Assembly: GCA_036405135.1 (NCBI GenBank)
Contig: DASWYF010000009.1
Span: forward strand, 62,001 to 126,000
Length of the DNA stretch: 64,000 nucleotides
From: Verrucomicrobiia bacterium
GTDB lineage: Bacteria; Verrucomicrobiota; Verrucomicrobiia; Limisphaerales; JAEYXS01
Direction: 5' to 3'
In this document: one piece after another, positions 1-64,000 of the stretch
Layout: each line of letters begins with the position of its first letter
Numbering within the stretch: position 1 is the stretch's first letter
Translations under genes and position numbers: made by a program
The notes under the pieces: generated by a model
What the model was told of the DNA's origin: nothing
Database searches by the model: none
The model's input: only the letters and a program-made list of their open reading frames with translations

Positions 1-24
1 ATAAGTAGGCGGACCCCTTATCCC

Positions 25-52
25 GTAGCCGCGGACGTCAGTCCGCGGTTAC
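25..52. repeat. Palindromic repeat downstream of cobA-hemD
   Basis: Arms CCGCGGAC (29-36) and GTCCGCGG (41-48) surround a 4-base loop, and GTA/TAC extend the pairing after one mismatch. It lies just past the stop codon of the minus-strand cobA-hemD gene. There is no T-run after the stem on either strand, so a classical intrinsic terminator is not supported. It may be a dispersed intergenic palindrome that protects or terminates the mRNA 3' end. Confidence 0.6.
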
Positions 53-57
53 GATTA

Positions 58-1674
58 CTAAACCTTTTTCGCCGCCTTCTTGGCTTTCGATGTAGCCGGA
101 GCCTTCTTCGCCACCGCTTTCTTCGGCGCAGGTGCCGCCGCGATCACCGGTGCTTTGATCTCCTTCTTCAACGCTGCCACGATGCCCGCGATGGTATGAT
201 CCTTCGCCTCGATATCCGGCTTCAAGCCCAGCGCCTCGATCGCCTTCGTCGTTTCCGGTCCGATGGAGATCGTGCGCAACTGCGGGAACTGCTGCTTCAG
301 CTTCGGCAGATCAAACCGCGCATGGAAGTTCTCCACTGTGGAACTGCTCGTGAACGTCACCCAATCCGCACCGCTCTCGGTAAGCTTCGCCGCATTACCT
401 GAAACATCTTCCGTCTCCGGCACCGTGCGATAGCACGCCACGTCATCAATGATCGCGCCCATCTTGGAGAGTTCCTGCGGCAATTCCGGATTCGCCACCT
501 CCGCGCGCATCAGCAGCATGCGCACGTTCTCCACATCCTGATATTCCTTGAACGTCTTGATGATCTCGCGCGTCACGAACTTCTCCGGCATCAAGTCCAC
601 CTTGAGGTGCAACTCCTTCAGTTTCGACGCCGTCGCCGGACCCACTGCGAGGAATCGCGCACCGCCGATGGAGCGCACGTCATCGAACACGCGGAAGAAC
701 GCGTTGAAAAATTCCGTCACGCCATTCGGGCTCGTGAACACGATCCATTCATACGAACCGATCTCCAACATCGCATCCGCCAGCGCCGCCTTTTCATTCG
801 GCGGCACGATCTTGATCGTCGGAATCTCCAACACCTCTGCGCCCAGTTCCAGCAACTGGCTGGACAACTGGCTCGCCTGCTCCCGCGTGCGCGTCACCAC
901 GATGCGTTTGCCGAAGAACTGCCGCTTCTCAAACCAGTTCAACTTCTCGCGCAAACCCACCACGCCACCGATGACCGTCACTGCGGGCGCTTTAAAACCC
1001 TTTTCCTCCACGATGTCCGCGATGGTCTCCAACGTGCCTTGGATCGATTCCTGATTCCCCCGCGTGCCCCAGCGCACCATCGCCACCGGCGTTCCCTTAT
1101 CCGCACCCGCTTTCACCAGCTCGCTCGTGATCTGCCGGATGCGCTCCACGCCCATCAACACCACCTTCGTCCCCTTGTCCGCCGCGAGATGCTTCCAATC
1201 CAGCGACGTCTCTTCTTTCGTCGGATCTTCATGCCCCGTCAAAACCGTGAAGCTCGAGCAATGCTCGCGATGTGTGATGGGAATGCCCGCATAATTCGGC
1301 GCGGCCACGATGGAGGAGATGCCCGGCACCACCTCGAACGGCACGCCTTCCGCCTGTAATTCTTCAGCCTCTTCCCCGCCGCGACCAAAGAGATAGGGAT
1401 CCCCGCCCTTGAGGCGCACCACGGTCTTGCCCTGCTTGGCCAGCTTCACGAGCAGTTGGTTCATCTCCTCCTGCGGGATGGCGTGATCCTTCGCGCGCTT
1501 GCCGCCGTAGATGATCTCGGCCGAGGACGGCGCGAGCCGCAGCAGGTCTGTGTTCACCAGCGCGTCATACACCACCACATCCGCGCGCTTGAGCAATTCC
1601 GCGCCACGCAACGTCAGGAGCCCGGCATCACCCGGACCCGCACCAACCAAGTAAACTGTGCCAATCGAACTCAT
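58..1674 (-). CDS. cobA-hemD: Fused uroporphyrinogen-III C-methyltransferase / uroporphyrinogen-III synthase
   Basis: Bifunctional tetrapyrrole enzyme of 538 residues. The N-terminal half is a SAM-dependent methyltransferase (about residues 5-245) with the GAGPGD loop, LKGGDPYLFGRGGEE and YAGIPITHRE motifs. It would methylate uroporphyrinogen III toward sirohaem or cobalamin. The second half (about 255-500) is HemD, which closes and inverts hydroxymethylbilane to uroporphyrinogen III. I chose the ATG at 1674 because the methyltransferase motif starts directly after it; an upstream in-frame start would add 13 unrelated residues. The last 30 residues are an odd Ala/Lys/Pro-rich basic tail (AKKAPATSKAKKAAKKV) outside both domains. 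It lies downstream of hemA-hemC but is separated from them by a gene on the opposite strand. Family assignment is firm; the role of the tail is unknown. Confidence 0.95.
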   Translation of the reverse strand: MSSIGTVYLVGAGPGDAGLLTLRGAELLKRADVVVYDALVNTDLLRLAPSSAEIIYGGKRAKDHAIPQEEMNQLLVKLAKQGKTVVRLKGGDPYLFGRGGEEAEELQAEGVPFEVVPGISSIVAAPNYAGIPITHREHCSSFTVLTGHEDPTKEETSLDWKHLAADKGTKVVLMGVERIRQITSELVKAGADKGTPVAMVRWGTRGNQESIQGTLETIADIVEEKGFKAPAVTVIGGVVGLREKLNWFEKRQFFGKRIVVTRTREQASQLSSQLLELGAEVLEIPTIKIVPPNEKAALADAMLEIGSYEWIVFTSPNGVTEFFNAFFRVFDDVRSIGGARFLAVGPATASKLKELHLKVDLMPEKFVTREIIKTFKEYQDVENVRMLLMRAEVANPELPQELSKMGAIIDDVACYRTVPETEDVSGNAAKLTESGADWVTFTSSSTVENFHARFDLPKLKQQFPQLRTISIGPETTKAIEALGLKPDIEAKDHTIAGIVAALKKEIKAPVIAAAPAPKKAVAKKAPATSKAKKAAKKV

Positions 1675-1797
1675 GGGACCGAGGAATGTAGAGACTTGAA
1701 GCCTTGCCCGCAAGCGGTGTCCGCAGAGAAATCATCCTTCGACAGCTCGAAAAATCAGTTGGAAAGGAGTCCGCTATGCTGTTATCAATTCCCTGCA

Positions 1798-3366
1798 ATG
1801 AAGTATCGTTTTTGGGGAGGGTTGTTCCTCGTATTCAGCATGTTGTCCGCCAAGTTGACTGGCCGGGCAGAAAGTTCACTCACACCCGGTCAGGTCGTGT
1901 GGTCTTACGCCTCCGGTTACACCAACCTCGTTGACTTCGCCGTTTCCAAAGATGGCCGGGTTTATCTCGGTTACTCTGACACCACAGCTGAATCAGTGCT
2001 GAACGAATATGGTTTTTACATAGTCACCCTGCGGCGTACGAACCAGCTAGTCGCTTTGCAGCATACCGGCGTTTTCAACTGGGAAAGATCTGATGCGGGA
2101 CAGTATCTAGCCCTATTATCCGATGGCACTGTGGTGAGCAGCTTTTCGGATATCAGGCGCCGCATTGGAATGCATCCCACCGGAAATATTTATTATGGTA
2201 CTTATGCGACCAACAATTTCTACATCTACAACCAAGCAGGCGGACTGGAGCACCATGGCACCACGGGTGGACGTGCAGCCGTCAATGCCGATGACAGCCT
2301 GCTCGTGGTCAACCTGCAGAAATACCCTTACAGCGCCTATCCTGCCGATGTAGCCCGGATCGAAGGGAACGAACATGCCAGCACGTGGTTGAGCAGTCAG
2401 GACCATGTGATAGGCGAAACTCCCGTGATCTCCCCCGACGGTACTTTTTATCTAACCTCTTGGGGTTCCACTGAACCGCTCACTCTCCCCAGCGGTGATA
2501 TCATCCCCAATGATTCCATACCTCCCATTCTCTTCGCCTATAATTCGGATGGCTCTCGCAAATGGTCGCTGCTGGATGAAAGCTTCAATGTCGGTTATGG
2601 CACTCCGTCCATCGGTTCAGATGGCACGCTTTACGTTGCCTCTTACCGGTCTCTCACCAATCGCGCTCCAGACTGGAGTATCATCAGCGTGGAGAAAACT
2701 TATCACTTCAAGGCCGTCAGTCCGGAGGGCGCATTGAAGTGGAGCGTGGAAAAAGCCGAACCGTTTGGTCTTGCCGCCATCGGAGAGACAAACAACATCT
2801 ATGTCTGCCACGGCACCAAACTGCTGGCACTGACCTCAAGCGGCACGGAGCGGTGGTCTTACGATGCTGAAGCACCTTTGAAATTGTGCCCCGCACTTGC
2901 TGCAGATGGCACGGTCTACGTCGCCACCGAACCCGGCAAGCTGCTTGCGATCAATTCTGAGGTCGGCAGCAAAGAGTGGGAATATGACGCCGGAAAACCC
3001 ATCTATAACTCACCCGTCATCGGCACGAACGGCAATGTGTACCTGCTCGTGGACCGTGCGGATATGGTCGTCCTGAAAGGAAATGCCGAAGCAGCCAATG
3101 TACCATGGCCCATGGAACGCCACGATGCCCAGCGCACCAGCCGTGCGGTGCAGGCCAGCGCGCGTGAGATCGGCCGGAACGAAGAAGGCCAGGTCACCTT
3201 GATGCTCAACGTGGAACCGGGTCGCGACTACAAAGTGGAAGCTTCAGAAGATTTCGTTATCTGGACAGAAATAGGCTCATTCACCAGCACCTCGACGGCA
3301 AAATCATTCTTGGATGAAACCTCAGCGGATAAGCCGAAACGCTTCTACCGGCTGGTGGTGCCCTAG
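1798..3366 (+). CDS. Secreted PQQ-like beta-propeller protein
   Basis: A 522-residue exported protein. The start at 1798 gives a good Sec signal peptide (KYRFWGG then LFLVFSML), with likely cleavage near residue 23. The body holds repeated blade motifs such as DGTLYVAS, DGTVYVAT and TNGNVYLL, typical of PQQ-like/YncE-type WD-like propellers. The final 50 residues (GRDYKVEAS...FYRLVV) form a separate small domain, also found at the end of the 898-residue-class protein at 7832-10399. No catalytic function can be assigned. It points against the surrounding haem genes and its stop overlaps the hemC stop by 4 bases. There is no good Shine-Dalgarno next to ATG 1798; a strong GGAAAGGAG at 1761-1769 sits before an out-of-frame ATG at 1776. 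Confidence 0.85.
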   Translation: MKYRFWGGLFLVFSMLSAKLTGRAESSLTPGQVVWSYASGYTNLVDFAVSKDGRVYLGYSDTTAESVLNEYGFYIVTLRRTNQLVALQHTGVFNWERSDAGQYLALLSDGTVVSSFSDIRRRIGMHPTGNIYYGTYATNNFYIYNQAGGLEHHGTTGGRAAVNADDSLLVVNLQKYPYSAYPADVARIEGNEHASTWLSSQDHVIGETPVISPDGTFYLTSWGSTEPLTLPSGDIIPNDSIPPILFAYNSDGSRKWSLLDESFNVGYGTPSIGSDGTLYVASYRSLTNRAPDWSIISVEKTYHFKAVSPEGALKWSVEKAEPFGLAAIGETNNIYVCHGTKLLALTSSGTERWSYDAEAPLKLCPALAADGTVYVATEPGKLLAINSEVGSKEWEYDAGKPIYNSPVIGTNGNVYLLVDRADMVVLKGNAEAANVPWPMERHDAQRTSRAVQASAREIGRNEEGQVTLMLNVEPGRDYKVEASEDFVIWTEIGSFTSTSTAKSFLDETSADKPKRFYRLVVP

Positions 3367-4319
3367 CCCTTGAGCTTCACGGCGATTTGCTGCCCCATGG
3401 CTTCGGCTTCAGCGGCCTTGCCAGCCAACGCATGACTCTTGGCCGGGCCATCGCGGAAGGAAATCGCTCTCAGCTTCAGAGCATCACCCTCAGCTTCGCC
3501 AAACGCTCCGACGGGACTTAGGCAGCCGCCGCCCATCGCGTTCAAAAACGCCCGCTCTGCCGTCACCGCATACCATGTGGGCAAGTGATTCAATACGGCA
3601 CAAACCTTCTGCAAGCGCTCGTCATTCTTACGAATCTCGATGCCGATGGCTGCTTGTCCTACGCAGGGCAACATCTCCTCAAGGGAAAGATGACGAGCAC
3701 GTAATTTCGGCGGGACTTCGGAGCCTTCCAATGTGCCATCTGCCTGTAATTTGAAACCGAGGCGATTCAAGCCCGCAGCAGCCAAGATCGTCGCAGCCAA
3801 GCCGGGATTCTCTGCGAGCTTGCGCAGGCGCGTGCCCACGTTGCCTCGGATCTCCACCACTTTCAGATCGGGACGTTGATGGAGTAACTGCGCTTTGCGG
3901 CGCGTGCTGCTGGTGGCTACCGTTGCGCCTTTCGGCAGTTCGGAAAGCTTCGGCAGCTTCTCACCGGGCAAACCGGGTTTGAAGACCATCACATCACGCA
4001 CGTCCTCGCGCTTTGTCGTCGCACCGAGCACCAAACCATCGGGCAACTCCGTGGGCAGGTCTTTCAGGCTATGCACGGCCAAATCCGCTTCACCATTCAG
4101 CAAGGCAACTTCGAGTTCCTTGGTGAACAATCCCTTCGGCAACGTCGTGCCGGGATTGGTGATGGAGACGGTCTGCAGCTTGTCTCCGGTGGTCTTGATG
4201 ATGTTGATCTGAAAGCTCTCGCCGGGAAATGCCTTTTGGCATAGCCCTTGGATCTGATGCGCCTGCGCCAGTGCCAAAGCACTTCCCCGCGTAGCGATGA
4301 TGAACGGTTTCGAAGACAT
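3363..4319 (-). CDS. hemC: Hydroxymethylbilane synthase (porphobilinogen deaminase)
   Basis: A 318-residue cytoplasmic enzyme that joins four porphobilinogen molecules into hydroxymethylbilane, the substrate of HemD. Conserved family motifs are visible: ATRGSALALAQ near the N-terminus, KTTGDK, FTKELE, DLAVHSLKDLPTELPDGL, TSSTRRKAQL and IRGNVGTRLRKL. The cysteine that carries the dipyrromethane cofactor is C266 in GGGCLSPVG. Length is normal. It starts 3 bases after the hemA stop, so the two are surely cotranscribed (hemX-hemA-hemC). The stop overlaps that of the convergent propeller gene at 1798-3366. Confidence 0.97.
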   Translation of the reverse strand: MSSKPFIIATRGSALALAQAHQIQGLCQKAFPGESFQINIIKTTGDKLQTVSITNPGTTLPKGLFTKELEVALLNGEADLAVHSLKDLPTELPDGLVLGATTKREDVRDVMVFKPGLPGEKLPKLSELPKGATVATSSTRRKAQLLHQRPDLKVVEIRGNVGTRLRKLAENPGLAATILAAAGLNRLGFKLQADGTLEGSEVPPKLRARHLSLEEMLPCVGQAAIGIEIRKNDERLQKVCAVLNHLPTWYAVTAERAFLNAMGGGCLSPVGAFGEAEGDALKLRAISFRDGPAKSHALAGKAAEAEAMGQQIAVKLKG

Positions 4320-4322
4320 GGA

Positions 4323-5387
4323 TTAAGCTGTAGAATCGTGACCGAAGGCGAAGCCGCCGTGGCCTTGTTCGCGCGGACCGCCGCCTTGCAGAAGTTCCTT
4401 CGCCTTGTCGCGGATGATGACTTCGCACTTGGCGATCTCTTCGCGGCGTTGCTTCAGGTAATCCTCCGCGATGGCTTGCAGGTCATCGATATTGTAGAGG
4501 TAAACGTTGTCGAGGAAGTTCACCTCGGGCTCGATATCGCGCGGCACGGCGATGTCGATGAGCAACAGCGGACGGTTATGTCGCAACGCCATGAGCGGTG
4601 TGAGCTTCTTGCGATCCAGCACGTAATGCGGTGCCGAGGTGCTGCTGATGACGATATCCACATTCGCGAACTCGCTTGCCCAATCATCGAAATTCACCGC
4701 ACGTCCGTTCAGTTCCTTCGCCAACGCTTCCGCGCGATCGAAGGAACGGTTGGACACGATCACGCTCTTCGCCCCACGGCTGAGCAATGAACGTGCGGTC
4801 TTCTCGCTGGTGTCACCAGCACCAATAACCATCACATTACGATCACTAAGGGTCGTAAAAATCTTTTCCGCCAGTTCCACTGCTGCTGAACCCACTGAAA
4901 CCGAACCGCGCTGGATGTTCGTGTTCGTGCGGATGTGCTTGGCCACGTTGAAGGCCTTTTGGAAAACCTTGTTCAGGCGTCCGCCAGTCTGCTTGTGCTG
5001 GAGCGCGATGTCGTAGGCTTTCTTGAGCTGGCCGAGGATTTCCGTCTCGCCGAGGAGCATGGAGTCCAGCCCGCTCGCGACCTTGAACAAGTGTTCGAGA
5101 CTGTGCGGTTCGCCCAAGGTGTAGATCTCATTGTTCAGTTCGCCATTGAACTGACGATGGGCGACGAGAAATTCTTTCAGTGCCTTGAACGATTCTTTTT
5201 CGTTATGCGCCGTGACGACGTAGAGTTCCACGCGATTGCAGGTGGAGAGAATCACCGCTTCGCTCGCCAAGCCTGAGGCGCGCATCTGCTGGAGCACGTC
5301 CGGGATGATCGCCTCGGGAAAGGCGAAGCGCTCGCGCAATTCTACTGGCGAGGTATGATGATTCAGCCCTATGACGACGACGCTCAT
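4323..5387 (-). CDS. hemA: Glutamyl-tRNA reductase
   Basis: First committed enzyme of C5-pathway tetrapyrrole synthesis; it reduces glutamyl-tRNA to glutamate-1-semialdehyde with NADPH. The catalytic cysteine is C50 in ILSTCNRVELY; GLNHHTSPVELRE opens the protein and the NADPH fold has VIGAGDTSEKTA. At 354 residues it is shorter than the common 400-450. The helical C-terminal dimerisation domain is largely missing: after the QRREEIAKCE helix only about 30 Gly-rich residues remain. The ATG at 5387 overlaps the stop of the upstream hemX-like gene by 4 bases, showing translational coupling. Identity is firm; whether the short form dimerises normally is open. Confidence 0.96.
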   Translation of the reverse strand: MSVVVIGLNHHTSPVELRERFAFPEAIIPDVLQQMRASGLASEAVILSTCNRVELYVVTAHNEKESFKALKEFLVAHRQFNGELNNEIYTLGEPHSLEHLFKVASGLDSMLLGETEILGQLKKAYDIALQHKQTGGRLNKVFQKAFNVAKHIRTNTNIQRGSVSVGSAAVELAEKIFTTLSDRNVMVIGAGDTSEKTARSLLSRGAKSVIVSNRSFDRAEALAKELNGRAVNFDDWASEFANVDIVISSTSAPHYVLDRKKLTPLMALRHNRPLLLIDIAVPRDIEPEVNFLDNVYLYNIDDLQAIAEDYLKQRREEIAKCEVIIRDKAKELLQGGGPREQGHGGFAFGHDSTA

Positions 5388-6205
5388 GGATTATGTATCG
5401 GCGAGAGGAGGTTCGTGCCCCAGAACGTCAGCAGCACAAACGCGAATCCCGCCACCGCTCCCCAGGCGAACTTCCGCCCACCCTGCTCCATCCGCCAGCG
5501 CATCAGCATGAGGCCCAGATACAGCCCCCAGACCAAAAACGACCACAGGACTTTGGGATCGTCCGACCAATACGACCCAATGGTTTTGTTGAGATAGGAC
5601 ATGCTGATGAGCAAGGCGACCGTCAGCAGACCAAAACCGGTGATGAGCAACCGCCACGTGACGACTTCAAGACGTTGGATGGGTGGCAGCAGTGAAAAGA
5701 TGGCGCGAGCTTTGTGGAACTTCAGATCATGTTCCTGCGTGAGATACATGAGGCCTGCGCCTGAGCTGAGGCCGAAGGCGGCGTAAGCCAGCGCGAACAA
5801 GGCAGCGTGCAGGCTGTTCTGCCAGCCGGGAACGAAGAATTCGGGATTAGGCCCATGATGCTTATCCAAGGCAGGCATGAGCGCGAACACACCCAAGCAA
5901 AACAAGACAGGCGAGAGGAACGCGCCGAGAAATCTCAGGCGCGACCAGATGCCGATGACGAGATAGGCCGCTACCATGGTCCAAAGAATAAAGACCGTGG
6001 CTTCGTAGAGATTATTCACCGGGCAGCGGGAAAAGCTGAAACCACGCTGCATGAGGGCGACAGTGTGAGCGATGAAGGAACCGAGCAGCAAAAAGTAATT
6101 CACCCGGTTATCCTCACGGAAACCTTTCCGCCAGAGGAAGACCGAGTAAATCATGCTGATCCCGTAAAGCAGGACAGCGATCTGAAACCAGTTACGATCC
6201 GTCAC
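5384..6205 (-). CDS. HemX/CcsA-family membrane protein (cytochrome c assembly type)
   Basis: A 273-residue integral membrane protein with about eight hydrophobic segments. Its C-terminal half carries the family signature GSYWSDDPKVLWSFLVW followed by LYLGLMLMRW, and a short WGTNLLSP end. CcsA proteins present haem for cytochrome c maturation. The shorter HemX proteins next to hemA influence glutamyl-tRNA reductase levels in Bacillus. The direct coupling to hemA here (ATGA overlap) and small size favour the HemX-like role. The start is GTG at 6205, with no ATG nearby that keeps the first membrane segment. Confidence 0.85.
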   Translation of the reverse strand: MTDRNWFQIAVLLYGISMIYSVFLWRKGFREDNRVNYFLLLGSFIAHTVALMQRGFSFSRCPVNNLYEATVFILWTMVAAYLVIGIWSRLRFLGAFLSPVLFCLGVFALMPALDKHHGPNPEFFVPGWQNSLHAALFALAYAAFGLSSGAGLMYLTQEHDLKFHKARAIFSLLPPIQRLEVVTWRLLITGFGLLTVALLISMSYLNKTIGSYWSDDPKVLWSFLVWGLYLGLMLMRWRMEQGGRKFAWGAVAGFAFVLLTFWGTNLLSPIHNP

Positions 6206-6278
6206 AACGTTCCGTCAACTTACCGGATGACAGGCCGAGTGCAAATGGCAAAAATAGGCCCTCCTTGCCGGAAACCGG

Positions 6279-7679
6279 TCAGGCTTTGGCCAAATCGGTA
6301 TCTTCCGGGAGCGGTTTGCCTTTGGTTTCAGGGGCGAACGGCAAGGCGGCCAAGCCCAAGAGGAAGATGAGGCTCAAACCGGCGCACGCGTTGCGGAACG
6401 CCTCGAGCTTGGCTTCCGGGGTGGTGGCTCCCTCAGACAGCTTGGCGGTCAACAATCCCAAGGTGAAGGGTCCACTGGCGGCGATGAAACGGCCGACGTT
6501 ATAGCAGAAACTGGTTCCGGTGCTGCGGAGGCTGACGGGGAACAATTCCGGCAGGTAGATGGCAAAGCCAGCGAAGAGAGCCAGTTGGAAGAAGCCCATG
6601 ATCGGGATCATCCAGAAAATGTCGCTCTTCTGGTCGAGGAACTTGAACACGCCTGCCGTAGCCAGCATGGCGCAGATGTACGCCATAACAAAGACGGGTT
6701 TACGACCATGCTTGGCAGCAAGTTTCGTAAACACAATCATGCCGAAGAAGGCGCCTATGTTCTGCAGGATCATGTTGATTCCTGTCCACATCGTCCGGTT
6801 ACCCGCCAGCTTTTCTGGCGGTACTCCCTGCTCTTTCAGAATCTTGCCCACCACATCATTGATCAGCTCGGGAGAAAAGAACCCGATGCCCCACAGGCCC
6901 ACCACTGCCGCTACGCACATCAACATGCCGACGATGGCGCGACCGCGCCAGCGGGCATCGCCCAGCAGGGCCGTGTAGGAACCGAATTTGACGCCGGAAA
7001 TCTTGCCCGCAGCCTTGGCCTGCACCCATTTCTCCGGTTCTTTCAGGCGCATCTGGATGAACACGCAGAGGAAAGCGGGCAGCGCACCGATGACGAACAT
7101 GTAACGCCATGCACTGCCGGGGGCGATGCTGGTCGTTTCCATATAACCGATCGTCACGGCGATCAATCCAGCCGTCACATTACCCACAGCGGAAAGTGCT
7201 TGTAGCAGGCCCAGAGCATGCGGACGTGCGCGATCCGGCACCGAATCGGCCACCAACGCCACCGAGAGACCGAACACACCGCCGACACCCAGTCCAGTCA
7301 GAAAACGATAGATGGAAAAATCTATGATTCCCTTGGAGAAGGCCGACAACCCCGTGCAGAGAGAATAAATCAGCACGGTGAGCGTCAGAGTTTTGGCGCG
7401 GCCGATCTTGTCACCGATGGACCCGAAGATCAGACCGCCCATGGCCCAACCGGCGACGAAGATGGAGGTGGCATATCCGCCCCATTCTTTCAGCACTGCC
7501 GGATCGGTTCCCTTGGGCATCAAGGCAGCGATGGCCGAACCGCGGGCCAAGATGAATAACTGCTGGTCCAGGCAATCGAACAGCCAGGCCAAGGAAGCCA
7601 CTGTGAAGACAAACCAGTGATGCTTGTTCATCAGTTTGTACCAAGGCACCGATTCGTCCGTCGTCGCGTTTGAACTCAT
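6279..7679 (-). CDS. MFS transporter, sugar/metabolite:proton symporter type
   Basis: A 466-residue inner membrane protein with twelve predicted membrane segments. The loop between helices 2 and 3 holds GSIGDKIGRAKT, the standard MFS motif, and RFLTGLGVGGVFGLSVALVAD resembles the sugar porter and aromatic-acid/H+ symporter subfamilies. LPELFPVSLRSTGTSFCYNVGR in the second half is the matching motif after helix 10. A long loop between helices 7 and 8 includes GVPPEKLAGNRTM. Substrate cannot be told. It is separated from the hemX-like gene by 73 bases and diverges from the gene at 7832. Confidence 0.88.
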   Translation of the reverse strand: MSSNATTDESVPWYKLMNKHHWFVFTVASLAWLFDCLDQQLFILARGSAIAALMPKGTDPAVLKEWGGYATSIFVAGWAMGGLIFGSIGDKIGRAKTLTLTVLIYSLCTGLSAFSKGIIDFSIYRFLTGLGVGGVFGLSVALVADSVPDRARPHALGLLQALSAVGNVTAGLIAVTIGYMETTSIAPGSAWRYMFVIGALPAFLCVFIQMRLKEPEKWVQAKAAGKISGVKFGSYTALLGDARWRGRAIVGMLMCVAAVVGLWGIGFFSPELINDVVGKILKEQGVPPEKLAGNRTMWTGINMILQNIGAFFGMIVFTKLAAKHGRKPVFVMAYICAMLATAGVFKFLDQKSDIFWMIPIMGFFQLALFAGFAIYLPELFPVSLRSTGTSFCYNVGRFIAASGPFTLGLLTAKLSEGATTPEAKLEAFRNACAGLSLIFLLGLAALPFAPETKGKPLPEDTDLAKA

Positions 7680-7831
7680 GTCTAAAGCGTTAAATTTAAA
7701 AGTTGCGATTGCTGAGACTTGCCATGCTTACCCTTTGCAGCGAAGTCCGCCAAGCAAGAATTGCCCGTACACGTATTTTTTCCCTGAAACAGGCATTGCC
7801 TAATGATAGACCGCTTATTAAGGTTTCTATT

Positions 7832-10399
7832 GTGACCCGAGGGTTTTTCCAAACACTGCTTATGCTACTGGCTCTCTGCCTGTCTAATGGCATGAGCAGA
7901 GCAGCGCAGTTTGGGCAGTTGGACGATTCGTTTTCTCGGGTATTTAGTGATGCTTCCGGCTTTATCAGCAACCTGACGGATGCCCCGGATGGGAAATATT
8001 TCGTATCAGGCACGTTTCACCGGGTGGGAGCAGTACGCCGCATCCATCTCGCCCGGATGAACCCGGACCATACACTAGACGCCTCTTTCAATGCCCGGCT
8101 TAGCGCGGTCAGTTCGATCCTCAAAGTCATGGTCCAGGCTGACGGAAAACCGATCATCCATGGAGCTTTGTTTCTGGCCGATGGCACGGTGCTGCCTCCG
8201 GTCACGAGGTTCACTGTGGATGGAACAGTCGATGATTCTTTCCAGCTGCCGCCAAACCTTGGCTCCATCTACAATGTGACATTGGTCCCTGCCTCTCAAA
8301 AAATCATCTTAAACGGACTGCTGCTCCCCACCAACAATGTCGCCAGCGCAGTGATGATCCAGTTGAATACGGATGGCAGCATCGACTCCGCTTTCACCAG
8401 CGCCATCAAACGCGGACCATCCATCCGGATCGAACCGGTGGCGGGAAATAAATTGATGCTGATCGGTTCATTCAGTCTCTCCCTCACTACTGAGGCATGG
8501 GAAACCAACAGTTCATCTCGAGGCCCACGCCCGAGGCCGTCCGATCTGCCACCTGCGGAACCCCAACCGCGCTCGCCCTCCCCGCTGCGGCTCAATGCAG
8601 ATGGAAGTGTGGATGGCACATTCACCAACACGGCGATCCCAGAGTATGAGTCCATTTATCCAACCCCAGCAGGAGGAATATACTCCTTTCTCAATTACTC
8701 CACTTTAAGCGAAGGAAACACAAACGCTATCCAGCGGTTTCTACCCAATGGAGAAAAAGACCTGTCGTTCGCGCCAACATTTGAAGCTGGATTTTCCATC
8801 TCGACCCTCATGCCTCTGAAAAATGGCAAACTGCTGGTGCTGCTCTCGCGTTACAATGAAACAGAAACGTATGACTACATTCTGCAACGGCTGGCGGATG
8901 ATGGCACAGTGGATTTGGATTACGAAACCACAACTACTGCCTTCTACTCCCTTGCTACAGACAGATTGGAACTCCCGGACGGCAGCCTCCTGATAGCTGA
9001 CAATTCACTCAAACCATCGGGTTCCCATAAAAACCTGCACAAGATCCATTCCGATGGAACGATCGAAACCGAGATCGGCCCGGAATTTATAACATATTCC
9101 AGCCCCAGCGAACTTGTCCCGACCAGCGATGCCAAATTTTATATGGTAAAATCCGACGCGCCGGATTACCGAGCGCGGCTGAGCCGCTACCTGCCTGATG
9201 GATCTCCCGATGGAAGTTTTTACGCTTCAACCGGTGAAACCAACTCGCTCGACAGCATCAAGCTGCTGGCCAATGGAGACCTCATCGCTCTTGCCACGTC
9301 GTTTGGATCTTATGATCGCACGCTGGCGCGATTAAATAGTGCGGGTGATGTCTTGCGACAACTGAACGAAGGAGAATCTGCCTTCTATTTCAATTACGGC
9401 AGTTGGGATGCATTTCCCGATGGTCGTGTGATCGTGGGCAGCAGCGGTAACAGTCTTGAACCAAGTCCATTGATCAAAATGTTCACCGCTGAATTTGAAG
9501 AAGACCCAAGTTTTAATTCCGTACTGCACACAAATCGAGCATCGTTTACATTGATCGCGACTCCGGACAGCAAAATTTTGTCAGAAAGCTATTCCATCCC
9601 TCTCTTGATTCTGTCTGCAGGTTCTTCCTCATCCTCTGGAGAAGTTCAGTATTTTTACGAAAAATTCCTGTCTGAAGGTTCGCCAGATCCAAGCTTTCAA
9701 CCAGGGACAAACCGTAGCTTTTCCAGCGTATTTGATGCTAAGAACAGGATGTATATTCCGCATTCTACAACTGGTGGCAGAGGCAGTGCCGGAAGAGGTC
9801 GCGACTTCCGTGAAGTCACAGGGAATGACCTGCCTTCCGCCTCAGCGATACCGCCCGTTCAGCGTTTTCTGGAGAATGGCACCCTAGACCCATATTTCAA
9901 CGTGACATTGCCGGCAAATTCTTCCGCTTACCGGATCTGGGTGCAAAAGGACGGCCGCATTTTGGCAGCAGGCAGATTCTACAATGCCGATCAGACCAAA
10001 ATCAGCACCTTGATCAGACTTTTACCTGATGGAACGATTGACGAATCTTTCTCCCCTCCTCCCGGTGAAGTGGTCCCCATCAATGCTATCGCTGTGGAAG
10101 CGGATGGAAATATATTGATCGGTGGGGCCTTCGACCAGATCGATGGGCAGCCTCGTGCTGGATTGGCCCGTTTGAAATCCATAGAGCAGCCACAGATGAA
10201 GAATCTGACGTTCACGAGTGGCGGCATCAGTCTGCAACTGGACGGGAATACGGGTTACACCTGGTTGATCCAATCCTCGCCTGATCTGAGCACTTGGACG
10301 ACGATTTCCACGGTCACTACGGGGACAGAGACGGAGACCGTTGAACTGCCGGCACCGGGAAGCGGGAACAAATTTTATCGCGCGGTATTGGCACCGTAA
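7832..10399 (+). CDS. Secreted delta-60 repeat (DUF5122) beta-propeller protein
   Basis: A large exported protein (855 residues). The GTG at 7832 follows AAGG by 8 bases and leads straight into a signal peptide (FFQTLLMLLALCLSNGMSRA); upstream TTG starts would bury this signal. Many copies of the delta-60 pattern are seen: DGTVDDSF, DGSIDSAF, DGSVDGTF, DGSPDGSF, GSPDPSF and DGTIDESF, each before a strand pair with GKLLVLL or GRILAAG. A Pro/Arg-rich low-complexity insert (RGPRPRPSDLPPAEPQPRS) interrupts one blade and a Gly/Arg-rich one another. The C-terminal 60 residues (GYTWLIQSSPDL...KFYRAVLAP) match the tail of the propeller at 1798-3366. Function unknown; probably cell-surface or extracellular. 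Confidence 0.85.
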   Translation: MTRGFFQTLLMLLALCLSNGMSRAAQFGQLDDSFSRVFSDASGFISNLTDAPDGKYFVSGTFHRVGAVRRIHLARMNPDHTLDASFNARLSAVSSILKVMVQADGKPIIHGALFLADGTVLPPVTRFTVDGTVDDSFQLPPNLGSIYNVTLVPASQKIILNGLLLPTNNVASAVMIQLNTDGSIDSAFTSAIKRGPSIRIEPVAGNKLMLIGSFSLSLTTEAWETNSSSRGPRPRPSDLPPAEPQPRSPSPLRLNADGSVDGTFTNTAIPEYESIYPTPAGGIYSFLNYSTLSEGNTNAIQRFLPNGEKDLSFAPTFEAGFSISTLMPLKNGKLLVLLSRYNETETYDYILQRLADDGTVDLDYETTTTAFYSLATDRLELPDGSLLIADNSLKPSGSHKNLHKIHSDGTIETEIGPEFITYSSPSELVPTSDAKFYMVKSDAPDYRARLSRYLPDGSPDGSFYASTGETNSLDSIKLLANGDLIALATSFGSYDRTLARLNSAGDVLRQLNEGESAFYFNYGSWDAFPDGRVIVGSSGNSLEPSPLIKMFTAEFEEDPSFNSVLHTNRASFTLIATPDSKILSESYSIPLLILSAGSSSSSGEVQYFYEKFLSEGSPDPSFQPGTNRSFSSVFDAKNRMYIPHSTTGGRGSAGRGRDFREVTGNDLPSASAIPPVQRFLENGTLDPYFNVTLPANSSAYRIWVQKDGRILAAGRFYNADQTKISTLIRLLPDGTIDESFSPPPGEVVPINAIAVEADGNILIGGAFDQIDGQPRAGLARLKSIEQPQMKNLTFTSGGISLQLDGNTGYTWLIQSSPDLSTWTTISTVTTGTETETVELPAPGSGNKFYRAVLAP

Positions 10400-10400
10400 A

Positions 10401-11765
10401 TCACTGCAGGACTTGCTTCATCGCCGCGAGCAATTTCTCCTCAGCACCCTGCCCCACCCAATACCAATCATGCAGGTTGGTATCATTCTCCTGCCGATGT
10501 TTTTCTGTGGGGATGTAGCCAGTGGCGGACTCACCGTATCCGAGGGGCATCACGAAATTGTCAGGGCGAAGTTTCTGAGCGGCGAGTTGGAACTCCACGT
10601 AGGCTTCACCCGGTAACAGCAGGAGTTGGGCGGAACCGAGATCGAGGAGTGGAATATCCACGGGCTTTTCGGCATCTAGGCGGCGACGCCAGCTCAAGGC
10701 CATGGCAGCGAGGCATTGATCCCATGCTTTGTTCTCGGGCGTGAGTTTTTTCTCCAAAGCGGCGATGGTGAACTCCGCTTCAGCGCGTGGAGGAAATGTC
10801 ACGGTGCTGTTGCGAAATTGCAGTTTGCTGATCGGCTGCCGTTTCGTGTTCTCCCACGCGAGTTTCATGCCCGCGTGGAGCCGGTCAGCGAGCACTTGGC
10901 GGTTGGCGCGGTCGCCGTTGTTGTATTTGCCAGCGGTGACGTTGCCGCTGCAACCGGAGGCGTAGATCTGGAAGACTTCCGGCAAATCTTTTTGACGCTG
11001 AGCGCGGGCGAGGCCGGGGAAATCGGCGGAGACTTCGCCGGTGCGGTAATAGCTCATGGGGTGGATGGCATAGCTGTTCAGCGCGGCGAGCGGTTTATCA
11101 CCATCCCAGAAGCTGAGGCATTTGCAGAATGGGTCGATGATGCCTTCATCCGCTTCGATGGCGAAGACATTCTTCGTAGCACTGCCGCGATCGAAGCGGA
11201 CGGTGCCATCCGGCATCGCGTAGCGGCGATTCGAGGCGAGGCGCTCGACCTGCCCCTGCCCCGCACCGATGTGCGTGACGCGTCGGCCTTGTGGCATGGA
11301 ATCGCGTAAGGCCTTGGCGACGCGCTGCACCGCAGTCTCGTGGAAATCGAGATCGCAGATGGAGCCGGTGAGTTTGCGTTCGCGCAGAATTTTTTCGGCG
11401 GTCAAATCCATCACCGGCGCTTCGTGTTGGTGGATGCTGGTGATCATCACGCGCACGGGATCAGTGCCAGCGGCTTCGGCAAGAACTGTGCGCCAGCGTT
11501 CGTAGGCGTCGTTGCGGATCTCGCACCAGTCCACGGAGACGAACACGACAGGCCTGTCCCCGCCGAGCAAAACAAAGCCGCGCGCAAGCAAGGGGTCCGC
11601 GATGCTCTTGGCCTGCCAGAGGCCGCCCATCATGCCGTGGCCGATGGGGACGGTGACGTCTGCAGAGAAGGTGGCGATGCGGAAGCCAGTAGAATCAGCG
11701 GCGCTGAGGAGGGAGGGAAAGGCCAGCGCGGCGGAGGTTAGTATCAGAAACTGACGGCAATTCAT
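10401..11765 (-). CDS. Neutral/alkaline ceramidase-like secreted hydrolase
   Basis: A 454-residue protein with an N-terminal signal peptide (CRQFLILTSAALAFPSLLSAAD). It opens the mature part with FSADVTVPIGHGMMGG, the usual start of the neutral/alkaline non-lysosomal ceramidase fold. It keeps HQHEAP, placing an HxH pair where the zinc ligands lie, and AIHPMSYYRTGEVSADFPG. True ceramidases have a THTHSGPG-like motif with the serine nucleophile nearby; here this is altered, so the substrate may not be ceramide. Many such paralogues occur in Planctomycetes and Verrucomicrobia. Its ATG overlaps the stop of the small membrane protein gene upstream by 4 bases. Confidence 0.8.
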   Translation of the reverse strand: MNCRQFLILTSAALAFPSLLSAADSTGFRIATFSADVTVPIGHGMMGGLWQAKSIADPLLARGFVLLGGDRPVVFVSVDWCEIRNDAYERWRTVLAEAAGTDPVRVMITSIHQHEAPVMDLTAEKILRERKLTGSICDLDFHETAVQRVAKALRDSMPQGRRVTHIGAGQGQVERLASNRRYAMPDGTVRFDRGSATKNVFAIEADEGIIDPFCKCLSFWDGDKPLAALNSYAIHPMSYYRTGEVSADFPGLARAQRQKDLPEVFQIYASGCSGNVTAGKYNNGDRANRQVLADRLHAGMKLAWENTKRQPISKLQFRNSTVTFPPRAEAEFTIAALEKKLTPENKAWDQCLAAMALSWRRRLDAEKPVDIPLLDLGSAQLLLLPGEAYVEFQLAAQKLRPDNFVMPLGYGESATGYIPTEKHRQENDTNLHDWYWVGQGAEEKLLAAMKQVLQ

Positions 11766-12145
11766 CGCAGTTTTCGGATGACCCAGAAGTAGAAACGGTC
11801 GCGCTTAATGTAGAAGAACACGGAAACGAACAAGATGATATGGTAGAAGAAAATCGTACCGATCGTGAACCAGTTGGAACTGGCCCATGCGGGCCAGAAC
11901 GCGATAAGCCACAACGGCAGGGAGAAAAACAGTCCAAGAACAAGCGTCACGGAAAGATTGAACAGCAAACGATAAAAAGCCGCTCCCTTGGGAAAATCGA
12001 CTGCACACAGCAGAACCGTCCCGATGATTAGGACGATCCACTCTGCTTTGTCCAACTGCTCCATAGATACTTTCAGGGGAAGTAGAGCACGGCTGACAAA
12101 GTCTTCACAGTCTATTTTGAAGAAATGAATGACATCGGCACTCAC
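11762..12145 (-). CDS. Small membrane protein, unknown function
   Basis: A 127-residue protein with three hydrophobic segments (WIVLIIGTVLLCAV, LLFNLSVTLVLGLFFSLPLWLIAFW, FTIGTIFFYHIILFVSVFFYI) and a basic C-terminal end (KRDRFYFWVIRKLR). I do not recognise a family. The longest frame starts with GTG at 12145; an ATG at 12064 would give 100 residues that keep all membrane segments and is equally possible. The ATGA overlap with the ceramidase-like gene suggests the two are translated together. Confidence 0.6.
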   Translation of the reverse strand: MSADVIHFFKIDCEDFVSRALLPLKVSMEQLDKAEWIVLIIGTVLLCAVDFPKGAAFYRLLFNLSVTLVLGLFFSLPLWLIAFWPAWASSNWFTIGTIFFYHIILFVSVFFYIKRDRFYFWVIRKLR

Positions 12146-12276
12146 CTTTCAGAATTTTGGAAAAGCCATCGACTCCATCACGACATGACCGACCGTTGAT
12201 GCGAATGACCAAGGAAACACTTTAACCTTTTCAACCACCACCATCGTCTTACCCTTGGACGCATTCACTGCAAGCC

Positions 12277-13863
12277 ATGAAACGCCTGACTTTTTTCTTC
12301 GCCCTGGCCGCATTGCTTTTCCACGTAACGGTCCACGCCGCCGCCAAGCCCAACATCATCTACATCCTCAGCGATGACCTCGGCTATGGTGATCTCTCGT
12401 GCCTGAATCCGCAAAGCAAGATCAAAACACCGCATGCCGATCGCCTCGCGCGCGAGGGCATGATCTTCACCGATGCCCATTCCGGCTCCGCCGTCTGCAC
12501 GCCCACGCGCTACGGAATCATCACCGGACGTTACGCGTGGCGTTCCAAACTCAAGAACGGCGTGCTCGGCGGCCTCAGCCCGCGCCTCATCGAGCCCGGT
12601 CGTGAAACCGTCGCGAGCTTCCTCAAATCCCAAGGCTACGCCACCGCTTGCATCGGCAAATGGCACATGGGCATGGATTGGACCCTCAAGCCCGGCAAAG
12701 AAGTCTCCGAACTGAACATCGAAAAACCTGAGCAAGTCTGGAACGTCGATTATACCCAACCCATCAAGAACGGCCCGAACAGCGTCGGCTTCGATTACTA
12801 CTACGGCATCAGCGCCTCGCTCGACATGGTTCCCTACACCTACATCGAGAACGACAAGGTGACCGTGAACCCCACCGAGGAAAAGCAATTCGCCATGTAT
12901 TTGGGCAAAGATGGCGGTAACACGCGCAAAGGCCCCACCGCTCCCGGCTTCGATGCCGCGAATGTGCTACCTGATTTCGCGAAGAAAGCCACCAGCTACA
13001 TCGCGCAACAGGCCAAGGCCGCGAAAGACGGCAAACCCTTCTTCCTCTACCTCCCTCTCGCATCGCCGCACACACCCATTCTCCCCACGAAAGAATGGCA
13101 GGACAAAAGCGGCGTGAGCGCTTACGCCGACTTCGTTCTGCAAAACGATTGGGCTCTCGGCCAAGTCATGGAAGCGCTCGAGAAAAACGGTCTCGCAGAA
13201 AATACCCTCCTCATCTTCACGAGCGACAATGGCTGCTCCAATCAAGCCGACTATCCTGACCTTCTCGCGAAAGGTCACAACCCCAGCCACATCTTCCGTG
13301 GGCATAAAGCGGATATCTTCGAAGGCGGCCATCACATCCCCTTCATCGCCCGCTGGCCCGCGAAAGTGAAAGCAGACAGCACCTACGATCACACCATCTG
13401 CCTCACCGACCTCTTCGCCACCGTCGCCGCGATCACCGATCAAAAACTCCCCGACACCGCCGCCGAAGACAGCGTGAGCCTTCTCCCAGCGTTCACTGGC
13501 AAAACGAAAACTGCCCTCCGCGAAGCCACCGTGCATCACTCCATCAACGGCTCCTTCGCCATCCGCCAAGGCGAATGGAAACTCTGCCTCACGCCCGATT
13601 CCGGCGGCTGGAGCGCACCTCGCCCGGGTCGCGATGACGCCTCAGCCCTACCCCTCATCCAGCTCTACAATCTCACCAGCGACATCGGCGAACAAAAGAA
13701 CGTGCAGGCCGAGAACCCGGAAGTCGTATCCAAACTCACCAAGCTCCTGGAGAAATACGTCGCCGAAGGCCGCAGCACGCCCGGCAAACCGCAAGCAAAC
13801 AACGGCGAAGTGACCATTCAAAAAAAGGTCACGCCAGTTCCGGCGGCGAAGAAAAAGAAGTGA
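12277..13863 (+). CDS. Secreted sulfatase (arylsulfatase A type)
   Basis: A 528-residue exported sulfate-ester hydrolase. The signal peptide is KRLTFFFALAALLFHVTVHA. C74 in CTPTR is the cysteine that becomes formylglycine, the catalytic residue; [15 protein letters not shown] supplies calcium-binding aspartates, and GKWHMG and FTSDNG are further family motifs. The chain ends with a basic tail (PVPAAKKKK). It converges with the PhoX gene, 5 bases apart at the stops. Substrate could be a sulfated polysaccharide or aryl sulfate; it cannot be decided. No formylglycine-generating enzyme is in the window. Confidence 0.94.
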   Translation: MKRLTFFFALAALLFHVTVHAAAKPNIIYILSDDLGYGDLSCLNPQSKIKTPHADRLAREGMIFTDAHSGSAVCTPTRYGIITGRYAWRSKLKNGVLGGLSPRLIEPGRETVASFLKSQGYATACIGKWHMGMDWTLKPGKEVSELNIEKPEQVWNVDYTQPIKNGPNSVGFDYYYGISASLDMVPYTYIENDKVTVNPTEEKQFAMYLGKDGGNTRKGPTAPGFDAANVLPDFAKKATSYIAQQAKAAKDGKPFFLYLPLASPHTPILPTKEWQDKSGVSAYADFVLQNDWALGQVMEALEKNGLAENTLLIFTSDNGCSNQADYPDLLAKGHNPSHIFRGHKADIFEGGHHIPFIARWPAKVKADSTYDHTICLTDLFATVAAITDQKLPDTAAEDSVSLLPAFTGKTKTALREATVHHSINGSFAIRQGEWKLCLTPDSGGWSAPRPGRDDASALPLIQLYNLTSDIGEQKNVQAENPEVVSKLTKLLEKYVAEGRSTPGKPQANNGEVTIQKKVTPVPAAKKKK

Positions 13864-13868
13864 TCAGC

Positions 13869-15266
13869 TTAAACTGTCGCTTTCTTCCACGGTCCTGTAA
13901 TAGCCAGCGTCATCCCCGCCTTTTGGATATTCACAAACAAAGTGGAACCATCCGGTGAGAACGTTACTCCTGCGAACTCTGAGTTGATATAAGGATTATG
14001 CGCCAGTTTGTAGATCTCCCCTTGAGGCGTCACGCCCACGAGGAACTGATCCCCCTTGCCATCCTCGCAGATCACCAGATCGCCCCAAGGTGACACCGTC
14101 AGGTTATCGGCATTATCCACCAATGCATCGTCGTTCGGCTCGATGAACAGCTCCACTTCACCCGGTGCCTCCTTCTCGCGTTTGTTGCCTTCATACGGAC
14201 TCGGCTTGTAACGCCAGATCTGGCCCTTCTGGTTCTTCCCGCCACTCGTGCAGGCGAAGTAGATCTCGCCATTCCCATACCACATGCCTTCACCACGCGC
14301 GAAGCGCGCCGCCCCGAGATTGTAGCCGCGATAACGCAGATCATCAGCGCGCCCATCCACATTCTCGATGTCCACCCAGCGCACGGCGAAGCGTTTGCCC
14401 GTTGGCATCGTGGCTTCCTTCCAATTGCGAGTGTCGATGCTCTTCTGATCTACAAATACCAGCGCCTGCAATTGCCCACCCTTCGCCAACTTGCCCGCTT
14501 CCGTGGGAATGAAACGATAAATCAAACTGTCTGGACGATCTTCCGTCTCGTAAACAATTCCTGAAACGGGATCGACAGCCACAGCTTCGTGATTGAATCG
14601 TCCCATCGCCTTCAAAGGAATCGGTTCCGCAAGTTTGGGCGTGGCTGATGCGGGCACCTCGAAGTTGAACCCGTGATTCTTGTCCAAGTCCAACCCTGCC
14701 AGTTCCACCGTCTCCTCGCACGTGATCCATGAATTCCATGGTGTGGGACCACCGGCGCAATTGCGCACCGTGCCCGCGAGGCTCAGATACTGGCTCACGA
14801 TTGCTTGCGTACGCGTGTTGAAAACCACCGTGCTCGTGCCGCCCTGACACGGCTTGCCCTTGCGACCAGCATCGTAAAAATGCTCATCCTTCAGCTTGCT
14901 GCGCCGCTTGAAATCTTTACCGAAAGCACCCGATGATGCACCGGAAGTCGTGCCCACCTCGTGATTGCGAATAAGGATGGTCAATCCGTTCGGTCCGGCG
15001 AAGGTCGCCATGCCATCTGGCGCAGAAGGCACAAGTAAGCCATCCGTCATCTCATCGCCTGTGCGGGAGATAATAGAATATTTGAAGCCCTTCGGCAGAT
15101 CGAGAATCTTGTTCGGGTCAGGACGCAGCGCGCCATAGCCGATTTTCTTGGCGGATGATTTGGAAGCTGTGCTGCAACCGGTGGCGAACATTTGCAAACC
15201 GGCAAAACCCACGGCATACGCGGCTGCGGTTTGGAGGAACTGACGACGTGAAGCGGTTTTGTTCAT
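13869..15266 (-). CDS. PhoX-family (DUF839) Tat-exported phosphatase-like protein
   Basis: A 465-residue protein starting with a Tat signal (ASRRQFLQTAAAY) that ends at a lipobox-like ATGC, so it may be a lipoprotein. Family motifs of PhoX/DUF839 are clear: LIRNHEVG, RNCAGGPTPWNSWITCEE, and GRFNHEAVAVDP. PhoX enzymes are calcium/iron alkaline phosphatases. The ATG at 15266 is preferred because it opens with the Tat motif; a GTG 24 bases upstream would overlap the metallophosphoesterase gene. The gap to that gene is 11 bases, so this is the last gene of a sulfatase-metallophosphoesterase-PhoX operon. Confidence 0.9.
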   Translation of the reverse strand: MNKTASRRQFLQTAAAYAVGFAGLQMFATGCSTASKSSAKKIGYGALRPDPNKILDLPKGFKYSIISRTGDEMTDGLLVPSAPDGMATFAGPNGLTILIRNHEVGTTSGASSGAFGKDFKRRSKLKDEHFYDAGRKGKPCQGGTSTVVFNTRTQAIVSQYLSLAGTVRNCAGGPTPWNSWITCEETVELAGLDLDKNHGFNFEVPASATPKLAEPIPLKAMGRFNHEAVAVDPVSGIVYETEDRPDSLIYRFIPTEAGKLAKGGQLQALVFVDQKSIDTRNWKEATMPTGKRFAVRWVDIENVDGRADDLRYRGYNLGAARFARGEGMWYGNGEIYFACTSGGKNQKGQIWRYKPSPYEGNKREKEAPGEVELFIEPNDDALVDNADNLTVSPWGDLVICEDGKGDQFLVGVTPQGEIYKLAHNPYINSEFAGVTFSPDGSTLFVNIQKAGMTLAITGPWKKATV

Positions 15267-15277
15267 GGTTTCAATTA

Positions 15278-16180
15278 TTAGCTGCGCCACACCAACACCT
15301 TGTCTTTACCGTTATCTGCGAAGGATTCGTTGAACGCATTCAAACGCACCGTCATCTGCTTCGATGTCAGTGCCACTTCCACCCAGCCATTGGTCATCGT
15401 CTGCGCAAAGACATAGGCGACTGCCGGAAGATTCACCTGATGGATGCCGCTCTCGTGCTGCTCCAATTTCCACGTGTGTGAATGACCGTAGAAGATCGCC
15501 TTCACCTGTTTGCGCGGAGCGAGCACATCCCAGAGCTTCACCGTGTCCGTGAGGCCGGTCGGCTTTTCTTTCAAATCGGGATTGTGATGCATCATCACGA
15601 TGGCGGGTTTGTCTTTCCGCGCATCAAGTTCCTTGGCGAGCCAAGCAAGTTGTGCTTCGCCCAGCAAACCGGGCGTCTTATTCACCACATCCAACGTATC
15701 CAGCAGGAACCAGTTCGCTTCCTTGCCCGGCACGATGCTCACCTGCTTATCCGTCACCACCGCCTTTTGATCGCCCGCTTCTTTCAAGCCTTTGCGGATG
15801 TTCTCGCGATGATCGTGATTGCCCAGCGTGACATGCACGGGCAATCCTGCCTGACGCAACGGATCGATCAATTGCGTGAACGTCGCGTAATCAGCCACTT
15901 CGCCAGTGTTGTAAGCACAATCACCATTCACAAACGCGCCCTTCGCACCTTTGCCTTTCGCGAGCGCCGCTTTCACGGCCCGCTCCAAGTTTTCCGCCAT
16001 GTTCACTCCACGCGCTATTGTGGCCTTATCTGCTGCCACGTGAGGATCGGAGAAGAGCAGCCATTGTTCGGCCTCCGCTTCCGCAGCGGATAATTGGAGC
16101 GCGCCATGAACGGCAGCTATGCCACCCGCCAGACTAGCGAGAAAGCGGCGGCGTGAATGTGCGGGCAAATGGATGGGCAT
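15278..16180 (-). CDS. Tat-exported calcineurin-like metallophosphoesterase
   Basis: A 300-residue protein with an RRRFLASLAGG Tat signal. All five metallophosphoesterase blocks are present in order: FSDPHVAAD, GDCAYNTGE, GNHDHR, MMHHNP and GHSHTW. These bind two metal ions for phosphoester cleavage. It starts 9 bases after the upstream sulfatase stop and 11 bases before PhoX, so the three are one transcript. The target could be a nucleotide, phospholipid or sugar phosphate outside the cytoplasmic membrane. Confidence 0.92.
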   Translation of the reverse strand: MPIHLPAHSRRRFLASLAGGIAAVHGALQLSAAEAEAEQWLLFSDPHVAADKATIARGVNMAENLERAVKAALAKGKGAKGAFVNGDCAYNTGEVADYATFTQLIDPLRQAGLPVHVTLGNHDHRENIRKGLKEAGDQKAVVTDKQVSIVPGKEANWFLLDTLDVVNKTPGLLGEAQLAWLAKELDARKDKPAIVMMHHNPDLKEKPTGLTDTVKLWDVLAPRKQVKAIFYGHSHTWKLEQHESGIHQVNLPAVAYVFAQTMTNGWVEVALTSKQMTVRLNAFNESFADNGKDKVLVWRS

Positions 16181-16189
16181 GATGATGTC

Positions 16190-17653
16190 CTATTGTTTCG
16201 CTTTCTTTTTTCCCTGACCAGCACCACCCGCCGCTTTGACGGGAATTTTCCAGTCCGGTGAATCTGTCCGCGCTTTCGCAAAAATCTCCTTCATCTTCGC
16301 GACAACTTCGGGGTTCTTCTCCGCCACATTGTTCTCTTCGCCGATATCTTTGCTCAGATCATATAGCTCGATCGGTACGCCATCGCCAAAGCCTAATCGC
16401 ACTGCCTTCCAATTGCCCGCACGCACCGCCGTCTTGCCGCCTTGCTCGTAAAATTCCCAATACAGATACCCGTGCAGCTTCTGCTCCTTGTCTTTCCCCA
16501 ATAAGGTGGGCGCGAAGCTGATGCTATCCAAGCCTTCGGGTGCTTTGCCTCCGCTCAAATCTGCGACGGTGGCCATGAAGTCACCGAAATAGCCGATATG
16601 TTCGCTCGTGCTGCCGCCCTTGATCTTGCCGGGCCAGCGGACAATGAACGGCACACGAATGCCGCCTTCATAAAGATCACGCTTCATGCCGCGTAACGGG
16701 CCATTGGCATTGAAGAACTCTGGATCGTTGCCTCCTTCCTTGTGATTGCCGTTGTCAGACGTGAAGATGACGAGTGTCTTCTTGTCGATGCCGAGTTTCT
16801 TGAGCTTATCCATCAGGCGCCCCACATCAGCATCAAGACGAGTGACCATGGCGGCTTGGCCTTTATCTGGCGCTTTCCAGTCGAGATTCTCGTATTGGCC
16901 ATTGGTGGGTATCTCCTGCCCATTGCCAGTGCCGCGAGTGCCTTCGTTGTTCGCGTGCGGCAGGGTGAAGGCCAGATAGAGGAAGAAGGGTTTGGCTTTG
17001 TTCGCTTCCACCCATGTAAGTGCCTCCTCGGCCATCAGATCGTGGCTGTATTGTTTCTTCACTGTGGCCCAACCTTGGCCGTAATCGCCCTCGCCCGGCA
17101 CGATGTTTTCCAGATACACGCGCGATTCATTGCGAATAAGAAATTCGGGATAGTAATTATGCGCGTGATGCTGGTTCAGGTAGCCGAAGAAATGATCGAA
17201 GCCTTTCTTGTTCGGATGACCTTCGGAGTTCTCCTCGCTCAAACCCCACTTGCCGATGAGTGCCGTGGTATAGCCTGCGCTTTTGAGCACTTCCGCAACG
17301 GTGACATCATCCTTGCGGACAGTTTGTGGCATGGGATTTTCTTTTCCGGCATTGCCGCGCACACGCGCATGACCGATGTGTTTGCCGGTCATCAACACAC
17401 AGCGTGAAGGCGCACAGACCGGCGCACCGGCGTAGAACTGGGTGAAGCGCATGCCTTCCTTGGCCAGCTTGTCGATGTTCGGCGTCTTGATCTTCAGCTG
17501 GCCGTAACAGCCCAGATCGCCGTAGCCCAAGTCATCCGCCATGATGTAGATGATGTTCGGTTGCTCGGATTTTTGGGTGGCTGCGGAAAGAACTTCTGCT
17601 GCTGTCAAAACGACAAGCAAAATCAGGAGGAACATGCGCGCTTTAGGAGTCAT
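16190..17653 (-). CDS. Secreted sulfatase (arylsulfatase)
   Basis: A 487-residue sulfatase with a signal peptide ([19 protein letters not shown]). C80 in CAPSR is the formylglycine precursor; [28 protein letters not shown] and [12 protein letters not shown] complete the active site. It is the first gene of a three-gene operon with a metallophosphoesterase and PhoX protein. It shares the short basic tail (GQGKKKAKQ) with the other sulfatase at 12277-13863, but the two proteins differ enough not to be recent duplicates. Confidence 0.94.
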
Positions 17654-17779
17654 TTCCGGAGACTAGATGGAAGGGCGGGCTTCCACAATCCTGTTTCAAA
17701 AGGCTTTCCAGGATTGATCCCAAATACATTCACCTGTCTGTGCTCCCGAACCATCAGCGCAGATTTTGACCGCCTTTTT

Positions 17780-18484
17780 TTAAATGACATCCGCTGGCAC
17801 TGCATTGGTCGTCGCCGGGACACTCTTCTCTTCAGTCGCCGCTTTCAACTTTAGGATCACTTCACCGTTCTCAATCGTCAGTTTCTCCACCCGTTGTAGA
17901 ATCTTCTCTTCCTGGGGGTCCAGCTTGATGTCCTTGGCCAAGTTCTCGTTTTTCAACTGCGTGATAAACGAGGGCGAGGCAGGAGTCCCGTTCATCTCCA
18001 ACGAATCCAGACGCACGTCGATTTTGCCATCCACAATGGAGACTTTCAAACCGGCCTTGCCATTCAGGAAACGACCTTTGAGCGCGTCCAGTCCGAATCC
18101 ATCCAGCGGCACCGCCACCGCACTGGTGATCGTATCCTTGCCGATCTCGATGTGGAACTTGTCGCGCATATTCTTCAATTCATCCTGAGAATGGATAAGC
18201 ACGTTGATATCCCGGGCGTTCAGCTTGAGCGTGACTTCATTGGTCAGGGCATTGGCAGCGATCTTGAAATTATCCAGCCGGTTGGTGAGTGATTGAACCT
18301 CGGCATCAGTATAAGTCACGGCAGGCAACTGGTTTGCCGTAGCACTGGTATAGGTATTCACCAGCTTCTTGTACCCCCAACGCGCACCGAAAAAGATGAC
18401 CGCAACACCGACGATGAACATCACGAACATCGTCGCGCAGCCATAGATGAGACAGTTTTTCGTATTGGATTTGCCTTCGCTCAT
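17780..18484 (-). CDS. Membrane-anchored conserved protein, unknown function
   Basis: A 234-residue protein. The ATG at 18484 gives a short cytoplasmic start, one hydrophobic segment (YGCATMFVMFIVGVAVIFF) and an external domain rich in beta strands with repeated phrases such as LTNEVTLKLNARDINVLI and IDVRLDSLEMNG. The fold resembles lipid-binding-type DUF domains but I cannot name the family. A longer open frame runs to 19105 on this strand, but it lies opposite the cupredoxin gene and has no coding character there. It diverges from the cupredoxin gene across 133 bases. Confidence 0.75.
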   Translation of the reverse strand: MSEGKSNTKNCLIYGCATMFVMFIVGVAVIFFGARWGYKKLVNTYTSATANQLPAVTYTDAEVQSLTNRLDNFKIAANALTNEVTLKLNARDINVLIHSQDELKNMRDKFHIEIGKDTITSAVAVPLDGFGLDALKGRFLNGKAGLKVSIVDGKIDVRLDSLEMNGTPASPSFITQLKNENLAKDIKLDPQEEKILQRVEKLTIENGEVILKLKAATEEKSVPATTNAVPADVI

Positions 18485-18617
18485 GGCGCTGAATCTGGCA
18501 CATATCCCATTACACAACAACCGGTTTGCTTGTAACTGGGACACATTTGAACGATGCTCCGTCCCGGGGTCAAAAAGTAACACAACCATCACCGCATGCC
18601 GGTGTTGGATAAAGACC

Positions 18618-19640
18618 ATGGAAAACAATCCCTCAGCAGAACCCGTCGGACGTGGCATCAGGGCCAGTGTCATCTTCGCGTCTTTAGCCATTTGCGTGCT
18701 GCTGTTTTGGGGGATAAAGAATGTCTTCCAAGGCGGCTCAAAACTGGATGACGAAACAAAACTTGAACGTAAAAGTTCCTTTTCCGCAGTCAAACACGAT
18801 CCCTCCGCACCTTCCCCTCCCCCCTCCGTTCCTGCACCGACGAGCAAGGTGGAGGAGCCAGCAATCACACTACTCAAATTAACCACCACACCGTCAACTG
18901 CTACGGTTGAGCCGGTAAAGACCATCCCCGCCGCGACACTCACCGCCTCCAGCGGCGCATCCGCCTCGGTGCAATCCAGTGGGGCGGCCACAGACTTTGG
19001 AATGATTTCAGGCAAAGTAGTTTTACAAGGTGTTCCAGAACCGGAGAAACCACTGCCATTGGACCCCTCTTGCGGCAATCTGCACAAGGGTACCAAACCA
19101 ACCACGCAGTTCCACGTCGTCGCTGGCGATGGCGGATTGGCGGATGTTTTCGTTCACATCGTCAAAGGGCTGGAAAATCGTAATTTTCTGCCACCTGAAA
19201 AAGCATTGGTGCTCGATCAAATCGGCTGTGTTTATGTTCCCTATGTAGGTGGAGCACAGGTCGGCCAGACGATTGAGGTGAGAAACTCCGACCCCTTGCT
19301 GCACAATGTCCATCCCACACCCGCCGTCGCAGGCAATAAAGAAGCCAACAAAGCACATCTGCCTAAAGCCGCCCCATTGCTTTTCCGCTGGGACAATCCC
19401 GAAGTGTTCCTGCGCTTCAAATGTGACGTCCATCCATGGATGTTCTCCTATATCGGTCTCGTGAATCATCCCTACTTCGCCGTCACCGATGCCAATGGTA
19501 ATTTCACAATCCAGAACGTGCCGCCGGGCAATTACACCGTGGAATTGTATCACCGCAAATCCGGCAAGATTTCTAAGGACATCATCGTCAATGCAGGCCA
19601 TACGACGGCCATCACTGTCAGCATGGAAGTGATAAAGTAA
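18618..19640 (+). CDS. Membrane-anchored cupredoxin with carboxypeptidase-regulatory-like domain
   Basis: A 340-residue protein: a cytoplasmic stretch, one membrane helix (about 15-37), a long Pro/Ser/Thr/Ala linker (60-125), a cupredoxin domain (about 128-285), and a C-terminal carboxypeptidase-regulatory-like strand domain (DANGNFTIQNVPPGNYTVELY). Likely type-1 copper ligands are H229 in LLHNVHP, and C269, H272 and M275 in CDVHPWM. It would carry electrons at the outer face of the membrane. No oxidase or other partner is next to it. The ATG at 18618 is chosen because the upstream extension overlaps the divergent gene. Confidence 0.85.
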   Translation: MENNPSAEPVGRGIRASVIFASLAICVLLFWGIKNVFQGGSKLDDETKLERKSSFSAVKHDPSAPSPPPSVPAPTSKVEEPAITLLKLTTTPSTATVEPVKTIPAATLTASSGASASVQSSGAATDFGMISGKVVLQGVPEPEKPLPLDPSCGNLHKGTKPTTQFHVVAGDGGLADVFVHIVKGLENRNFLPPEKALVLDQIGCVYVPYVGGAQVGQTIEVRNSDPLLHNVHPTPAVAGNKEANKAHLPKAAPLLFRWDNPEVFLRFKCDVHPWMFSYIGLVNHPYFAVTDANGNFTIQNVPPGNYTVELYHRKSGKISKDIIVNAGHTTAITVSMEVIK

Positions 19641-19667
19641 CTCTCGCTCTCCTCTTCGTGAGAAAAG

Positions 19668-19706
19668 AAACCGGCGCATCCGTCAGTCCTGACGGATGCG
19701 ACGGTT
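19668..19706 (-). terminator. Stem-loop terminator after gyrA, possibly bidirectional
   Basis: Perfect 12-base arms CGCATCCGTCAG (19675-19686) and CTGACGGATGCG (19689-19700) with a 2-base centre; ACCG/CGGT pair further outside. On the minus strand the stem is followed by TTTCTTTTCTC, fitting a terminator for gyrA. It also lies 35 bases past the plus-strand cupredoxin stop and could end that transcript too. Confidence 0.75.
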
Positions 19707-19727
19707 CTCGTTTAGTTAAATAACTGG

Positions 19728-22379
19728 TTAAGCAGCCGGTGCTTCTGGCGTCTCTACCGCTGCCGCCGCCGATTCATCCCCTTCTTCACTGATGACCGGA
19801 GCGATGGCTTGCAGCTTATCTTTCTCATCCAGATTGATGAGCTTTACACCCATCGTATTGCGACCTGCTTCGCGAATGTCTTTCACGAATGTGCGGACCA
19901 TCTGGCCCGCTGACGTGATAAGCATGATCTCATCCGTATCCTTCACGGTCAAAGCTCCGGCGATGCCGCCCGTCTTGTCCGTGGTCTTCATCGTGATGAT
20001 ACCCTTACCACCGCGCGATTGGATGCGGTATTCCTCGAAGTCCGTGCGCTTGCCGATGCCGTTCTCGCCTGCCACCAGCAAGGTGCCATCCTGTTGCACG
20101 ATCGCCACCGCCACCACTGTGTCGGCATCGCTCAATGAGATGCCTCGCACACCCGTGGCCGGACGGCCCATGCAACGAACGTCCTCTTCCGAGAAGCGGA
20201 TGCTCATGCCTTCATGAGTGATGATCACGACGTTGTCAGCACCGCTCGTGAGCTTGGCGTCAATGAGCGTATCACCCTCTTCGATCGTGATGGCGATGAT
20301 GCCACCCTTACGCACATTGGCGAAGTCTTCCAGCGCCGTCTTCTTCACCGTGCCCTTCAGCGTGGTGAAGAACACGAAGTTCGGCTGTTGCCATGTCTGG
20401 TCTTCCTTGTTCGGACCATACTTGGCAAGCACGCGAACCAGCGCAGCGATTTTCTCATCGGAACGCAGTTCCAAGATATTCGCGATACTACGGCCTTTCG
20501 AGGCGCGACCCATATCAGGGATCTCATGCACACGCTCCACATACACGCGACCACTGTTCGTGAAGAACATGAGGTAATCGTGCGTGCTGGCGGTGAAAAG
20601 ATGCTCGATGAAATCATTCTCTTCCGGTGAATCACCTTCCTTGGTCGTCATGCCGATGACGCCCTTGCCGCCGCGACGTTGCGCGCGGTAGCTGGAGACA
20701 TTCGTGCGCTTGATCAGGCCGCTGTGCGTGATGGTGACGATGACACCTTCATTCGCGATGAGGTCCTCGATCGCCATCTCGCCTTCATCCGGCACGATCT
20801 GCGTCATACGCGGAGTCGCGTACTTCGTTTTGATCTCCAGCAACTCGGCCTTGATGATGGCCATCACGCGCGATTCCTTCGCGAGGATGTCCAGCAAGTC
20901 CTTGATGACTTCCAAGATGGCCTTGTATTCCTGCTCCACCTTGTCGATCTCCAAGCCCGTAAGCTGATACAGGCGCAGATCGAGGATCGCATTCACCTGC
21001 CGCTCATTCAATGCATAGCGGCCATTCGTGATGTTCGCCTCACTACGGATAAGCACGCCCCAGGCTTCCACTTGCGCACGGCTCCATTCGTAAGCCAGCA
21101 ACTTGATCTTGGCCTCATCACGATTCTTGGAACTGCGGATGATGTGGATGAACTCGTCCAAGTTCGCCAGGGCCACCATGTAGCCTTCCAGCAGCTCGGC
21201 CTTCTCCTCCGCCTTCTTCAATTCATAGCGGGTGCGGCGCAGAATGACTTCACGACGATGCTCGATGTAGCACGTGATGAGGTCTTTCAGGTTCAGTGTC
21301 TTCGGACGGCCATGATCAATGGCCAGCATGTTCACGCTGAAGGTGCCTTCGAGCGCGGTATGCTTGAAAAGATTGTTGATGACCACCTTGGACACCGCAT
21401 CGCGCTTGAGTTCCATGACGAGACGCGTGTTCTCATCTGACTCATTGCGCATCGCGGAGATGTCCGTGATGACCTTCTCATTGATCAGCTCGGCGATGCG
21501 TTCTTCCAGCGCCGCCCGGTTCACGTTGAACGGGATCTCCGTGACGACGATCTGCTCGCGATTGCCCTTGAGCTGTTCCACGCCGAGGCAGCCACGCAGC
21601 CTCACACTGCCGCGCCCCGTCATGAAGTAATTCTTGATGCCCTCGTATCCGAGGATCACACCGCCCGTGGGAAAATCCGGGCCTTTGATGAACTTCATCA
21701 ACTCCGGGATCGTGATATTCGGATTATCGATCTGAGCACACACGCCATCGATCACCTCGCCCAAGTTATGCGGCGGGATGTTCGTGGCCATACCGACGGC
21801 GATACCTGTACCGCCATTGACGAGGAGATTCGGGAACGCGGCGGGAAGAACGGTCGGCTCGGTGAGACGCTCGTCGTAGTTCGGAGCGAAGTCCACCGTG
21901 TCCTTGTCCATGTCCGTCATCAAGGACGCGCCGAGATGCGTCAAACGCGCCTCGGTATAACGCATGGCCGCCGGCGGGTCGTTCTCAATGGAACCGAAGT
22001 TACCTTTGCCATGCACCAGGCGTTCACGCATCGCCCACGGCTGGGCCATATGCACGAGCGTGGGGTAGATCACCGCTTCACCGTGCGGGTGATAGTTACC
22101 CGAAGTGTCACCGCAAATCTTCGCGCACTTCATGTGCTTGCGCCCCGGATAGAGCGAAAGCTCGTGCATCGCGAACAGGATGCGGCGCTGGGAAGGCTTC
22201 AGGCCGTCGCGCACATCCGGCAACGCGCGCGAGATGATGACGGACATCGAATAGTCGAGGAACGAGTTCTTGATCTCGTCCGCGACGTTGATTTTTTGGA
22301 CCTTCTCCCCTTGGGCGTAAATGGAGCCAGGTGTGCTCGGCGGCGTCGGAGGCGGTGGTTGATCGTTTTCGTCTGCCAT
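19728..22379 (-). CDS. gyrA: DNA gyrase subunit A
   Basis: An 883-residue type II topoisomerase subunit that cuts and rejoins DNA to introduce negative supercoils with GyrB. The catalytic tyrosine is Y141 in AAMRYTEARL; the GyrA box QRRGGKG needed for DNA wrapping is intact in the C-terminal domain. The residues that correspond to E. coli Ser83 and Asp87 are Ala102 and Pro106 (HPHGEAVIYP), which normally bind quinolones through a water-metal bridge. An Ala/Glu/Pro-rich acidic tail ends the protein. It lies 14 bases after a toxin gene, with gyrB further upstream on the same strand. Confidence 0.98.
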   Translation of the reverse strand: MADENDQPPPPTPPSTPGSIYAQGEKVQKINVADEIKNSFLDYSMSVIISRALPDVRDGLKPSQRRILFAMHELSLYPGRKHMKCAKICGDTSGNYHPHGEAVIYPTLVHMAQPWAMRERLVHGKGNFGSIENDPPAAMRYTEARLTHLGASLMTDMDKDTVDFAPNYDERLTEPTVLPAAFPNLLVNGGTGIAVGMATNIPPHNLGEVIDGVCAQIDNPNITIPELMKFIKGPDFPTGGVILGYEGIKNYFMTGRGSVRLRGCLGVEQLKGNREQIVVTEIPFNVNRAALEERIAELINEKVITDISAMRNESDENTRLVMELKRDAVSKVVINNLFKHTALEGTFSVNMLAIDHGRPKTLNLKDLITCYIEHRREVILRRTRYELKKAEEKAELLEGYMVALANLDEFIHIIRSSKNRDEAKIKLLAYEWSRAQVEAWGVLIRSEANITNGRYALNERQVNAILDLRLYQLTGLEIDKVEQEYKAILEVIKDLLDILAKESRVMAIIKAELLEIKTKYATPRMTQIVPDEGEMAIEDLIANEGVIVTITHSGLIKRTNVSSYRAQRRGGKGVIGMTTKEGDSPEENDFIEHLFTASTHDYLMFFTNSGRVYVERVHEIPDMGRASKGRSIANILELRSDEKIAALVRVLAKYGPNKEDQTWQQPNFVFFTTLKGTVKKTALEDFANVRKGGIIAITIEEGDTLIDAKLTSGADNVVIITHEGMSIRFSEEDVRCMGRPATGVRGISLSDADTVVAVAIVQQDGTLLVAGENGIGKRTDFEEYRIQSRGGKGIITMKTTDKTGGIAGALTVKDTDEIMLITSAGQMVRTFVKDIREAGRNTMGVKLINLDEKDKLQAIAPVISEEGDESAAAAVETPEAPAA

Positions 22380-22393
22380 GGTCGTAAAATTTT

Positions 22394-22837
22394 TTAATTG
22401 GCCGATTCGTCCTCAAGCGGCGGGAATACTTCCAATCCCATCATCGTCGCCGCATCCCTCATGCGAACATCGGTGGTCACGAGCGGAAAATCCTGGCACA
22501 GATCGGCCGTTGCCAAATGAATGGCATCCAGTGTCCGCAAGGCCACTTTGGGATGGCATTGCTCCAGCATGTAACGGGCTTTCCGCAGCACCACGCTGTT
22601 CATCGGTTCCAGTTTGATCTCTCCTGCTTCCACACGGGATTCAAATTCACGCCAAGCAAGGCGGCGGTCTTTGGCGGAAATCTTCCCGGCGCGTTCACGG
22701 GCTTGCAACGCAGAGAAAATTTCTGTTTCAGCCAGCTCGGACGTCACCACGGGCTTGCCCTCCAGTGAACGCACGAAAAACTCACTGTCGGGTTCGACAG
22801 CCAGCAATTTGACCAGGATGCACGAGTCCAGATACAT
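22394..22837 (-). CDS. vapC: PIN-domain ribonuclease toxin (VapC type)
   Basis: A 147-residue PIN-domain protein. The four acidic active-site positions are visible: D4 in MYLDSCILVK, E in SELAETEIFSAL, D in RTLDAIHLATA and D in VTTDVRMRDAA. VapC toxins cleave tRNA or rRNA when freed from the antitoxin. The ATG at 22837 lies 2 bases after the antitoxin stop, the usual order. A longer frame upstream overlaps the antitoxin and is not needed. It is odd for a toxin-antitoxin pair to lie between gyrB and gyrA. Confidence 0.9.
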   Translation of the reverse strand: MYLDSCILVKLLAVEPDSEFFVRSLEGKPVVTSELAETEIFSALQARERAGKISAKDRRLAWREFESRVEAGEIKLEPMNSVVLRKARYMLEQCHPKVALRTLDAIHLATADLCQDFPLVTTDVRMRDAATMMGLEVFPPLEDESAN

Positions 22838-22839
22838 GA

Positions 22840-23172
22840 TTACCAGCCACGCCCCTCCCGGTCTTCGCGGATGATTTCCTCCGCTGAAGGACCGCCCTTC
22901 CATGCAGGCATTTTCTTGAGATGCTCACGCGTCCCGGTGAAAACCTTGCGCTGTTCGCGCTTGGTCACAGGTGTGAGCACCGCCTTGGGAACACCATCCG
23001 ACGTGATGGTGACTTCCTGCCCGCTGGCAACCATTTCTAGCAATGCAGAAAGCTTGGCCTTGGCCGCACGGACCGGAATGGAAAGCCCGATTCCCGGCAG
23101 CGCGACCGCCTCTTGCAACATCATCTGATCCGGTTTTGATTCCGGGTATTTTGTGATGCGTTTCTCTTTCAT
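22840..23172 (-). CDS. Phd/YefM-type antitoxin
   Basis: A 110-residue protein that binds DNA through its N-terminal half (IPVRAAKAKLSALLEMVASG then EVTITSDGVPKAVLTPV, the Phd/YefM pattern) and would block the toxin with its C-terminal part (HLKKMPAWKGGPSAEEII). It pairs with the PIN toxin 2 bases downstream. A strong palindrome (23179-23202) sits 6 bases upstream of its ATG, as expected for self-repression by the toxin-antitoxin complex. Confidence 0.88.
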   Translation of the reverse strand: MKEKRITKYPESKPDQMMLQEAVALPGIGLSIPVRAAKAKLSALLEMVASGQEVTITSDGVPKAVLTPVTKREQRKVFTGTREHLKKMPAWKGGPSAEEIIREDREGRGW

Positions 23173-23178
23173 GCAATA

Positions 23179-23202
23179 AATGTAGTCACACGTGACTACA
23201 TT
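23179..23202. promoter_or_regulatory. Palindromic operator of the toxin-antitoxin operon
   Basis: Inverted repeat AATGTAGTCAC / GTGACTACATT, 11-base perfect arms around a 2-base centre. It fills most of the 43-base gap between the gyrB stop and the antitoxin start, so a bound antitoxin would cover the promoter or ribosome-binding region. This is an inference from position and symmetry; no -35/-10 pair is clear. Confidence 0.75.
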
Positions 23203-23215
23203 GTCAAATTATCAA

Positions 23216-25986
<2,771 letters not shown>

Positions 25987-26481
25987 TCACTTGGGATCAG
26001 GCACTTTACGAATCACCACGAACCATCCAGTATCATTTTTATCTTCACCAGCCAAAATGAACCACTTCTTCAACTCACCCTTGCTCTTGCTGACCGCTTT
26101 TCCTTTGCCAAAAAGCTCAGCCTCCATCTGGGATTTGCCAAGATTCTTAACCTTAACCGTGCAAGCATCGCTCAGCTTGATGTCTTCAGTCTTGTTCAGG
26201 GGCACTGAAACCACCTTGCTGTTCACCTCATAGTAGCTGGACCACTTGAAACTCTTCTTCAAAAAAGTGGTCAATTCGCTATCCAGTTTCTTATGAGAAG
26301 GATCTGGAGAGGACGCATCATTACTCGCCCAAATCAGGCGCACCTGATAACTCTCAGATTCCACTTTGGCAGCAGGTTTGGCTTTATCATCCGCAGCCAC
26401 ACCAAAGGCCACAACTGGAACACAAGCCAAGGCTTGAACCAGAAACGCTCGACGGCTTTTCAACGACCGCATGGAATTCAT
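25987..26481 (-). CDS. Small Tat-exported protein, unknown function
   Basis: A 164-residue protein with a twin-arginine signal (SRRAFLVQALACVPVVAFGVAA). The mature part is hydrophilic and Lys-rich, with WSSYYEVNSKVVSVPLNKTE and GWFVVIRKVPDP. I do not recognise the family with certainty. The ATG at 26481 is chosen over a GTG 9 bases upstream. It is the third gene after an ECF sigma factor and its anti-sigma factor and is followed by a terminator, so it may be a target or helper of that sigma system. Confidence 0.7.
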   Translation of the reverse strand: MNSMRSLKSRRAFLVQALACVPVVAFGVAADDKAKPAAKVESESYQVRLIWASNDASSPDPSHKKLDSELTTFLKKSFKWSSYYEVNSKVVSVPLNKTEDIKLSDACTVKVKNLGKSQMEAELFGKGKAVSKSKGELKKWFILAGEDKNDTGWFVVIRKVPDPK

Positions 26482-26518
26482 CGGACTCACTTTGCGAAAA
26501 TATTACGATTACTCCAGC

Positions 26519-27037
26519 CTAAATATCGCCGGAACGATCATAATGCCACACAATCGTCACGCCTTCGGAAGTGTCGTTATACGTGATGGCTCCAACAGTC
26601 TCATCCTTCTGCTCCACCTCAGCGATCGAAGAAATCGCTTTGGCAATTTCCACCGACTCTTGCGAAGGCAAAGCATGCGGATCTTGTGGCACCGTCTGCA
26701 GCATCGTGATCGTCACCGCCAACGCCGCCAATGAGCACACCGGCAGCATGAGCTTGCGCCACCACGGCAGGTCGCGCGACCCTGTGGCGCGTTCGGCCTG
26801 ACGTTGCTCCGCCTCGATTGAGCGGTTGATCTTAGACCAGTAAAACTCGCGCGTCTCCGGGCACTTCACTTCCACTTCGCCCGCCTGCAGCGCGGTCTTC
26901 GTCTGCTTCAACTCGGTGGACAGCGCGAGCATCTCCGCGTCCTGATCTAACCAGCGCTCCACCTCGGCGGCCTCAGCCGCTGACAGTTCGCCGTCCAAGT
27001 AGGACTGCAGTTTTAATTCCCGTTCCACGTTATTCAT
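26519..27037 (-). CDS. Membrane-bound anti-sigma factor
   Basis: A 172-residue protein. The N-terminal domain (ELKLQSYLDGELSAAEAAEVERWL) is a RsrA/RseA-like anti-sigma fold without the zinc HxxxCxxC motif. One membrane helix follows (LMLPVCSLAALAVTITML), then an external part ending in TYNDTSEGVTIVWHYDR. Its ATG overlaps the sigma factor stop by 4 bases (ATGA), so the two are made in coupled amounts. It should hold the sigma factor at the membrane until an external signal arrives. Confidence 0.85.
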   Translation of the reverse strand: MNNVERELKLQSYLDGELSAAEAAEVERWLDQDAEMLALSTELKQTKTALQAGEVEVKCPETREFYWSKINRSIEAEQRQAERATGSRDLPWWRKLMLPVCSLAALAVTITMLQTVPQDPHALPSQESVEIAKAISSIAEVEQKDETVGAITYNDTSEGVTIVWHYDRSGDI

Positions 27038-27639
27038 GTCAATTCATCCCGTTTGTAGGCAGCCATCAGGCTGGCCATTTTTCGTCGCGCATAGAACAGC
27101 CGCGACATCACCGTGCCAATCGAACACTCCATCCGCTTGGCGATCTCTTTATATTCCAAATCTTCAAATTCATGCAGCACCAGCACCATCCGGTGCTCGT
27201 GCGAGAGCTTTTCCAGCGCCTCATCGATCTTCTTCCGCAACTCGCCTTTTTCCAGGCCTTCCGTCGGATTCGTCGTGATGACCGGCATCTGCCGTTCCAC
27301 CCCGCCCAAATCTTCATCGAGCTGCTCGATCGATTCCGTCCGCCGCCGTTTATTCCGCCGGATCTGGTCCAGGCAGAGATTGATCGTGATCCGGGTAGTC
27401 CAAGTCAAAAAACTCGAATCGCCCTGGAACTGTTCCAGTCTCTGCCACGCCTTCACCCAAGCTTCCTGAGAAAGATCAACCGCTTCTTCTTCATTCCGCA
27501 ACATGCTGTATGCTCGCGCATACACCTTGTCCCGATGCCGGGCGACCAATTCCTCGAACGCCGCCATGTCGCCTTTTCTGGAGGCTGACACTAGCGCCGT
27601 ATCTTCGGCGGTCGCGTAGTCGATTTTACTCTTCGACAT
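27034..27639 (-). CDS. ECF-type RNA polymerase sigma factor
   Basis: A 201-residue sigma-70-family protein. Region 2 is clear (VARHRDKVYARAYSMLRN, LSQEAWVKAWQRLEQF, TRITINLCLDQIRRNKRR), as is region 4 with its helix-turn-helix (LVLHEFEDLEYKEIAKRM then SIGTVMSRLFYARRKM). The linker is somewhat long and acidic (SIEQLDEDLGGVERQ). It directs polymerase to a dedicated set of stress or envelope genes. The coupled anti-sigma gene follows. The promoter it would recognise upstream of itself is not obvious. Confidence 0.94.
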   Translation of the reverse strand: MSKSKIDYATAEDTALVSASRKGDMAAFEELVARHRDKVYARAYSMLRNEEEAVDLSQEAWVKAWQRLEQFQGDSSFLTWTTRITINLCLDQIRRNKRRRTESIEQLDEDLGGVERQMPVITTNPTEGLEKGELRKKIDEALEKLSHEHRMVLVLHEFEDLEYKEIAKRMECSIGTVMSRLFYARRKMASLMAAYKRDELT

Positions 27640-27681
27640 CAGGTTCGACGTTTCGGTTTTAGGACTTATTCAGTCAATCTG

Positions 27682-28347
27682 TTACAGCTTGCCCTTGCTG
27701 CTCGGAATCTGTCCGGCGATCCGTGGATCACGCTGGCAGGCAAAATCAGTCGCTTTCGCAAATGCCTTGTACAGAACCTCTACCACATGGTGAGGCTCCT
27801 CTCCGTAGAGCAATTCCAAGTGCAGGTTACACTTGGCTTCATTGGCAAAACCTTGGAAAAACTCGCGCGCCAGACCAAAGCGGAATGCCGAAGACATGTC
27901 CTGCGACTGCTCCGCCGGGCTGATTTTCTTATATTGCAGCTTATCCAAGCCGCGCCAGACCAGATAAGGCCGCCCGCTGAAATCGATCACGCAACGCGCA
28001 AGGCATTCATCCATAGGCACATGCGCTTCTGCCGTAAAGGGATTCTTGGGATCAAAACCCGTCCCATAACGCTTGATACCCTTCTTATCGCCTAAGGCCT
28101 GCACAAACGCCTGCCCCAGTGCGATGCCGCAATCTTCCACCGTATGGTGCGCATCCACTTCCAAATCACCTTTGCATTTCAATTTCAGGTCCATCACCGA
28201 ATGCTTCGCGAACAGCGTCAGCATGTGATCGAAGAACGGGATGCCCGTTTTGATGGACGATTTCCCCGTGCCATCGATGTTCAATTCCAACTCGATGCGG
28301 GTCTCTTTTGTATCGCGTTTGATGCGTGCTTTGCGCGCCGTGCTCAT
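27682..28347 (-). CDS. hisB: Imidazoleglycerol-phosphate dehydratase
   Basis: A 221-residue cytoplasmic enzyme of histidine synthesis that dehydrates imidazoleglycerol phosphate to imidazole acetol phosphate. Metal-binding motifs are present: FFDHMLTLFAKHS, DAHHTVEDCGIALG, DFSGRPYLVWRG and GEEPHHVVEVLYKAFAKA. It is the single-function form without the phosphatase domain. The C-terminal extension after the last motif is slightly longer than usual. It is alone here, not in a his operon. Confidence 0.96.
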   Translation of the reverse strand: MSTARKARIKRDTKETRIELELNIDGTGKSSIKTGIPFFDHMLTLFAKHSVMDLKLKCKGDLEVDAHHTVEDCGIALGQAFVQALGDKKGIKRYGTGFDPKNPFTAEAHVPMDECLARCVIDFSGRPYLVWRGLDKLQYKKISPAEQSQDMSSAFRFGLAREFFQGFANEAKCNLHLELLYGEEPHHVVEVLYKAFAKATDFACQRDPRIAGQIPSSKGKL

Positions 28348-28531
28348 TTTTTGCTATTGAAACCAAAAATGTATCGGAAAGGAACGGAAAACCGCGAGGT
28401 TTTATTCAACTTCCTTTTGGACAATCGGTTAGACCAGATGCTCAAAAGTGAGCTCCCATCTCTTTCATCGACTTCCGACATCCAGCTTTTCCCTACTGAA
28501 AACTTGAAACTCATTCCACTCCACCGCTTCC

Positions 28532-28855
28532 CTAATATCTAGCGACATCCCCATCCACCTCCACCGACCAGGCATCAATCCCACCCGTCAGATTGTGGAG
28601 CTTCTGAAACCCCGCCATACGTAACACCCCGATGGCCATCTGGCTGCGCACACCGTGATGGCAATAAACCACCACATCCTCATCCTTCCAATCCGCCAAC
28701 TCTGCCGTACGCATCGGTAATTCCGGCAAAGGAATGAGGCGTGCATCATTCAGACGCGCCACCTCGTATTCATAATCCTGCCGCACATCCAGCAGCTTCG
28801 GCGGCTTCTCCGCCTTCAACCACTCGGCCAGTTTTACGGCTGTGACAGATTCCAT
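28532..28855 (-). CDS. Single-domain rhodanese-like protein
   Basis: A 107-residue sulfur-transfer domain. The active-site loop is C65 in YCHHGVRS, preceded by LLDVRQDYEYEVARL, the typical first rhodanese motif. It could carry persulfide sulfur or act in redox handling. It is unlinked to cofactor genes; hisB and trxB are its neighbours but separated by gaps of over 100 bases. Confidence 0.9.
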   Translation of the reverse strand: MESVTAVKLAEWLKAEKPPKLLDVRQDYEYEVARLNDARLIPLPELPMRTAELADWKDEDVVVYCHHGVRSQMAIGVLRMAGFQKLHNLTGGIDAWSVEVDGDVARY

Positions 28856-28887
28856 GTTCTAAATTTCTAACACGACCGACCGGTTCA

Positions 28888-28936
28888 GTCCTCCTTCTCC
28901 CCTCGGAGGGGAGAAGGATTGAGGATGAGGGGTGCC
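28888..28936 (+). repeat. Dispersed GC-rich hairpin repeat, copy A
   Basis: CCTTCTCCCCTC (28893-28904) pairs with GAGGGGAGAAGG (28906-28917) around one base, followed by ATTGAGGATGAGGGGTGCC. The pattern GGGGAGA-GG then GAGGRGTG recurs in the same orientation at 35200-35252 and 38290-38336, all between genes. Confidence 0.7.
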
Positions 28937-28967
28937 CCCTTAGTAATCGTCGTCGTCCTCGAACTAA

Positions 28968-29900
28968 TCACTGGTTCAACGAAGCCAGATACCGCTCCGC
29001 ATCGATCGCCGCCATGCAACCCATGCCCGCCGCCGTGATCGCCTGGCGATACACATCGTCAGAACAATCCCCCGCCACGAACACACCCGGGATATTCGTC
29101 TCACTGCCGCGTACCGGCTTGATGAAACCGTTTTCCTTGGTATCGATCACACCCTTGAAGAGCTGCGTGTTCGGCACATGGCCGATCGCCACGAACACAC
29201 CCGCTGCATCCAGCGTGGTGATCTCGTTCGTCTTGAGATTCTTCACCTTCACGCCCGTAACCTTGCCGGCCTTTACATCCATGATCTCTTCCACGGCGGA
29301 ATCCCAGATTGGTTTGATCTTCGGATTCGCCAGCGTGCGCTCCGCCATAATCTTCGAGGCGCGCAACGTATCGCGACGATGAATGAGATAAACGATCGAG
29401 CCAAAGCGCGTGAGATACATCGCTTCTTCGCAAGCAGAATCACCACCGCCCACCACAACCAAAGGCTTGTTGCGGAACATCGGCAACGCACCATCGCACG
29501 TCGCGCAATACGTCACGCCTTTCTTGTCCAGCAAGTGCTCGCTCTCCAGACCGAGATGCTTATGACCTGCGCCCGTCGCGATGATCACCGTTTGTGATTC
29601 CACCACTGCGCCATCAATCTTCAGCTTGAACGGTTTGGATTTCAGGTCCACCTCTTCCACGATGGAACCGAACTGCACGCGGGCACCAAATCGCTCGGCC
29701 TGTTGTTGGAGATTCACCATCAATTGCGTGCCATCAATGCCTTGAGGGAAACCGGGGAAGTTCTCCACGATGCTCGTGGTGGTCAGCAAACCGCCCGGCT
29801 GCTCACCAGTGACAACCAAAGGCTTCAATCCCGCCCGCGCCGTATAAATGGCCGCCGTGTAACCCGCGCAACCCGATCCGATGATGACTACGTTTTCCAT
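28968..29900 (-). CDS. trxB: Thioredoxin-disulfide reductase
   Basis: A 310-residue FAD flavoenzyme that reduces thioredoxin with NADPH. The redox pair is C132/C135 in CATCDG; GSGCAGYTAAIYTARAGL binds FAD, VVGGGDSACEEA binds NADPH, and GVFVAGDCSDDVYRQAITAAGMGCMAA closes the FAD site. Standard length and order. No thioredoxin gene is nearby. Confidence 0.96.
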   Translation of the reverse strand: MENVVIIGSGCAGYTAAIYTARAGLKPLVVTGEQPGGLLTTTSIVENFPGFPQGIDGTQLMVNLQQQAERFGARVQFGSIVEEVDLKSKPFKLKIDGAVVESQTVIIATGAGHKHLGLESEHLLDKKGVTYCATCDGALPMFRNKPLVVVGGGDSACEEAMYLTRFGSIVYLIHRRDTLRASKIMAERTLANPKIKPIWDSAVEEIMDVKAGKVTGVKVKNLKTNEITTLDAAGVFVAIGHVPNTQLFKGVIDTKENGFIKPVRGSETNIPGVFVAGDCSDDVYRQAITAAGMGCMAAIDAERYLASLNQ

Positions 29901-30642
29901 AAGGCTCTTAAAATTTTTAAGGACGTCAAACTAGGTGTGCCCCGGGCGTTTTGCAAGCGGCAGGTATGGAAATATCCCTCCCCAGATTCACCCATTGTTT
30001 TTCACCCAAATTCACGTCACTTCACTTTTGACATCTGTGCTCACTCCCGCCATCACATCTCCGGCATATCGTCACCGCTCTCATTAACTGAAAAGCTGAT
30101 ATTGGCTCTCCGGCAAACTTCTGATTAGCGTACTTGGCAACGCGGTAAAAATTATGCGGATGAAGGGCATGTCACAACCCCTTTGTCGATGATATTGAGG
30201 ACTCATTCATCATGTTGCAGGGCCTTCCCCGCCCTGACAGACAGAAGAGGGATTGCGGCTAGTCTCCTGAAGTAATGGACAGAGCGAGGGCAAGCGGCAA
30301 GAGAAAGAGCAGACCTTAGAGCGGTTTAAAAAAGGATGTAGCCGGGTGGAGCGAGGATTTTAGGGTTTTGGCGAGGCTTTGGCGAAGGTTCCATGGACCC
30401 TGTGACTGAGCCGAAACGAAGCCAGAACCCAAAAAGACCGCCCTTCTCATTCTTCAGCCACCAGGCTACAGGATTTGTTAAACCGCTCTAATTACTCATG
30501 GTAATGATCATCTTGAGCCGGAAGCTTTACAGCCTATAGCCTGCTGGCCTGCTCGCGATGACATTCTGAGTTGCGCGAGGGAAGAGCGACATCACTTAAA
30601 ATAGAGAAATCCTCACCCACGGGCACCCTAGCCCATCAACTT
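29901..30642. other. Gene-poor stretch with a MITE-like element
   Basis: About 740 bases without a credible gene on either strand. The left half is lower in GC and should hold the trxB promoter. The centre (30317-30492) is a 176-base inverted-repeat element, described separately. The right 150 bases show no recognisable feature. Confidence 0.6.
30317..30492. mobile_element. MITE-like element with terminal inverted repeats and TA flanks
   Basis: Perfect 14-base terminal repeats: TTAGAGCGGTTTAA (30317-30330) and TTAAACCGCTCTAA (30479-30492). Just inside, TGTAGCCGGGTGG on the left corresponds to CCACCAGGCTACA on the right, and GGGTTTTGGC corresponds to GCCAGAACCC. If the outer TA at each end is a target duplication, the element proper is 30320-30489 with ends GAGCGGTTTAA. 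No reading frame for a transposase lies inside, so it would be non-autonomous. The TA preference fits IS630/Tc1-mariner-type enzymes; that link is an inference. Confidence 0.65.
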
Positions 30643-32553
30643 TTAAATCAACCCCCGCTTCCGCAACATCGCCTCCATCGCCTTATCCATCATCACCTCC
30701 GCCAGATCCCTCGTCGTCTCATCCAGTTGCCGCACACTTTCCTTCAACTTCAGCGGATCACCAAAACCCGTCGATGGATCTTCCGTTAGCAACACCGCTT
30801 CCACCCTCTGTTGCGCCTGCTCGATCTGCGTCGCATACTCCGCAGAAATATCACCCCGGCAATCATCCAAGCCTTTGCGTGTCGCCATCAACGTTTCCTG
30901 CGCGCGTAACTTCGCCTCCACCCATTGCCGCGCACGCATATCCTCGAAGGCATGCTCCACCGATTCCTCCACCATCTTCTGCACCGCCGCGTCATCCACA
31001 TCCACAGCCGACTTCATCTCCACGACCTGCTGCTTGCCCGTGCGCGTATCGCGCGCCAGCACATGCAAGATGCCATTCGCATCAATCTCAAATTGCACAC
31101 CCACTCGCGGCACACCGCGCGGCGAGGGCTCAAACTCCACCGTGAACTTGCCCAACGTCCAATTATCCTTCACCCGCTCGCGCTCACCCTGCAACACATG
31201 GATGAGCATGCTCGGCTGCTGATCGACAACCGTTGTGAACATCTCGCCCGCCTTCACCGGGATCGTCGAATTACGCGGGATGATCACATTCATCAATCCC
31301 CCAAACGTCTCTAAGCCCAACGAAAGCGGCGTGACGTCCAGCAGCAACACATTCTTGAAGCCACCCGCCAAAATCTCCGCCTGCACCGCCGCGCCCAGCG
31401 CCACCGCCTCATCCGGATTCTGCGACGTGTTCAGCAGCGGCCCCTTTGCCCGATGATACTCCGTGCCCAGCCGCAGATCACCGCGCGTCTCCTCAAACTC
31501 CACGCACCCGAACCAGCCAGAAACCAGTTGCCGCACCAACGGCATCCGCGTTTGCCCGCCTACGAGAATCACCTGATCCAGCTCCGACGCCTGCAACTTC
31601 GCATCCGCCGTCGCCCGCACACAATACTCCCGCGTGCGCTCCACGATATCACGCGTCAGCGATTCTAATTCACTCCGCTTCAAAGTCCGTTGCCAACTGA
31701 ACGTCGGCGTGAGGAACGGCAACGCCACCTCCGTCACCTCTGCCTCAGATAAAGCGATCTTCGCCGCCTCCGCCACTTCGCGTACCCGCGAGAGCAACGA
31801 CGCCTCCTCCATGATGCTAGGTCCACCCGCCGATTGGATCTCACCCGCAAAAAATTCTACCAACCGCCGATCCAGATCATCCCCGCCCAAACGCGTATTC
31901 CCCGAAGTCGCCAGCACTTGGAAAACCCCTTCACGCAATTCGAGGATCGAAAGATCAAACGTCCCGCCGCCCAGATCATACACCGCGATCTTCGCATTCT
32001 CCTTCAGGCGATTCAGCCCATACGCCAGCGCCGCCGCCGTCGGTTCATTCACGATGCGCTCCACCGTCAACCCCGCCAGCTCCCCCGCCCGCTTCGTCGC
32101 GTTACGCTGCGCGTCATTGAAATACGCTGGCACCGTGATCACCGCCCGGCTCACCGCTTCACCGAGTGAGATCTCTGCCTCGCGCTTCAACTTCTTCAGC
32201 ACCTCCGCCGAAATCTCCTCGGGCGACCAATTGCGACCCAAGATCGGGATCGTCACCGGCCCATTCCCCTGCCCGCTCACCGGATACGTCACACTGCGCT
32301 CATCATCCGTGATCTCCCCCGCGCGACGCCCCATGAAACGCTTCACCGAGTAAACCGTCTGCGCCGGTTTCAAGACGCGCACGCGATTCGCCGCCACCCC
32401 CACCAACGGCTCTGCCTCCGCTGCGGCGATATGCACCACGGAAGGCGTCAGCCGACGCCCCTCCGCATCCGCCATCACATACGGAATCCCGGCTTCCACC
32501 ACCGCCACCAGCGAGTTGGTCGTGCCCAAATCTATGCCCACAATCTTGCTCAC
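30643..32553 (-). CDS. Hsp70-family chaperone (DnaK/HscA-like)
   Basis: A 636-residue Hsp70 with ATPase motifs [53 protein letters not shown] and [13 protein letters not shown], and a substrate domain opening with [17 protein letters not shown]. It binds unfolded peptides under ATP control. The C-terminus ends in MLRKRGLI rather than an acidic tail, and no grpE or dnaJ is adjacent (a CbpA-like DnaJ gene lies 8 kb away). It is probably a second, specialised Hsp70 rather than the main dnaK. The start is GTG at 32553. Confidence 0.92.
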
Positions 32554-32634
32554 GCCGCCATGTTGCTACGTATACGGAATACTTCCACGAAAATCTCACA
32601 TACCGAGAGTGGCTGCTTTTTCAAAACAGCACCA

Positions 32635-34068
32635 TTACACCATTTGCGGCTTCTTTTCAGGTCGAACAAATCGATGAGAAATCTCAATCTTCTTGTAAAG
32701 ATACTCAGTCATACTGCGTGAATTTCGACCAATATATCTAAACAATTCATAAACCCTCGATGCACGCTGACTCGCTTCATTCGGAGGCTCTGCCTTCATC
32801 ACATTCGCATACTGACTTTGCAATCTGCGTCTTACATCTTCGTTTGAAACCCCTTTGACTAAATGAGCTTCAACAATGCATCCGGCATCAGATTGAACGA
32901 ATTCTTGGCCTCCGGGCAATTTACTAAGATACTCGAGCACATCATTAGGCGTAGCTTTACCCGTGCAATACCTCACATACAGCACTCTATTTTTTGACCG
33001 CAAACAGAGCAAAAGTACAAGCAAAACTCCATAGAGGAAGTTATTTGCCGGTGTCGTCTTCAAAACAATAGCAAGCTGAGTAAAACACTGTTCTTGAACA
33101 CGCAAGGAAAACTCGAACAATGAAAACATCTTCGGTATAAATTCGCGAATGGATTCACTATCATGACTAGTATCCCCAGGCTTCGCATCTAACGTCTCGT
33201 CCAAAGAGAACCGATCAAAGAGAGCCACGGAAAACTTCCGATTATCCGGTTCGGGAAGCCTATACTCGAGATCGATAAAGCGTCGAAGATATCCATCATC
33301 ATCAATCGCACCGTACAAAGCCTTGATTGACTCTCCCAACTGTTTCCTATCGATAGCCAAAACAAACACGAGTCCTTCCACAGAAAACAAGTGCTTGATT
33401 TTCTCAAGCAAACTTATCGCATATGTCGGCCTACAGCGATCCAATTCATCTATGACAAACACCACGGGCGAATTCTTTTCTCCGCCGTTTTTTTTGCTCA
33501 AAGCATCAACCAACCCACGCAAGTCTTCCTTAAATTGTGATATTGTATTCTTGTCAGCTTCATATCGCTCAATTCGCTGTTTGGCTATATCACTCGCCAA
33601 GTCGGCGATAGCACCTTCAGATTGCTCTGAAACATCCAATATTCCATAGGTAGCCATCTTCAACATTGTCGGAACTGTTGCACTGATGATTCTAGCGCCA
33701 GCTTTCTTCGCTTTCTCATACAGTCTCTTGGCAGTCTCAGTTTGGCTTTCAGGCAATTTCATCGCATCAATTGCCGCCCCAAGCTCTCCCACCAACGAAA
33801 CCAAAGGCTCATCGCTAAAATCATTCTCCCATGCATTGAATTGGAGGCACGGCACGTTTTGATTCCTTAGTTGCTGCAGCCACATTTTTAAAAAGGTGGT
33901 TTTGCCAGTACCCCATGGTGAATCAATAGATAACACAAACGGCTCTGACAGGCTGGTGACCAGATCGGTCAATACAGCCGCACTTTCCTGACGTCCAAGC
34001 AAATCCTCTTTAAAAGGGTTATCTTCAGGGATTGAAACGGGTCTGGATTTAAAACGAATGTTGTCCAT
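32635..34068 (-). CDS. KAP-family P-loop NTPase
   Basis: A 477-residue ATPase. The Walker A region is SPWGTGKTT (residues 50-58), then FNAWENDFSDEPL, a hallmark of KAP NTPases, and Walker B VVFVIDELDRCRP. A middle hydrophobic stretch (NFLYGVLLVLLLCLRS) could touch the membrane, as in many KAP proteins. The gene is visibly AT-richer than its neighbours and uses different codons, suggesting horizontal transfer. KAP NTPases occur in phage-defence islands, but no partner gene is next to it here, so that role is only a possibility. Confidence 0.88.
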   Translation of the reverse strand: MDNIRFKSRPVSIPEDNPFKEDLLGRQESAAVLTDLVTSLSEPFVLSIDSPWGTGKTTFLKMWLQQLRNQNVPCLQFNAWENDFSDEPLVSLVGELGAAIDAMKLPESQTETAKRLYEKAKKAGARIISATVPTMLKMATYGILDVSEQSEGAIADLASDIAKQRIERYEADKNTISQFKEDLRGLVDALSKKNGGEKNSPVVFVIDELDRCRPTYAISLLEKIKHLFSVEGLVFVLAIDRKQLGESIKALYGAIDDDGYLRRFIDLEYRLPEPDNRKFSVALFDRFSLDETLDAKPGDTSHDSESIREFIPKMFSLFEFSLRVQEQCFTQLAIVLKTTPANNFLYGVLLVLLLCLRSKNRVLYVRYCTGKATPNDVLEYLSKLPGGQEFVQSDAGCIVEAHLVKGVSNEDVRRRLQSQYANVMKAEPPNEASQRASRVYELFRYIGRNSRSMTEYLYKKIEISHRFVRPEKKPQMV

Positions 34069-34266
34069 GGCTGATAATGAACTAGCAAAGCCATTTGATT
34101 AGGTCAACGGAACGGTTCATTCAATCGACTTTCTGAGAGTTTTATCCATCTCTTTTCCCTAAAAAAGCATAGCCCCGGCGCGGCTTTCCGCTACCATTTT
34201 GCCCGTTCAAATCCCTAGTCTCTCGCCCTGCTCGGCGAGCGTAATAGCTAACCAACTATACTGTTT

Positions 34267-35181
34267 ATGTCAGAGAAAATTGGATTCGTCGGGGTCGGTC
34301 GCATGGGTGCCAACATGGCTCGTCGCCTCAAGGAATGCGGCTACACGGTCAGCGCCGTCTATGATGTGCGCAAGGAAGCCGCCGCAGAACTCGCCTCCGA
34401 GGTCGGCGCCACCGCCTGCACCACGCTCGCGGGCGTCACGGAACTCTCCGATGTCGTCATCACCGTCGTCACCGATGACAAGGCCCAGCTCAACATCTTC
34501 ACGAATAAGAAAGACAATCTGTTGAAGAACGCCGCCGGTCGCGTCTTCATCAATTGCGCCACGCTCACGCCCAAGGTCCACGTGCAGGTGCAAAAACTCG
34601 CGCGCAAGGCCAAGGCCGATTCGCTCGAAGCCTGCATGGCCTCCAGCATCAACCAGGCCCGCAACGGCACGCTCTACCTCATGGTCGGCGGTGATGAAAA
34701 GACTTTCTCCAAGGTGAAGCCGATGCTCGAGAAGCTCAGCGATGAAGGCAAGCTCATGCGCTACATCGGGGGCGCGGGCAAGGCCGCTGAAGTGAAGGCG
34801 CTCGTGAACATGGTGATGAACATCAACACCGCCGGTCTCGCGGAAGGCCTCGGCCTCGCCGCCGCCCTCGGTCACGATCTCAAGCAGGTCATGGAAGTCT
34901 TCTCCCAGACCGGCGCAAACTCCCGCGTGCTCGTCACCGATGGCGAGGACATGATGAACCGCGATCACTCCTGCTTCTTCTCCGGCTCCCACGCCGCGAA
35001 GGACTCCGGCATCGCCCTCTCCCTCGTGAAGGACAAGAAGATCAACGCCCCGCTCGCGACGGCTGCCTACAAGCAATTCACCAAGATGACCAAGATGGGT
35101 CTCGGTGGCCTCGACAAGTCCGGCATCGCCGAACTCACCTTCAAAGGCCGCGCCGGCAAAGGCCTGAAGAAGTCCAAGTAA
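34267..35181 (+). CDS. Beta-hydroxyacid dehydrogenase (3-hydroxyisobutyrate dehydrogenase family)
   Basis: A 304-residue NAD(P)-dependent oxidoreductase. The Rossmann motif GFVGVGRMGANMARRL opens the protein; EACMASSINQARNGTLYLMVGG is the substrate-binding region (usual DAPVSGG replaced by EACMASS), and the catalytic lysine lies in GGAGKAAEVKALVNM. Substrate could be 3-hydroxyisobutyrate, tartronate semialdehyde, or another small hydroxyacid; the altered substrate motif argues against assigning one. It starts at ATG 34267, diverging from the KAP gene. Confidence 0.88.
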   Translation: MSEKIGFVGVGRMGANMARRLKECGYTVSAVYDVRKEAAAELASEVGATACTTLAGVTELSDVVITVVTDDKAQLNIFTNKKDNLLKNAAGRVFINCATLTPKVHVQVQKLARKAKADSLEACMASSINQARNGTLYLMVGGDEKTFSKVKPMLEKLSDEGKLMRYIGGAGKAAEVKALVNMVMNINTAGLAEGLGLAAALGHDLKQVMEVFSQTGANSRVLVTDGEDMMNRDHSCFFSGSHAAKDSGIALSLVKDKKINAPLATAAYKQFTKMTKMGLGGLDKSGIAELTFKGRAGKGLKKSK

Positions 35182-35199
35182 GGTTCGAAAAGTTTTACG

Positions 35200-35252
35200 C
35201 CTCCCCTCCCTCTCCTCTCAACGAGGAGAGGGCCGGGGTGAGGAGTGAGAGT
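35200..35252 (+). repeat. Dispersed GC-rich hairpin repeat, copy B
   Basis: CCTCTCCTC (35209-35217) and GAGGAGAGG (35223-35231) form a hairpin with a 5-base loop, followed by GCCGGGGTGAGGAGTGAG. It lies after the stop of the hydroxyacid dehydrogenase and matches copies A and C in layout. Confidence 0.7.
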
Positions 35253-35308
35253 GCCTACGGTTTTCTCTTTTTGGTAAGGCCCCGATAGTTCCAGATCGTT
35301 ATCAACCC

Positions 35309-37609
35309 ATGTCCACCCGCAAACTAACCAAGGATTGGAAGGACAAACTCCGTTCCGCCATCCCCTTCGGTCTGGGCGAGACCAAGCCCAAGCACTTCCG
35401 CGACATGGTGGGCATCATCTGGAAGAACCGCGACAACCTTCCCTACGCCTACAAAGTCATCACCAAAGGCGTGTGCGATGGCTGCGCCCTCGGCGTCGCG
35501 GGCCTGCACGATTGGACCATCCCCGGCGTGCATCTGTGCATGACACGCCTGAATCTGCTCCGGCTGAACACCATGCCGGAGTTCGACCACAATTTACTTT
35601 CCGACATCGAAGCCCTCCGCGCCAAGCTCGCCCAAGAACAAGCGCACAGCCCCCTGCCCGTTGCACCGCAAGGCAAAGGCGCGACTTATAATGGCTTCGA
35701 TAACGCCCAACTACGCGAACTAGGCCGTCTCGCTTACCCGATGCTCCGTTGCAAAGGCGATAAAGGCTTCCGCCGCATCACGTGGGATGAAGCGCTCGAG
35801 CGCATCGGCAAACGCATCCGCAAGGCTGATCCCAAGCGCCTCGCCTTCTTCGTCACCTCACGCGGCGTGACGAATGAGGTCTATTACGTTGCGCAAAAAG
35901 TCGCCCGCTTTCTCCGCACGAACAATATTGATAACGCCGCCCGCCTTTGCCATTCGCCCTCTACCGGCGCGATGAAATACGGCATCGGCGTCGCTGCGAC
36001 GACGTGCAGTTACAAAGATTGGTACGGCACCGATCTCATCGTCTTCTTCGGCGCGAACCCGGCCAATGACCAACCCGTCACCACCAAGTATCTGCACGAG
36101 GCCAAGGTGCTCGGCACTAAGGTAGTGATGGTGAATCCGTACATGGAGCCAGGCATGAAACGCTACTGGGTGCCCTCCACCGCCAGCAGCGCGCTCTTCG
36201 GCACGGACATCGCGGATTACTGGTTCCCCGTCACGCAAGGCGGCGATATCCCCTTCCTCTACGGCGTCCTGAAAATCCTCATTGCCGAGGGTTGGTTGAA
36301 TCACGAATTCATCGCGAACAACACGACTGATTTTGAACTGCTGAAAACCGCCGTCGCCAAACTCGACTGGCCCGAACTGGAACGCGAATCCGGCTTGAGC
36401 CAAGCGGACATGCGCGAGTTCGCCCAGGTCATCCGCGATGCGAAGAACGCCGTGCTCGTCTGGAGCATGGGCATCACGCAACACACCTTCGGCGGCGATG
36501 GCGTCTCCATGATTTTGAATCTCGGCCTCGCCCGTGGTTATGTGGGCCGCGATAAAAACGGCCTCATGCCCATCCGCGGTCACTCCAGCGTGCAAGGCGG
36601 CGCGGAGATGGGCGCCTACGCCACCGCTTTCCCCGGCGGCAAAGCAATCAATGTAGAGAACGCCCGCGCCCTCGCCGATCATTACGGCTTCGATATCCCC
36701 GATTGGCCCGGCCTGCCCGCTACCGAGATGGTGGAAGCCTGCGCCCGTGGTGAACTCGACATGCTCTATTGCCTCGGCGGCAATTTCCTCCGCACCTTGC
36801 CCGAGCCCGACTACGTCGCGAAGGCCATGGCGAATGTGCCATTACGCGTACATCAGGACATCATTCTCACCGACCAGATGTTCATCGAGCCGCAAGAGGA
36901 AGTCATTCTGCTACCAGCCAAAACCCGTTACGAACAAGACGACGGCGGCATCGAGACGACCACCGAACGTCGCATCGCCTTCAGCCCTGAGATTCCGCGC
37001 CAAGTCGGTGAAGCTCGTGCTGAATGGAAGATTTTGTTGAACATCGCCGCCGCCACTTATCCCGAGCGCGCCGATGAACTCGGTTGCGAAACCGGCGAAA
37101 CCGTTCGCGAAGAGATCGCCAAAGTCGTTCCCTTCTATCGCGGCATTGAGAACCTGAAAGACACCGGTGATGCTGTGCAATACGGTGGACCGCACCTCTG
37201 CGCGAATGGCCGTTTCCCCACCACCGATGGCAAAGGCCACTTCCGCGTCGTGGACATTCCGCAACTGCGCAAGCAACGTCCCGCGGGCATTTACGAAGTC
37301 AGCACGCGACGCGGCAAACAGTTCAACACCCTCATCTACGCCGAAGTCGATCCGCTCACCGGCGCCGCCCGCGATGCCATCTTCATCAGCCCCGACGACG
37401 CCGCTTCTCTGCACCTGAAACAGGATGACCGCATCGCCTTGGTGAATGAATTGGGCCGCTACGAAGGCCGCGTCTTCCTCGCTCCCATCGCCCGTGGAAA
37501 CCTCCAAGTGATGTGGCCCGAAGGCAACATCATCATCCATCGTGGATTAGTAGACACCCTCGGCGGCGTCCCCGACTACAATTGCCAGGTCCGCATCGAA
37601 AAACTCTAA
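35309..37609 (+). CDS. FdhF/YdeP-type molybdopterin oxidoreductase
   Basis: A 766-residue molybdoenzyme of the formate-dehydrogenase-alpha-like YdeP family. Near the N-terminus C56, C59 and C77, with C148, can hold a 4Fe-4S cluster. C214 in ARLCHSPSTG matches the selenocysteine position of E. coli FdhH and would bind molybdenum; the following His is kept. PIRGHSSVQGGAEMG and DQMFIEPQEEVILLPAKTRYEQ are typical of the family. The substrate is unknown; YdeP proteins are tied to acid resistance, others to formate. No electron-transfer or FdhD-like gene is adjacent. No Tat signal, so cytoplasmic. Confidence 0.92.
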   Translation: MSTRKLTKDWKDKLRSAIPFGLGETKPKHFRDMVGIIWKNRDNLPYAYKVITKGVCDGCALGVAGLHDWTIPGVHLCMTRLNLLRLNTMPEFDHNLLSDIEALRAKLAQEQAHSPLPVAPQGKGATYNGFDNAQLRELGRLAYPMLRCKGDKGFRRITWDEALERIGKRIRKADPKRLAFFVTSRGVTNEVYYVAQKVARFLRTNNIDNAARLCHSPSTGAMKYGIGVAATTCSYKDWYGTDLIVFFGANPANDQPVTTKYLHEAKVLGTKVVMVNPYMEPGMKRYWVPSTASSALFGTDIADYWFPVTQGGDIPFLYGVLKILIAEGWLNHEFIANNTTDFELLKTAVAKLDWPELERESGLSQADMREFAQVIRDAKNAVLVWSMGITQHTFGGDGVSMILNLGLARGYVGRDKNGLMPIRGHSSVQGGAEMGAYATAFPGGKAINVENARALADHYGFDIPDWPGLPATEMVEACARGELDMLYCLGGNFLRTLPEPDYVAKAMANVPLRVHQDIILTDQMFIEPQEEVILLPAKTRYEQDDGGIETTTERRIAFSPEIPRQVGEARAEWKILLNIAAATYPERADELGCETGETVREEIAKVVPFYRGIENLKDTGDAVQYGGPHLCANGRFPTTDGKGHFRVVDIPQLRKQRPAGIYEVSTRRGKQFNTLIYAEVDPLTGAARDAIFISPDDAASLHLKQDDRIALVNELGRYEGRVFLAPIARGNLQVMWPEGNIIIHRGLVDTLGGVPDYNCQVRIEKL

Positions 37610-37700
37610 TCCCGGCAGGGCGAGACTCCTCTCGAGCCCTAACTAGACCTTGAGGCATTCGTCAGTCAGATAAGTAACTCTGGCAACAATTAGTGCCACC

Positions 37701-38201
37701 TCAACTCTCACACGTCTTCTTCCCCGCCTTCATATCCGCATACACCTTCTCCAGCCGCTTCTTTATCTCCTCTTCCGACACATCTTCCTTGTGCGTCATC
37801 ACCATCCAGTCATGACCGAACGGATCTTTGAGACACCCCGAGCGATCGCCATAAAACTTGTCCGTCATCGGCTGAACCTCTTTCGCACCCGCCACCACCG
37901 CCTGTTTATACACCGCATCCGAATCCTCCACATACAGGCAGATCGTCACCGAAGTGCCACCTGCTGAAAGCGGCGAGAGCTTTCCATATTGCGGAAATTC
38001 ATCTGCAAGCATGATGATGGAATTGCCAATCACGATCTCCGCGTGCCCCACTCCTTTGCCATCCGGCGCTGGCAACCGATACCGCTCCTTCGCACCGAAA
38101 GCCTTCTTGTAAAACTCGATCGCTTCCGCACCACCACGCACCACGATGTATGGCGTGATGGAATGAAAACCATCCGGGATAGGTTTAACTGTCGCACTCA
38201 T
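37701..38201 (-). CDS. VOC-family (PhnB/glyoxalase-like) protein
   Basis: A 166-residue protein with two betaalphabetabetabeta repeats: ITPYIVVRGGAEAIEFYKKAFGA, HAEIVIGNSIIMLADE, TICLYVEDSDAVYKQAV and YGDRSGCLKDPFGHDWMVMTHKED. This is the PhnB-like branch of the vicinal oxygen chelate fold; substrate unknown. A longer frame would start at 38279 but the ATG at 38201 fits the family start. The basic C-terminal tail ends in two Cys-containing residues. Confidence 0.88.
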   Translation of the reverse strand: MSATVKPIPDGFHSITPYIVVRGGAEAIEFYKKAFGAKERYRLPAPDGKGVGHAEIVIGNSIIMLADEFPQYGKLSPLSAGGTSVTICLYVEDSDAVYKQAVVAGAKEVQPMTDKFYGDRSGCLKDPFGHDWMVMTHKEDVSEEEIKKRLEKVYADMKAGKKTCES

Positions 38202-38289
38202 GATCTCAACAATATGCCACAGCTTTGCCTTGGTTGCATCTGGACACTGCACCGAAACACCAGCAGCACAGGGAAGCAAAATAACGCTC

Positions 38290-38336
38290 CACCACCCTCG
38301 CTCCTCGGAGGGGAGAGGGCCGGGGCGAGGGGTGCC
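38290..38336 (+). repeat. Dispersed GC-rich hairpin repeat, copy C
   Basis: CACCCTCGCTCCTCGGAGGG opens the unit, then GAGAGGGCCGGGGCGAGGGG and TGCC. Inner CTCC/GGAG and outer CCCTCGC/GCGAGGG pairs give a hairpin. Same orientation and end (GAGGGGTGCC) as copy A. Confidence 0.65.
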
Positions 38337-38400
38337 GGTCTTTCGTCGGCCTTTTCAATCTTTGCTGGCAGCGTCGCAATAACCCTTCCAAAAACTCGTC

Positions 38401-39132
38401 CTACTTCTTCGGCAACTGCGCCTCAATCACACTCGCCACCTGCTTGCCCAATGTTTGAGAACCTTCCGCATTGAAATGAACATCCTTCGGCCTCTGATGC
38501 GTCGCCAGCGTCGGCGTGATGAATGCATTCAGATCATTGATCTGCACGCCTTCCTCCTTCATCACTTTCTCGGCTACCTTGTTGTAAACCGGGATGTCCT
38601 CAAACTTGCGCGGTGGATTCAAATCACCTTTCGGCACCGGCGTAGTCGTTGCCCAGATGACCTTGGCACCCGTCGCCTTCATCTTCTTCACCAGTTCGCG
38701 CAGATTCTTCTCATACTCCTCCGGCTCCACCTGGCGCGTCGTCTCCGTCATGTACTTCGCATCATGCAGGCCGAAGTTGAAATGGATCACGTCCCATTTC
38801 CCCTTGCCCAACCACGCATCGATCTTCGCCGTACCAGTCTTCGTAGGACCGCCATTGGCCGGAATACGATGCACATTCGCCTTTCCTTCCAGCGCCTTCC
38901 GCACCGGCACCGTGTAACCGATGGAGATGGAATCCCCGATCAACAGCACGCGCGGCAAACCCGCCACATCCTCGATCGGCACCATCGCCGGATCAGGCGT
39001 TGCCTTCTTCGGAGCAGTCTTGACTTCCGGACTCTTGGCTTTCTCCGTTTTCGCTTTTTCTTCTGCCAGCACTGAGAACGTCAAAATGAGCGCCAGCATC
39101 GTCCCACCGATTCGCACCAATGCATCTTTCAT
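38401..39132 (-). CDS. Secreted SGNH/GDSL-type hydrolase
   Basis: A 243-residue exported esterase-like protein. After a signal peptide and a Lys/Pro-rich linker, block I is LLIGDSISIGYT with the catalytic serine, FNFGLHDAKYM replaces the usual GxND block III, and DVHFNAEGSQTLG supplies the Asp-His pair. These enzymes often deacetylate polysaccharides. It starts 20 bases after the DUF6807 gene stop, so the two are likely cotranscribed. Confidence 0.88.
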   Translation of the reverse strand: MKDALVRIGGTMLALILTFSVLAEEKAKTEKAKSPEVKTAPKKATPDPAMVPIEDVAGLPRVLLIGDSISIGYTVPVRKALEGKANVHRIPANGGPTKTGTAKIDAWLGKGKWDVIHFNFGLHDAKYMTETTRQVEPEEYEKNLRELVKKMKATGAKVIWATTTPVPKGDLNPPRKFEDIPVYNKVAEKVMKEEGVQINDLNAFITPTLATHQRPKDVHFNAEGSQTLGKQVASVIEAQLPKK

Positions 39133-39152
39133 AAGTTTAGAAATCTTGGAGG

Positions 39153-40169
39153 TTATTTCTTCTCCTTCGCATACTCCGCATAAGCCGCCTCGATACCCGC
39201 CGCCTTCGGCTCACCCTTGTGCAGGATAATCCGATGCCGCAGCACCAGCTTCTCACCCGACTTCAAAGTGATCGTCCCATCCGGCGCATCCTTATCGAGA
39301 TTCTTCGTGCCGAACGGATTCGCCGTCAGCAAACCATACGTGCGCACATGCCACGGTGTCGGATGACGGAAACTGGACGGATGATTCAGCATCGTGATGC
39401 CCACCATCTCACCTTCCAGCGGCCCATAGTAAGAACACCAAGTAGCACGTGTGCCCCACGCATCCTTGTCCACCTTGCCCTCGCTCGTAAGGATCTTGCC
39501 CCCCATCTTCTTGTCCACGGACATCACTGTGGGAACACGCACACTGAAACCCGCATCCTTCGCATCTTCCAACGTCACATCGCCAGCAGACGCCTTGAAC
39601 TCGATGTCACAATCGATGATGTGATTGCCCTTCTCCACCCGGAAGGTATAGCGGCGTTCATCTTCCATCAGTTTCTTACCCTTCACATCGAAGTAATCAT
39701 TCACGCTCACGATGATCGCCTTGTCAGGGTAAACGCCCGTCTCCTTGAACTCGCGATGCTTCGTGCTGCCCATCCGCAGGCCGCGCGCCTTCATGGATTC
39801 GCTCTTGGTGCCTTCCACACTCTTCGGCTCATGCCATGTGTCAGCGCCACTCACACCCTCATGCCCGAACCAGATGCCGCGATGATGAGGATGATCCTGC
39901 TGCTCGGTCTTGATATCATCCATCGGATACGCGCGGGTCATAGGCTGCCCCGTCGGCCCCATCACCGGCCAGAAGTAGGGCTTGTTGGAATCACCTTTGA
40001 AAACGTATTTCGTGAACAGCTTGCCATCATGCTTGATGGTCACCAATCCATCGGTCTTCTCGATAGAAAAACCTTTGGACTTGTCAGCGGCTGCCAGTGG
40101 CAGGGCCATTCCGGCCAAAAGAAGCAAACAGGCGGCGCGGCGGGAAATTTTCGTCAGATAAATACTCAT
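39153..40169 (-). CDS. Secreted DUF6807 (PmoA-like) protein
   Basis: A 338-residue protein with a Sec signal (AACLLLLAGMALPLAAA). Family signatures are visible: YFWPVMGPTGQPMTRAYP, DHPHHRGIWFGHEGV and WCSYYGPLEGEMVGITMLNHPSSFRHPTPWHVRTYGL. DUF6807 members are widespread in Planctomycetes and Verrucomicrobia in carbohydrate loci; activity not established. Its start codon ATG overlaps by symmetry with an ATG on the other strand, and the DnaJ-like gene diverges from it. Confidence 0.85.
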   Translation of the reverse strand: MSIYLTKISRRAACLLLLAGMALPLAAADKSKGFSIEKTDGLVTIKHDGKLFTKYVFKGDSNKPYFWPVMGPTGQPMTRAYPMDDIKTEQQDHPHHRGIWFGHEGVSGADTWHEPKSVEGTKSESMKARGLRMGSTKHREFKETGVYPDKAIIVSVNDYFDVKGKKLMEDERRYTFRVEKGNHIIDCDIEFKASAGDVTLEDAKDAGFSVRVPTVMSVDKKMGGKILTSEGKVDKDAWGTRATWCSYYGPLEGEMVGITMLNHPSSFRHPTPWHVRTYGLLTANPFGTKNLDKDAPDGTITLKSGEKLVLRHRIILHKGEPKAAGIEAAYAEYAKEKK

Positions 40170-40233
40170 GCGTGAGTGCTACAGATACAAAGCCAAGTCC
40201 CTTCCGTCACGCAGAGAATTCACCCTGTTTTCG

Positions 40234-41016
40234 ATGTTCACTATTTCCGTTTCGCCCTTTCCGGGCTACCCTCTGGTCTTGCGCAATACTGAACCAGATC
40301 ACTACGCCATCCTCGGTCTCGACCGCAAATGCACGGAAGACCAGATCCGCGCCGCCTACCGCATCCTCGCCAAGCGTTTTCACCCAGATGTGAACCAAGG
40401 CTCTGCCGATGCCATGGAGCGCACCCAGGCTATCAACGCCGCCTACGAAACGCTAAGCGACCCCGAGAAACGCAGTGCTTACGATCAAGACCGCGAATCG
40501 CGCAAGGCGGAGAAATCCAAGAGCCCCAACCGTTCAGGCAAGGCCGATCGCAACATCAATCAGGATGTACATCTGAAGATCGAGGAATTCCTGCGGGGCA
40601 CTACCCTAGATGTGAAGGTGAACGATCCAGGCAACCCAGAAGGCCCAGAGTCCTACGAACTCATTGTCCCGCCTGAAACCGCTCCTGGCTCACGCTTCAA
40701 AGTGCCACGCGATGGCGGCGGTTTCGTCATCGTCCGCGCTAAAGCCCAGCCTGGCTTCCGCTTCAAAGTGCGCGGCTCCGATCTTCGTTGCGACCTGAAG
40801 ATAACAGCTAAGCGAGCTGCTCAAGGAGGCTCGGAAATCTTGGCAGGCGCTAATGGCACCATGGTGCGCGTGCCCATCCCCGCTGGCATCGCTCGCGGTG
40901 AGACCATCCGCATCTCCGGTGAAGGTATGCCAAAACCCCGTGGCAATCGCGGCGACCTCCTCGTCCGCATCATGTATCGCCCGGAGGTGAAGATCACCCG
41001 TGCTGGACGGCGCTAA
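40234..41016 (+). CDS. DnaJ/CbpA-like co-chaperone
   Basis: A 260-residue protein with an N-terminal J domain (DHYAILGLDRKCTEDQIRAAYR, HPDVNQGS and the HPD tripeptide, then INAAYETLSDPEKRSAYD). A short Ser/Lys linker leads to a DnaJ C-terminal substrate domain (HLKIEEFLRGTTLDVKV, VPPETAPGSRFKVPRDG, VRVPIPAGIARGETIRISGEGMP). There is no Cys-rich zinc region, so it is CbpA-type. The ATG at 40234 is preferred over 40168, which would sit on the divergent DUF6807 start. A natural partner is an Hsp70 such as the one at 30643. Confidence 0.88.
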   Translation: MFTISVSPFPGYPLVLRNTEPDHYAILGLDRKCTEDQIRAAYRILAKRFHPDVNQGSADAMERTQAINAAYETLSDPEKRSAYDQDRESRKAEKSKSPNRSGKADRNINQDVHLKIEEFLRGTTLDVKVNDPGNPEGPESYELIVPPETAPGSRFKVPRDGGGFVIVRAKAQPGFRFKVRGSDLRCDLKITAKRAAQGGSEILAGANGTMVRVPIPAGIARGETIRISGEGMPKPRGNRGDLLVRIMYRPEVKITRAGRR

Positions 41017-41024
41017 GCTCAACT

Positions 41025-42401
41025 CTACTGAGCTTCAGTCTTGCCCGCCTTTTCCAGACGGGCAGCATTGGCTTTCTTCCACTCCTCACCGAGTTCTTGC
41101 ACTGATTTTCCCGTCAGCGTTTGCCAAGTCTGTTCGGTATACTCACCACGCCTTGCTGCTGCATTCAATTTGAGAACAACATCTTTGCCGTAGTTCGCCG
41201 TCACCCAGTTCAGGAAATTCCCCGTGATGCGATAGCTGGCATCATACTTCACGGAATCGATATTACGCGCCGTGACCTCAGCTCCCTTCGTCTGCGGTTC
41301 ATACAAGAACCAGCGGATGTAATCTGGTATCCCCTCCACGATCCATCCCGGCACCCGATTCCCACCACGCACACGACCGTAGCTCTGGATGATATGCACC
41401 ATCTCATGCACCACAGAGCCCAGTGCCTCACGCTTCAATTCTTTCCGGAACCACGTGCTGTTCAGATTGATCTGGCCGCCACCCGCCGAAGCTGGCAAGC
41501 CGCCGATATCATTGCGGAACTTCAACGTCACCTTGGCTGGCGCAGTAAATCCTTCACTTGGGAGCATCGTCACCAGCTTCGGATACCATTCGATGACTAC
41601 CGGCTTCAGCTCCTTCTCCGCCCACTCAGCCAGATCAGGCGCTGCCGTCACATCCAGCAGGAATTGATACTTCCCTTCCGCGGCAGTGAACTCCTTCACG
41701 ATCTTTGGCCCCACTGGCACCACCGAACTCGTCGGAGCTGGCCCCTTCGCATCGATGACATCGATCTCGCTGAAAAACGTGTTCCCGAAAGCATCACGAT
41801 CTTCCGTGCGGGAAATCTCAAACAGCAGATGGCGATGATCACCTAACACCTCGCCCTTGCTGTCACTGATCGCCACCGCGTATTGCCCTCCACCATCACC
41901 GTCCTTGGGCCGCGTATCCACGCTCGCAATCAATTTCCAACCACACGATTCCGGTGATACTCCCTTTCTAGGAGCCGCTTCAAATCCCTGCCCCTCGCCA
42001 CTGGCACCATAAACCTTATAAACCTGCGGACCACGCGTCCCCGCATGCCATGAGTAGGAATTAATCTGTTTGACGGAAACACTTCGGCCCAAATCAACAG
42101 AGATTCTGCCGCCATCTATTCCCGCTCGAAAAAAGAAGTTCGCACCCGGCTGATCTTCACCCGTTGGCACCTTGCCATCATGTAAGACCGCCAGTTCACC
42201 ACCGTTGCGATCCCGCTCGCCATCCACGATGACAAACTTCGCCTCTGTCGCCGCATCATTGTTTGCGGGCAGTGGCACCCTCTTGAACGTGAAGCCCGCT
42301 CCAGATGCATCATGCTCGAACACCACTTTCGGTTCAGCTGATAAAGACAACGAACCGGCGAGCAAACCAATACCCGTTAAAAGATAACGCAGCGAAATCA
42401 T
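41025..42401 (-). CDS. Secreted metallopeptidase of the basic secretory protein family
   Basis: A 458-residue exported protein. Signal peptide LRYLLTGIGLLAGSLSLSA; residues about 30-220 form a discoidin-like or sugar-binding beta domain, and about 240-440 the BSP peptidase-like domain. The zinc motif is H332-E333-x-x-H336 (VVHEMVHIIQSYG), followed by WIVEGIPDYIRW, which supplies the third ligand region. It lies 8 bases after a GH18 chitinase gene and is likely cotranscribed, suggesting joint attack on chitin-protein material. Confidence 0.85.
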   Translation of the reverse strand: MISLRYLLTGIGLLAGSLSLSAEPKVVFEHDASGAGFTFKRVPLPANNDAATEAKFVIVDGERDRNGGELAVLHDGKVPTGEDQPGANFFFRAGIDGGRISVDLGRSVSVKQINSYSWHAGTRGPQVYKVYGASGEGQGFEAAPRKGVSPESCGWKLIASVDTRPKDGDGGGQYAVAISDSKGEVLGDHRHLLFEISRTEDRDAFGNTFFSEIDVIDAKGPAPTSSVVPVGPKIVKEFTAAEGKYQFLLDVTAAPDLAEWAEKELKPVVIEWYPKLVTMLPSEGFTAPAKVTLKFRNDIGGLPASAGGGQINLNSTWFRKELKREALGSVVHEMVHIIQSYGRVRGGNRVPGWIVEGIPDYIRWFLYEPQTKGAEVTARNIDSVKYDASYRITGNFLNWVTANYGKDVVLKLNAAARRGEYTEQTWQTLTGKSVQELGEEWKKANAARLEKAGKTEAQ

Positions 42402-42409
42402 ATAAACGC

Positions 42410-43405
42410 CTAAGGCTTCACATCCTGCTTCACCGTTTTCTTCCCCTTCAGCGTTTCATCGATGGCCGAGAGCAGTGAGTTCTCCCCTTTCACATCATTA
42501 TCCAGCGACCAAATCATGATGCCACCCAAGCCCTCATCCACCACGTACTGCGTCTTCGCCTTGATCGTCGGGATGCCGTTATACCAAATCGTGCTGCCGA
42601 TCTGATCCACCTTTTCTGCGCCCGGATACTTCTTCAGAATGTCGTTATAAGCGTAGGAAGATTTGCTGAATGCTTCACCGAAGCCATAGCCGTAGAACGG
42701 CACGCCCAGCACCGCCTTCGATTTCGGCAATCCCTTATCCAGCCAGAACTTCACATTGTTCTTCGCGAATTCCATCGAGGAATGCTGGCCAGGCGCATTG
42801 GGATTCCACGTTCCTGCTCCGTCATACGCCATGATGTTCACGAAATCGAAATGCTTCAGCGTCTCGTCCTTCACCTTATTGCCGCCGTATCCTTTGGAGA
42901 GCGCAGAGGTCAGCAGCTTGCCCTTCGGCTTCAACTCCTTCGCCAGATCCTCGATGAACGCACCGTAATCCTGATTGATGGAAGGCCCCTCGATATCCAC
43001 ATCCAAGCCATCATAGCCATGTGTCTCCACATACTCGGCCAGCTTCTTCGTGAACATCGCCCGTTTACTGTCCGAGATAAGATCGAAATAACGGGCCAGC
43101 AACGCCTTGTTCCCCGAGGCCGCACCACCACCGATGGAGATCAGCACCTTGACCTTGTTCTCCTTCGCTTTCTTGATCAGCACCTCGTTCCGCTTGCTGG
43201 CTGAAAGATTCCCCTCCGCATCTTTGGGATTCTCAAACGCGATATTGATATGCGTAATCTTCCCGTATTCGATCGACTCGGAGAACGTGTTCAGATCCAC
43301 CCAGTTCGGCACATAGGCAACGACGCGGTTCTCCGCCCTTGCTGTCAGAACGCATAAGACAAGCGCTAGAAACATCTGCCCCGTGAACCGCAAATGAGTG
43401 AACAT
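42410..43405 (-). CDS. Secreted GH18 glycosidase (chitinase-like)
   Basis: A 331-residue glycoside hydrolase family 18 protein. Signal peptide QMFLALVLCVLTARA. The catalytic DxxDxDxE motif is DGLDVDIEG with the acid E139; upstream VKVLISIGGGAASG is the second family signature, and MIWSLDNDVKGENSLL the C-terminal one. It hydrolyses beta-1,4 N-acetylglucosamine chains or a related substrate; chitinase is likely but endo-N-acetylglucosaminidase is possible. First gene of a pair with the BSP metallopeptidase. Confidence 0.92.
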   Translation of the reverse strand: MFTHLRFTGQMFLALVLCVLTARAENRVVAYVPNWVDLNTFSESIEYGKITHINIAFENPKDAEGNLSASKRNEVLIKKAKENKVKVLISIGGGAASGNKALLARYFDLISDSKRAMFTKKLAEYVETHGYDGLDVDIEGPSINQDYGAFIEDLAKELKPKGKLLTSALSKGYGGNKVKDETLKHFDFVNIMAYDGAGTWNPNAPGQHSSMEFAKNNVKFWLDKGLPKSKAVLGVPFYGYGFGEAFSKSSYAYNDILKKYPGAEKVDQIGSTIWYNGIPTIKAKTQYVVDEGLGGIMIWSLDNDVKGENSLLSAIDETLKGKKTVKQDVKP

Positions 43406-43454
43406 GGGCCAACCCTAAGGCTCGCCGCTCGCAGTCTTCAACTCTGAAAACTCC

Positions 43455-45740
43455 TCACTTCTTGAACACAACCTTCAATGCATTCACCAGTTTGTCCTGC
43501 GTGAAAGGCTTCTCGAGAATCGAACTGACTCCCAGCGCCTTGAATTCCTTGGCCTCTCGCTCGTCCAGCCGTCCGCTCGCTACGATGATGCCCACATCCG
43601 GCAGCATGCGTTTGAGAGCGCGCACAAAGGAAAGACCATCCATGTGCGGCATGTGCAGATCAGTAAGCACGGCACGAAGCTCATTGCGCTTTTCCGCCAC
43701 CTGGATAAGTGCCTCCGTGCCATCCGACGCGGTAAGCACATTGAAATTCAGCGATGTCAGCACCGCACGCGCCGCCTGTCTCACGCTGGGTTCATCATCA
43801 GCCACCAGGATCGTTTCGCCATTACCACGGAATCCATCAATCGTTCTATCCCCGTTCGTTGCGACTGATTCTTCACCATGCGCAGGCAGATAGACAGTGA
43901 ATGTTGTTCCCTCAGATGGCACTGAGTAAACCCGGACGAAACCTCCATGACTCTTCACGATGCCGATCACCGTGGAAAGCCCCAAGCCCGTCCCCTTGTC
44001 CGGTCCCTTCGTGCTGAAGAACGGCTCGAATATCCGCTCGATGATCTCCGGCGGAATGCCCGTGCCGGTATCAGTTACTCGCCACACCACATAACTGCCG
44101 GGTTTAGCTTCTGGCACTGATGCAGCGTAGGCTACATCCAGCTCCACATTCTCCGCTTCCAGCGTCAGCGTGCCGCCATTCGGCATCGCATCCCGGGCAT
44201 TCACGCACAGATTGAGCAGCACCTGATGGAGCTGCGTAGAGTCCCCCAGAATGGTTTTGAGATCCTTTGGAAACAATGCCTGCGTGCGGATGTTTTTCGG
44301 GAACGTTCCTTTGACAATCTTTTCCATCTCCTTTAGCAGATGTAGTGGCTGGATCAACAGGCGTGCGCCTTCCACTCCCTTCGCAAACGTCAGAAGCTGA
44401 CGCACCATCTCGGCACCGCGCTTTGCGCTCACCTCCACCATGTCGATCATGTCGGATGAGCCCGGATACTCCATCTTCATCAGCTCCACGCTCATGAGAA
44501 TAGGAGCCAGCGCGTTGTTCAGATCATGCGCCACGCCTCCCGCCAAAGTGCCGATGCTTTCCAATCTTTGGGTACGCAGCATCTGTCCTTCCGCGCGTTT
44601 TTTTTCAGTGATGTCTTTTGCTGTCCCGCCGATGCGGATGATCGCACCGCTAGAGTTCCGGATTGGAGTTCCGCTAGCCAGCACAAGGCTGGTGGAGCGA
44701 TCCGGTTTGATGATGCGATACTCGGAATCGAATCGTGGCGTTGTCCCTAAAATGCAATCTTTCCACGCCTGCCGGACTTGAGGCTGGTCCTCCACATGGA
44801 TGGATTCCATCCAGATATCTGGGTTCTGATAAATGTGGTCTGGTTTGAATCCCAGCACTTTTTCCGATGCCGGACTGATATAAGTAAGAACCTGAGGATT
44901 CAGGCTGACAAACCAGAAGACTTCCCCGCTCTGCTCCGCAAGCTGTCTAAATCGTTCTTCACTCTCCGTCATCGCCTGCACAGCACGCACTTTCTCTGTG
45001 ATGTCGGTATTGATGATGAGGACGGACTTGGGCCGGCCATGCTGATCATATAACAGATTGCGACGGCTCTCCACAATGATCTCCTTGCCATCCCGCGTGG
45101 ACTGGCTCAACTCGCCCATCCACTCACCTTTTTCCAGAAGCAACCGATACGCTTCTTCCCGCCGACGTGAGTTGTCCGTGGAAAAAAGTTCATCCGCACG
45201 TTTGCCGATGGCCTCTTCTGCCGTCCAGCCGTAGATGCGCTCCGCCCCTTTGTTCCAATAGACGATGCGTTGATCCAGATCGCGCACGTAGATCGCGTCC
45301 TGCGCCTTATCCAGCAAGGCGGCCTGTTCATGCATCCGCTCTTCGGCCAAGTGCCGCTTGAGCATACCGTCTGCTTCGGATAACGCGCGGTTCACCGCTG
45401 CCGGCAAACGGTCAAGGCTGCCCTTCAACAAATAATCCGTAGCTCCATGCTGCAGACATTTCACCGCATCTTCTTCACCGATGGAACCGGAGATCAGCAA
45501 GACAGGGATGATCGGATGCTTTTTCCGGACGAGCTTCAGTGCAGATATCCCGTCATAATCAGGAATATTGTAGTCACAAAGGACAACCTGAAAATTTTCC
45601 CTCTCCAAGGCGGACTCAAATCCTTGGCGAGTGTTCACATGGGTGATGTCGCAGTTCAATCCGTTCGTTTGCAGCTTGCGCTGGATCAACTTGGCGTCGA
45701 TCGGACTGTCTTCCAGATGCAGTATGCGGATGATGCTCAT
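43455..45740 (-). CDS. Hybrid sensor histidine kinase with two receiver and two PAS domains
   Basis: A 761-residue cytoplasmic signalling protein. Order: receiver (1-120, phospho-acceptor D56 in LCDYNIPDYDG), PAS (about 138-250), PAS (about 262-380), HisKA with H405 in GGVAHDLNNAL, ATPase (about 500-630, with RVTDTGTGIPPEIIERIFEPFFSTK and GTGLGLSTV), and a C-terminal receiver (LVADDEPSVRQ, VLTDLHMPHMDG). No membrane segments. The ATG at 45740 starts the receiver fold; a TTG 30 bases upstream is less likely. The first receiver would get phosphate from another kinase. No response regulator with DNA-binding output is adjacent. Confidence 0.93.
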   Translation of the reverse strand: MSIIRILHLEDSPIDAKLIQRKLQTNGLNCDITHVNTRQGFESALERENFQVVLCDYNIPDYDGISALKLVRKKHPIIPVLLISGSIGEEDAVKCLQHGATDYLLKGSLDRLPAAVNRALSEADGMLKRHLAEERMHEQAALLDKAQDAIYVRDLDQRIVYWNKGAERIYGWTAEEAIGKRADELFSTDNSRRREEAYRLLLEKGEWMGELSQSTRDGKEIIVESRRNLLYDQHGRPKSVLIINTDITEKVRAVQAMTESEERFRQLAEQSGEVFWFVSLNPQVLTYISPASEKVLGFKPDHIYQNPDIWMESIHVEDQPQVRQAWKDCILGTTPRFDSEYRIIKPDRSTSLVLASGTPIRNSSGAIIRIGGTAKDITEKKRAEGQMLRTQRLESIGTLAGGVAHDLNNALAPILMSVELMKMEYPGSSDMIDMVEVSAKRGAEMVRQLLTFAKGVEGARLLIQPLHLLKEMEKIVKGTFPKNIRTQALFPKDLKTILGDSTQLHQVLLNLCVNARDAMPNGGTLTLEAENVELDVAYAASVPEAKPGSYVVWRVTDTGTGIPPEIIERIFEPFFSTKGPDKGTGLGLSTVIGIVKSHGGFVRVYSVPSEGTTFTVYLPAHGEESVATNGDRTIDGFRGNGETILVADDEPSVRQAARAVLTSLNFNVLTASDGTEALIQVAEKRNELRAVLTDLHMPHMDGLSFVRALKRMLPDVGIIVASGRLDEREAKEFKALGVSSILEKPFTQDKLVNALKVVFKK

Positions 45741-46135
45741 GATGCTGTCAGGTTGAGGATTGAAAAACAAACAGCCTCTGTTTCTTCGACTCGAAGATTT
45801 CCCGAAAAGTGTACTTGGCGATACGTCATAACGTCTCCGAAAGTGTACAAAATACCTCTACGCCCTCCCTGTGATACCATTGATTCTGCTGCCCCTTTAT
45901 TACCAATCAAGATTAAACAAGTTCCTTGCTAAAAAATATTATGACATACGAACACCCCACGAATAGCTAGACAAAAGTTATACAGCAGTAATTACTCACT
46001 CGCACGTTTCGTCATCGTCACTTGCAGATATTCATGACGATGTGCTTTGCGCCCACACCATTGTCAATTTTCATCTGCCTTTGGACAAAATGCACATTGT
46101 GCCGCACCTCACACCCCGTCTACTGTGGCACCTTT
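45741..46135. other. AT-rich intergenic region between kinase and phnA
   Basis: About 395 bases, markedly AT-rich near 45900-45990, with no credible gene. It should carry the divergent promoters for the sensor kinase and PhnA genes. I see TATTAT and TATACA stretches that could be -10 boxes, but no convincing -35 pair. Confidence 0.5.
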
Positions 46136-46477
46136 ATGAGCAAACCCGCTTGCCCGATGTGTACGATGGATGATGTTTTGGAACACGCAGACAAATACGA
46201 ATGCGTGACCTGTGGTCATGAATGGGAACGGGAAGCGCAGGCCGAAGCTCCGAGCGGTCCTCGCGTAGTAAAGGATGCCCACGGCAATATCTTGGCTGAC
46301 GGCGACCAAGTCATCCTCATCAAAGACCTGAAGCTCGGTGGCGGCAATCAGGTGCTCAAAGGCGGCTCAAAATCTAAAGCCATCCGTCTGGTAGATGGCG
46401 ACCATGAAATCTCCTGCAAAGTGGACGGCATCACCGTGGGATTAAAAGCGTGCTTCGTGAAGAAAGTGCAGGAGTAA
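46136..46477 (+). CDS. PhnA/YjdM-family zinc-ribbon protein
   Basis: A 113-residue protein. A four-cysteine zinc ribbon (CPMC and CVTCGHEW) opens the protein, followed by the conserved PhnA domain (VVKDAHGNILADGDQVILIKDLK then GGSKSKAIRLVDGDHEISCKVDG). Named PhnA after a gene next to the phosphonate operon in E. coli, but its function is unknown. The ATG at 46136 is the family start. Confidence 0.92.
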   Translation: MSKPACPMCTMDDVLEHADKYECVTCGHEWEREAQAEAPSGPRVVKDAHGNILADGDQVILIKDLKLGGGNQVLKGGSKSKAIRLVDGDHEISCKVDGITVGLKACFVKKVQE

Positions 46478-46481
46478 GAAT

Positions 46482-46515
46482 GAAGAAAAACCCAAGGCCT
46501 CATCGGCCTTGGGTT
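46482..46515 (-). terminator. Intrinsic terminator of the LamG-like gene
   Basis: Perfect 11-base arms AACCCAAGGCC (46489-46499) and GGCCTTGGGTT (46505-46515) with loop TCATC. Reading the minus strand the stem is followed by TTTTTCTTC. It sits between two convergent genes, so it may also slow plus-strand transcription from phnA. Confidence 0.85.
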
Positions 46516-46541
46516 GATCTGAAAACTATTCGCAGGATGAA

Positions 46542-47288
46542 TCACTTCGCTGGTTCGGCATTCCACACCTTGATGTCATCGAACAAGCCGTCCTTGCCGC
46601 CCACGCCCAATTCGATCTTGGACTTCGTGGCATGACCGATGCCCGGTGACTTCAAGTAAGCCATCGGTTTGCCATCGATCAGCACGCGCATCTCGTCACC
46701 CACTGTCTCGACGGTCATCGTGTACCATTTGTTCTGCTCGATCTTCGCAGGATAGGTCACCTGCTTGCCCTTCATGAGCTTGGCGACTTCATCTTTCTTC
46801 GTCGGATCTTCTTTGAGCTTCTTGATGGCCAGATTCTGGCTGCCTTCACGCTCATCCATGATGGTCACGCCATTCGTGCGGACGATGGCGCGGCACAGGT
46901 GGCCGTAGTGCGCTTCGGTATATTTGCGGTCATCGAACTCCACATCCACCAAACCGGCTCCAGCCAGATTGATACGCACCTCGATCACGCTGTCCTTCGT
47001 CGGGATTTCCAGACCATAGACTGCGGCATGCGCGGTGATCTCCTTTTTGCCTTCGGATGCCGGGATCGTCTTATCACGCGTCTGCGTACCTTTCAGCACA
47101 CCGTTCTCGAACTTAAACGTGTCCACGACCTTATGCCACGGCTTCGCCGGAGGATTGCTCTCCATGTTATCCGAGAAAAGCAGCTCCTTCTTCTTGGCGA
47201 GAGATTGATTGGGAACTGGTGGCAGATCGGCAGCAAAAGCGGCTGAAGTGATGAGTGAAAGTGCAGCAAAGAGAATACGCGTCTTCAT
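46542..47288 (-). CDS. Secreted concanavalin/LamG-like protein
   Basis: A 248-residue exported protein. Signal peptide KTRILFAALSLITSAAFA, then a beta-sandwich of the concanavalin A-like type (WHKVVDTFKFENGVLKGTQ, IEQNKWYTMTVETVGDEMRVLIDGKPMAYLKSPG, IELGVGGKDGLFDDIKVW). Similar to DUF1080/LamG proteins of Planctomycetes and Verrucomicrobia; no catalytic residues are apparent, so it may bind polysaccharide. Followed by a strong terminator. Confidence 0.8.
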   Translation of the reverse strand: MKTRILFAALSLITSAAFAADLPPVPNQSLAKKKELLFSDNMESNPPAKPWHKVVDTFKFENGVLKGTQTRDKTIPASEGKKEITAHAAVYGLEIPTKDSVIEVRINLAGAGLVDVEFDDRKYTEAHYGHLCRAIVRTNGVTIMDEREGSQNLAIKKLKEDPTKKDEVAKLMKGKQVTYPAKIEQNKWYTMTVETVGDEMRVLIDGKPMAYLKSPGIGHATKSKIELGVGGKDGLFDDIKVWNAEPAK

Positions 47289-47360
47289 AAATAATAGGGA
47301 CGCTATGTATCGTGGAACGACACTTCCCCTTTGGCAAGAGGCAAGTAAACGGCCTAAAAA

Positions 47361-48173
47361 TCACATCTTTTCGACGGATTGTACCAACTCATCTAGCAAT
47401 TTCGCATCCATCTCCACCAGGTTGCTTCTCGCTGGGAAACGGCCCTCCTTCACATCCGCGATGTATTCCTGGAAAGCCGCGATGCGTTCCTGCTGCAAGC
47501 GGCGGTTCTCCGCGAGGAAATTGCGGTACGCCTTGGCATGACGCGGCAGACGTTCATCGTAGTCACCAAGGATATCATCGCTGAAAAGGAATTGCGTATC
47601 GCAACCATCACCCGAGCCAAGTGACATGAGGAGGAGCTTGGTCTGCTTGGAGAGCCAGCTTGCGAGATTGTGCGGTACCAATTCCAACTCAGCGGCATAA
47701 GCGCCCGCGCTCTCCAGTTCCTTCATACGGCGATACAGTTCCTTCGCCTCATCCACGGTCTTGCCGATGGCGCGGTAGTTCGTCCACGTGACATGGCGCG
47801 GCACCATGCCGAGATGGCCCACGACCGGAATGCCCTCACGTGCCATGCCCTCAATGATGAACGGGCTGGCCGAGCAATAGACCGAGCTGGCCCCCATCTC
47901 CAATGCGCGAAAACCGATGCGGATCGCCTCCTCTTGCGTCGCCATCCCATGAGGCGTGGCGCAAGAAAGAAAGCTGTTTGGCGCGGCTGCCACGAGCTTC
48001 GGCAAACGCGCTTGCGATTCCGGCGAATCAAAGCTGCAGCTCATGAGATCCACGCCTGCCTGCTCAGCCGCCGTTGCTTCCTCAGGTGACTTCACATGGA
48101 TATGTGTCAGGACGCATTTGCCCTTGAGCTGTTGCAGATCGTAAACGGTGTATTTCTTGCGTGGACGGAGCAT
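47361..48173 (-). CDS. PanB-fold protein (ketopantoate hydroxymethyltransferase family), divergent
   Basis: A 270-residue protein of the PanB / PEP-mutase barrel family. The C-terminal parts match PanB well: VVGHLGMVPRHV, AELELVPHNL (catalytic Glu as E164), and a QFLFSDDILGDYDERLPRHAKAY stretch like PanB. But the metal ligands of PanB are gone: VGDS is MSCS (C46), LADLPF is LSCATP (C71), and KIEGG is VYCSAS. It therefore probably does not use Mg and ketoisovalerate in the usual way. A database would call it panB; I advise caution. It diverges from the SGNH-DUF1080 gene. Confidence 0.65.
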   Translation of the reverse strand: MLRPRKKYTVYDLQQLKGKCVLTHIHVKSPEEATAAEQAGVDLMSCSFDSPESQARLPKLVAAAPNSFLSCATPHGMATQEEAIRIGFRALEMGASSVYCSASPFIIEGMAREGIPVVGHLGMVPRHVTWTNYRAIGKTVDEAKELYRRMKELESAGAYAAELELVPHNLASWLSKQTKLLLMSLGSGDGCDTQFLFSDDILGDYDERLPRHAKAYRNFLAENRRLQQERIAAFQEYIADVKEGRFPARSNLVEMDAKLLDELVQSVEKM

Positions 48174-48272
48174 GGGGCAAAGCTATGCAACGCAATCGCA
48201 GAACTCAACCGCGATTCATCACATCGCTATTGCCTCTCGCAGGTAAATCAGCAAACCATCTCGGCAACACAC

Positions 48273-49544
48273 ATGAAAACCCTGCGTCTGCTTACGCTTG
48301 CTGTCGCCTTGGCTGGATCGTCTTTCACTCTGACCGCCCAATCTGCGGCCAAAGACCCCTCGCACTATCAAATCCCAGAGAAGGATGATGGCTTGCCCGG
48401 CGCCGGACCGATCCGCCGTTATGATTGGTTCAAGAAATTGTGGCTGCAGAAGCGCACAAGCTGGGCCCAACGAGTTGAGCAGGATCAGAATGCGGTGGTG
48501 TTCCTCGGGGACTCCATCACGCAGGGCTGGGGTGACAATCTGGGCAATAGCTTCAGCGGCATGAAGGTGGCCAATCGCGGTATCAGTGGTGACACGACGC
48601 GCGGTGTGCTGATCCGCTTGGAAGAAGACGTCCTTTCACTCAAGCCACGCGCCATCGTGCTGCTCATCGGCACAAATGATCTGGAGGAACAAGCGGACCC
48701 GGAAACGATCACGGCGAATCTCAAGCTGCTGCTCGCCGAATTTCAAAAGCACAATCCCAAGATGCCCATCATCTTGAACCAAGTATTCCCCAGCTCAGAC
48801 ACGAAGAAACGTCCAGCCGACAAAATCAAGAAGATCAACGACCTCTACCTCGCCGCCATCAAGGGCAATCCACAAGTGACCTTGGTGGAGACGTGGCCGC
48901 TTTTCGCGAATGCGGAAGGTGATGCGAAGAAGGAAGAATTCCCGGACCTGCTGCACCCGAACAAGGAAGGTTATGCGAAGTGGGCGAGTGCCTTGCGCCC
49001 GACGCTTTCCGTGCTGGGACTGCTGGAATCGCCTGCGGATACGTTCAAAACGGAAGAAGGTTTCAAGAGCCTATTCAACGGCAAAGACCTCACGGGCTGG
49101 GGTTATAAAACGAATAATTTCGACGGTAAGGCCGTGAGCATCGATGGACGTTACTCTGCGAAGGATGGCGTGCTCATCGTGAATTATCCTCCGGAGTATC
49201 GGAAGATTCAGCAGATCTGGACGACAGAGCAATTCCCGAAAGACTTCGTGCTGAAGCTGGAATTCCGCGCGGGCGTGAATGCAGACAGCGGTATCTTCAT
49301 CCGCCAGCCGCAACTGCAATGCCGTGATTATCCGATCGCCGGTCCTTACAAAGATCTCAAGAACTACAAAGCGCAGGATTGGAACGAAGTGATCGTGACG
49401 GTGACGAATGGCGTCGCGCATTGCACGTGCAACGGCGAGGTGCTGAATGCAGCAATGAAGGTTCCAGCGACCGGCCCGATCGGCCTCGAAGGCGATCGCG
49501 GCATCATGGAGTATCGCCGTATCCGGCTCAAGGAGCTGCCTTAA
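48273..49544 (+). CDS. Secreted SGNH hydrolase fused to a DUF1080 domain
   Basis: A 423-residue exported protein with two domains. Signal peptide KTLRLLTLAVALAGSSFTLTA; SGNH hydrolase about 70-215 with S81 in VVFLGDSITQGWGDN, IGTNDLEEQ, and DLLHPNKEGYAKWA (Asp-His); DUF1080 beta-sandwich about 225-420 with FNGKDLTGW, DSGIFIRQP, DWNEVIVTV and GPIGLEGDRG. The second domain probably binds or hydrolyses glycosides. The ATG at 48273 is chosen because it opens the signal peptide; upstream it would overlap the divergent gene. Confidence 0.9.
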   Translation: MKTLRLLTLAVALAGSSFTLTAQSAAKDPSHYQIPEKDDGLPGAGPIRRYDWFKKLWLQKRTSWAQRVEQDQNAVVFLGDSITQGWGDNLGNSFSGMKVANRGISGDTTRGVLIRLEEDVLSLKPRAIVLLIGTNDLEEQADPETITANLKLLLAEFQKHNPKMPIILNQVFPSSDTKKRPADKIKKINDLYLAAIKGNPQVTLVETWPLFANAEGDAKKEEFPDLLHPNKEGYAKWASALRPTLSVLGLLESPADTFKTEEGFKSLFNGKDLTGWGYKTNNFDGKAVSIDGRYSAKDGVLIVNYPPEYRKIQQIWTTEQFPKDFVLKLEFRAGVNADSGIFIRQPQLQCRDYPIAGPYKDLKNYKAQDWNEVIVTVTNGVAHCTCNGEVLNAAMKVPATGPIGLEGDRGIMEYRRIRLKELP

Positions 49545-49547
49545 GGT

Positions 49548-49964
49548 TTACTTGGCGGAAAGCAGTTTCGCCACCACGGGTTGCCATAGCGTCGTGATCC
49601 AGTCGGCACAGACTGGACCGATGCGTTCTACTGTCCATCCGCCATAGGTCAACTCATTCACCATGGATAACGAGCGTTCGTAATTGGAGGAATGCACTAT
49701 CACAGGGCTGGACGGCTTCTGCGTAGCGAGAAATTCCGCGACCAGCAACCCATCACGGGCATCCTCGGCCAACGCGACTTCGTTGAGATCGTGATCCAGT
49801 GATATCAGCCGGGCGTTTGCCAGATGAGGAGGAAACTCATCAATCATGACACGGGCGTTGTTCCAAAAAAGAATCCGGCAATCTGGAGCAAGTTCTTTAA
49901 GAACAGCAGTGAAGCCAGTCCTGCGTTCCTCGTTGTCCTCCAAGATCAGGATTTCGTTTCGCAC
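49548..49964 (-). CDS. Receiver-like (cyclic-phosphate processing, cREC type) protein
   Basis: A 138-residue single-domain protein. It opens like a receiver (EILILEDNEERRTGF) but has LISLDHDLNE where receivers have the phospho-acceptor Asp loop, and VIVHSSNYERS further on. This LDHDL plus HSxN pattern is seen in receiver-like domains proposed to process cyclic phosphates. No output domain. It starts with GTG, 6 bases after the ROK gene stop, and is probably cotranscribed with it. Confidence 0.7.
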   Translation of the reverse strand: MRNEILILEDNEERRTGFTAVLKELAPDCRILFWNNARVMIDEFPPHLANARLISLDHDLNEVALAEDARDGLLVAEFLATQKPSSPVIVHSSNYERSLSMVNELTYGGWTVERIGPVCADWITTLWQPVVAKLLSAK

Positions 49965-49970
49965 AATAGC

Positions 49971-50936
49971 TTAACCTGCCTTGTGCACATACGGCACAAG
50001 GTCGATACGCCACTTGCCCTGCTTCTGCGGCTTATTATTGAAGCACAGCGCGTGATATGCCGCTCCCAAAGCCCCGGCATACTCACCTACTTGCGCGGGC
50101 ACGATCTTCGCGCGAGAGCCCGTCGGCTGCCATTCCATCGGTGCGAGAAATTCTTCGAGCGGCTTGAACAACACATCGCCCGCACGAGCGATACCGCCAC
50201 CGATGATGACCACTTCCGGGTCCAAGATATTGATGAAGGAGCACACACCTGCTGCGAGTGCTTTCACGGACTTGAGCCAAACCTCTTTCGCCTTCGCATC
50301 ACCCGTTTTGTAAGCCGCAATCAAATCATGTGTGGAAGCAAAGCGTCCGCCAGAGCGTTCACTGATGGTGCAATTCCCTATCGCCACTTCGAGACTTCCC
50401 GGTGTTCCACAAATATCCGCCACACCATCGGGGTCCAAGCTCATGTGTCCCAGATGTCCCGCACGCCCTAAGCGCCCGCGCAGCAACTGCCCATCCACGA
50501 TCGCCGCGCCACCCACACCAGTGCCCAGCGTCAGCATGATGACATTTTGGCACCCCTTGCCCGCGCCCATCCACACTTCGCCGAGCAACGCCGCATGACC
50601 ATCATTCAGCACTGGCACAGTCTTCTCCATCTGCAAATGCTTCGTCCAATCGAGTCCCACCAAGCCACTCAAACGCCCCGGCATGTTCACGATGGATTTT
50701 CCATCCGCTGCCGCCAAGCCCGGTGCCGAAAGCCCGATCGCGATCGGATCCTTCCCCTGCTCCGCCGTGAATCCGCGCACCATCGCCGAGATACGTTTCG
50801 CCCAATCCATGCTCTCGCTGGCATCGAAGTCCTCCTGGCGTTTGACCAATACTTGCCCGCTGACCGTCACCACCACGGCCTTCACACTCGATCCGCCCAG
50901 ATCTATTCCTAACGCGTAAGGTTCACTTTTCATCAT
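49971..50936 (-). CDS. ROK-family sugar kinase (glucokinase-like)
   Basis: A 321-residue sugar kinase. ATP-site motif ALGIDLGGSSVKAVVV, sugar site NDGHAALLGEVWMGAG, GTGVGGAAIVDGQLLRG and EVVIIGGGIARAGD. The usual zinc motif CxCGxxGCLE is reduced to ICGTPGSLE, keeping only one cysteine, so zinc binding is probably lost. No N-terminal helix-turn-helix, so a kinase rather than a repressor. Two adjacent ATGs; 50936 chosen. Substrate probably glucose or another hexose. Confidence 0.88.
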   Translation of the reverse strand: MMKSEPYALGIDLGGSSVKAVVVTVSGQVLVKRQEDFDASESMDWAKRISAMVRGFTAEQGKDPIAIGLSAPGLAAADGKSIVNMPGRLSGLVGLDWTKHLQMEKTVPVLNDGHAALLGEVWMGAGKGCQNVIMLTLGTGVGGAAIVDGQLLRGRLGRAGHLGHMSLDPDGVADICGTPGSLEVAIGNCTISERSGGRFASTHDLIAAYKTGDAKAKEVWLKSVKALAAGVCSFINILDPEVVIIGGGIARAGDVLFKPLEEFLAPMEWQPTGSRAKIVPAQVGEYAGALGAAYHALCFNNKPQKQGKWRIDLVPYVHKAG

Positions 50937-50968
50937 CAATCAAAGTCTCGCGACTATAGACTCCTCCT

Positions 50969-51757
50969 TCAAACTTGTCCCTCAGAAATCTCCCACCCGC
51001 CATCCACCGCCAACGTCTGTCCCGTGATGAACTTCGCCTCATCCGAAAGTAGGAACACCGCCGCCCCACTCAAATCCTCCGGCCGCCCGATGCGCCCGCC
51101 ATCCAGCGGCTGTTTCGTGGCGATGAACTTCATGATCGCCTCATTCGTCTGCGCGCGCTCGGACATCGGCGTGGCGACGAGTCCTGGCGCCAACACGTTG
51201 AAGCGGATATTCTGCGTCGCGTAATATGCAGCGGAAGCTTTCGTTAAACCCACAATCCCCGCCTTCGCCGTCGCATACGCATGCGTGCTGAAAAATTTCG
51301 GCGAAGGCGACCACGCCAGCACAGACGCCAGATTCACCACCGCTCCACCCGAACCTTGCTCCAAGAACTGCTGCACTGCCGCGCGATTCGAGTAGAACAC
51401 CGAATCCAGATTGATCCCCATCGTGAAAGACCAGCCCGTATCCGTGCATTCGTGCAAAGGCCCATCGCCCATCTTCCGCCCACTGCCACCCGCCACGTGA
51501 TAGAGCCCGTGAAATCCTCCGAAAGTTTTCAGCGCAGTCTTGATCGCCTTCACCGCCGTATCCGGCCGCGAAGCATCTGCTGTGATGACCTTCGCTGATT
51601 TACCGAGCAGCTTCTGCGCCTTCAACGAAGTCCTGCGTTCCAGTCCCACCGCCACCACCTTCGCTCCTTCAGCCACAATCGCCTCCGCAGCCGCCAGCCC
51701 GATACCACTCGTGCCGCCGATGATGACGATGACCTTATTCTTTAAGCGCGAACCCAT
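50969..51757 (-). CDS. SDR-family oxidoreductase
   Basis: A 262-residue classical short-chain dehydrogenase. Cofactor motif GGTSGIG (residues 14-20), NLASVLAWSP with the catalytic serine, YATAKAG with Tyr-Lys, and FNVLAPGLVATPMSER. Probably oxidises a small alcohol or reduces a ketone with NAD(P)H; the substrate is unknown. Gap to ROK is 32 bases, so the ROK-cREC pair may be in the same operon. Confidence 0.9.
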   Translation of the reverse strand: MGSRLKNKVIVIIGGTSGIGLAAAEAIVAEGAKVVAVGLERRTSLKAQKLLGKSAKVITADASRPDTAVKAIKTALKTFGGFHGLYHVAGGSGRKMGDGPLHECTDTGWSFTMGINLDSVFYSNRAAVQQFLEQGSGGAVVNLASVLAWSPSPKFFSTHAYATAKAGIVGLTKASAAYYATQNIRFNVLAPGLVATPMSERAQTNEAIMKFIATKQPLDGGRIGRPEDLSGAAVFLLSDEAKFITGQTLAVDGGWEISEGQV

Positions 51758-51814
51758 ATCACCTACCTAAGCAGCATTCGCCTCGGAACGCCACCTTGAT
51801 AAAAACCTCCTCAC

Positions 51815-53290
51815 TCACACCAAAATATCCTTCACCACATGTCCATGCACATCCGTGAGCCGGAAGTAACGTCCCTGATACTTGAACGTCAGCCGCTCGT
51901 GGTCGATGCCCAGCAAGTGCAGCATCGTCGCGTGAAAATCATGCACGTGCACGCCCTTGTTCGTCACGTTGTAGCCGAACTCATCCGTCTCGCCATACAC
52001 CATGCCCGGCTTCACGCCGCCGCCCGCCATCCAGATGCTGAAGCAGCGCGGATGATGATCGCGCCCGTAATTCGTCGGTGTCAATTTGCCCTGCGAATAA
52101 TTCGTGCGACCAAACTCCCCGCCCCATACGACTAACGTATCATCCAGCATCCCCCGCTGTTTCAAGTCCTCCAGCAACGCCGCCGCCGGCTGATCCGTCT
52201 CCTGGCACTGACGTTTGATACCGCCCGGCAAACCACCGTGCTGATCCCACCCTTGATGGTAAAGCTGGATGAACTTTACCCCGCGCTCTGCCAATCGCCG
52301 CGCCTGCAAGCAATTCGCCGCGAATGTCCCCGGCTTCTTCGCATCTGGCCCATACATATCCAGCGTGGCTTGCGATTCCTTCGAAAGATCCATCACATCC
52401 GGTACGCTCGTCTGCATGCGATACGCCATCTCGTACTGCGCGATGCGCGTATCGATCTCCGCATCATGCTGTTTCGTCGCGCTGTGTTCGTGCAACTCAC
52501 GCAAGCGATCCAGCATCAGACGCCTGCCTTCACCATCGATGCCTTCCGGATTGTTCAGGTAAAGCACCGGATCTTTGCCCGAACGGAATTGCACGCCCTG
52601 ATGCCGCGACGGCAGAAACCCGCTGCCCCACAAGCGTGAATAAAGCGGCTGATCCGTCTTGCCCTTTGTAATCAACACCACGAACGATGGCAGATTCTCG
52701 TTATCACTCCCCAAGCCATAATGCAGCCACGCTCCGATGCTCGGCCTGCCGGAAAGCTGCGAGCCCGTCTGTAAAAACGTGATCGCCGGATCGTGATTGA
52801 TCGCCTCCGTGAACATCGAACGCACGATGCACATGTTGTCCACCTGCTTCGCCGTATGCGGCAGTAGCTCACTCACCCACGCCCCGTTCTTCCCGTGCTG
52901 ACCAAATTTGTAGATGGACCCCGCCAGCGGCAGCGACGCCTGATTGCCCGACATGCCTGTTAGCCGTTGTCCTTTGCGCACGGAATCCGGCAATTGCTCG
53001 CCATTCCGTTCATTGAGCAACGGCTTGTAATCAAACGTCTCGAGCTGCGATGGCCCACCGCTCATGAAGAGATAGATCACCCGCTTCGCCTTCGCCGGAA
53101 AATGCGTTTGCCCGTTTAGAATGCCCTTGTCCGCCGCTTGCGTCGTCGCACCAAACGAACTCATCGGATTCACCAAATTCGCGAGCGCAATGCCACCCAA
53201 CCCCAGACCGAAACGGTTCAGGAACTGGCGTCGGCTCAAGCCCAGCGCATCCAGCGGCCCCGTGCAAAGTGGTTGATGGTTCGTATTCAT
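51815..53290 (-). CDS. Tat-exported DUF1501 protein
   Basis: A 491-residue protein. A Tat signal ([20 protein letters not shown]) leads into DUF1501, a sulfatase/alkaline-phosphatase-fold family: [57 protein letters not shown] and [15 protein letters not shown]. In Planctomycetes and Verrucomicrobia it is nearly always next to a PSD1/DUF1549 protein, as here, where its ATG overlaps the PSD1 stop by 4 bases. Exact activity is unknown. Confidence 0.93.
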
Positions 53291-56200
53291 CGCTTCATCA
53301 CAAATTCATCAAAGTTCATCACCACACTAACCAGCATGGTCGTCGCCGCCACATCGGCAACGTCCAACGTCGCATCCGCCTTCGCTTCACCTGTCTTCAA
53401 AAGTTTCTGCGCCGCCTCCGTATTCTTGGCGAACCGCGCCTTCTGTTCCGCAAACAACTCCTGCAAAATCTTCACCTCCGCCTTGTCCGGCTCACGACTC
53501 GTCAGCAGACGGAACCCGTTCACGATCCGCTTCTCTACCGCCAGCGGTTCCGCCTTCACCAACTTTTCCGCCAGCACCCGTGAAGCCTCAACAAACTGTG
53601 GATCATTCAGCAGCACCAACGCCTGCAACGGTGTCGAAGTCGTCTCGCGTTTCGCTGTGCACACCTCGCGGGTCGTCGCATCAAAACTCACCATGGATGG
53701 CGGCGGCGAGGTGCGACGCCAGAACGTGTAGAGACTGCGCCGATACAGCTTCTCGCCCTTGTCCTGCACATACGTCTTGCCCGTGCCCGCCTCTTCCCAC
53801 AGACCCGCCGGTTGATACGGCTTCACACTTTGCCCACCGATGGTTTGGTTCAACAACCCGCTAACCGCCAGTGCTTCATCACGTATCTGCTCCGCCGCCA
53901 GCCGATGCCGCGCACCGCGTGCCAGCAAGAGATTCTCCGGGTCTTTCGCCACCTGTTCCTCGCTCGGCACCGAGGTCTGTCGATACGTCGCCGACATCAG
54001 GATCAGCTTGTGCATCGCCTTCCGGTCCCAGCCCGTTTCCATGAACTTCCGCGACAGCCAATCCAGCAATTCCGGATGCGTCGGACGCTGGCTCTGCGCA
54101 CCAAAGTCCTCCACTGTGGAAACCAGTCCGCGACCGAAATGCAGTTTCCAGATGCGGTTCACCGCTACGCGCGCCGTGAGCGGATTGCGCGGGTCCGTCA
54201 TCCATTGCGCCAAGCCCAGACGATTCTTCGGATACTCCTTCGGCATCGCGAAGATACGTTCCGGCGTCCCCGGAAACACCTCATCCCCCGGCGCATCATA
54301 CGCGCCGCGCTTCAGCAGATACGTCGGGCGCGCTTTCGGCAATTCCTTCATGATCATGATCTGCTGCACGTTGTTCGCCAGTGCGTTCTCCTCCTCGCGC
54401 AGCTTCTTCAACTCCACCTGTGCTTGGCGATACTCAGCATCGTGACGATTCAGATAATACGCGAACAGCGAGTCATCCGCCGTCACCTGCGGCTCGGTCG
54501 CCAGCAAACTCGTCACCTCCAGTTCCGTCAACGCCGTGTCATACACCGTAAATTCATCGATCATCCCGTTCTTGAAACCATTGTCGCGGAAGCGCCCTGC
54601 CAATGTCAGCGGCGTATTGCCCGCATCCGCATCGCCCCATTCCGCGCGATGAATGATATCCTGCGTCAACCCATCCCGCACCGTATCCATCGCCTGTTTC
54701 TTGCCGTTCACATAGAACGTCACCCCCGCTGCCTTGCTGGAACCATCATACGTCACCGTGAGGTGCGACCACTCATTCAGCGGCAACATCTCCTTTGCGC
54801 GCACACCGATCGCATCACCCGGCCAGAAATGGATGAGCCCAAAGAACGGTTTGCCATCCTCCAACACCAACTCATACCCGCGACTTCCCGAATCGCTCCA
54901 CGCCCGAGAACGATGGAACACCACCGCGCGCGGCTGCTTCTCCGTCGGCTTCACCCACAGCGTGAAGCTGAACGAATCCGTGCGCTTAAATTCACCCACA
55001 CCCTTGCACTCCACTTCGTTATCGCCGCTGAATTGCAGCGCCTGCCCCACTTTGCCCGCGACGGCCTTCGGTGCATCCATCAGCACCGCCACATTGGTGC
55101 CTACCGCATTCGGCGTTTTGTTATCCTTGATCTCATCCAGTGCGAACCGCGCCACCGGCTTCACCTCCGGCATCGCTACACCCGGATTCTTCCATTTCTC
55201 AAACCGAGTCCGCGCTTCACCCTTCATCAGTTCAAGTTGAACCTCGTGCACACTGATGAAGCTCTTCAGTTTTTTATGTTTCTCCTCCTGATCATCCTTG
55301 TAGAGACTCAAAGCCGGTGTCGGTGTCGCTTTCGTGAAATGCGAGTATAACCCCGATTCATCGATGTTATCGAAGAACGCGCTCAACGAATAATAATCCT
55401 TTTGGCTGATCGGATCATACTTGTGATCATGGCAGCGCGCACACTCCAGCGTCAGGCTCAGGAACGCCGTGCCCATCGTGTGTACGCGATCCGACACGTA
55501 CTCCACTCGAAATTCTTCATCGATGCTCCCACCCTCATTCGTCTGGCGATGCAAGCGATTGAATGCCGTGGCCAGATACTGATCCCGCGTCGGCTTCGGC
55601 AACAGATCCCCCGCGAGCTGCCATGTGATGAACTTGTCGTAAGGCAGATTCTCATTGTAGGCCTTGATCACCCAATCACGCCACGGATACATGTTCATGT
55701 CCACGTCCGCCTGATAGCCGAACGTATCCGCATAGCGCGCCAGATCCAGCCACTCCCGCGCCATCTGCTCGCCGTAGGCAGGCGATTGCAACAACCGATC
55801 AATCACCTTCTCATACGCCTTCGGAGATTTGTCCGACAAAAACGCATCGATCTCTGCTAACGTCGGCGGCAACCCCGTGAGATCAAACGTCGCGCGCCGA
55901 ATCAACTGTTCCTTCGTCGCTTCCGTTGATAGCTTCAGCTTCTCTTTCTCTAATCGCGCCAAAATAAATTGATCGATCTCATTCTTCACCGCCCGCGTGT
56001 TCTTCACCTTCGGCGGCGTCACCTTCGCGATCTCTGTGTAGGCCCAGTGCTTACCCCACGGCGCTCCCTGCTCTACCCACCGTTTCAAAGTCTCCTTCTG
56101 CGCCTCCGTCAGCGTGCGATGCGATGACGGCGGTGGCATCACGTCGTCTTCATCCTTGCTCAGGATACGCACGATCATCTCGCTCTGGTCCGGCTTGCCC

Positions 56201-56448
56201 TTCACGATGTTCGCCACGCCCTTGTTCACGCGGAAAGCGCCTTCTTCCGTATCCAGTCGTAGCTTCGCCTTCCGCCCTTCATCATCCGGCCCGTGGCAAT
56301 GAAAGCATTTGTCCGATAAAATAGGCAAAACGTCCTTGGAGAAATCCACCTTCCCCTCCGGCGACGCTCCCTGCGCACCCAATAAACACAGGCTCAGGCT
56401 TCCGATCAAAGCCAGCCACTTTGCCTGTCTGTTCGCCATCATGTGCAT
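53287..56448 (-). CDS. PSD1/planctomycete cytochrome c domain protein (DUF1549-LamG-DUF1553)
   Basis: A 1053-residue exported protein. Signal peptide [20 protein letters not shown], then a cytochrome-like domain with CFHCH (C48, C51, H52), which would bind haem c. DUF1549 spans about 150-370 ([54 protein letters not shown]). A LamG-like sugar-binding insert (about 430-640) follows, and DUF1553 (about 740-1030; [42 protein letters not shown]). It is coupled to the DUF1501 gene. Such pairs are thought to act on sulfated or complex polysaccharides in the outer compartment; not demonstrated. Confidence 0.94.
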
Positions 56449-57052
<604 letters not shown>

Positions 57053-57595
57053 ATGAAACCGCTTGGCTATAAACCCCATTGGGAACACGTCTGCCTCGCT
57101 CTACCGGCGTTGGCGCTGATGATGCTCATCTGTGCCTATTTGTTGGGATGGTTGGACGGCTCCACCACCACCGTTCTCCTGATATTGCCCAGTGTGTTCT
57201 TTGCGTTCATGGGCTTCGGCACCGCTTTACTTTCCCGGTCGGCAACCCGTCTTCGGATTAGCTACGCCTTGATCCCCCTCATACTGGCCAGTCTTTTGCT
57301 TCTCACCAGCTTTACTCAATGGCCCATGCGTGTAGCCTTTGCCCTCAATCGCCATTCACTGGATGCCCTCTCCCAACGCGTCCGCGCCGGTGAAAGCATC
57401 AGCACTCCCATTCAGGCAGGCACCTTCCGCATTGCCAAAGCCGAGCTCTCTTCTCAAGGCATTGTGTGTCTCTGGACCACCCACAGCCCCGGCGGCAGCA
57501 CCGGTTTTGTCCAATGCCCGCCAGACCACGTCCCCTTCAATCTCTGGTCCATGACCAGCATGAACCATCAGTGGCAGTTCATCTCAGAAGACTGA
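57053..57595 (+). CDS. Small membrane protein, unknown function
   Basis: A 180-residue protein with three membrane segments in the first half (CLALPALALMMLICAYLLGWL, TVLLILPSVFFAFMGFGTALL, YALIPLILASLLLLTSF), then a soluble part (AFALNRHSLDALSQRVRAGES, GIVCLWTTHSPGGSTGFVQCP). I do not recognise the family. The ATG at 57053 is chosen because upstream residues look non-coding. It converges with the GH3 gene 29 bases away. Confidence 0.65.
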   Translation: MKPLGYKPHWEHVCLALPALALMMLICAYLLGWLDGSTTTVLLILPSVFFAFMGFGTALLSRSATRLRISYALIPLILASLLLLTSFTQWPMRVAFALNRHSLDALSQRVRAGESISTPIQAGTFRIAKAELSSQGIVCLWTTHSPGGSTGFVQCPPDHVPFNLWSMTSMNHQWQFISED

Positions 57596-57624
57596 CTCCC
57601 ATTTGTCTCGCATAGAAATTCACT

Positions 57625-59241
57625 TCATCCATACCGCCCTTCAAAAAACTCTGACCACCCCGTCACCTTGCTGAACCCCATCGGCTTCAGCTCCCCCAAT
57701 CGTGCCCCTTTCGCCACCGCACGCTGAAAGAACTTCTCCTCCGCCCGCTCGTTGATCTGGAATACCCGCAAAGGCTTAAGCTGCCCCAGATCCCGGCAGT
57801 ACGCGTAATGCGGGTTCTCCCGCAATGCCTGCTCGATAACTGCATCAAACCTCTCCGGCAAATTCCCCTCGGCATACAATGTATAATGAGGATTACTCTC
57901 ATCATCGGTATCCGGCGCCAGAAACACAAAATCAGGCCGCTTCTCCAAGCCCGCCAAAGTTTTCTGCAACACTTGCACCACGAACGCCTCCGCCAGCTTC
58001 TCCCCACACAGATCGGACACATTCCCGCTGCGTCCGAGAAACCGCAGTGATGGCGTCCGCCCCACAAATCCCTCGACCCGCACACTATCGCGCAACCGAT
58101 ACCGCCAAAGCCCTCCCGCCGTCGTCACAATGACCTCATATGTCTGCCCCTCCTGCAATTCATGCACGCGCAGAATCTTCCCTCCGTCATCCATGAACTC
58201 AAAGAAATGCGACTCCACCGCCACGGGATTCTGACCGCCAAACGGAATCGTCACACACGCCTCCGTCGCAAGCAACCCCTTCGCCTGAATCCACGTCTGC
58301 GAAAAAATGCTCCTAAGTTTGGCAGCCGCCAATCCCGCCGCCCCATCCTCCCAGCAACTGATCAACTTTAACTCAGGCCAGATCAACTCCGGCTTGCGCG
58401 CATCCATCTCCGCCAATTCAGCCGCTCGCCTTGGAAGCGGTCGCAGATTCAATGCCTCAATGACTTCACCCGGCACACGCCCGCCATGCTTGCACGTTCC
58501 TTTCCGTATATCCGCCAGCAAATCATCCCATTCCGTCACCTTTTTTTCCAACAGCAGCGTGAGAAACGAGGGGTGCCACACCGAGATCAGCCGCAGATCA
58601 CGCTCGCGCAACAGGCACAGCAATGTCAGATAGCGAAAACATTCGATATCCGAGACCTTGCCCAAGGCCGTCGGCACTGCCATCACCGCATTCGCCAGTC
58701 TCTGTCGCGTTCCGCCCAGATACGCCGTGTCCGTATCAAACCCGACCGGCACAACCGAATCCGTCTCCTGTTCAAAACCCGCGACTGGTGTTATCGACCA
58801 ATACGCTGGACCACCTGCGATCCCCGATGATTGCCGCAACAGATCAACCAGCCACGGCCCCACCGCCGCATTGAACTCCCCTTGCAACCCCGCCGTGAAT
58901 GGAATCAATTTTCTCGCTCCCGTCGAACCGCTCGTCGGCACCAACCGCGTCACCCGCTCACACGTCAGCACGTCCGCTTCCCCTTTGCAGATGCGTACGA
59001 TCCACGGCTCCAAATCCTCGTAGTCCATCAACGGCACTCGCTGTGCGAACGTCTCGTAATCATGGATGGATGCGAAATCATATTTCCTCCCAAAAGCAGA
59101 CGTCGCATTTGCCCGAAGATAGGTCCGCAACCGCTCCTGCTGCACTCTTTCAGGTTCCTGCAACGCCTGCGAAAAACGGCGATACGACGCCACATTCGCC
59201 GCGCCCCAGAGAAGGTTAGTTATGGTCGCAACAGGCTTCAC
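57625..59241 (-). CDS. GH3-family acyl-acid amido synthetase-like protein
   Basis: A 538-residue member of the GH3 family, which adenylates a carboxylic acid and joins it to an amino acid or amine. The ATP loop is TSGSTGARK (residues 103-111), and the second motif is GLWRYRLRDSVRVEGF, close to the plant GH3 pattern, followed by SLRFLGRSGNVSDLCGEKLAEAF. Length is normal. It starts with GTG 26 bases inside the end of the upstream GNAT gene, so it is coupled to it. Last gene of a five-gene overlapping cluster with two radical SAM enzymes and two acyltransferases. Its acid substrate may be made by those enzymes. Confidence 0.9.
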   Translation of the reverse strand: MKPVATITNLLWGAANVASYRRFSQALQEPERVQQERLRTYLRANATSAFGRKYDFASIHDYETFAQRVPLMDYEDLEPWIVRICKGEADVLTCERVTRLVPTSGSTGARKLIPFTAGLQGEFNAAVGPWLVDLLRQSSGIAGGPAYWSITPVAGFEQETDSVVPVGFDTDTAYLGGTRQRLANAVMAVPTALGKVSDIECFRYLTLLCLLRERDLRLISVWHPSFLTLLLEKKVTEWDDLLADIRKGTCKHGGRVPGEVIEALNLRPLPRRAAELAEMDARKPELIWPELKLISCWEDGAAGLAAAKLRSIFSQTWIQAKGLLATEACVTIPFGGQNPVAVESHFFEFMDDGGKILRVHELQEGQTYEVIVTTAGGLWRYRLRDSVRVEGFVGRTPSLRFLGRSGNVSDLCGEKLAEAFVVQVLQKTLAGLEKRPDFVFLAPDTDDESNPHYTLYAEGNLPERFDAVIEQALRENPHYAYCRDLGQLKPLRVFQINERAEEKFFQRAVAKGARLGELKPMGFSKVTGWSEFFEGRYG

Positions 59242-59953
59242 GTGATTGTGGTGCTACCATGCGTCTTCCGGCCCGCGTCAGGTTCTCCGCGCAAAGCTCC
59301 GTCAAGCACACGAGTTCATCCCCTTGCCCATGTCCCGGATTTAGCTTCAGGAATAATTCCACATGCGGATCATCCCTGCGCGATTCCGGCACCTCCCTCA
59401 ACTCCTGCCGCAACCGTTGCGGCTGCGAAAACCGCACGATGCCCGCCTGCTCATCATACCGTTCTCCAAACCGTTCCTTCGCCAGATGATCCCGCAATCT
59501 CATCATGTGTTGTGGATCCGCCTGTTCACAATGCGGATAAAACTCCCGCCAGAACACTGGTAGAAAGCGGTATGTACGAAACCCGGAAGAAAGCAGCAGC
59601 CAGTAATACTTCCCGCGCGGATAATGCAGTCGCAACTCGTTCACCGCCGTGATCCAACCACGCGCCAGCGCGGAACTCCCCCATGCCGCTGGGTCCACAA
59701 TCGTGTCTCCCGAATACACCACGCTCACCAACTCGCCCTCAAACGTCGTCTCATACACCAGCAAGGTCGAAAACCCCACCAACCGCCCCTCCTTGCAAAT
59801 CATTACCACCCAATTTTTCTCCGCCAGATCGCGCGCGAACTGTTCCGCCGTCACACCCTCAAAATGCTTTGCGAGCAGCCCGAGCATCTCGGCCATCTGC
59901 TCCGCTGTCAGTTCCTCACGCGGAACTGCCGTGAATGAATTGTTCGTGTTCAT
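59216..59953 (-). CDS. GNAT-like protein in the radical SAM / GH3 cluster
   Basis: A 245-residue protein. The N-terminal part resembles a GNAT fold (EEDTAEQ-like helices, VVMICKEGRLVGFSTLL, VYSGDTIVDPAAWGSSALARGW), but the acetyl-CoA loop is not textbook. YYWLLLSSGFRTYRFLPVFWREFYP is a distinctive aromatic-rich segment. The ATG at 59953 overlaps the upstream stop by 4 bases; one 6 bases earlier is possible. It may transfer an acyl group to the cluster product. Confidence 0.72.
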   Translation of the reverse strand: MNTNNSFTAVPREELTAEQMAEMLGLLAKHFEGVTAEQFARDLAEKNWVVMICKEGRLVGFSTLLVYETTFEGELVSVVYSGDTIVDPAAWGSSALARGWITAVNELRLHYPRGKYYWLLLSSGFRTYRFLPVFWREFYPHCEQADPQHMMRLRDHLAKERFGERYDEQAGIVRFSQPQRLRQELREVPESRRDDPHVELFLKLNPGHGQGDELVCLTELCAENLTRAGRRMVAPQSREACCDHN

Positions 59954-61071
59954 AACCATGCAACATCCAGTCCCAGTGGTTCCACCTCTCTAACCGCACC
60001 GCCTAAATCTTCCCATCTCACCACATAGATGCGGCTCACATACTCGCGGCAACTATACTCCCGCTGCATCATCCCCAAACGCGGATCCTCTGCAGCAAAA
60101 CCCACCGTCAAATATTCAATACCCCGTGTCCTCGCCACCTCTGCCAATCCACCAAGCAATTCCGTCAACGCCTCCGGCATTTTCGGATCCACCGCCAGCG
60201 GAGACACAAACGCATTCGCCAACGTCGAACCCACCGCTGGCAACACCGATGTCCCAAAGCAGCGCGCCGCCAGATTCACCCAAGGCCGCGCCAATGCCAA
60301 AGCACCGCCATACTCCCGGATCACCGTCTGCTTGAACGACCGCTGATCCCACACCGCCCCCATCGCGACCCACTTCCTATTCACCCGCACGCCTCTAAAA
60401 TCTTCCCTCCGCAATCCCAACTCAGACAGTGCCTCCAACTCTTGCACCGTCCAGCACTCAGCGAATTGACGGTCCGCGTTTTGCTCATTCAGAAAACTCA
60501 CGACTTCATCCACTGTCGGAACCGCCAATGATTGCCCCGCCCTCTTCATCCCTTTCACCGGCAGTAACAACGTCACCAGTTCCCCAATGAACTCATAACG
60601 CGGCATCCCTCGCACACCTCGCTCCAGAAACGCCCGCGCCCTCGCATTATCCGCCGCGATGCTCGTAAAATAATAATCCGCTGGATCGGCCTGTTGCATC
60701 TCCCGCAAGACTTCATAACCACGCCTCACGATATCGAACCGCCCCGCCACCCGTTCATCCAGCCGCAAGCCACCCAGATAACCCACACGACTAGCCCGTC
60801 CATCCACAAAACGCCGCCGCACAGCACAACTCCCCGCACTGACCACCACACCGCCTTCTTTCGCGATAATCGTCTGCTTCTCCATGCCCGGCAGATCGGC
60901 ATCCGCAAAATAATCCGGCTCACGCTCCATCGTCAGCGTCACCGCGCCGCGCATGGGATTCTCGCGCAAAAGCCGCCTCAAACCGGCATCATCCTCCGGT
61001 TTGGCCAGCGCAAAAGCGACGCGGGAAGCGCGTGCCTTCGTCAGTTTGCGGTCAAGAGTTGCCCCTGCCAT
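59950..61071 (-). CDS. GNAT-family N-acetyltransferase
   Basis: A 373-residue protein with an N-terminal GNAT domain (about 17-165: FALAKPEDDAGLRRLLREN, GSCAVRRRFVDGRASRVGYLGGLRLDERVAGRFDIVRRGYE, SIAADNARARAFLERGVRG) and a less clear C-terminal half (RGIEYLTVGFAAEDPRLGMMQREYSCREYVSRIYVV), perhaps a second, degenerate GNAT fold. It overlaps the radical SAM gene upstream by 31 bases and the next gene by 4. It probably acylates an amine or hydroxyl on the cluster's intermediate. Confidence 0.82.
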   Translation of the reverse strand: MAGATLDRKLTKARASRVAFALAKPEDDAGLRRLLRENPMRGAVTLTMEREPDYFADADLPGMEKQTIIAKEGGVVVSAGSCAVRRRFVDGRASRVGYLGGLRLDERVAGRFDIVRRGYEVLREMQQADPADYYFTSIAADNARARAFLERGVRGMPRYEFIGELVTLLLPVKGMKRAGQSLAVPTVDEVVSFLNEQNADRQFAECWTVQELEALSELGLRREDFRGVRVNRKWVAMGAVWDQRSFKQTVIREYGGALALARPWVNLAARCFGTSVLPAVGSTLANAFVSPLAVDPKMPEALTELLGGLAEVARTRGIEYLTVGFAAEDPRLGMMQREYSCREYVSRIYVVRWEDLGGAVREVEPLGLDVAWL

Positions 61072-62396
61072 GATTCATCTCCCAAAGGATAATGGTCCCG
61101 CAGGCTCACATCATTTCGATGCAGCGCATTGATCACGTAAAAATTCCGCCACATGAACCAGTCGCTCCGGTTCACCGGCGCCATGCTGCGTTGCAAGATG
61201 CTCGGCCACGAATAGAATTCACGTCGTGCCGCCAGGCAGTTCTGCCGCAGCGTCTCCGGCTCCATGCCTCGCGGCTGAAACGGGATGCGGTTGTAACTAT
61301 ACCGGTCATCCAGCCACCAGTTCTCGTAGAGCAAGCGTCCCTCACCCTGCAATCGCTTGTAGAGCGGCGTTCCCGGAAACGGCGTCAGATGATTGAACGC
61401 CGCGATATACATCGCGTGTTCTCGCGCAAACGTGACCGTCTCGGCAAAACTCTCCGGTGTATCCCCATCATAACCGAACACAAACGTCCCATACACCCGC
61501 ACGCGGTGCTTGTGCAGATTCGCCAGCGCCTTCTCGAAACCGCCCCGCATCGTGTTGAACGATTTGTTCATCACCTTGAGATTCGCCGGGTTCAGGCTCT
61601 CAAAACCGATCAATACACCCTGGCAACCGCTGCGCACAATCAGTTCCAAAAACTCATCATCGTGCGCCGCGTTGATGCTGGACTGGCTCACCCACCGTAT
61701 CTTTAGAGGGATGAGAGCACGAAAGAACTCCTTCGCCTGTTCCAGATTCGACGTGATGTTGTCATCCACAAAAAAGAACAGCTTCCGCGAATCCTTCAGT
61801 GGTCGGATATCCTCGATGATGTCATCAATCGGTCGCCGCGTCTGGGTGGAATTGAAGACCGTCTGGATCGCGCAGAAATCACATTTGAAATGGCATCCCC
61901 TGCCCGCCTCCACCAAACCGATAGGCAGATACCGCTTGCCCCGGAAGATGGTGCGATCTGGCTTTAATTCCTGCAAAGAAGGCCGCCCCTCACCACGATA
62001 AAATTTCTGCAATCGCCCATGCCTCGCATCATCAATGACCTGCGCCCAGACCTGTTCCGCCTCACCGCATACCACCGCCTCCGCATAACGCGCCACTTCA
62101 TCCGGGCACAACGTCGCGTGAAACCCGCCCATCACCACCGGTATCTTGCGCCTGCGATACTCGGATGCGATCTGATACGCGCGCTTCGCCGTGTAAGTCT
62201 CCACGCTGATCGCCACCAGGTCCGTCGCCTCATCGAACGGGATGATCTCCATGCGATCATCGTAAAACCGCACCTCCACATCCTTCGGTGTCAATCCCGC
62301 CAACGTGGCGGCTGGCAGAGATTCCATCTGCCACGTGCGGATATATTTCTGCCCCGGTCGGCGACCGATGCACGGATGGATGATCGTGAGTTTCAT
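61041..62396 (-). CDS. B12-binding-type radical SAM protein (second of two)
   Basis: A 451-residue radical SAM enzyme with an N-terminal cobalamin-binding-like Rossmann domain (about 1-130; VVMGGFHATLCPDEVARYAE) and the cluster motif C168-x3-C172-x2-C175 (GCHFKCDFC). The barrel includes FFFVDDNITSNLEQAKEFFRALIPL and TFVFGYDGDTPESF. The DxHxxG cobalamin motif is absent, as in many such methylases and ring enzymes. A C-terminal helical domain (LQRSMAPVNRSDWFMWRNFYVINALHR) resembles DUF4070. It is a tandem paralogue of the gene at 62393 and overlaps it by 4 bases. Confidence 0.9.
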   Translation of the reverse strand: MKLTIIHPCIGRRPGQKYIRTWQMESLPAATLAGLTPKDVEVRFYDDRMEIIPFDEATDLVAISVETYTAKRAYQIASEYRRRKIPVVMGGFHATLCPDEVARYAEAVVCGEAEQVWAQVIDDARHGRLQKFYRGEGRPSLQELKPDRTIFRGKRYLPIGLVEAGRGCHFKCDFCAIQTVFNSTQTRRPIDDIIEDIRPLKDSRKLFFFVDDNITSNLEQAKEFFRALIPLKIRWVSQSSINAAHDDEFLELIVRSGCQGVLIGFESLNPANLKVMNKSFNTMRGGFEKALANLHKHRVRVYGTFVFGYDGDTPESFAETVTFAREHAMYIAAFNHLTPFPGTPLYKRLQGEGRLLYENWWLDDRYSYNRIPFQPRGMEPETLRQNCLAARREFYSWPSILQRSMAPVNRSDWFMWRNFYVINALHRNDVSLRDHYPLGDESWQGQLLTAN

Positions 62397-63802
62397 CCTT
62401 GTGTCAGTGAAGCTGCCATCACCTCAGACTTTGCCACTGGAGCCATCGGCATCGCCTGTGAACCGCCGATGATCCAGTCGCAATTATAGAACCGGCTGAG
62501 ATTATGCGCATAGAAACGATAACCCAGATTCGTCCCCAGCTTAACCGGCCATGGCGCGGGTGAATGTCTTATCCTCTGCACGATGGAACGGACGCTGTAA
62601 GCATGTTTCCACGCCGCCTCTGCTCCCATCTGCAATTCCTGCACGCTCATCTTCTTCGGCTGAAACACCACGTGCTGGCCGTCATATAATTCCCAGTTCC
62701 GCGTGAGCAACCGTCCTTCCGCCACCAGCCGTTTATAAAGCGCTGTGTTCGGAAATGGTGTGACAATCGCAAACCGTGGCAGATCGATCTTTGCCTGCAC
62801 TGCGAACTCCGCCGTTTTCAGAAAAACATCCGGCTCATCATGATCCAGCCCAAACACAAAGCATCCTTGTAACGCGATGCCATGCTCATGCAATCGCTCA
62901 ACTACCTTCGCGAATTTGTCTGGCGAATTGAACCCCTTGTGATTCTGCCGGAGATTCTGCGGCGAGATGGATTCCAGCCCCATCAACAAGCCCTTGCATC
63001 CACTGCGCTCAGCGAGCTTTAGCAACTCCGCATCATCCGCCAGCAACACCGTCGCCAGCCCATACCACTGCACCTTCAGAGGTATCAACGCCGTGAAAAG
63101 CTCTTTCGCATAATCACGATCGGCGATGATGTTCAGGTCCACGAAAATCAGCTTCCGCTGGCCAAGTTGCCGGATATCTGCGATCACCTGCTCCACCGGC
63201 TTCTGGTAAGGCTTACGCCCCCAAGCCGTCGGCACCACGCAGAAATCACAATTATGGATGCAACCGCGCGTGGCCTCAAAGACGCTGTTCGTCAGATAAC
63301 TGTCACCCGGTAACAACTCACGCCGTGCAAACGGCCGGTCAGCCAGATTCAACCCCGGTGCCTGATCATATCGCGGGCGTAGTTCACCTCGCGCAAAATC
63401 GTTTAGAAGCTCCGGCCAAGTATCCTCCGCATACCCCACCACAATGGCATCCGCATGTGGGGCTGCATCCTCGGGGATCAACGTCACATGCGGCCCGCCC
63501 AGCACCACTTTGATCCCGCGCTTGCGAAAATGATCGGCCAACTCATACGCTCGCACCGCCGTCCCTGTGATGACCGTCAGCCCGATGATGTCCGCCTCCA
63601 AGTCCAGCGGCACATCCGCGATGCCCTCGTCAAACAACTGCAAGTCCACTGGCAAGTCCGCCGGGATAAGCGCCGCCAGTGTCGTCAATGTGAGCGGCTG
63701 GTAACGCAATGACTTTTTCCAGATACCTCCCCGATGCCGGTACAGCGGACCCTTGGGTGAAACCAGTGCGATCTTCATCCGGGTATCGGGTTGCGCTTGC
63801 AT
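62393..63802 (-). CDS. B12-binding-type radical SAM protein (first of two)
   Basis: A 469-residue radical SAM enzyme, first gene of the cluster. Cobalamin-binding-like domain (about 10-140; VVLGGPHVTLIPEDAAPHADAI), then C181-x3-C185-x2-C188 (GCIHNCDFC), and a barrel with FVDLNIIADRDYAKELFTALIPLKVQW and GCFVFGLDHDEPDVF that mirrors its neighbour. The start at 63802 has a GAGAG 7 bases upstream; an ATG at 63778 is a shorter option closer to the neighbour's start. It may methylate or rearrange an unreactive carbon. An inverted repeat lies upstream. Confidence 0.9.
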   Translation of the reverse strand: MQAQPDTRMKIALVSPKGPLYRHRGGIWKKSLRYQPLTLTTLAALIPADLPVDLQLFDEGIADVPLDLEADIIGLTVITGTAVRAYELADHFRKRGIKVVLGGPHVTLIPEDAAPHADAIVVGYAEDTWPELLNDFARGELRPRYDQAPGLNLADRPFARRELLPGDSYLTNSVFEATRGCIHNCDFCVVPTAWGRKPYQKPVEQVIADIRQLGQRKLIFVDLNIIADRDYAKELFTALIPLKVQWYGLATVLLADDAELLKLAERSGCKGLLMGLESISPQNLRQNHKGFNSPDKFAKVVERLHEHGIALQGCFVFGLDHDEPDVFLKTAEFAVQAKIDLPRFAIVTPFPNTALYKRLVAEGRLLTRNWELYDGQHVVFQPKKMSVQELQMGAEAAWKHAYSVRSIVQRIRHSPAPWPVKLGTNLGYRFYAHNLSRFYNCDWIIGGSQAMPMAPVAKSEVMAASLTQG

Positions 63803-64000
63803 CTGTGACTCTCATTTAGGCCGTATCCCGCGCCGCTTCAAGCGGAATGGCCACATAGCCCATTGATAAATTCGATGCGTTGTCGGTTTTATCAATGCCT
63901 AAAAGGCTACCGGATAGCCTGCCATTTGCTGTCTTCTACATGCTCGACACCCGCCCTGAACTTCTCCTATATTGCTCTAGCCAAAACGAGTACACGCTAT
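63803..64000. other. Upstream region of the radical SAM cluster
   Basis: About 200 bases to the window end without a gene. It includes the inverted repeat 63861-63897 and should carry the cluster promoter on the minus strand. A run of AT-rich sequence (TTGATAAA, TTTATCAATG) could contain a -10 box. Confidence 0.45.
63861..63897. promoter_or_regulatory. Inverted repeat upstream of the radical SAM/GNAT/GH3 cluster
   Basis: CATTGATAAA (63861-63870) and TTTATCAATG (63888-63897) are perfect 10-base arms with a 17-base spacer. It lies 59 bases upstream of the first cluster gene. Candidate operator for a dimeric repressor; a terminator is less likely because no T-run follows. Confidence 0.5.

Follow-up and report, generated by a model that had tools for sequence, protein, structure and literature searches.

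A candidate biosynthetic unit of paired B12-type radical SAM enzymes, two GNAT-fold proteins and a GH3 ligase, conserved across bacterial phyla

We analysed a 64,000-nucleotide window of the genome of a Verrucomicrobiia bacterium (assembly GCA_036405135.1, contig DASWYF010000009.1, positions 62,001 to 126,000). The initial annotation had described a cluster of five minus-strand genes, each overlapping the next, at 57625-63802 of this window, and the ORF listing confirmed both the five reading frames, at the same positions, and the overlap lengths. Two B12-binding radical SAM genes (rS1, rS2) are followed by two GNAT-fold genes (N1, N2) and a three-domain GH3 ligase gene:

62393..63802, minus strand: rS1, B12-binding-domain radical SAM enzyme, first gene of the cluster (ORF of 469 aa; Pfam; alignment)
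61041..62396, minus strand: rS2, B12-binding-domain radical SAM enzyme paralogous to rS1 (ORF of 451 aa; Pfam; alignment)
61041..61071, minus strand: rS2/N1 overlap of 31 bases (similar in relatives, with a median of 27 bases from the matched start)
59950..61071, minus strand: N1, tandem-GNAT acyltransferase resembling N-myristoyltransferase (373 aa; AlphaFold2 model; VIA-align; homologue ends)
59216..59953, minus strand: N2, single-domain GNAT-fold protein (245 aa; model pLDDT 94.6; alignment)
57625..59241, minus strand: GH3-family ATP-dependent acyl-amide ligase with a GTG start (538 aa; Pfam; PDB profile matches)

Successive genes overlap by 4 (rS1/rS2), 31 (rS2/N1), 4 (N1/N2) and 26 (N2/GH3) bases. 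With the ATG at 59953 as the start of N2, N1 and N2 share 4 bases in an ATGA junction; the alternative start at 59959 lengthens this overlap to 10 bases. A divergent, response-regulator-like gene lies upstream of rS1 and a convergent ORF lies downstream of the cluster. Two genes on the same strand at 51815-56448 were judged by eye to encode a planctomycete-type cytochrome and a DUF1501-like protein, and none of the genes downstream of the cluster looks like part of the five-gene unit. The genome itself is 5.8 Mb, with Limisphaerales-type Verrucomicrobiota as its nearest named relatives.

The first two genes had been read as tandem radical SAM paralogues sharing a CxxxCxxC motif and an ALIPLK-x-x-W segment. 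Both proteins indeed carry both elements, and they are 40% identical. The cysteine motif occupies residues 181-188 in rS1 and 168-175 in rS2, and its three cysteines (C181, C185 and C188; C168, C172 and C175) were invariant in the alignments of the respective homologues. Each protein matched the Pfam B12-binding domain (PF02310) above cut-off (rS1, 1.2e-12, 48.1 bits; rS2, 2e-8, 34.5 bits) as well as Radical_SAM (2.7e-15 and 3e-16). Their best family matches were enzymes of the BchE, HpnJ and PhpK types, with which they share the domain order B12-binding, Radical_SAM, DUF4070. However, rS1 and rS2 reached no curated NCBIfam family and all scores fell far under the cut-offs: the best were 79.7 and 88.1 bits against an HpnJ cut-off of 577.6, and 87.8 against a PhpK cut-off of 600. 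By these scores the pair would be a family separate from BchE, HpnJ and PhpK. An Rfam search of seven loci found neither a cobalamin riboswitch nor anything else. Among class B radical SAM enzymes, methylation is the most common reaction. We predict that rS1 and rS2 belong to this class and most likely change a carbon skeleton by methylation, a default guess given how far their scores lie below every curated cut-off.

The assignment of the last gene to the GH3 family was borne out, as all three of its Pfam domains matched above cut-off (GH3, 1e-50; GH3_M, 7e-18; GH3_C, 3e-11), and its PDB profile matches were plant GH3 enzymes, down to 2.5e-36. Nucleotide motif I reads TSGSTGAxK, and motif II is ATEA, with an invariant Glu, where YGSSE stands in the known motif; motif III has the consensus GLYRYRLGD, as in plant GH3 enzymes, and reads GLWRYRLRD in the window's protein. 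Enzymes of this family act on small acids and amino compounds (PMC12493201). In the OlsH-OlsI pathway of Singulisphaera acidiphila, the GH3 relative OlsH carries out the fatty-acid N-acylation of ornithine, the first step of ornithine lipid synthesis (PMC12493201). Like our cluster, that aminolipid operon contains a bacterial GH3 ligase, there one that forms an amide, and an alpha/beta hydrolase gene is found in relatives of the five-gene cluster too. However, the partners of OlsH are OlsG and OlsI, whereas here they are GNATs and radical SAM enzymes, and the window's GH3 protein scored 46.4 bits against the OlsH family (NCBIfam NF052613), far below its cut-off of 620.

The two middle genes had been annotated simply as GNAT-like. 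Confident GNAT-fold models were obtained for both, so that much stands; N1, however, is not a generic GNAT but a tandem GNAT resembling N-myristoyltransferase, the eukaryotic enzyme that transfers myristate from CoA to the N-terminal glycine of proteins. N2 had a weak GNAT match in Pfam, and its model matched GNAT folds at Z 12-13, superposing on GCN5 and Nat-type protein acetyltransferases, with AAC(2') aminoglycoside acetyltransferases among its best local fold matches. It also has a conserved C-terminal extension (NPGHxxGDELVCLTEL in the N2 alignment). On its own, N1 had no Pfam match. Its AlphaFold2 model (pLDDT 93) aligned over 300 residues with N-myristoyltransferase 4cax (VIA-align; Z 23.9, rmsd 3.3), residues 13-373 superposing on 118-492 with the terminal residue of both chains included. 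All 50 of the 50 best VIA rows were N-myristoyltransferases, and Foldseek also placed the mycobacterial tandem GNAT MAB_4324 at the top.

The end of the N1 chain is conserved. The chain stops at Leu373, and of 66 homologues 65 have Leu as their terminal residue and one has Met, while the last residues of rS1, rS2, N2 and GH3, unlike that of N1, vary freely. Ten further Verrucomicrobiota copies found by genome searches end in Leu (nine) or Met (one); the Citrobacter copy described below ends in Leu and the Acinetobacter copies in Ile. N-myristoyltransferase has its C-terminal carboxylate as catalytic base (PMC7048800), a strategy that a 2016 review regarded as unique to this enzyme within the GNATs (PMC4964394), but Eis, a mycobacterial GNAT of type V, also employs the carboxylate at its C-terminus, as a remote base (PMC8556138). 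Because the model superposes to the last residue and 65 of the 66 homologues end in Leu, N1 probably uses its own C-terminal carboxylate as the base, as these two enzymes do, in acylating an amine. N1 shares with N-myristoyltransferase (EC 2.3.1.97) the arrangement as a tandem GNAT, and its conserved end falls on the catalytic C-terminus of that enzyme in the superposition; with Eis it would share the use of this base by a bacterial GNAT. Unlike Eis, N1 aligns end to end with N-myristoyltransferase; unlike N-myristoyltransferase, it is bacterial, lies in a metabolic cluster and has no significant match to the family. Among 42 N1 family members, the Pfam NMT and NMT_C models yielded a single NMT_C match (E = 0.31), and a PDB profile search with the family returned no N-myristoyltransferase up to E = 10. 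Against a human NMT1 sequence that was checked against PDB chains, hhalign with the N1 profile gave a colinear but weak alignment (P = 0.047), and hmmsearch gave 5.9 bits, above all 500 shuffles; we take these results as no more than a hint. With sequence support for kinship this weak, we therefore propose that N1 works like an N-myristoyltransferase, not that it is one.

We scanned 84,980 species genomes with rS1 as seed and identified 80 loci. Among the 39 that were fully visible, with flanks of 6.5 kb or more on each side, 34 held all five genes, as did 58 of 78 loci overall, the remainder being mostly cut by contig ends. Thus, chance can be excluded as the source of the arrangement, and the five families, whose co-conservation the initial annotation had proposed to check in Verrucomicrobiota and Planctomycetes, occur together well beyond these groups. 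The order rS1-rS2-N1-N2-GH3 was found at 48 loci; N2-GH3 came first at nine and was divergent at one. The rS1 tree places the loci in at least ten bacterial phyla. It appears to agree partly with the phyla and to include several jumps, as it requires 18 changes of phylum label, against a possible minimum of 9 and a shuffled mean of 42.9. Some of these jumps may be misbinning, most rows being metagenome bins. Across 52 loci, pairwise distances of the five proteins were correlated (Mantel r 0.67-0.90, with 0 of 300 permutations as high); the radical SAM pair was the best conserved (mean identity 64%), with N1, N2 and GH3 at 33-41%. Among 289 Verrucomicrobiota genomes, N1 was present in 14, exactly the same 14 that had a strong rS2 match, and the two were adjacent in 13. 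A genome of another family has all five genes and an rS1 81% identical to the window's, while the two congeners examined have no cluster.

The initial annotation treated the five genes as one unit. Their co-conservation agrees with this, but the set is modular, comprising rS1-rS2, N1 and N2-GH3, which are occasionally reordered or split. In the one non-adjacent Verrucomicrobiota genome (G080), rS1-rS2 is on one large contig and N1-N2-GH3 on another. Two Acinetobacter baumannii records, filed as plasmids but chromosome-sized at 4 Mb, carry a reduced row of EmrA-like, EmrB-like, N2, GH3, TolC-like and N1 genes. There are no radical SAM genes in this row, and N1, N2 and GH3 are therefore a separable unit, accompanied there by an export system. 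In a tblastn search of plasmids, a full and longer cluster was found on NZ_CP134684.1. This mobilizable IncF plasmid of 159 kb belongs to a Citrobacter portucalensis that came from a gull. The core order there is N2, GH3, rS1, rS2, N1, and the cluster additionally contains two radical SAM genes, PAP2, a SnoaL-like gene, one more radical SAM gene, the fifth, and a desaturase gene for fatty acids. No close copy of this plasmid cluster was found in 5,426 E. coli genomes.

A second radical SAM pair is likewise present at many relatives' loci. After removal of shadow ORFs, the families counted no more than 8 kb from the core were a desaturase family at 32 loci, PAP2 at 26, SnoaL-like at 25, Rieske at 21, an alpha/beta-hydrolase-like family at 17 (recognised by eye from a GxSxG-like motif, with no Pfam match), a membrane protein without assigned family at 9 and AurF-like at 7. 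The best named relative of the Rieske protein was methylsterol monooxygenase, below cut-off. The desaturase, PAP2 and Rieske genes of relatives point to a lipid-like product. Desaturase, PAP2 and Rieske-type genes are absent near the window's cluster, and a search of the rest of its genome for Rieske, desaturase and alpha/beta hydrolase homologues gave nothing convincing; the five-gene form is therefore a minimal version.

The observations cover the gene set, the protein folds, the conserved end of N1, co-occurrence, modularity and transfer. We consider it reasonably probable that the five genes form a biosynthetic unit, open to horizontal transfer, whose product is a small molecule not described before, amide-linked and probably lipid-like. 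We infer the individual reactions, their order and the class of product as follows. As class B enzymes, rS1 and rS2 would act on the carbon skeleton of one of the building blocks, C-methylation being the most likely change. With ATP, GH3 would adenylate a carboxylic acid, fatty or similar, and then couple it to an amine, forming an amide as plant GH3 enzymes and OlsH do (PMC12493201). N1 would take an acyl chain, probably a long one, from a thioester and attach it to an amine, its C-terminal leucine supplying the carboxylate that acts as base, and N2, tightly linked to GH3, would make or prepare a second N-acylation. In other bacteria the second radical SAM pair, desaturase, Rieske, PAP2, SnoaL-like and AurF-like proteins may tailor the product. 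Its suggested lipid-like class follows from N1 together with these accessory genes. The initial annotation knew of no described pathway with this combination, and we likewise found no paper in the open-access literature combining GH3 with these partner families. The component families are each known and the pathway that combines them would be new.

The same gene content could instead serve a modified membrane lipid, such as an aminolipid whose chains are methylated or cross-linked, in place of a secreted metabolite. GH3 shares its family with OlsH, which starts ornithine lipid synthesis (PMC12493201), albeit through a weak NCBIfam match; desaturase, PAP2 and alpha/beta hydrolase genes lie alongside in relatives; and the radical SAM proteins score, weakly, against hopanoid and ladderane-associated families. 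We nevertheless think this unlikely, since so patchy an occurrence (14 of 289 genomes), together with carriage on a plasmid, is more in keeping with a special metabolite than with a bulk lipid, and the Acinetobacter version adds an MFS-type exporter. A system for protein modification seems to us distinctly improbable. In such a system, N1 and N2 would add acyl groups to the N-termini or lysines of proteins, and the radical SAM enzymes would likewise have a protein as substrate, as with methyl-coenzyme M reductase. The N1 and N2 models do superpose on N-myristoyltransferases and on GCN5 and Nat-type enzymes, respectively, and one radical SAM family among the score-list matches methylates a protein; but the substrates of GH3 enzymes are small acids and amino compounds (PMC12493201), the set is accompanied by desaturase, Rieske, PAP2 and efflux genes, and the cluster has no conserved gene for a target protein.

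We give still less credence to a detoxification or resistance cassette, with a toxic amine or acid as the compound that the GNATs and GH3 would inactivate. For that purpose, a set of two to five radical SAM enzymes together with oxygenases would be an unusual burden, N1 resembles a long-chain acyltransferase, and the strongest conservation, in the radical SAM pair, suits a fixed biosynthetic intermediate. These points outweigh, in our view, the AAC(2') matches of N2 and the EmrAB-TolC-type pump of the Acinetobacter version. A RiPP pathway was rejected, as there is no room for a small conserved ORF between the overlapping genes. Stieleriacine (N-acyl tyrosine) biosynthesis, an idea prompted by its planctomycete producer, showed no link to the cluster.

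Kept across ten phyla and moved to an enterobacterial plasmid, the biosynthetic set that we favour must make something useful. If N1 acts as proposed, the C-terminal-base strategy would be widespread in bacterial small-molecule synthesis, and the family would bear on the origin of eukaryotic N-myristoyltransferase. More speculatively, and although we think it rather unlikely, N1 could be the first prokaryotic family with the N-myristoyltransferase mechanism, maybe near the bacterial source of the eukaryotic enzyme, within a mobile, cross-phylum pathway to radical-SAM-modified fatty amides. Two families of cobalamin-type radical SAM enzymes, whose substrate is presumably conserved, would also be opened up to study. 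The pathway is made testable by the Citrobacter plasmid and by the cultured carriers, which include Chthoniobacter flavus, Neoroseomonas oryzicola, Zhengella mangrovi and the Planctomycetota strain ZRK32.

In the tree of rS1, the first of the cluster's two B12-binding-domain radical SAM enzymes, four homologues (L042, L047, L061, L064) nest in Limisphaerales-like or other Verrucomicrobiota branches, yet their source records carry the names Proteobacteria, Gemmatimonadaceae, Acidobacteria and Methylacidimicrobium in their titles. Either transfer or misbinned contigs could account for this mismatch.

The following versions of the cluster or of parts of it lie in other phyla or on plasmid-labelled records:

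L126 (NZ_CP134684.1), 51417-63512: complete longer cluster of 11 genes, 5 of them radical SAM
L127, 7392-15098, and L128, 6517-13098: Acinetobacter baumannii row of EmrA-, EmrB-, N2-, GH3-, TolC- and N1-like genes
L067, 17405-18559; L070, 13901-15082; L071, 14906-16063: related additional gene within the Anaerolineae cluster, approximately 390 aa

The L126 cluster comes from a Citrobacter portucalensis gull isolate, in which a mobilizable IncF plasmid carries it, and no close copy of it was found among 5,426 E. coli genomes. The A. baumannii row lacks the radical SAM genes, and its EmrA-like member was seen in L127; both source records are labelled plasmid, yet at 4 Mb are chromosome-sized.

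In the divergent Ruminococcus form (L111, from an anaerobic habitat), the radical SAM genes are duplicated and rS1 shares 46% identity with that of the window. The neighbour set to which the Anaerolineae extra genes belong includes three SPASM-type radical SAM proteins, a count for the whole set rather than gene by gene, and these may correspond to the extra genes.

The window also contains a tandem repeat:

56586-56646: 7-base TCGATGT, perfect, 8.7 copies

This repeat opens spurious ORFs, which read MFDVRCSMFDVRC.
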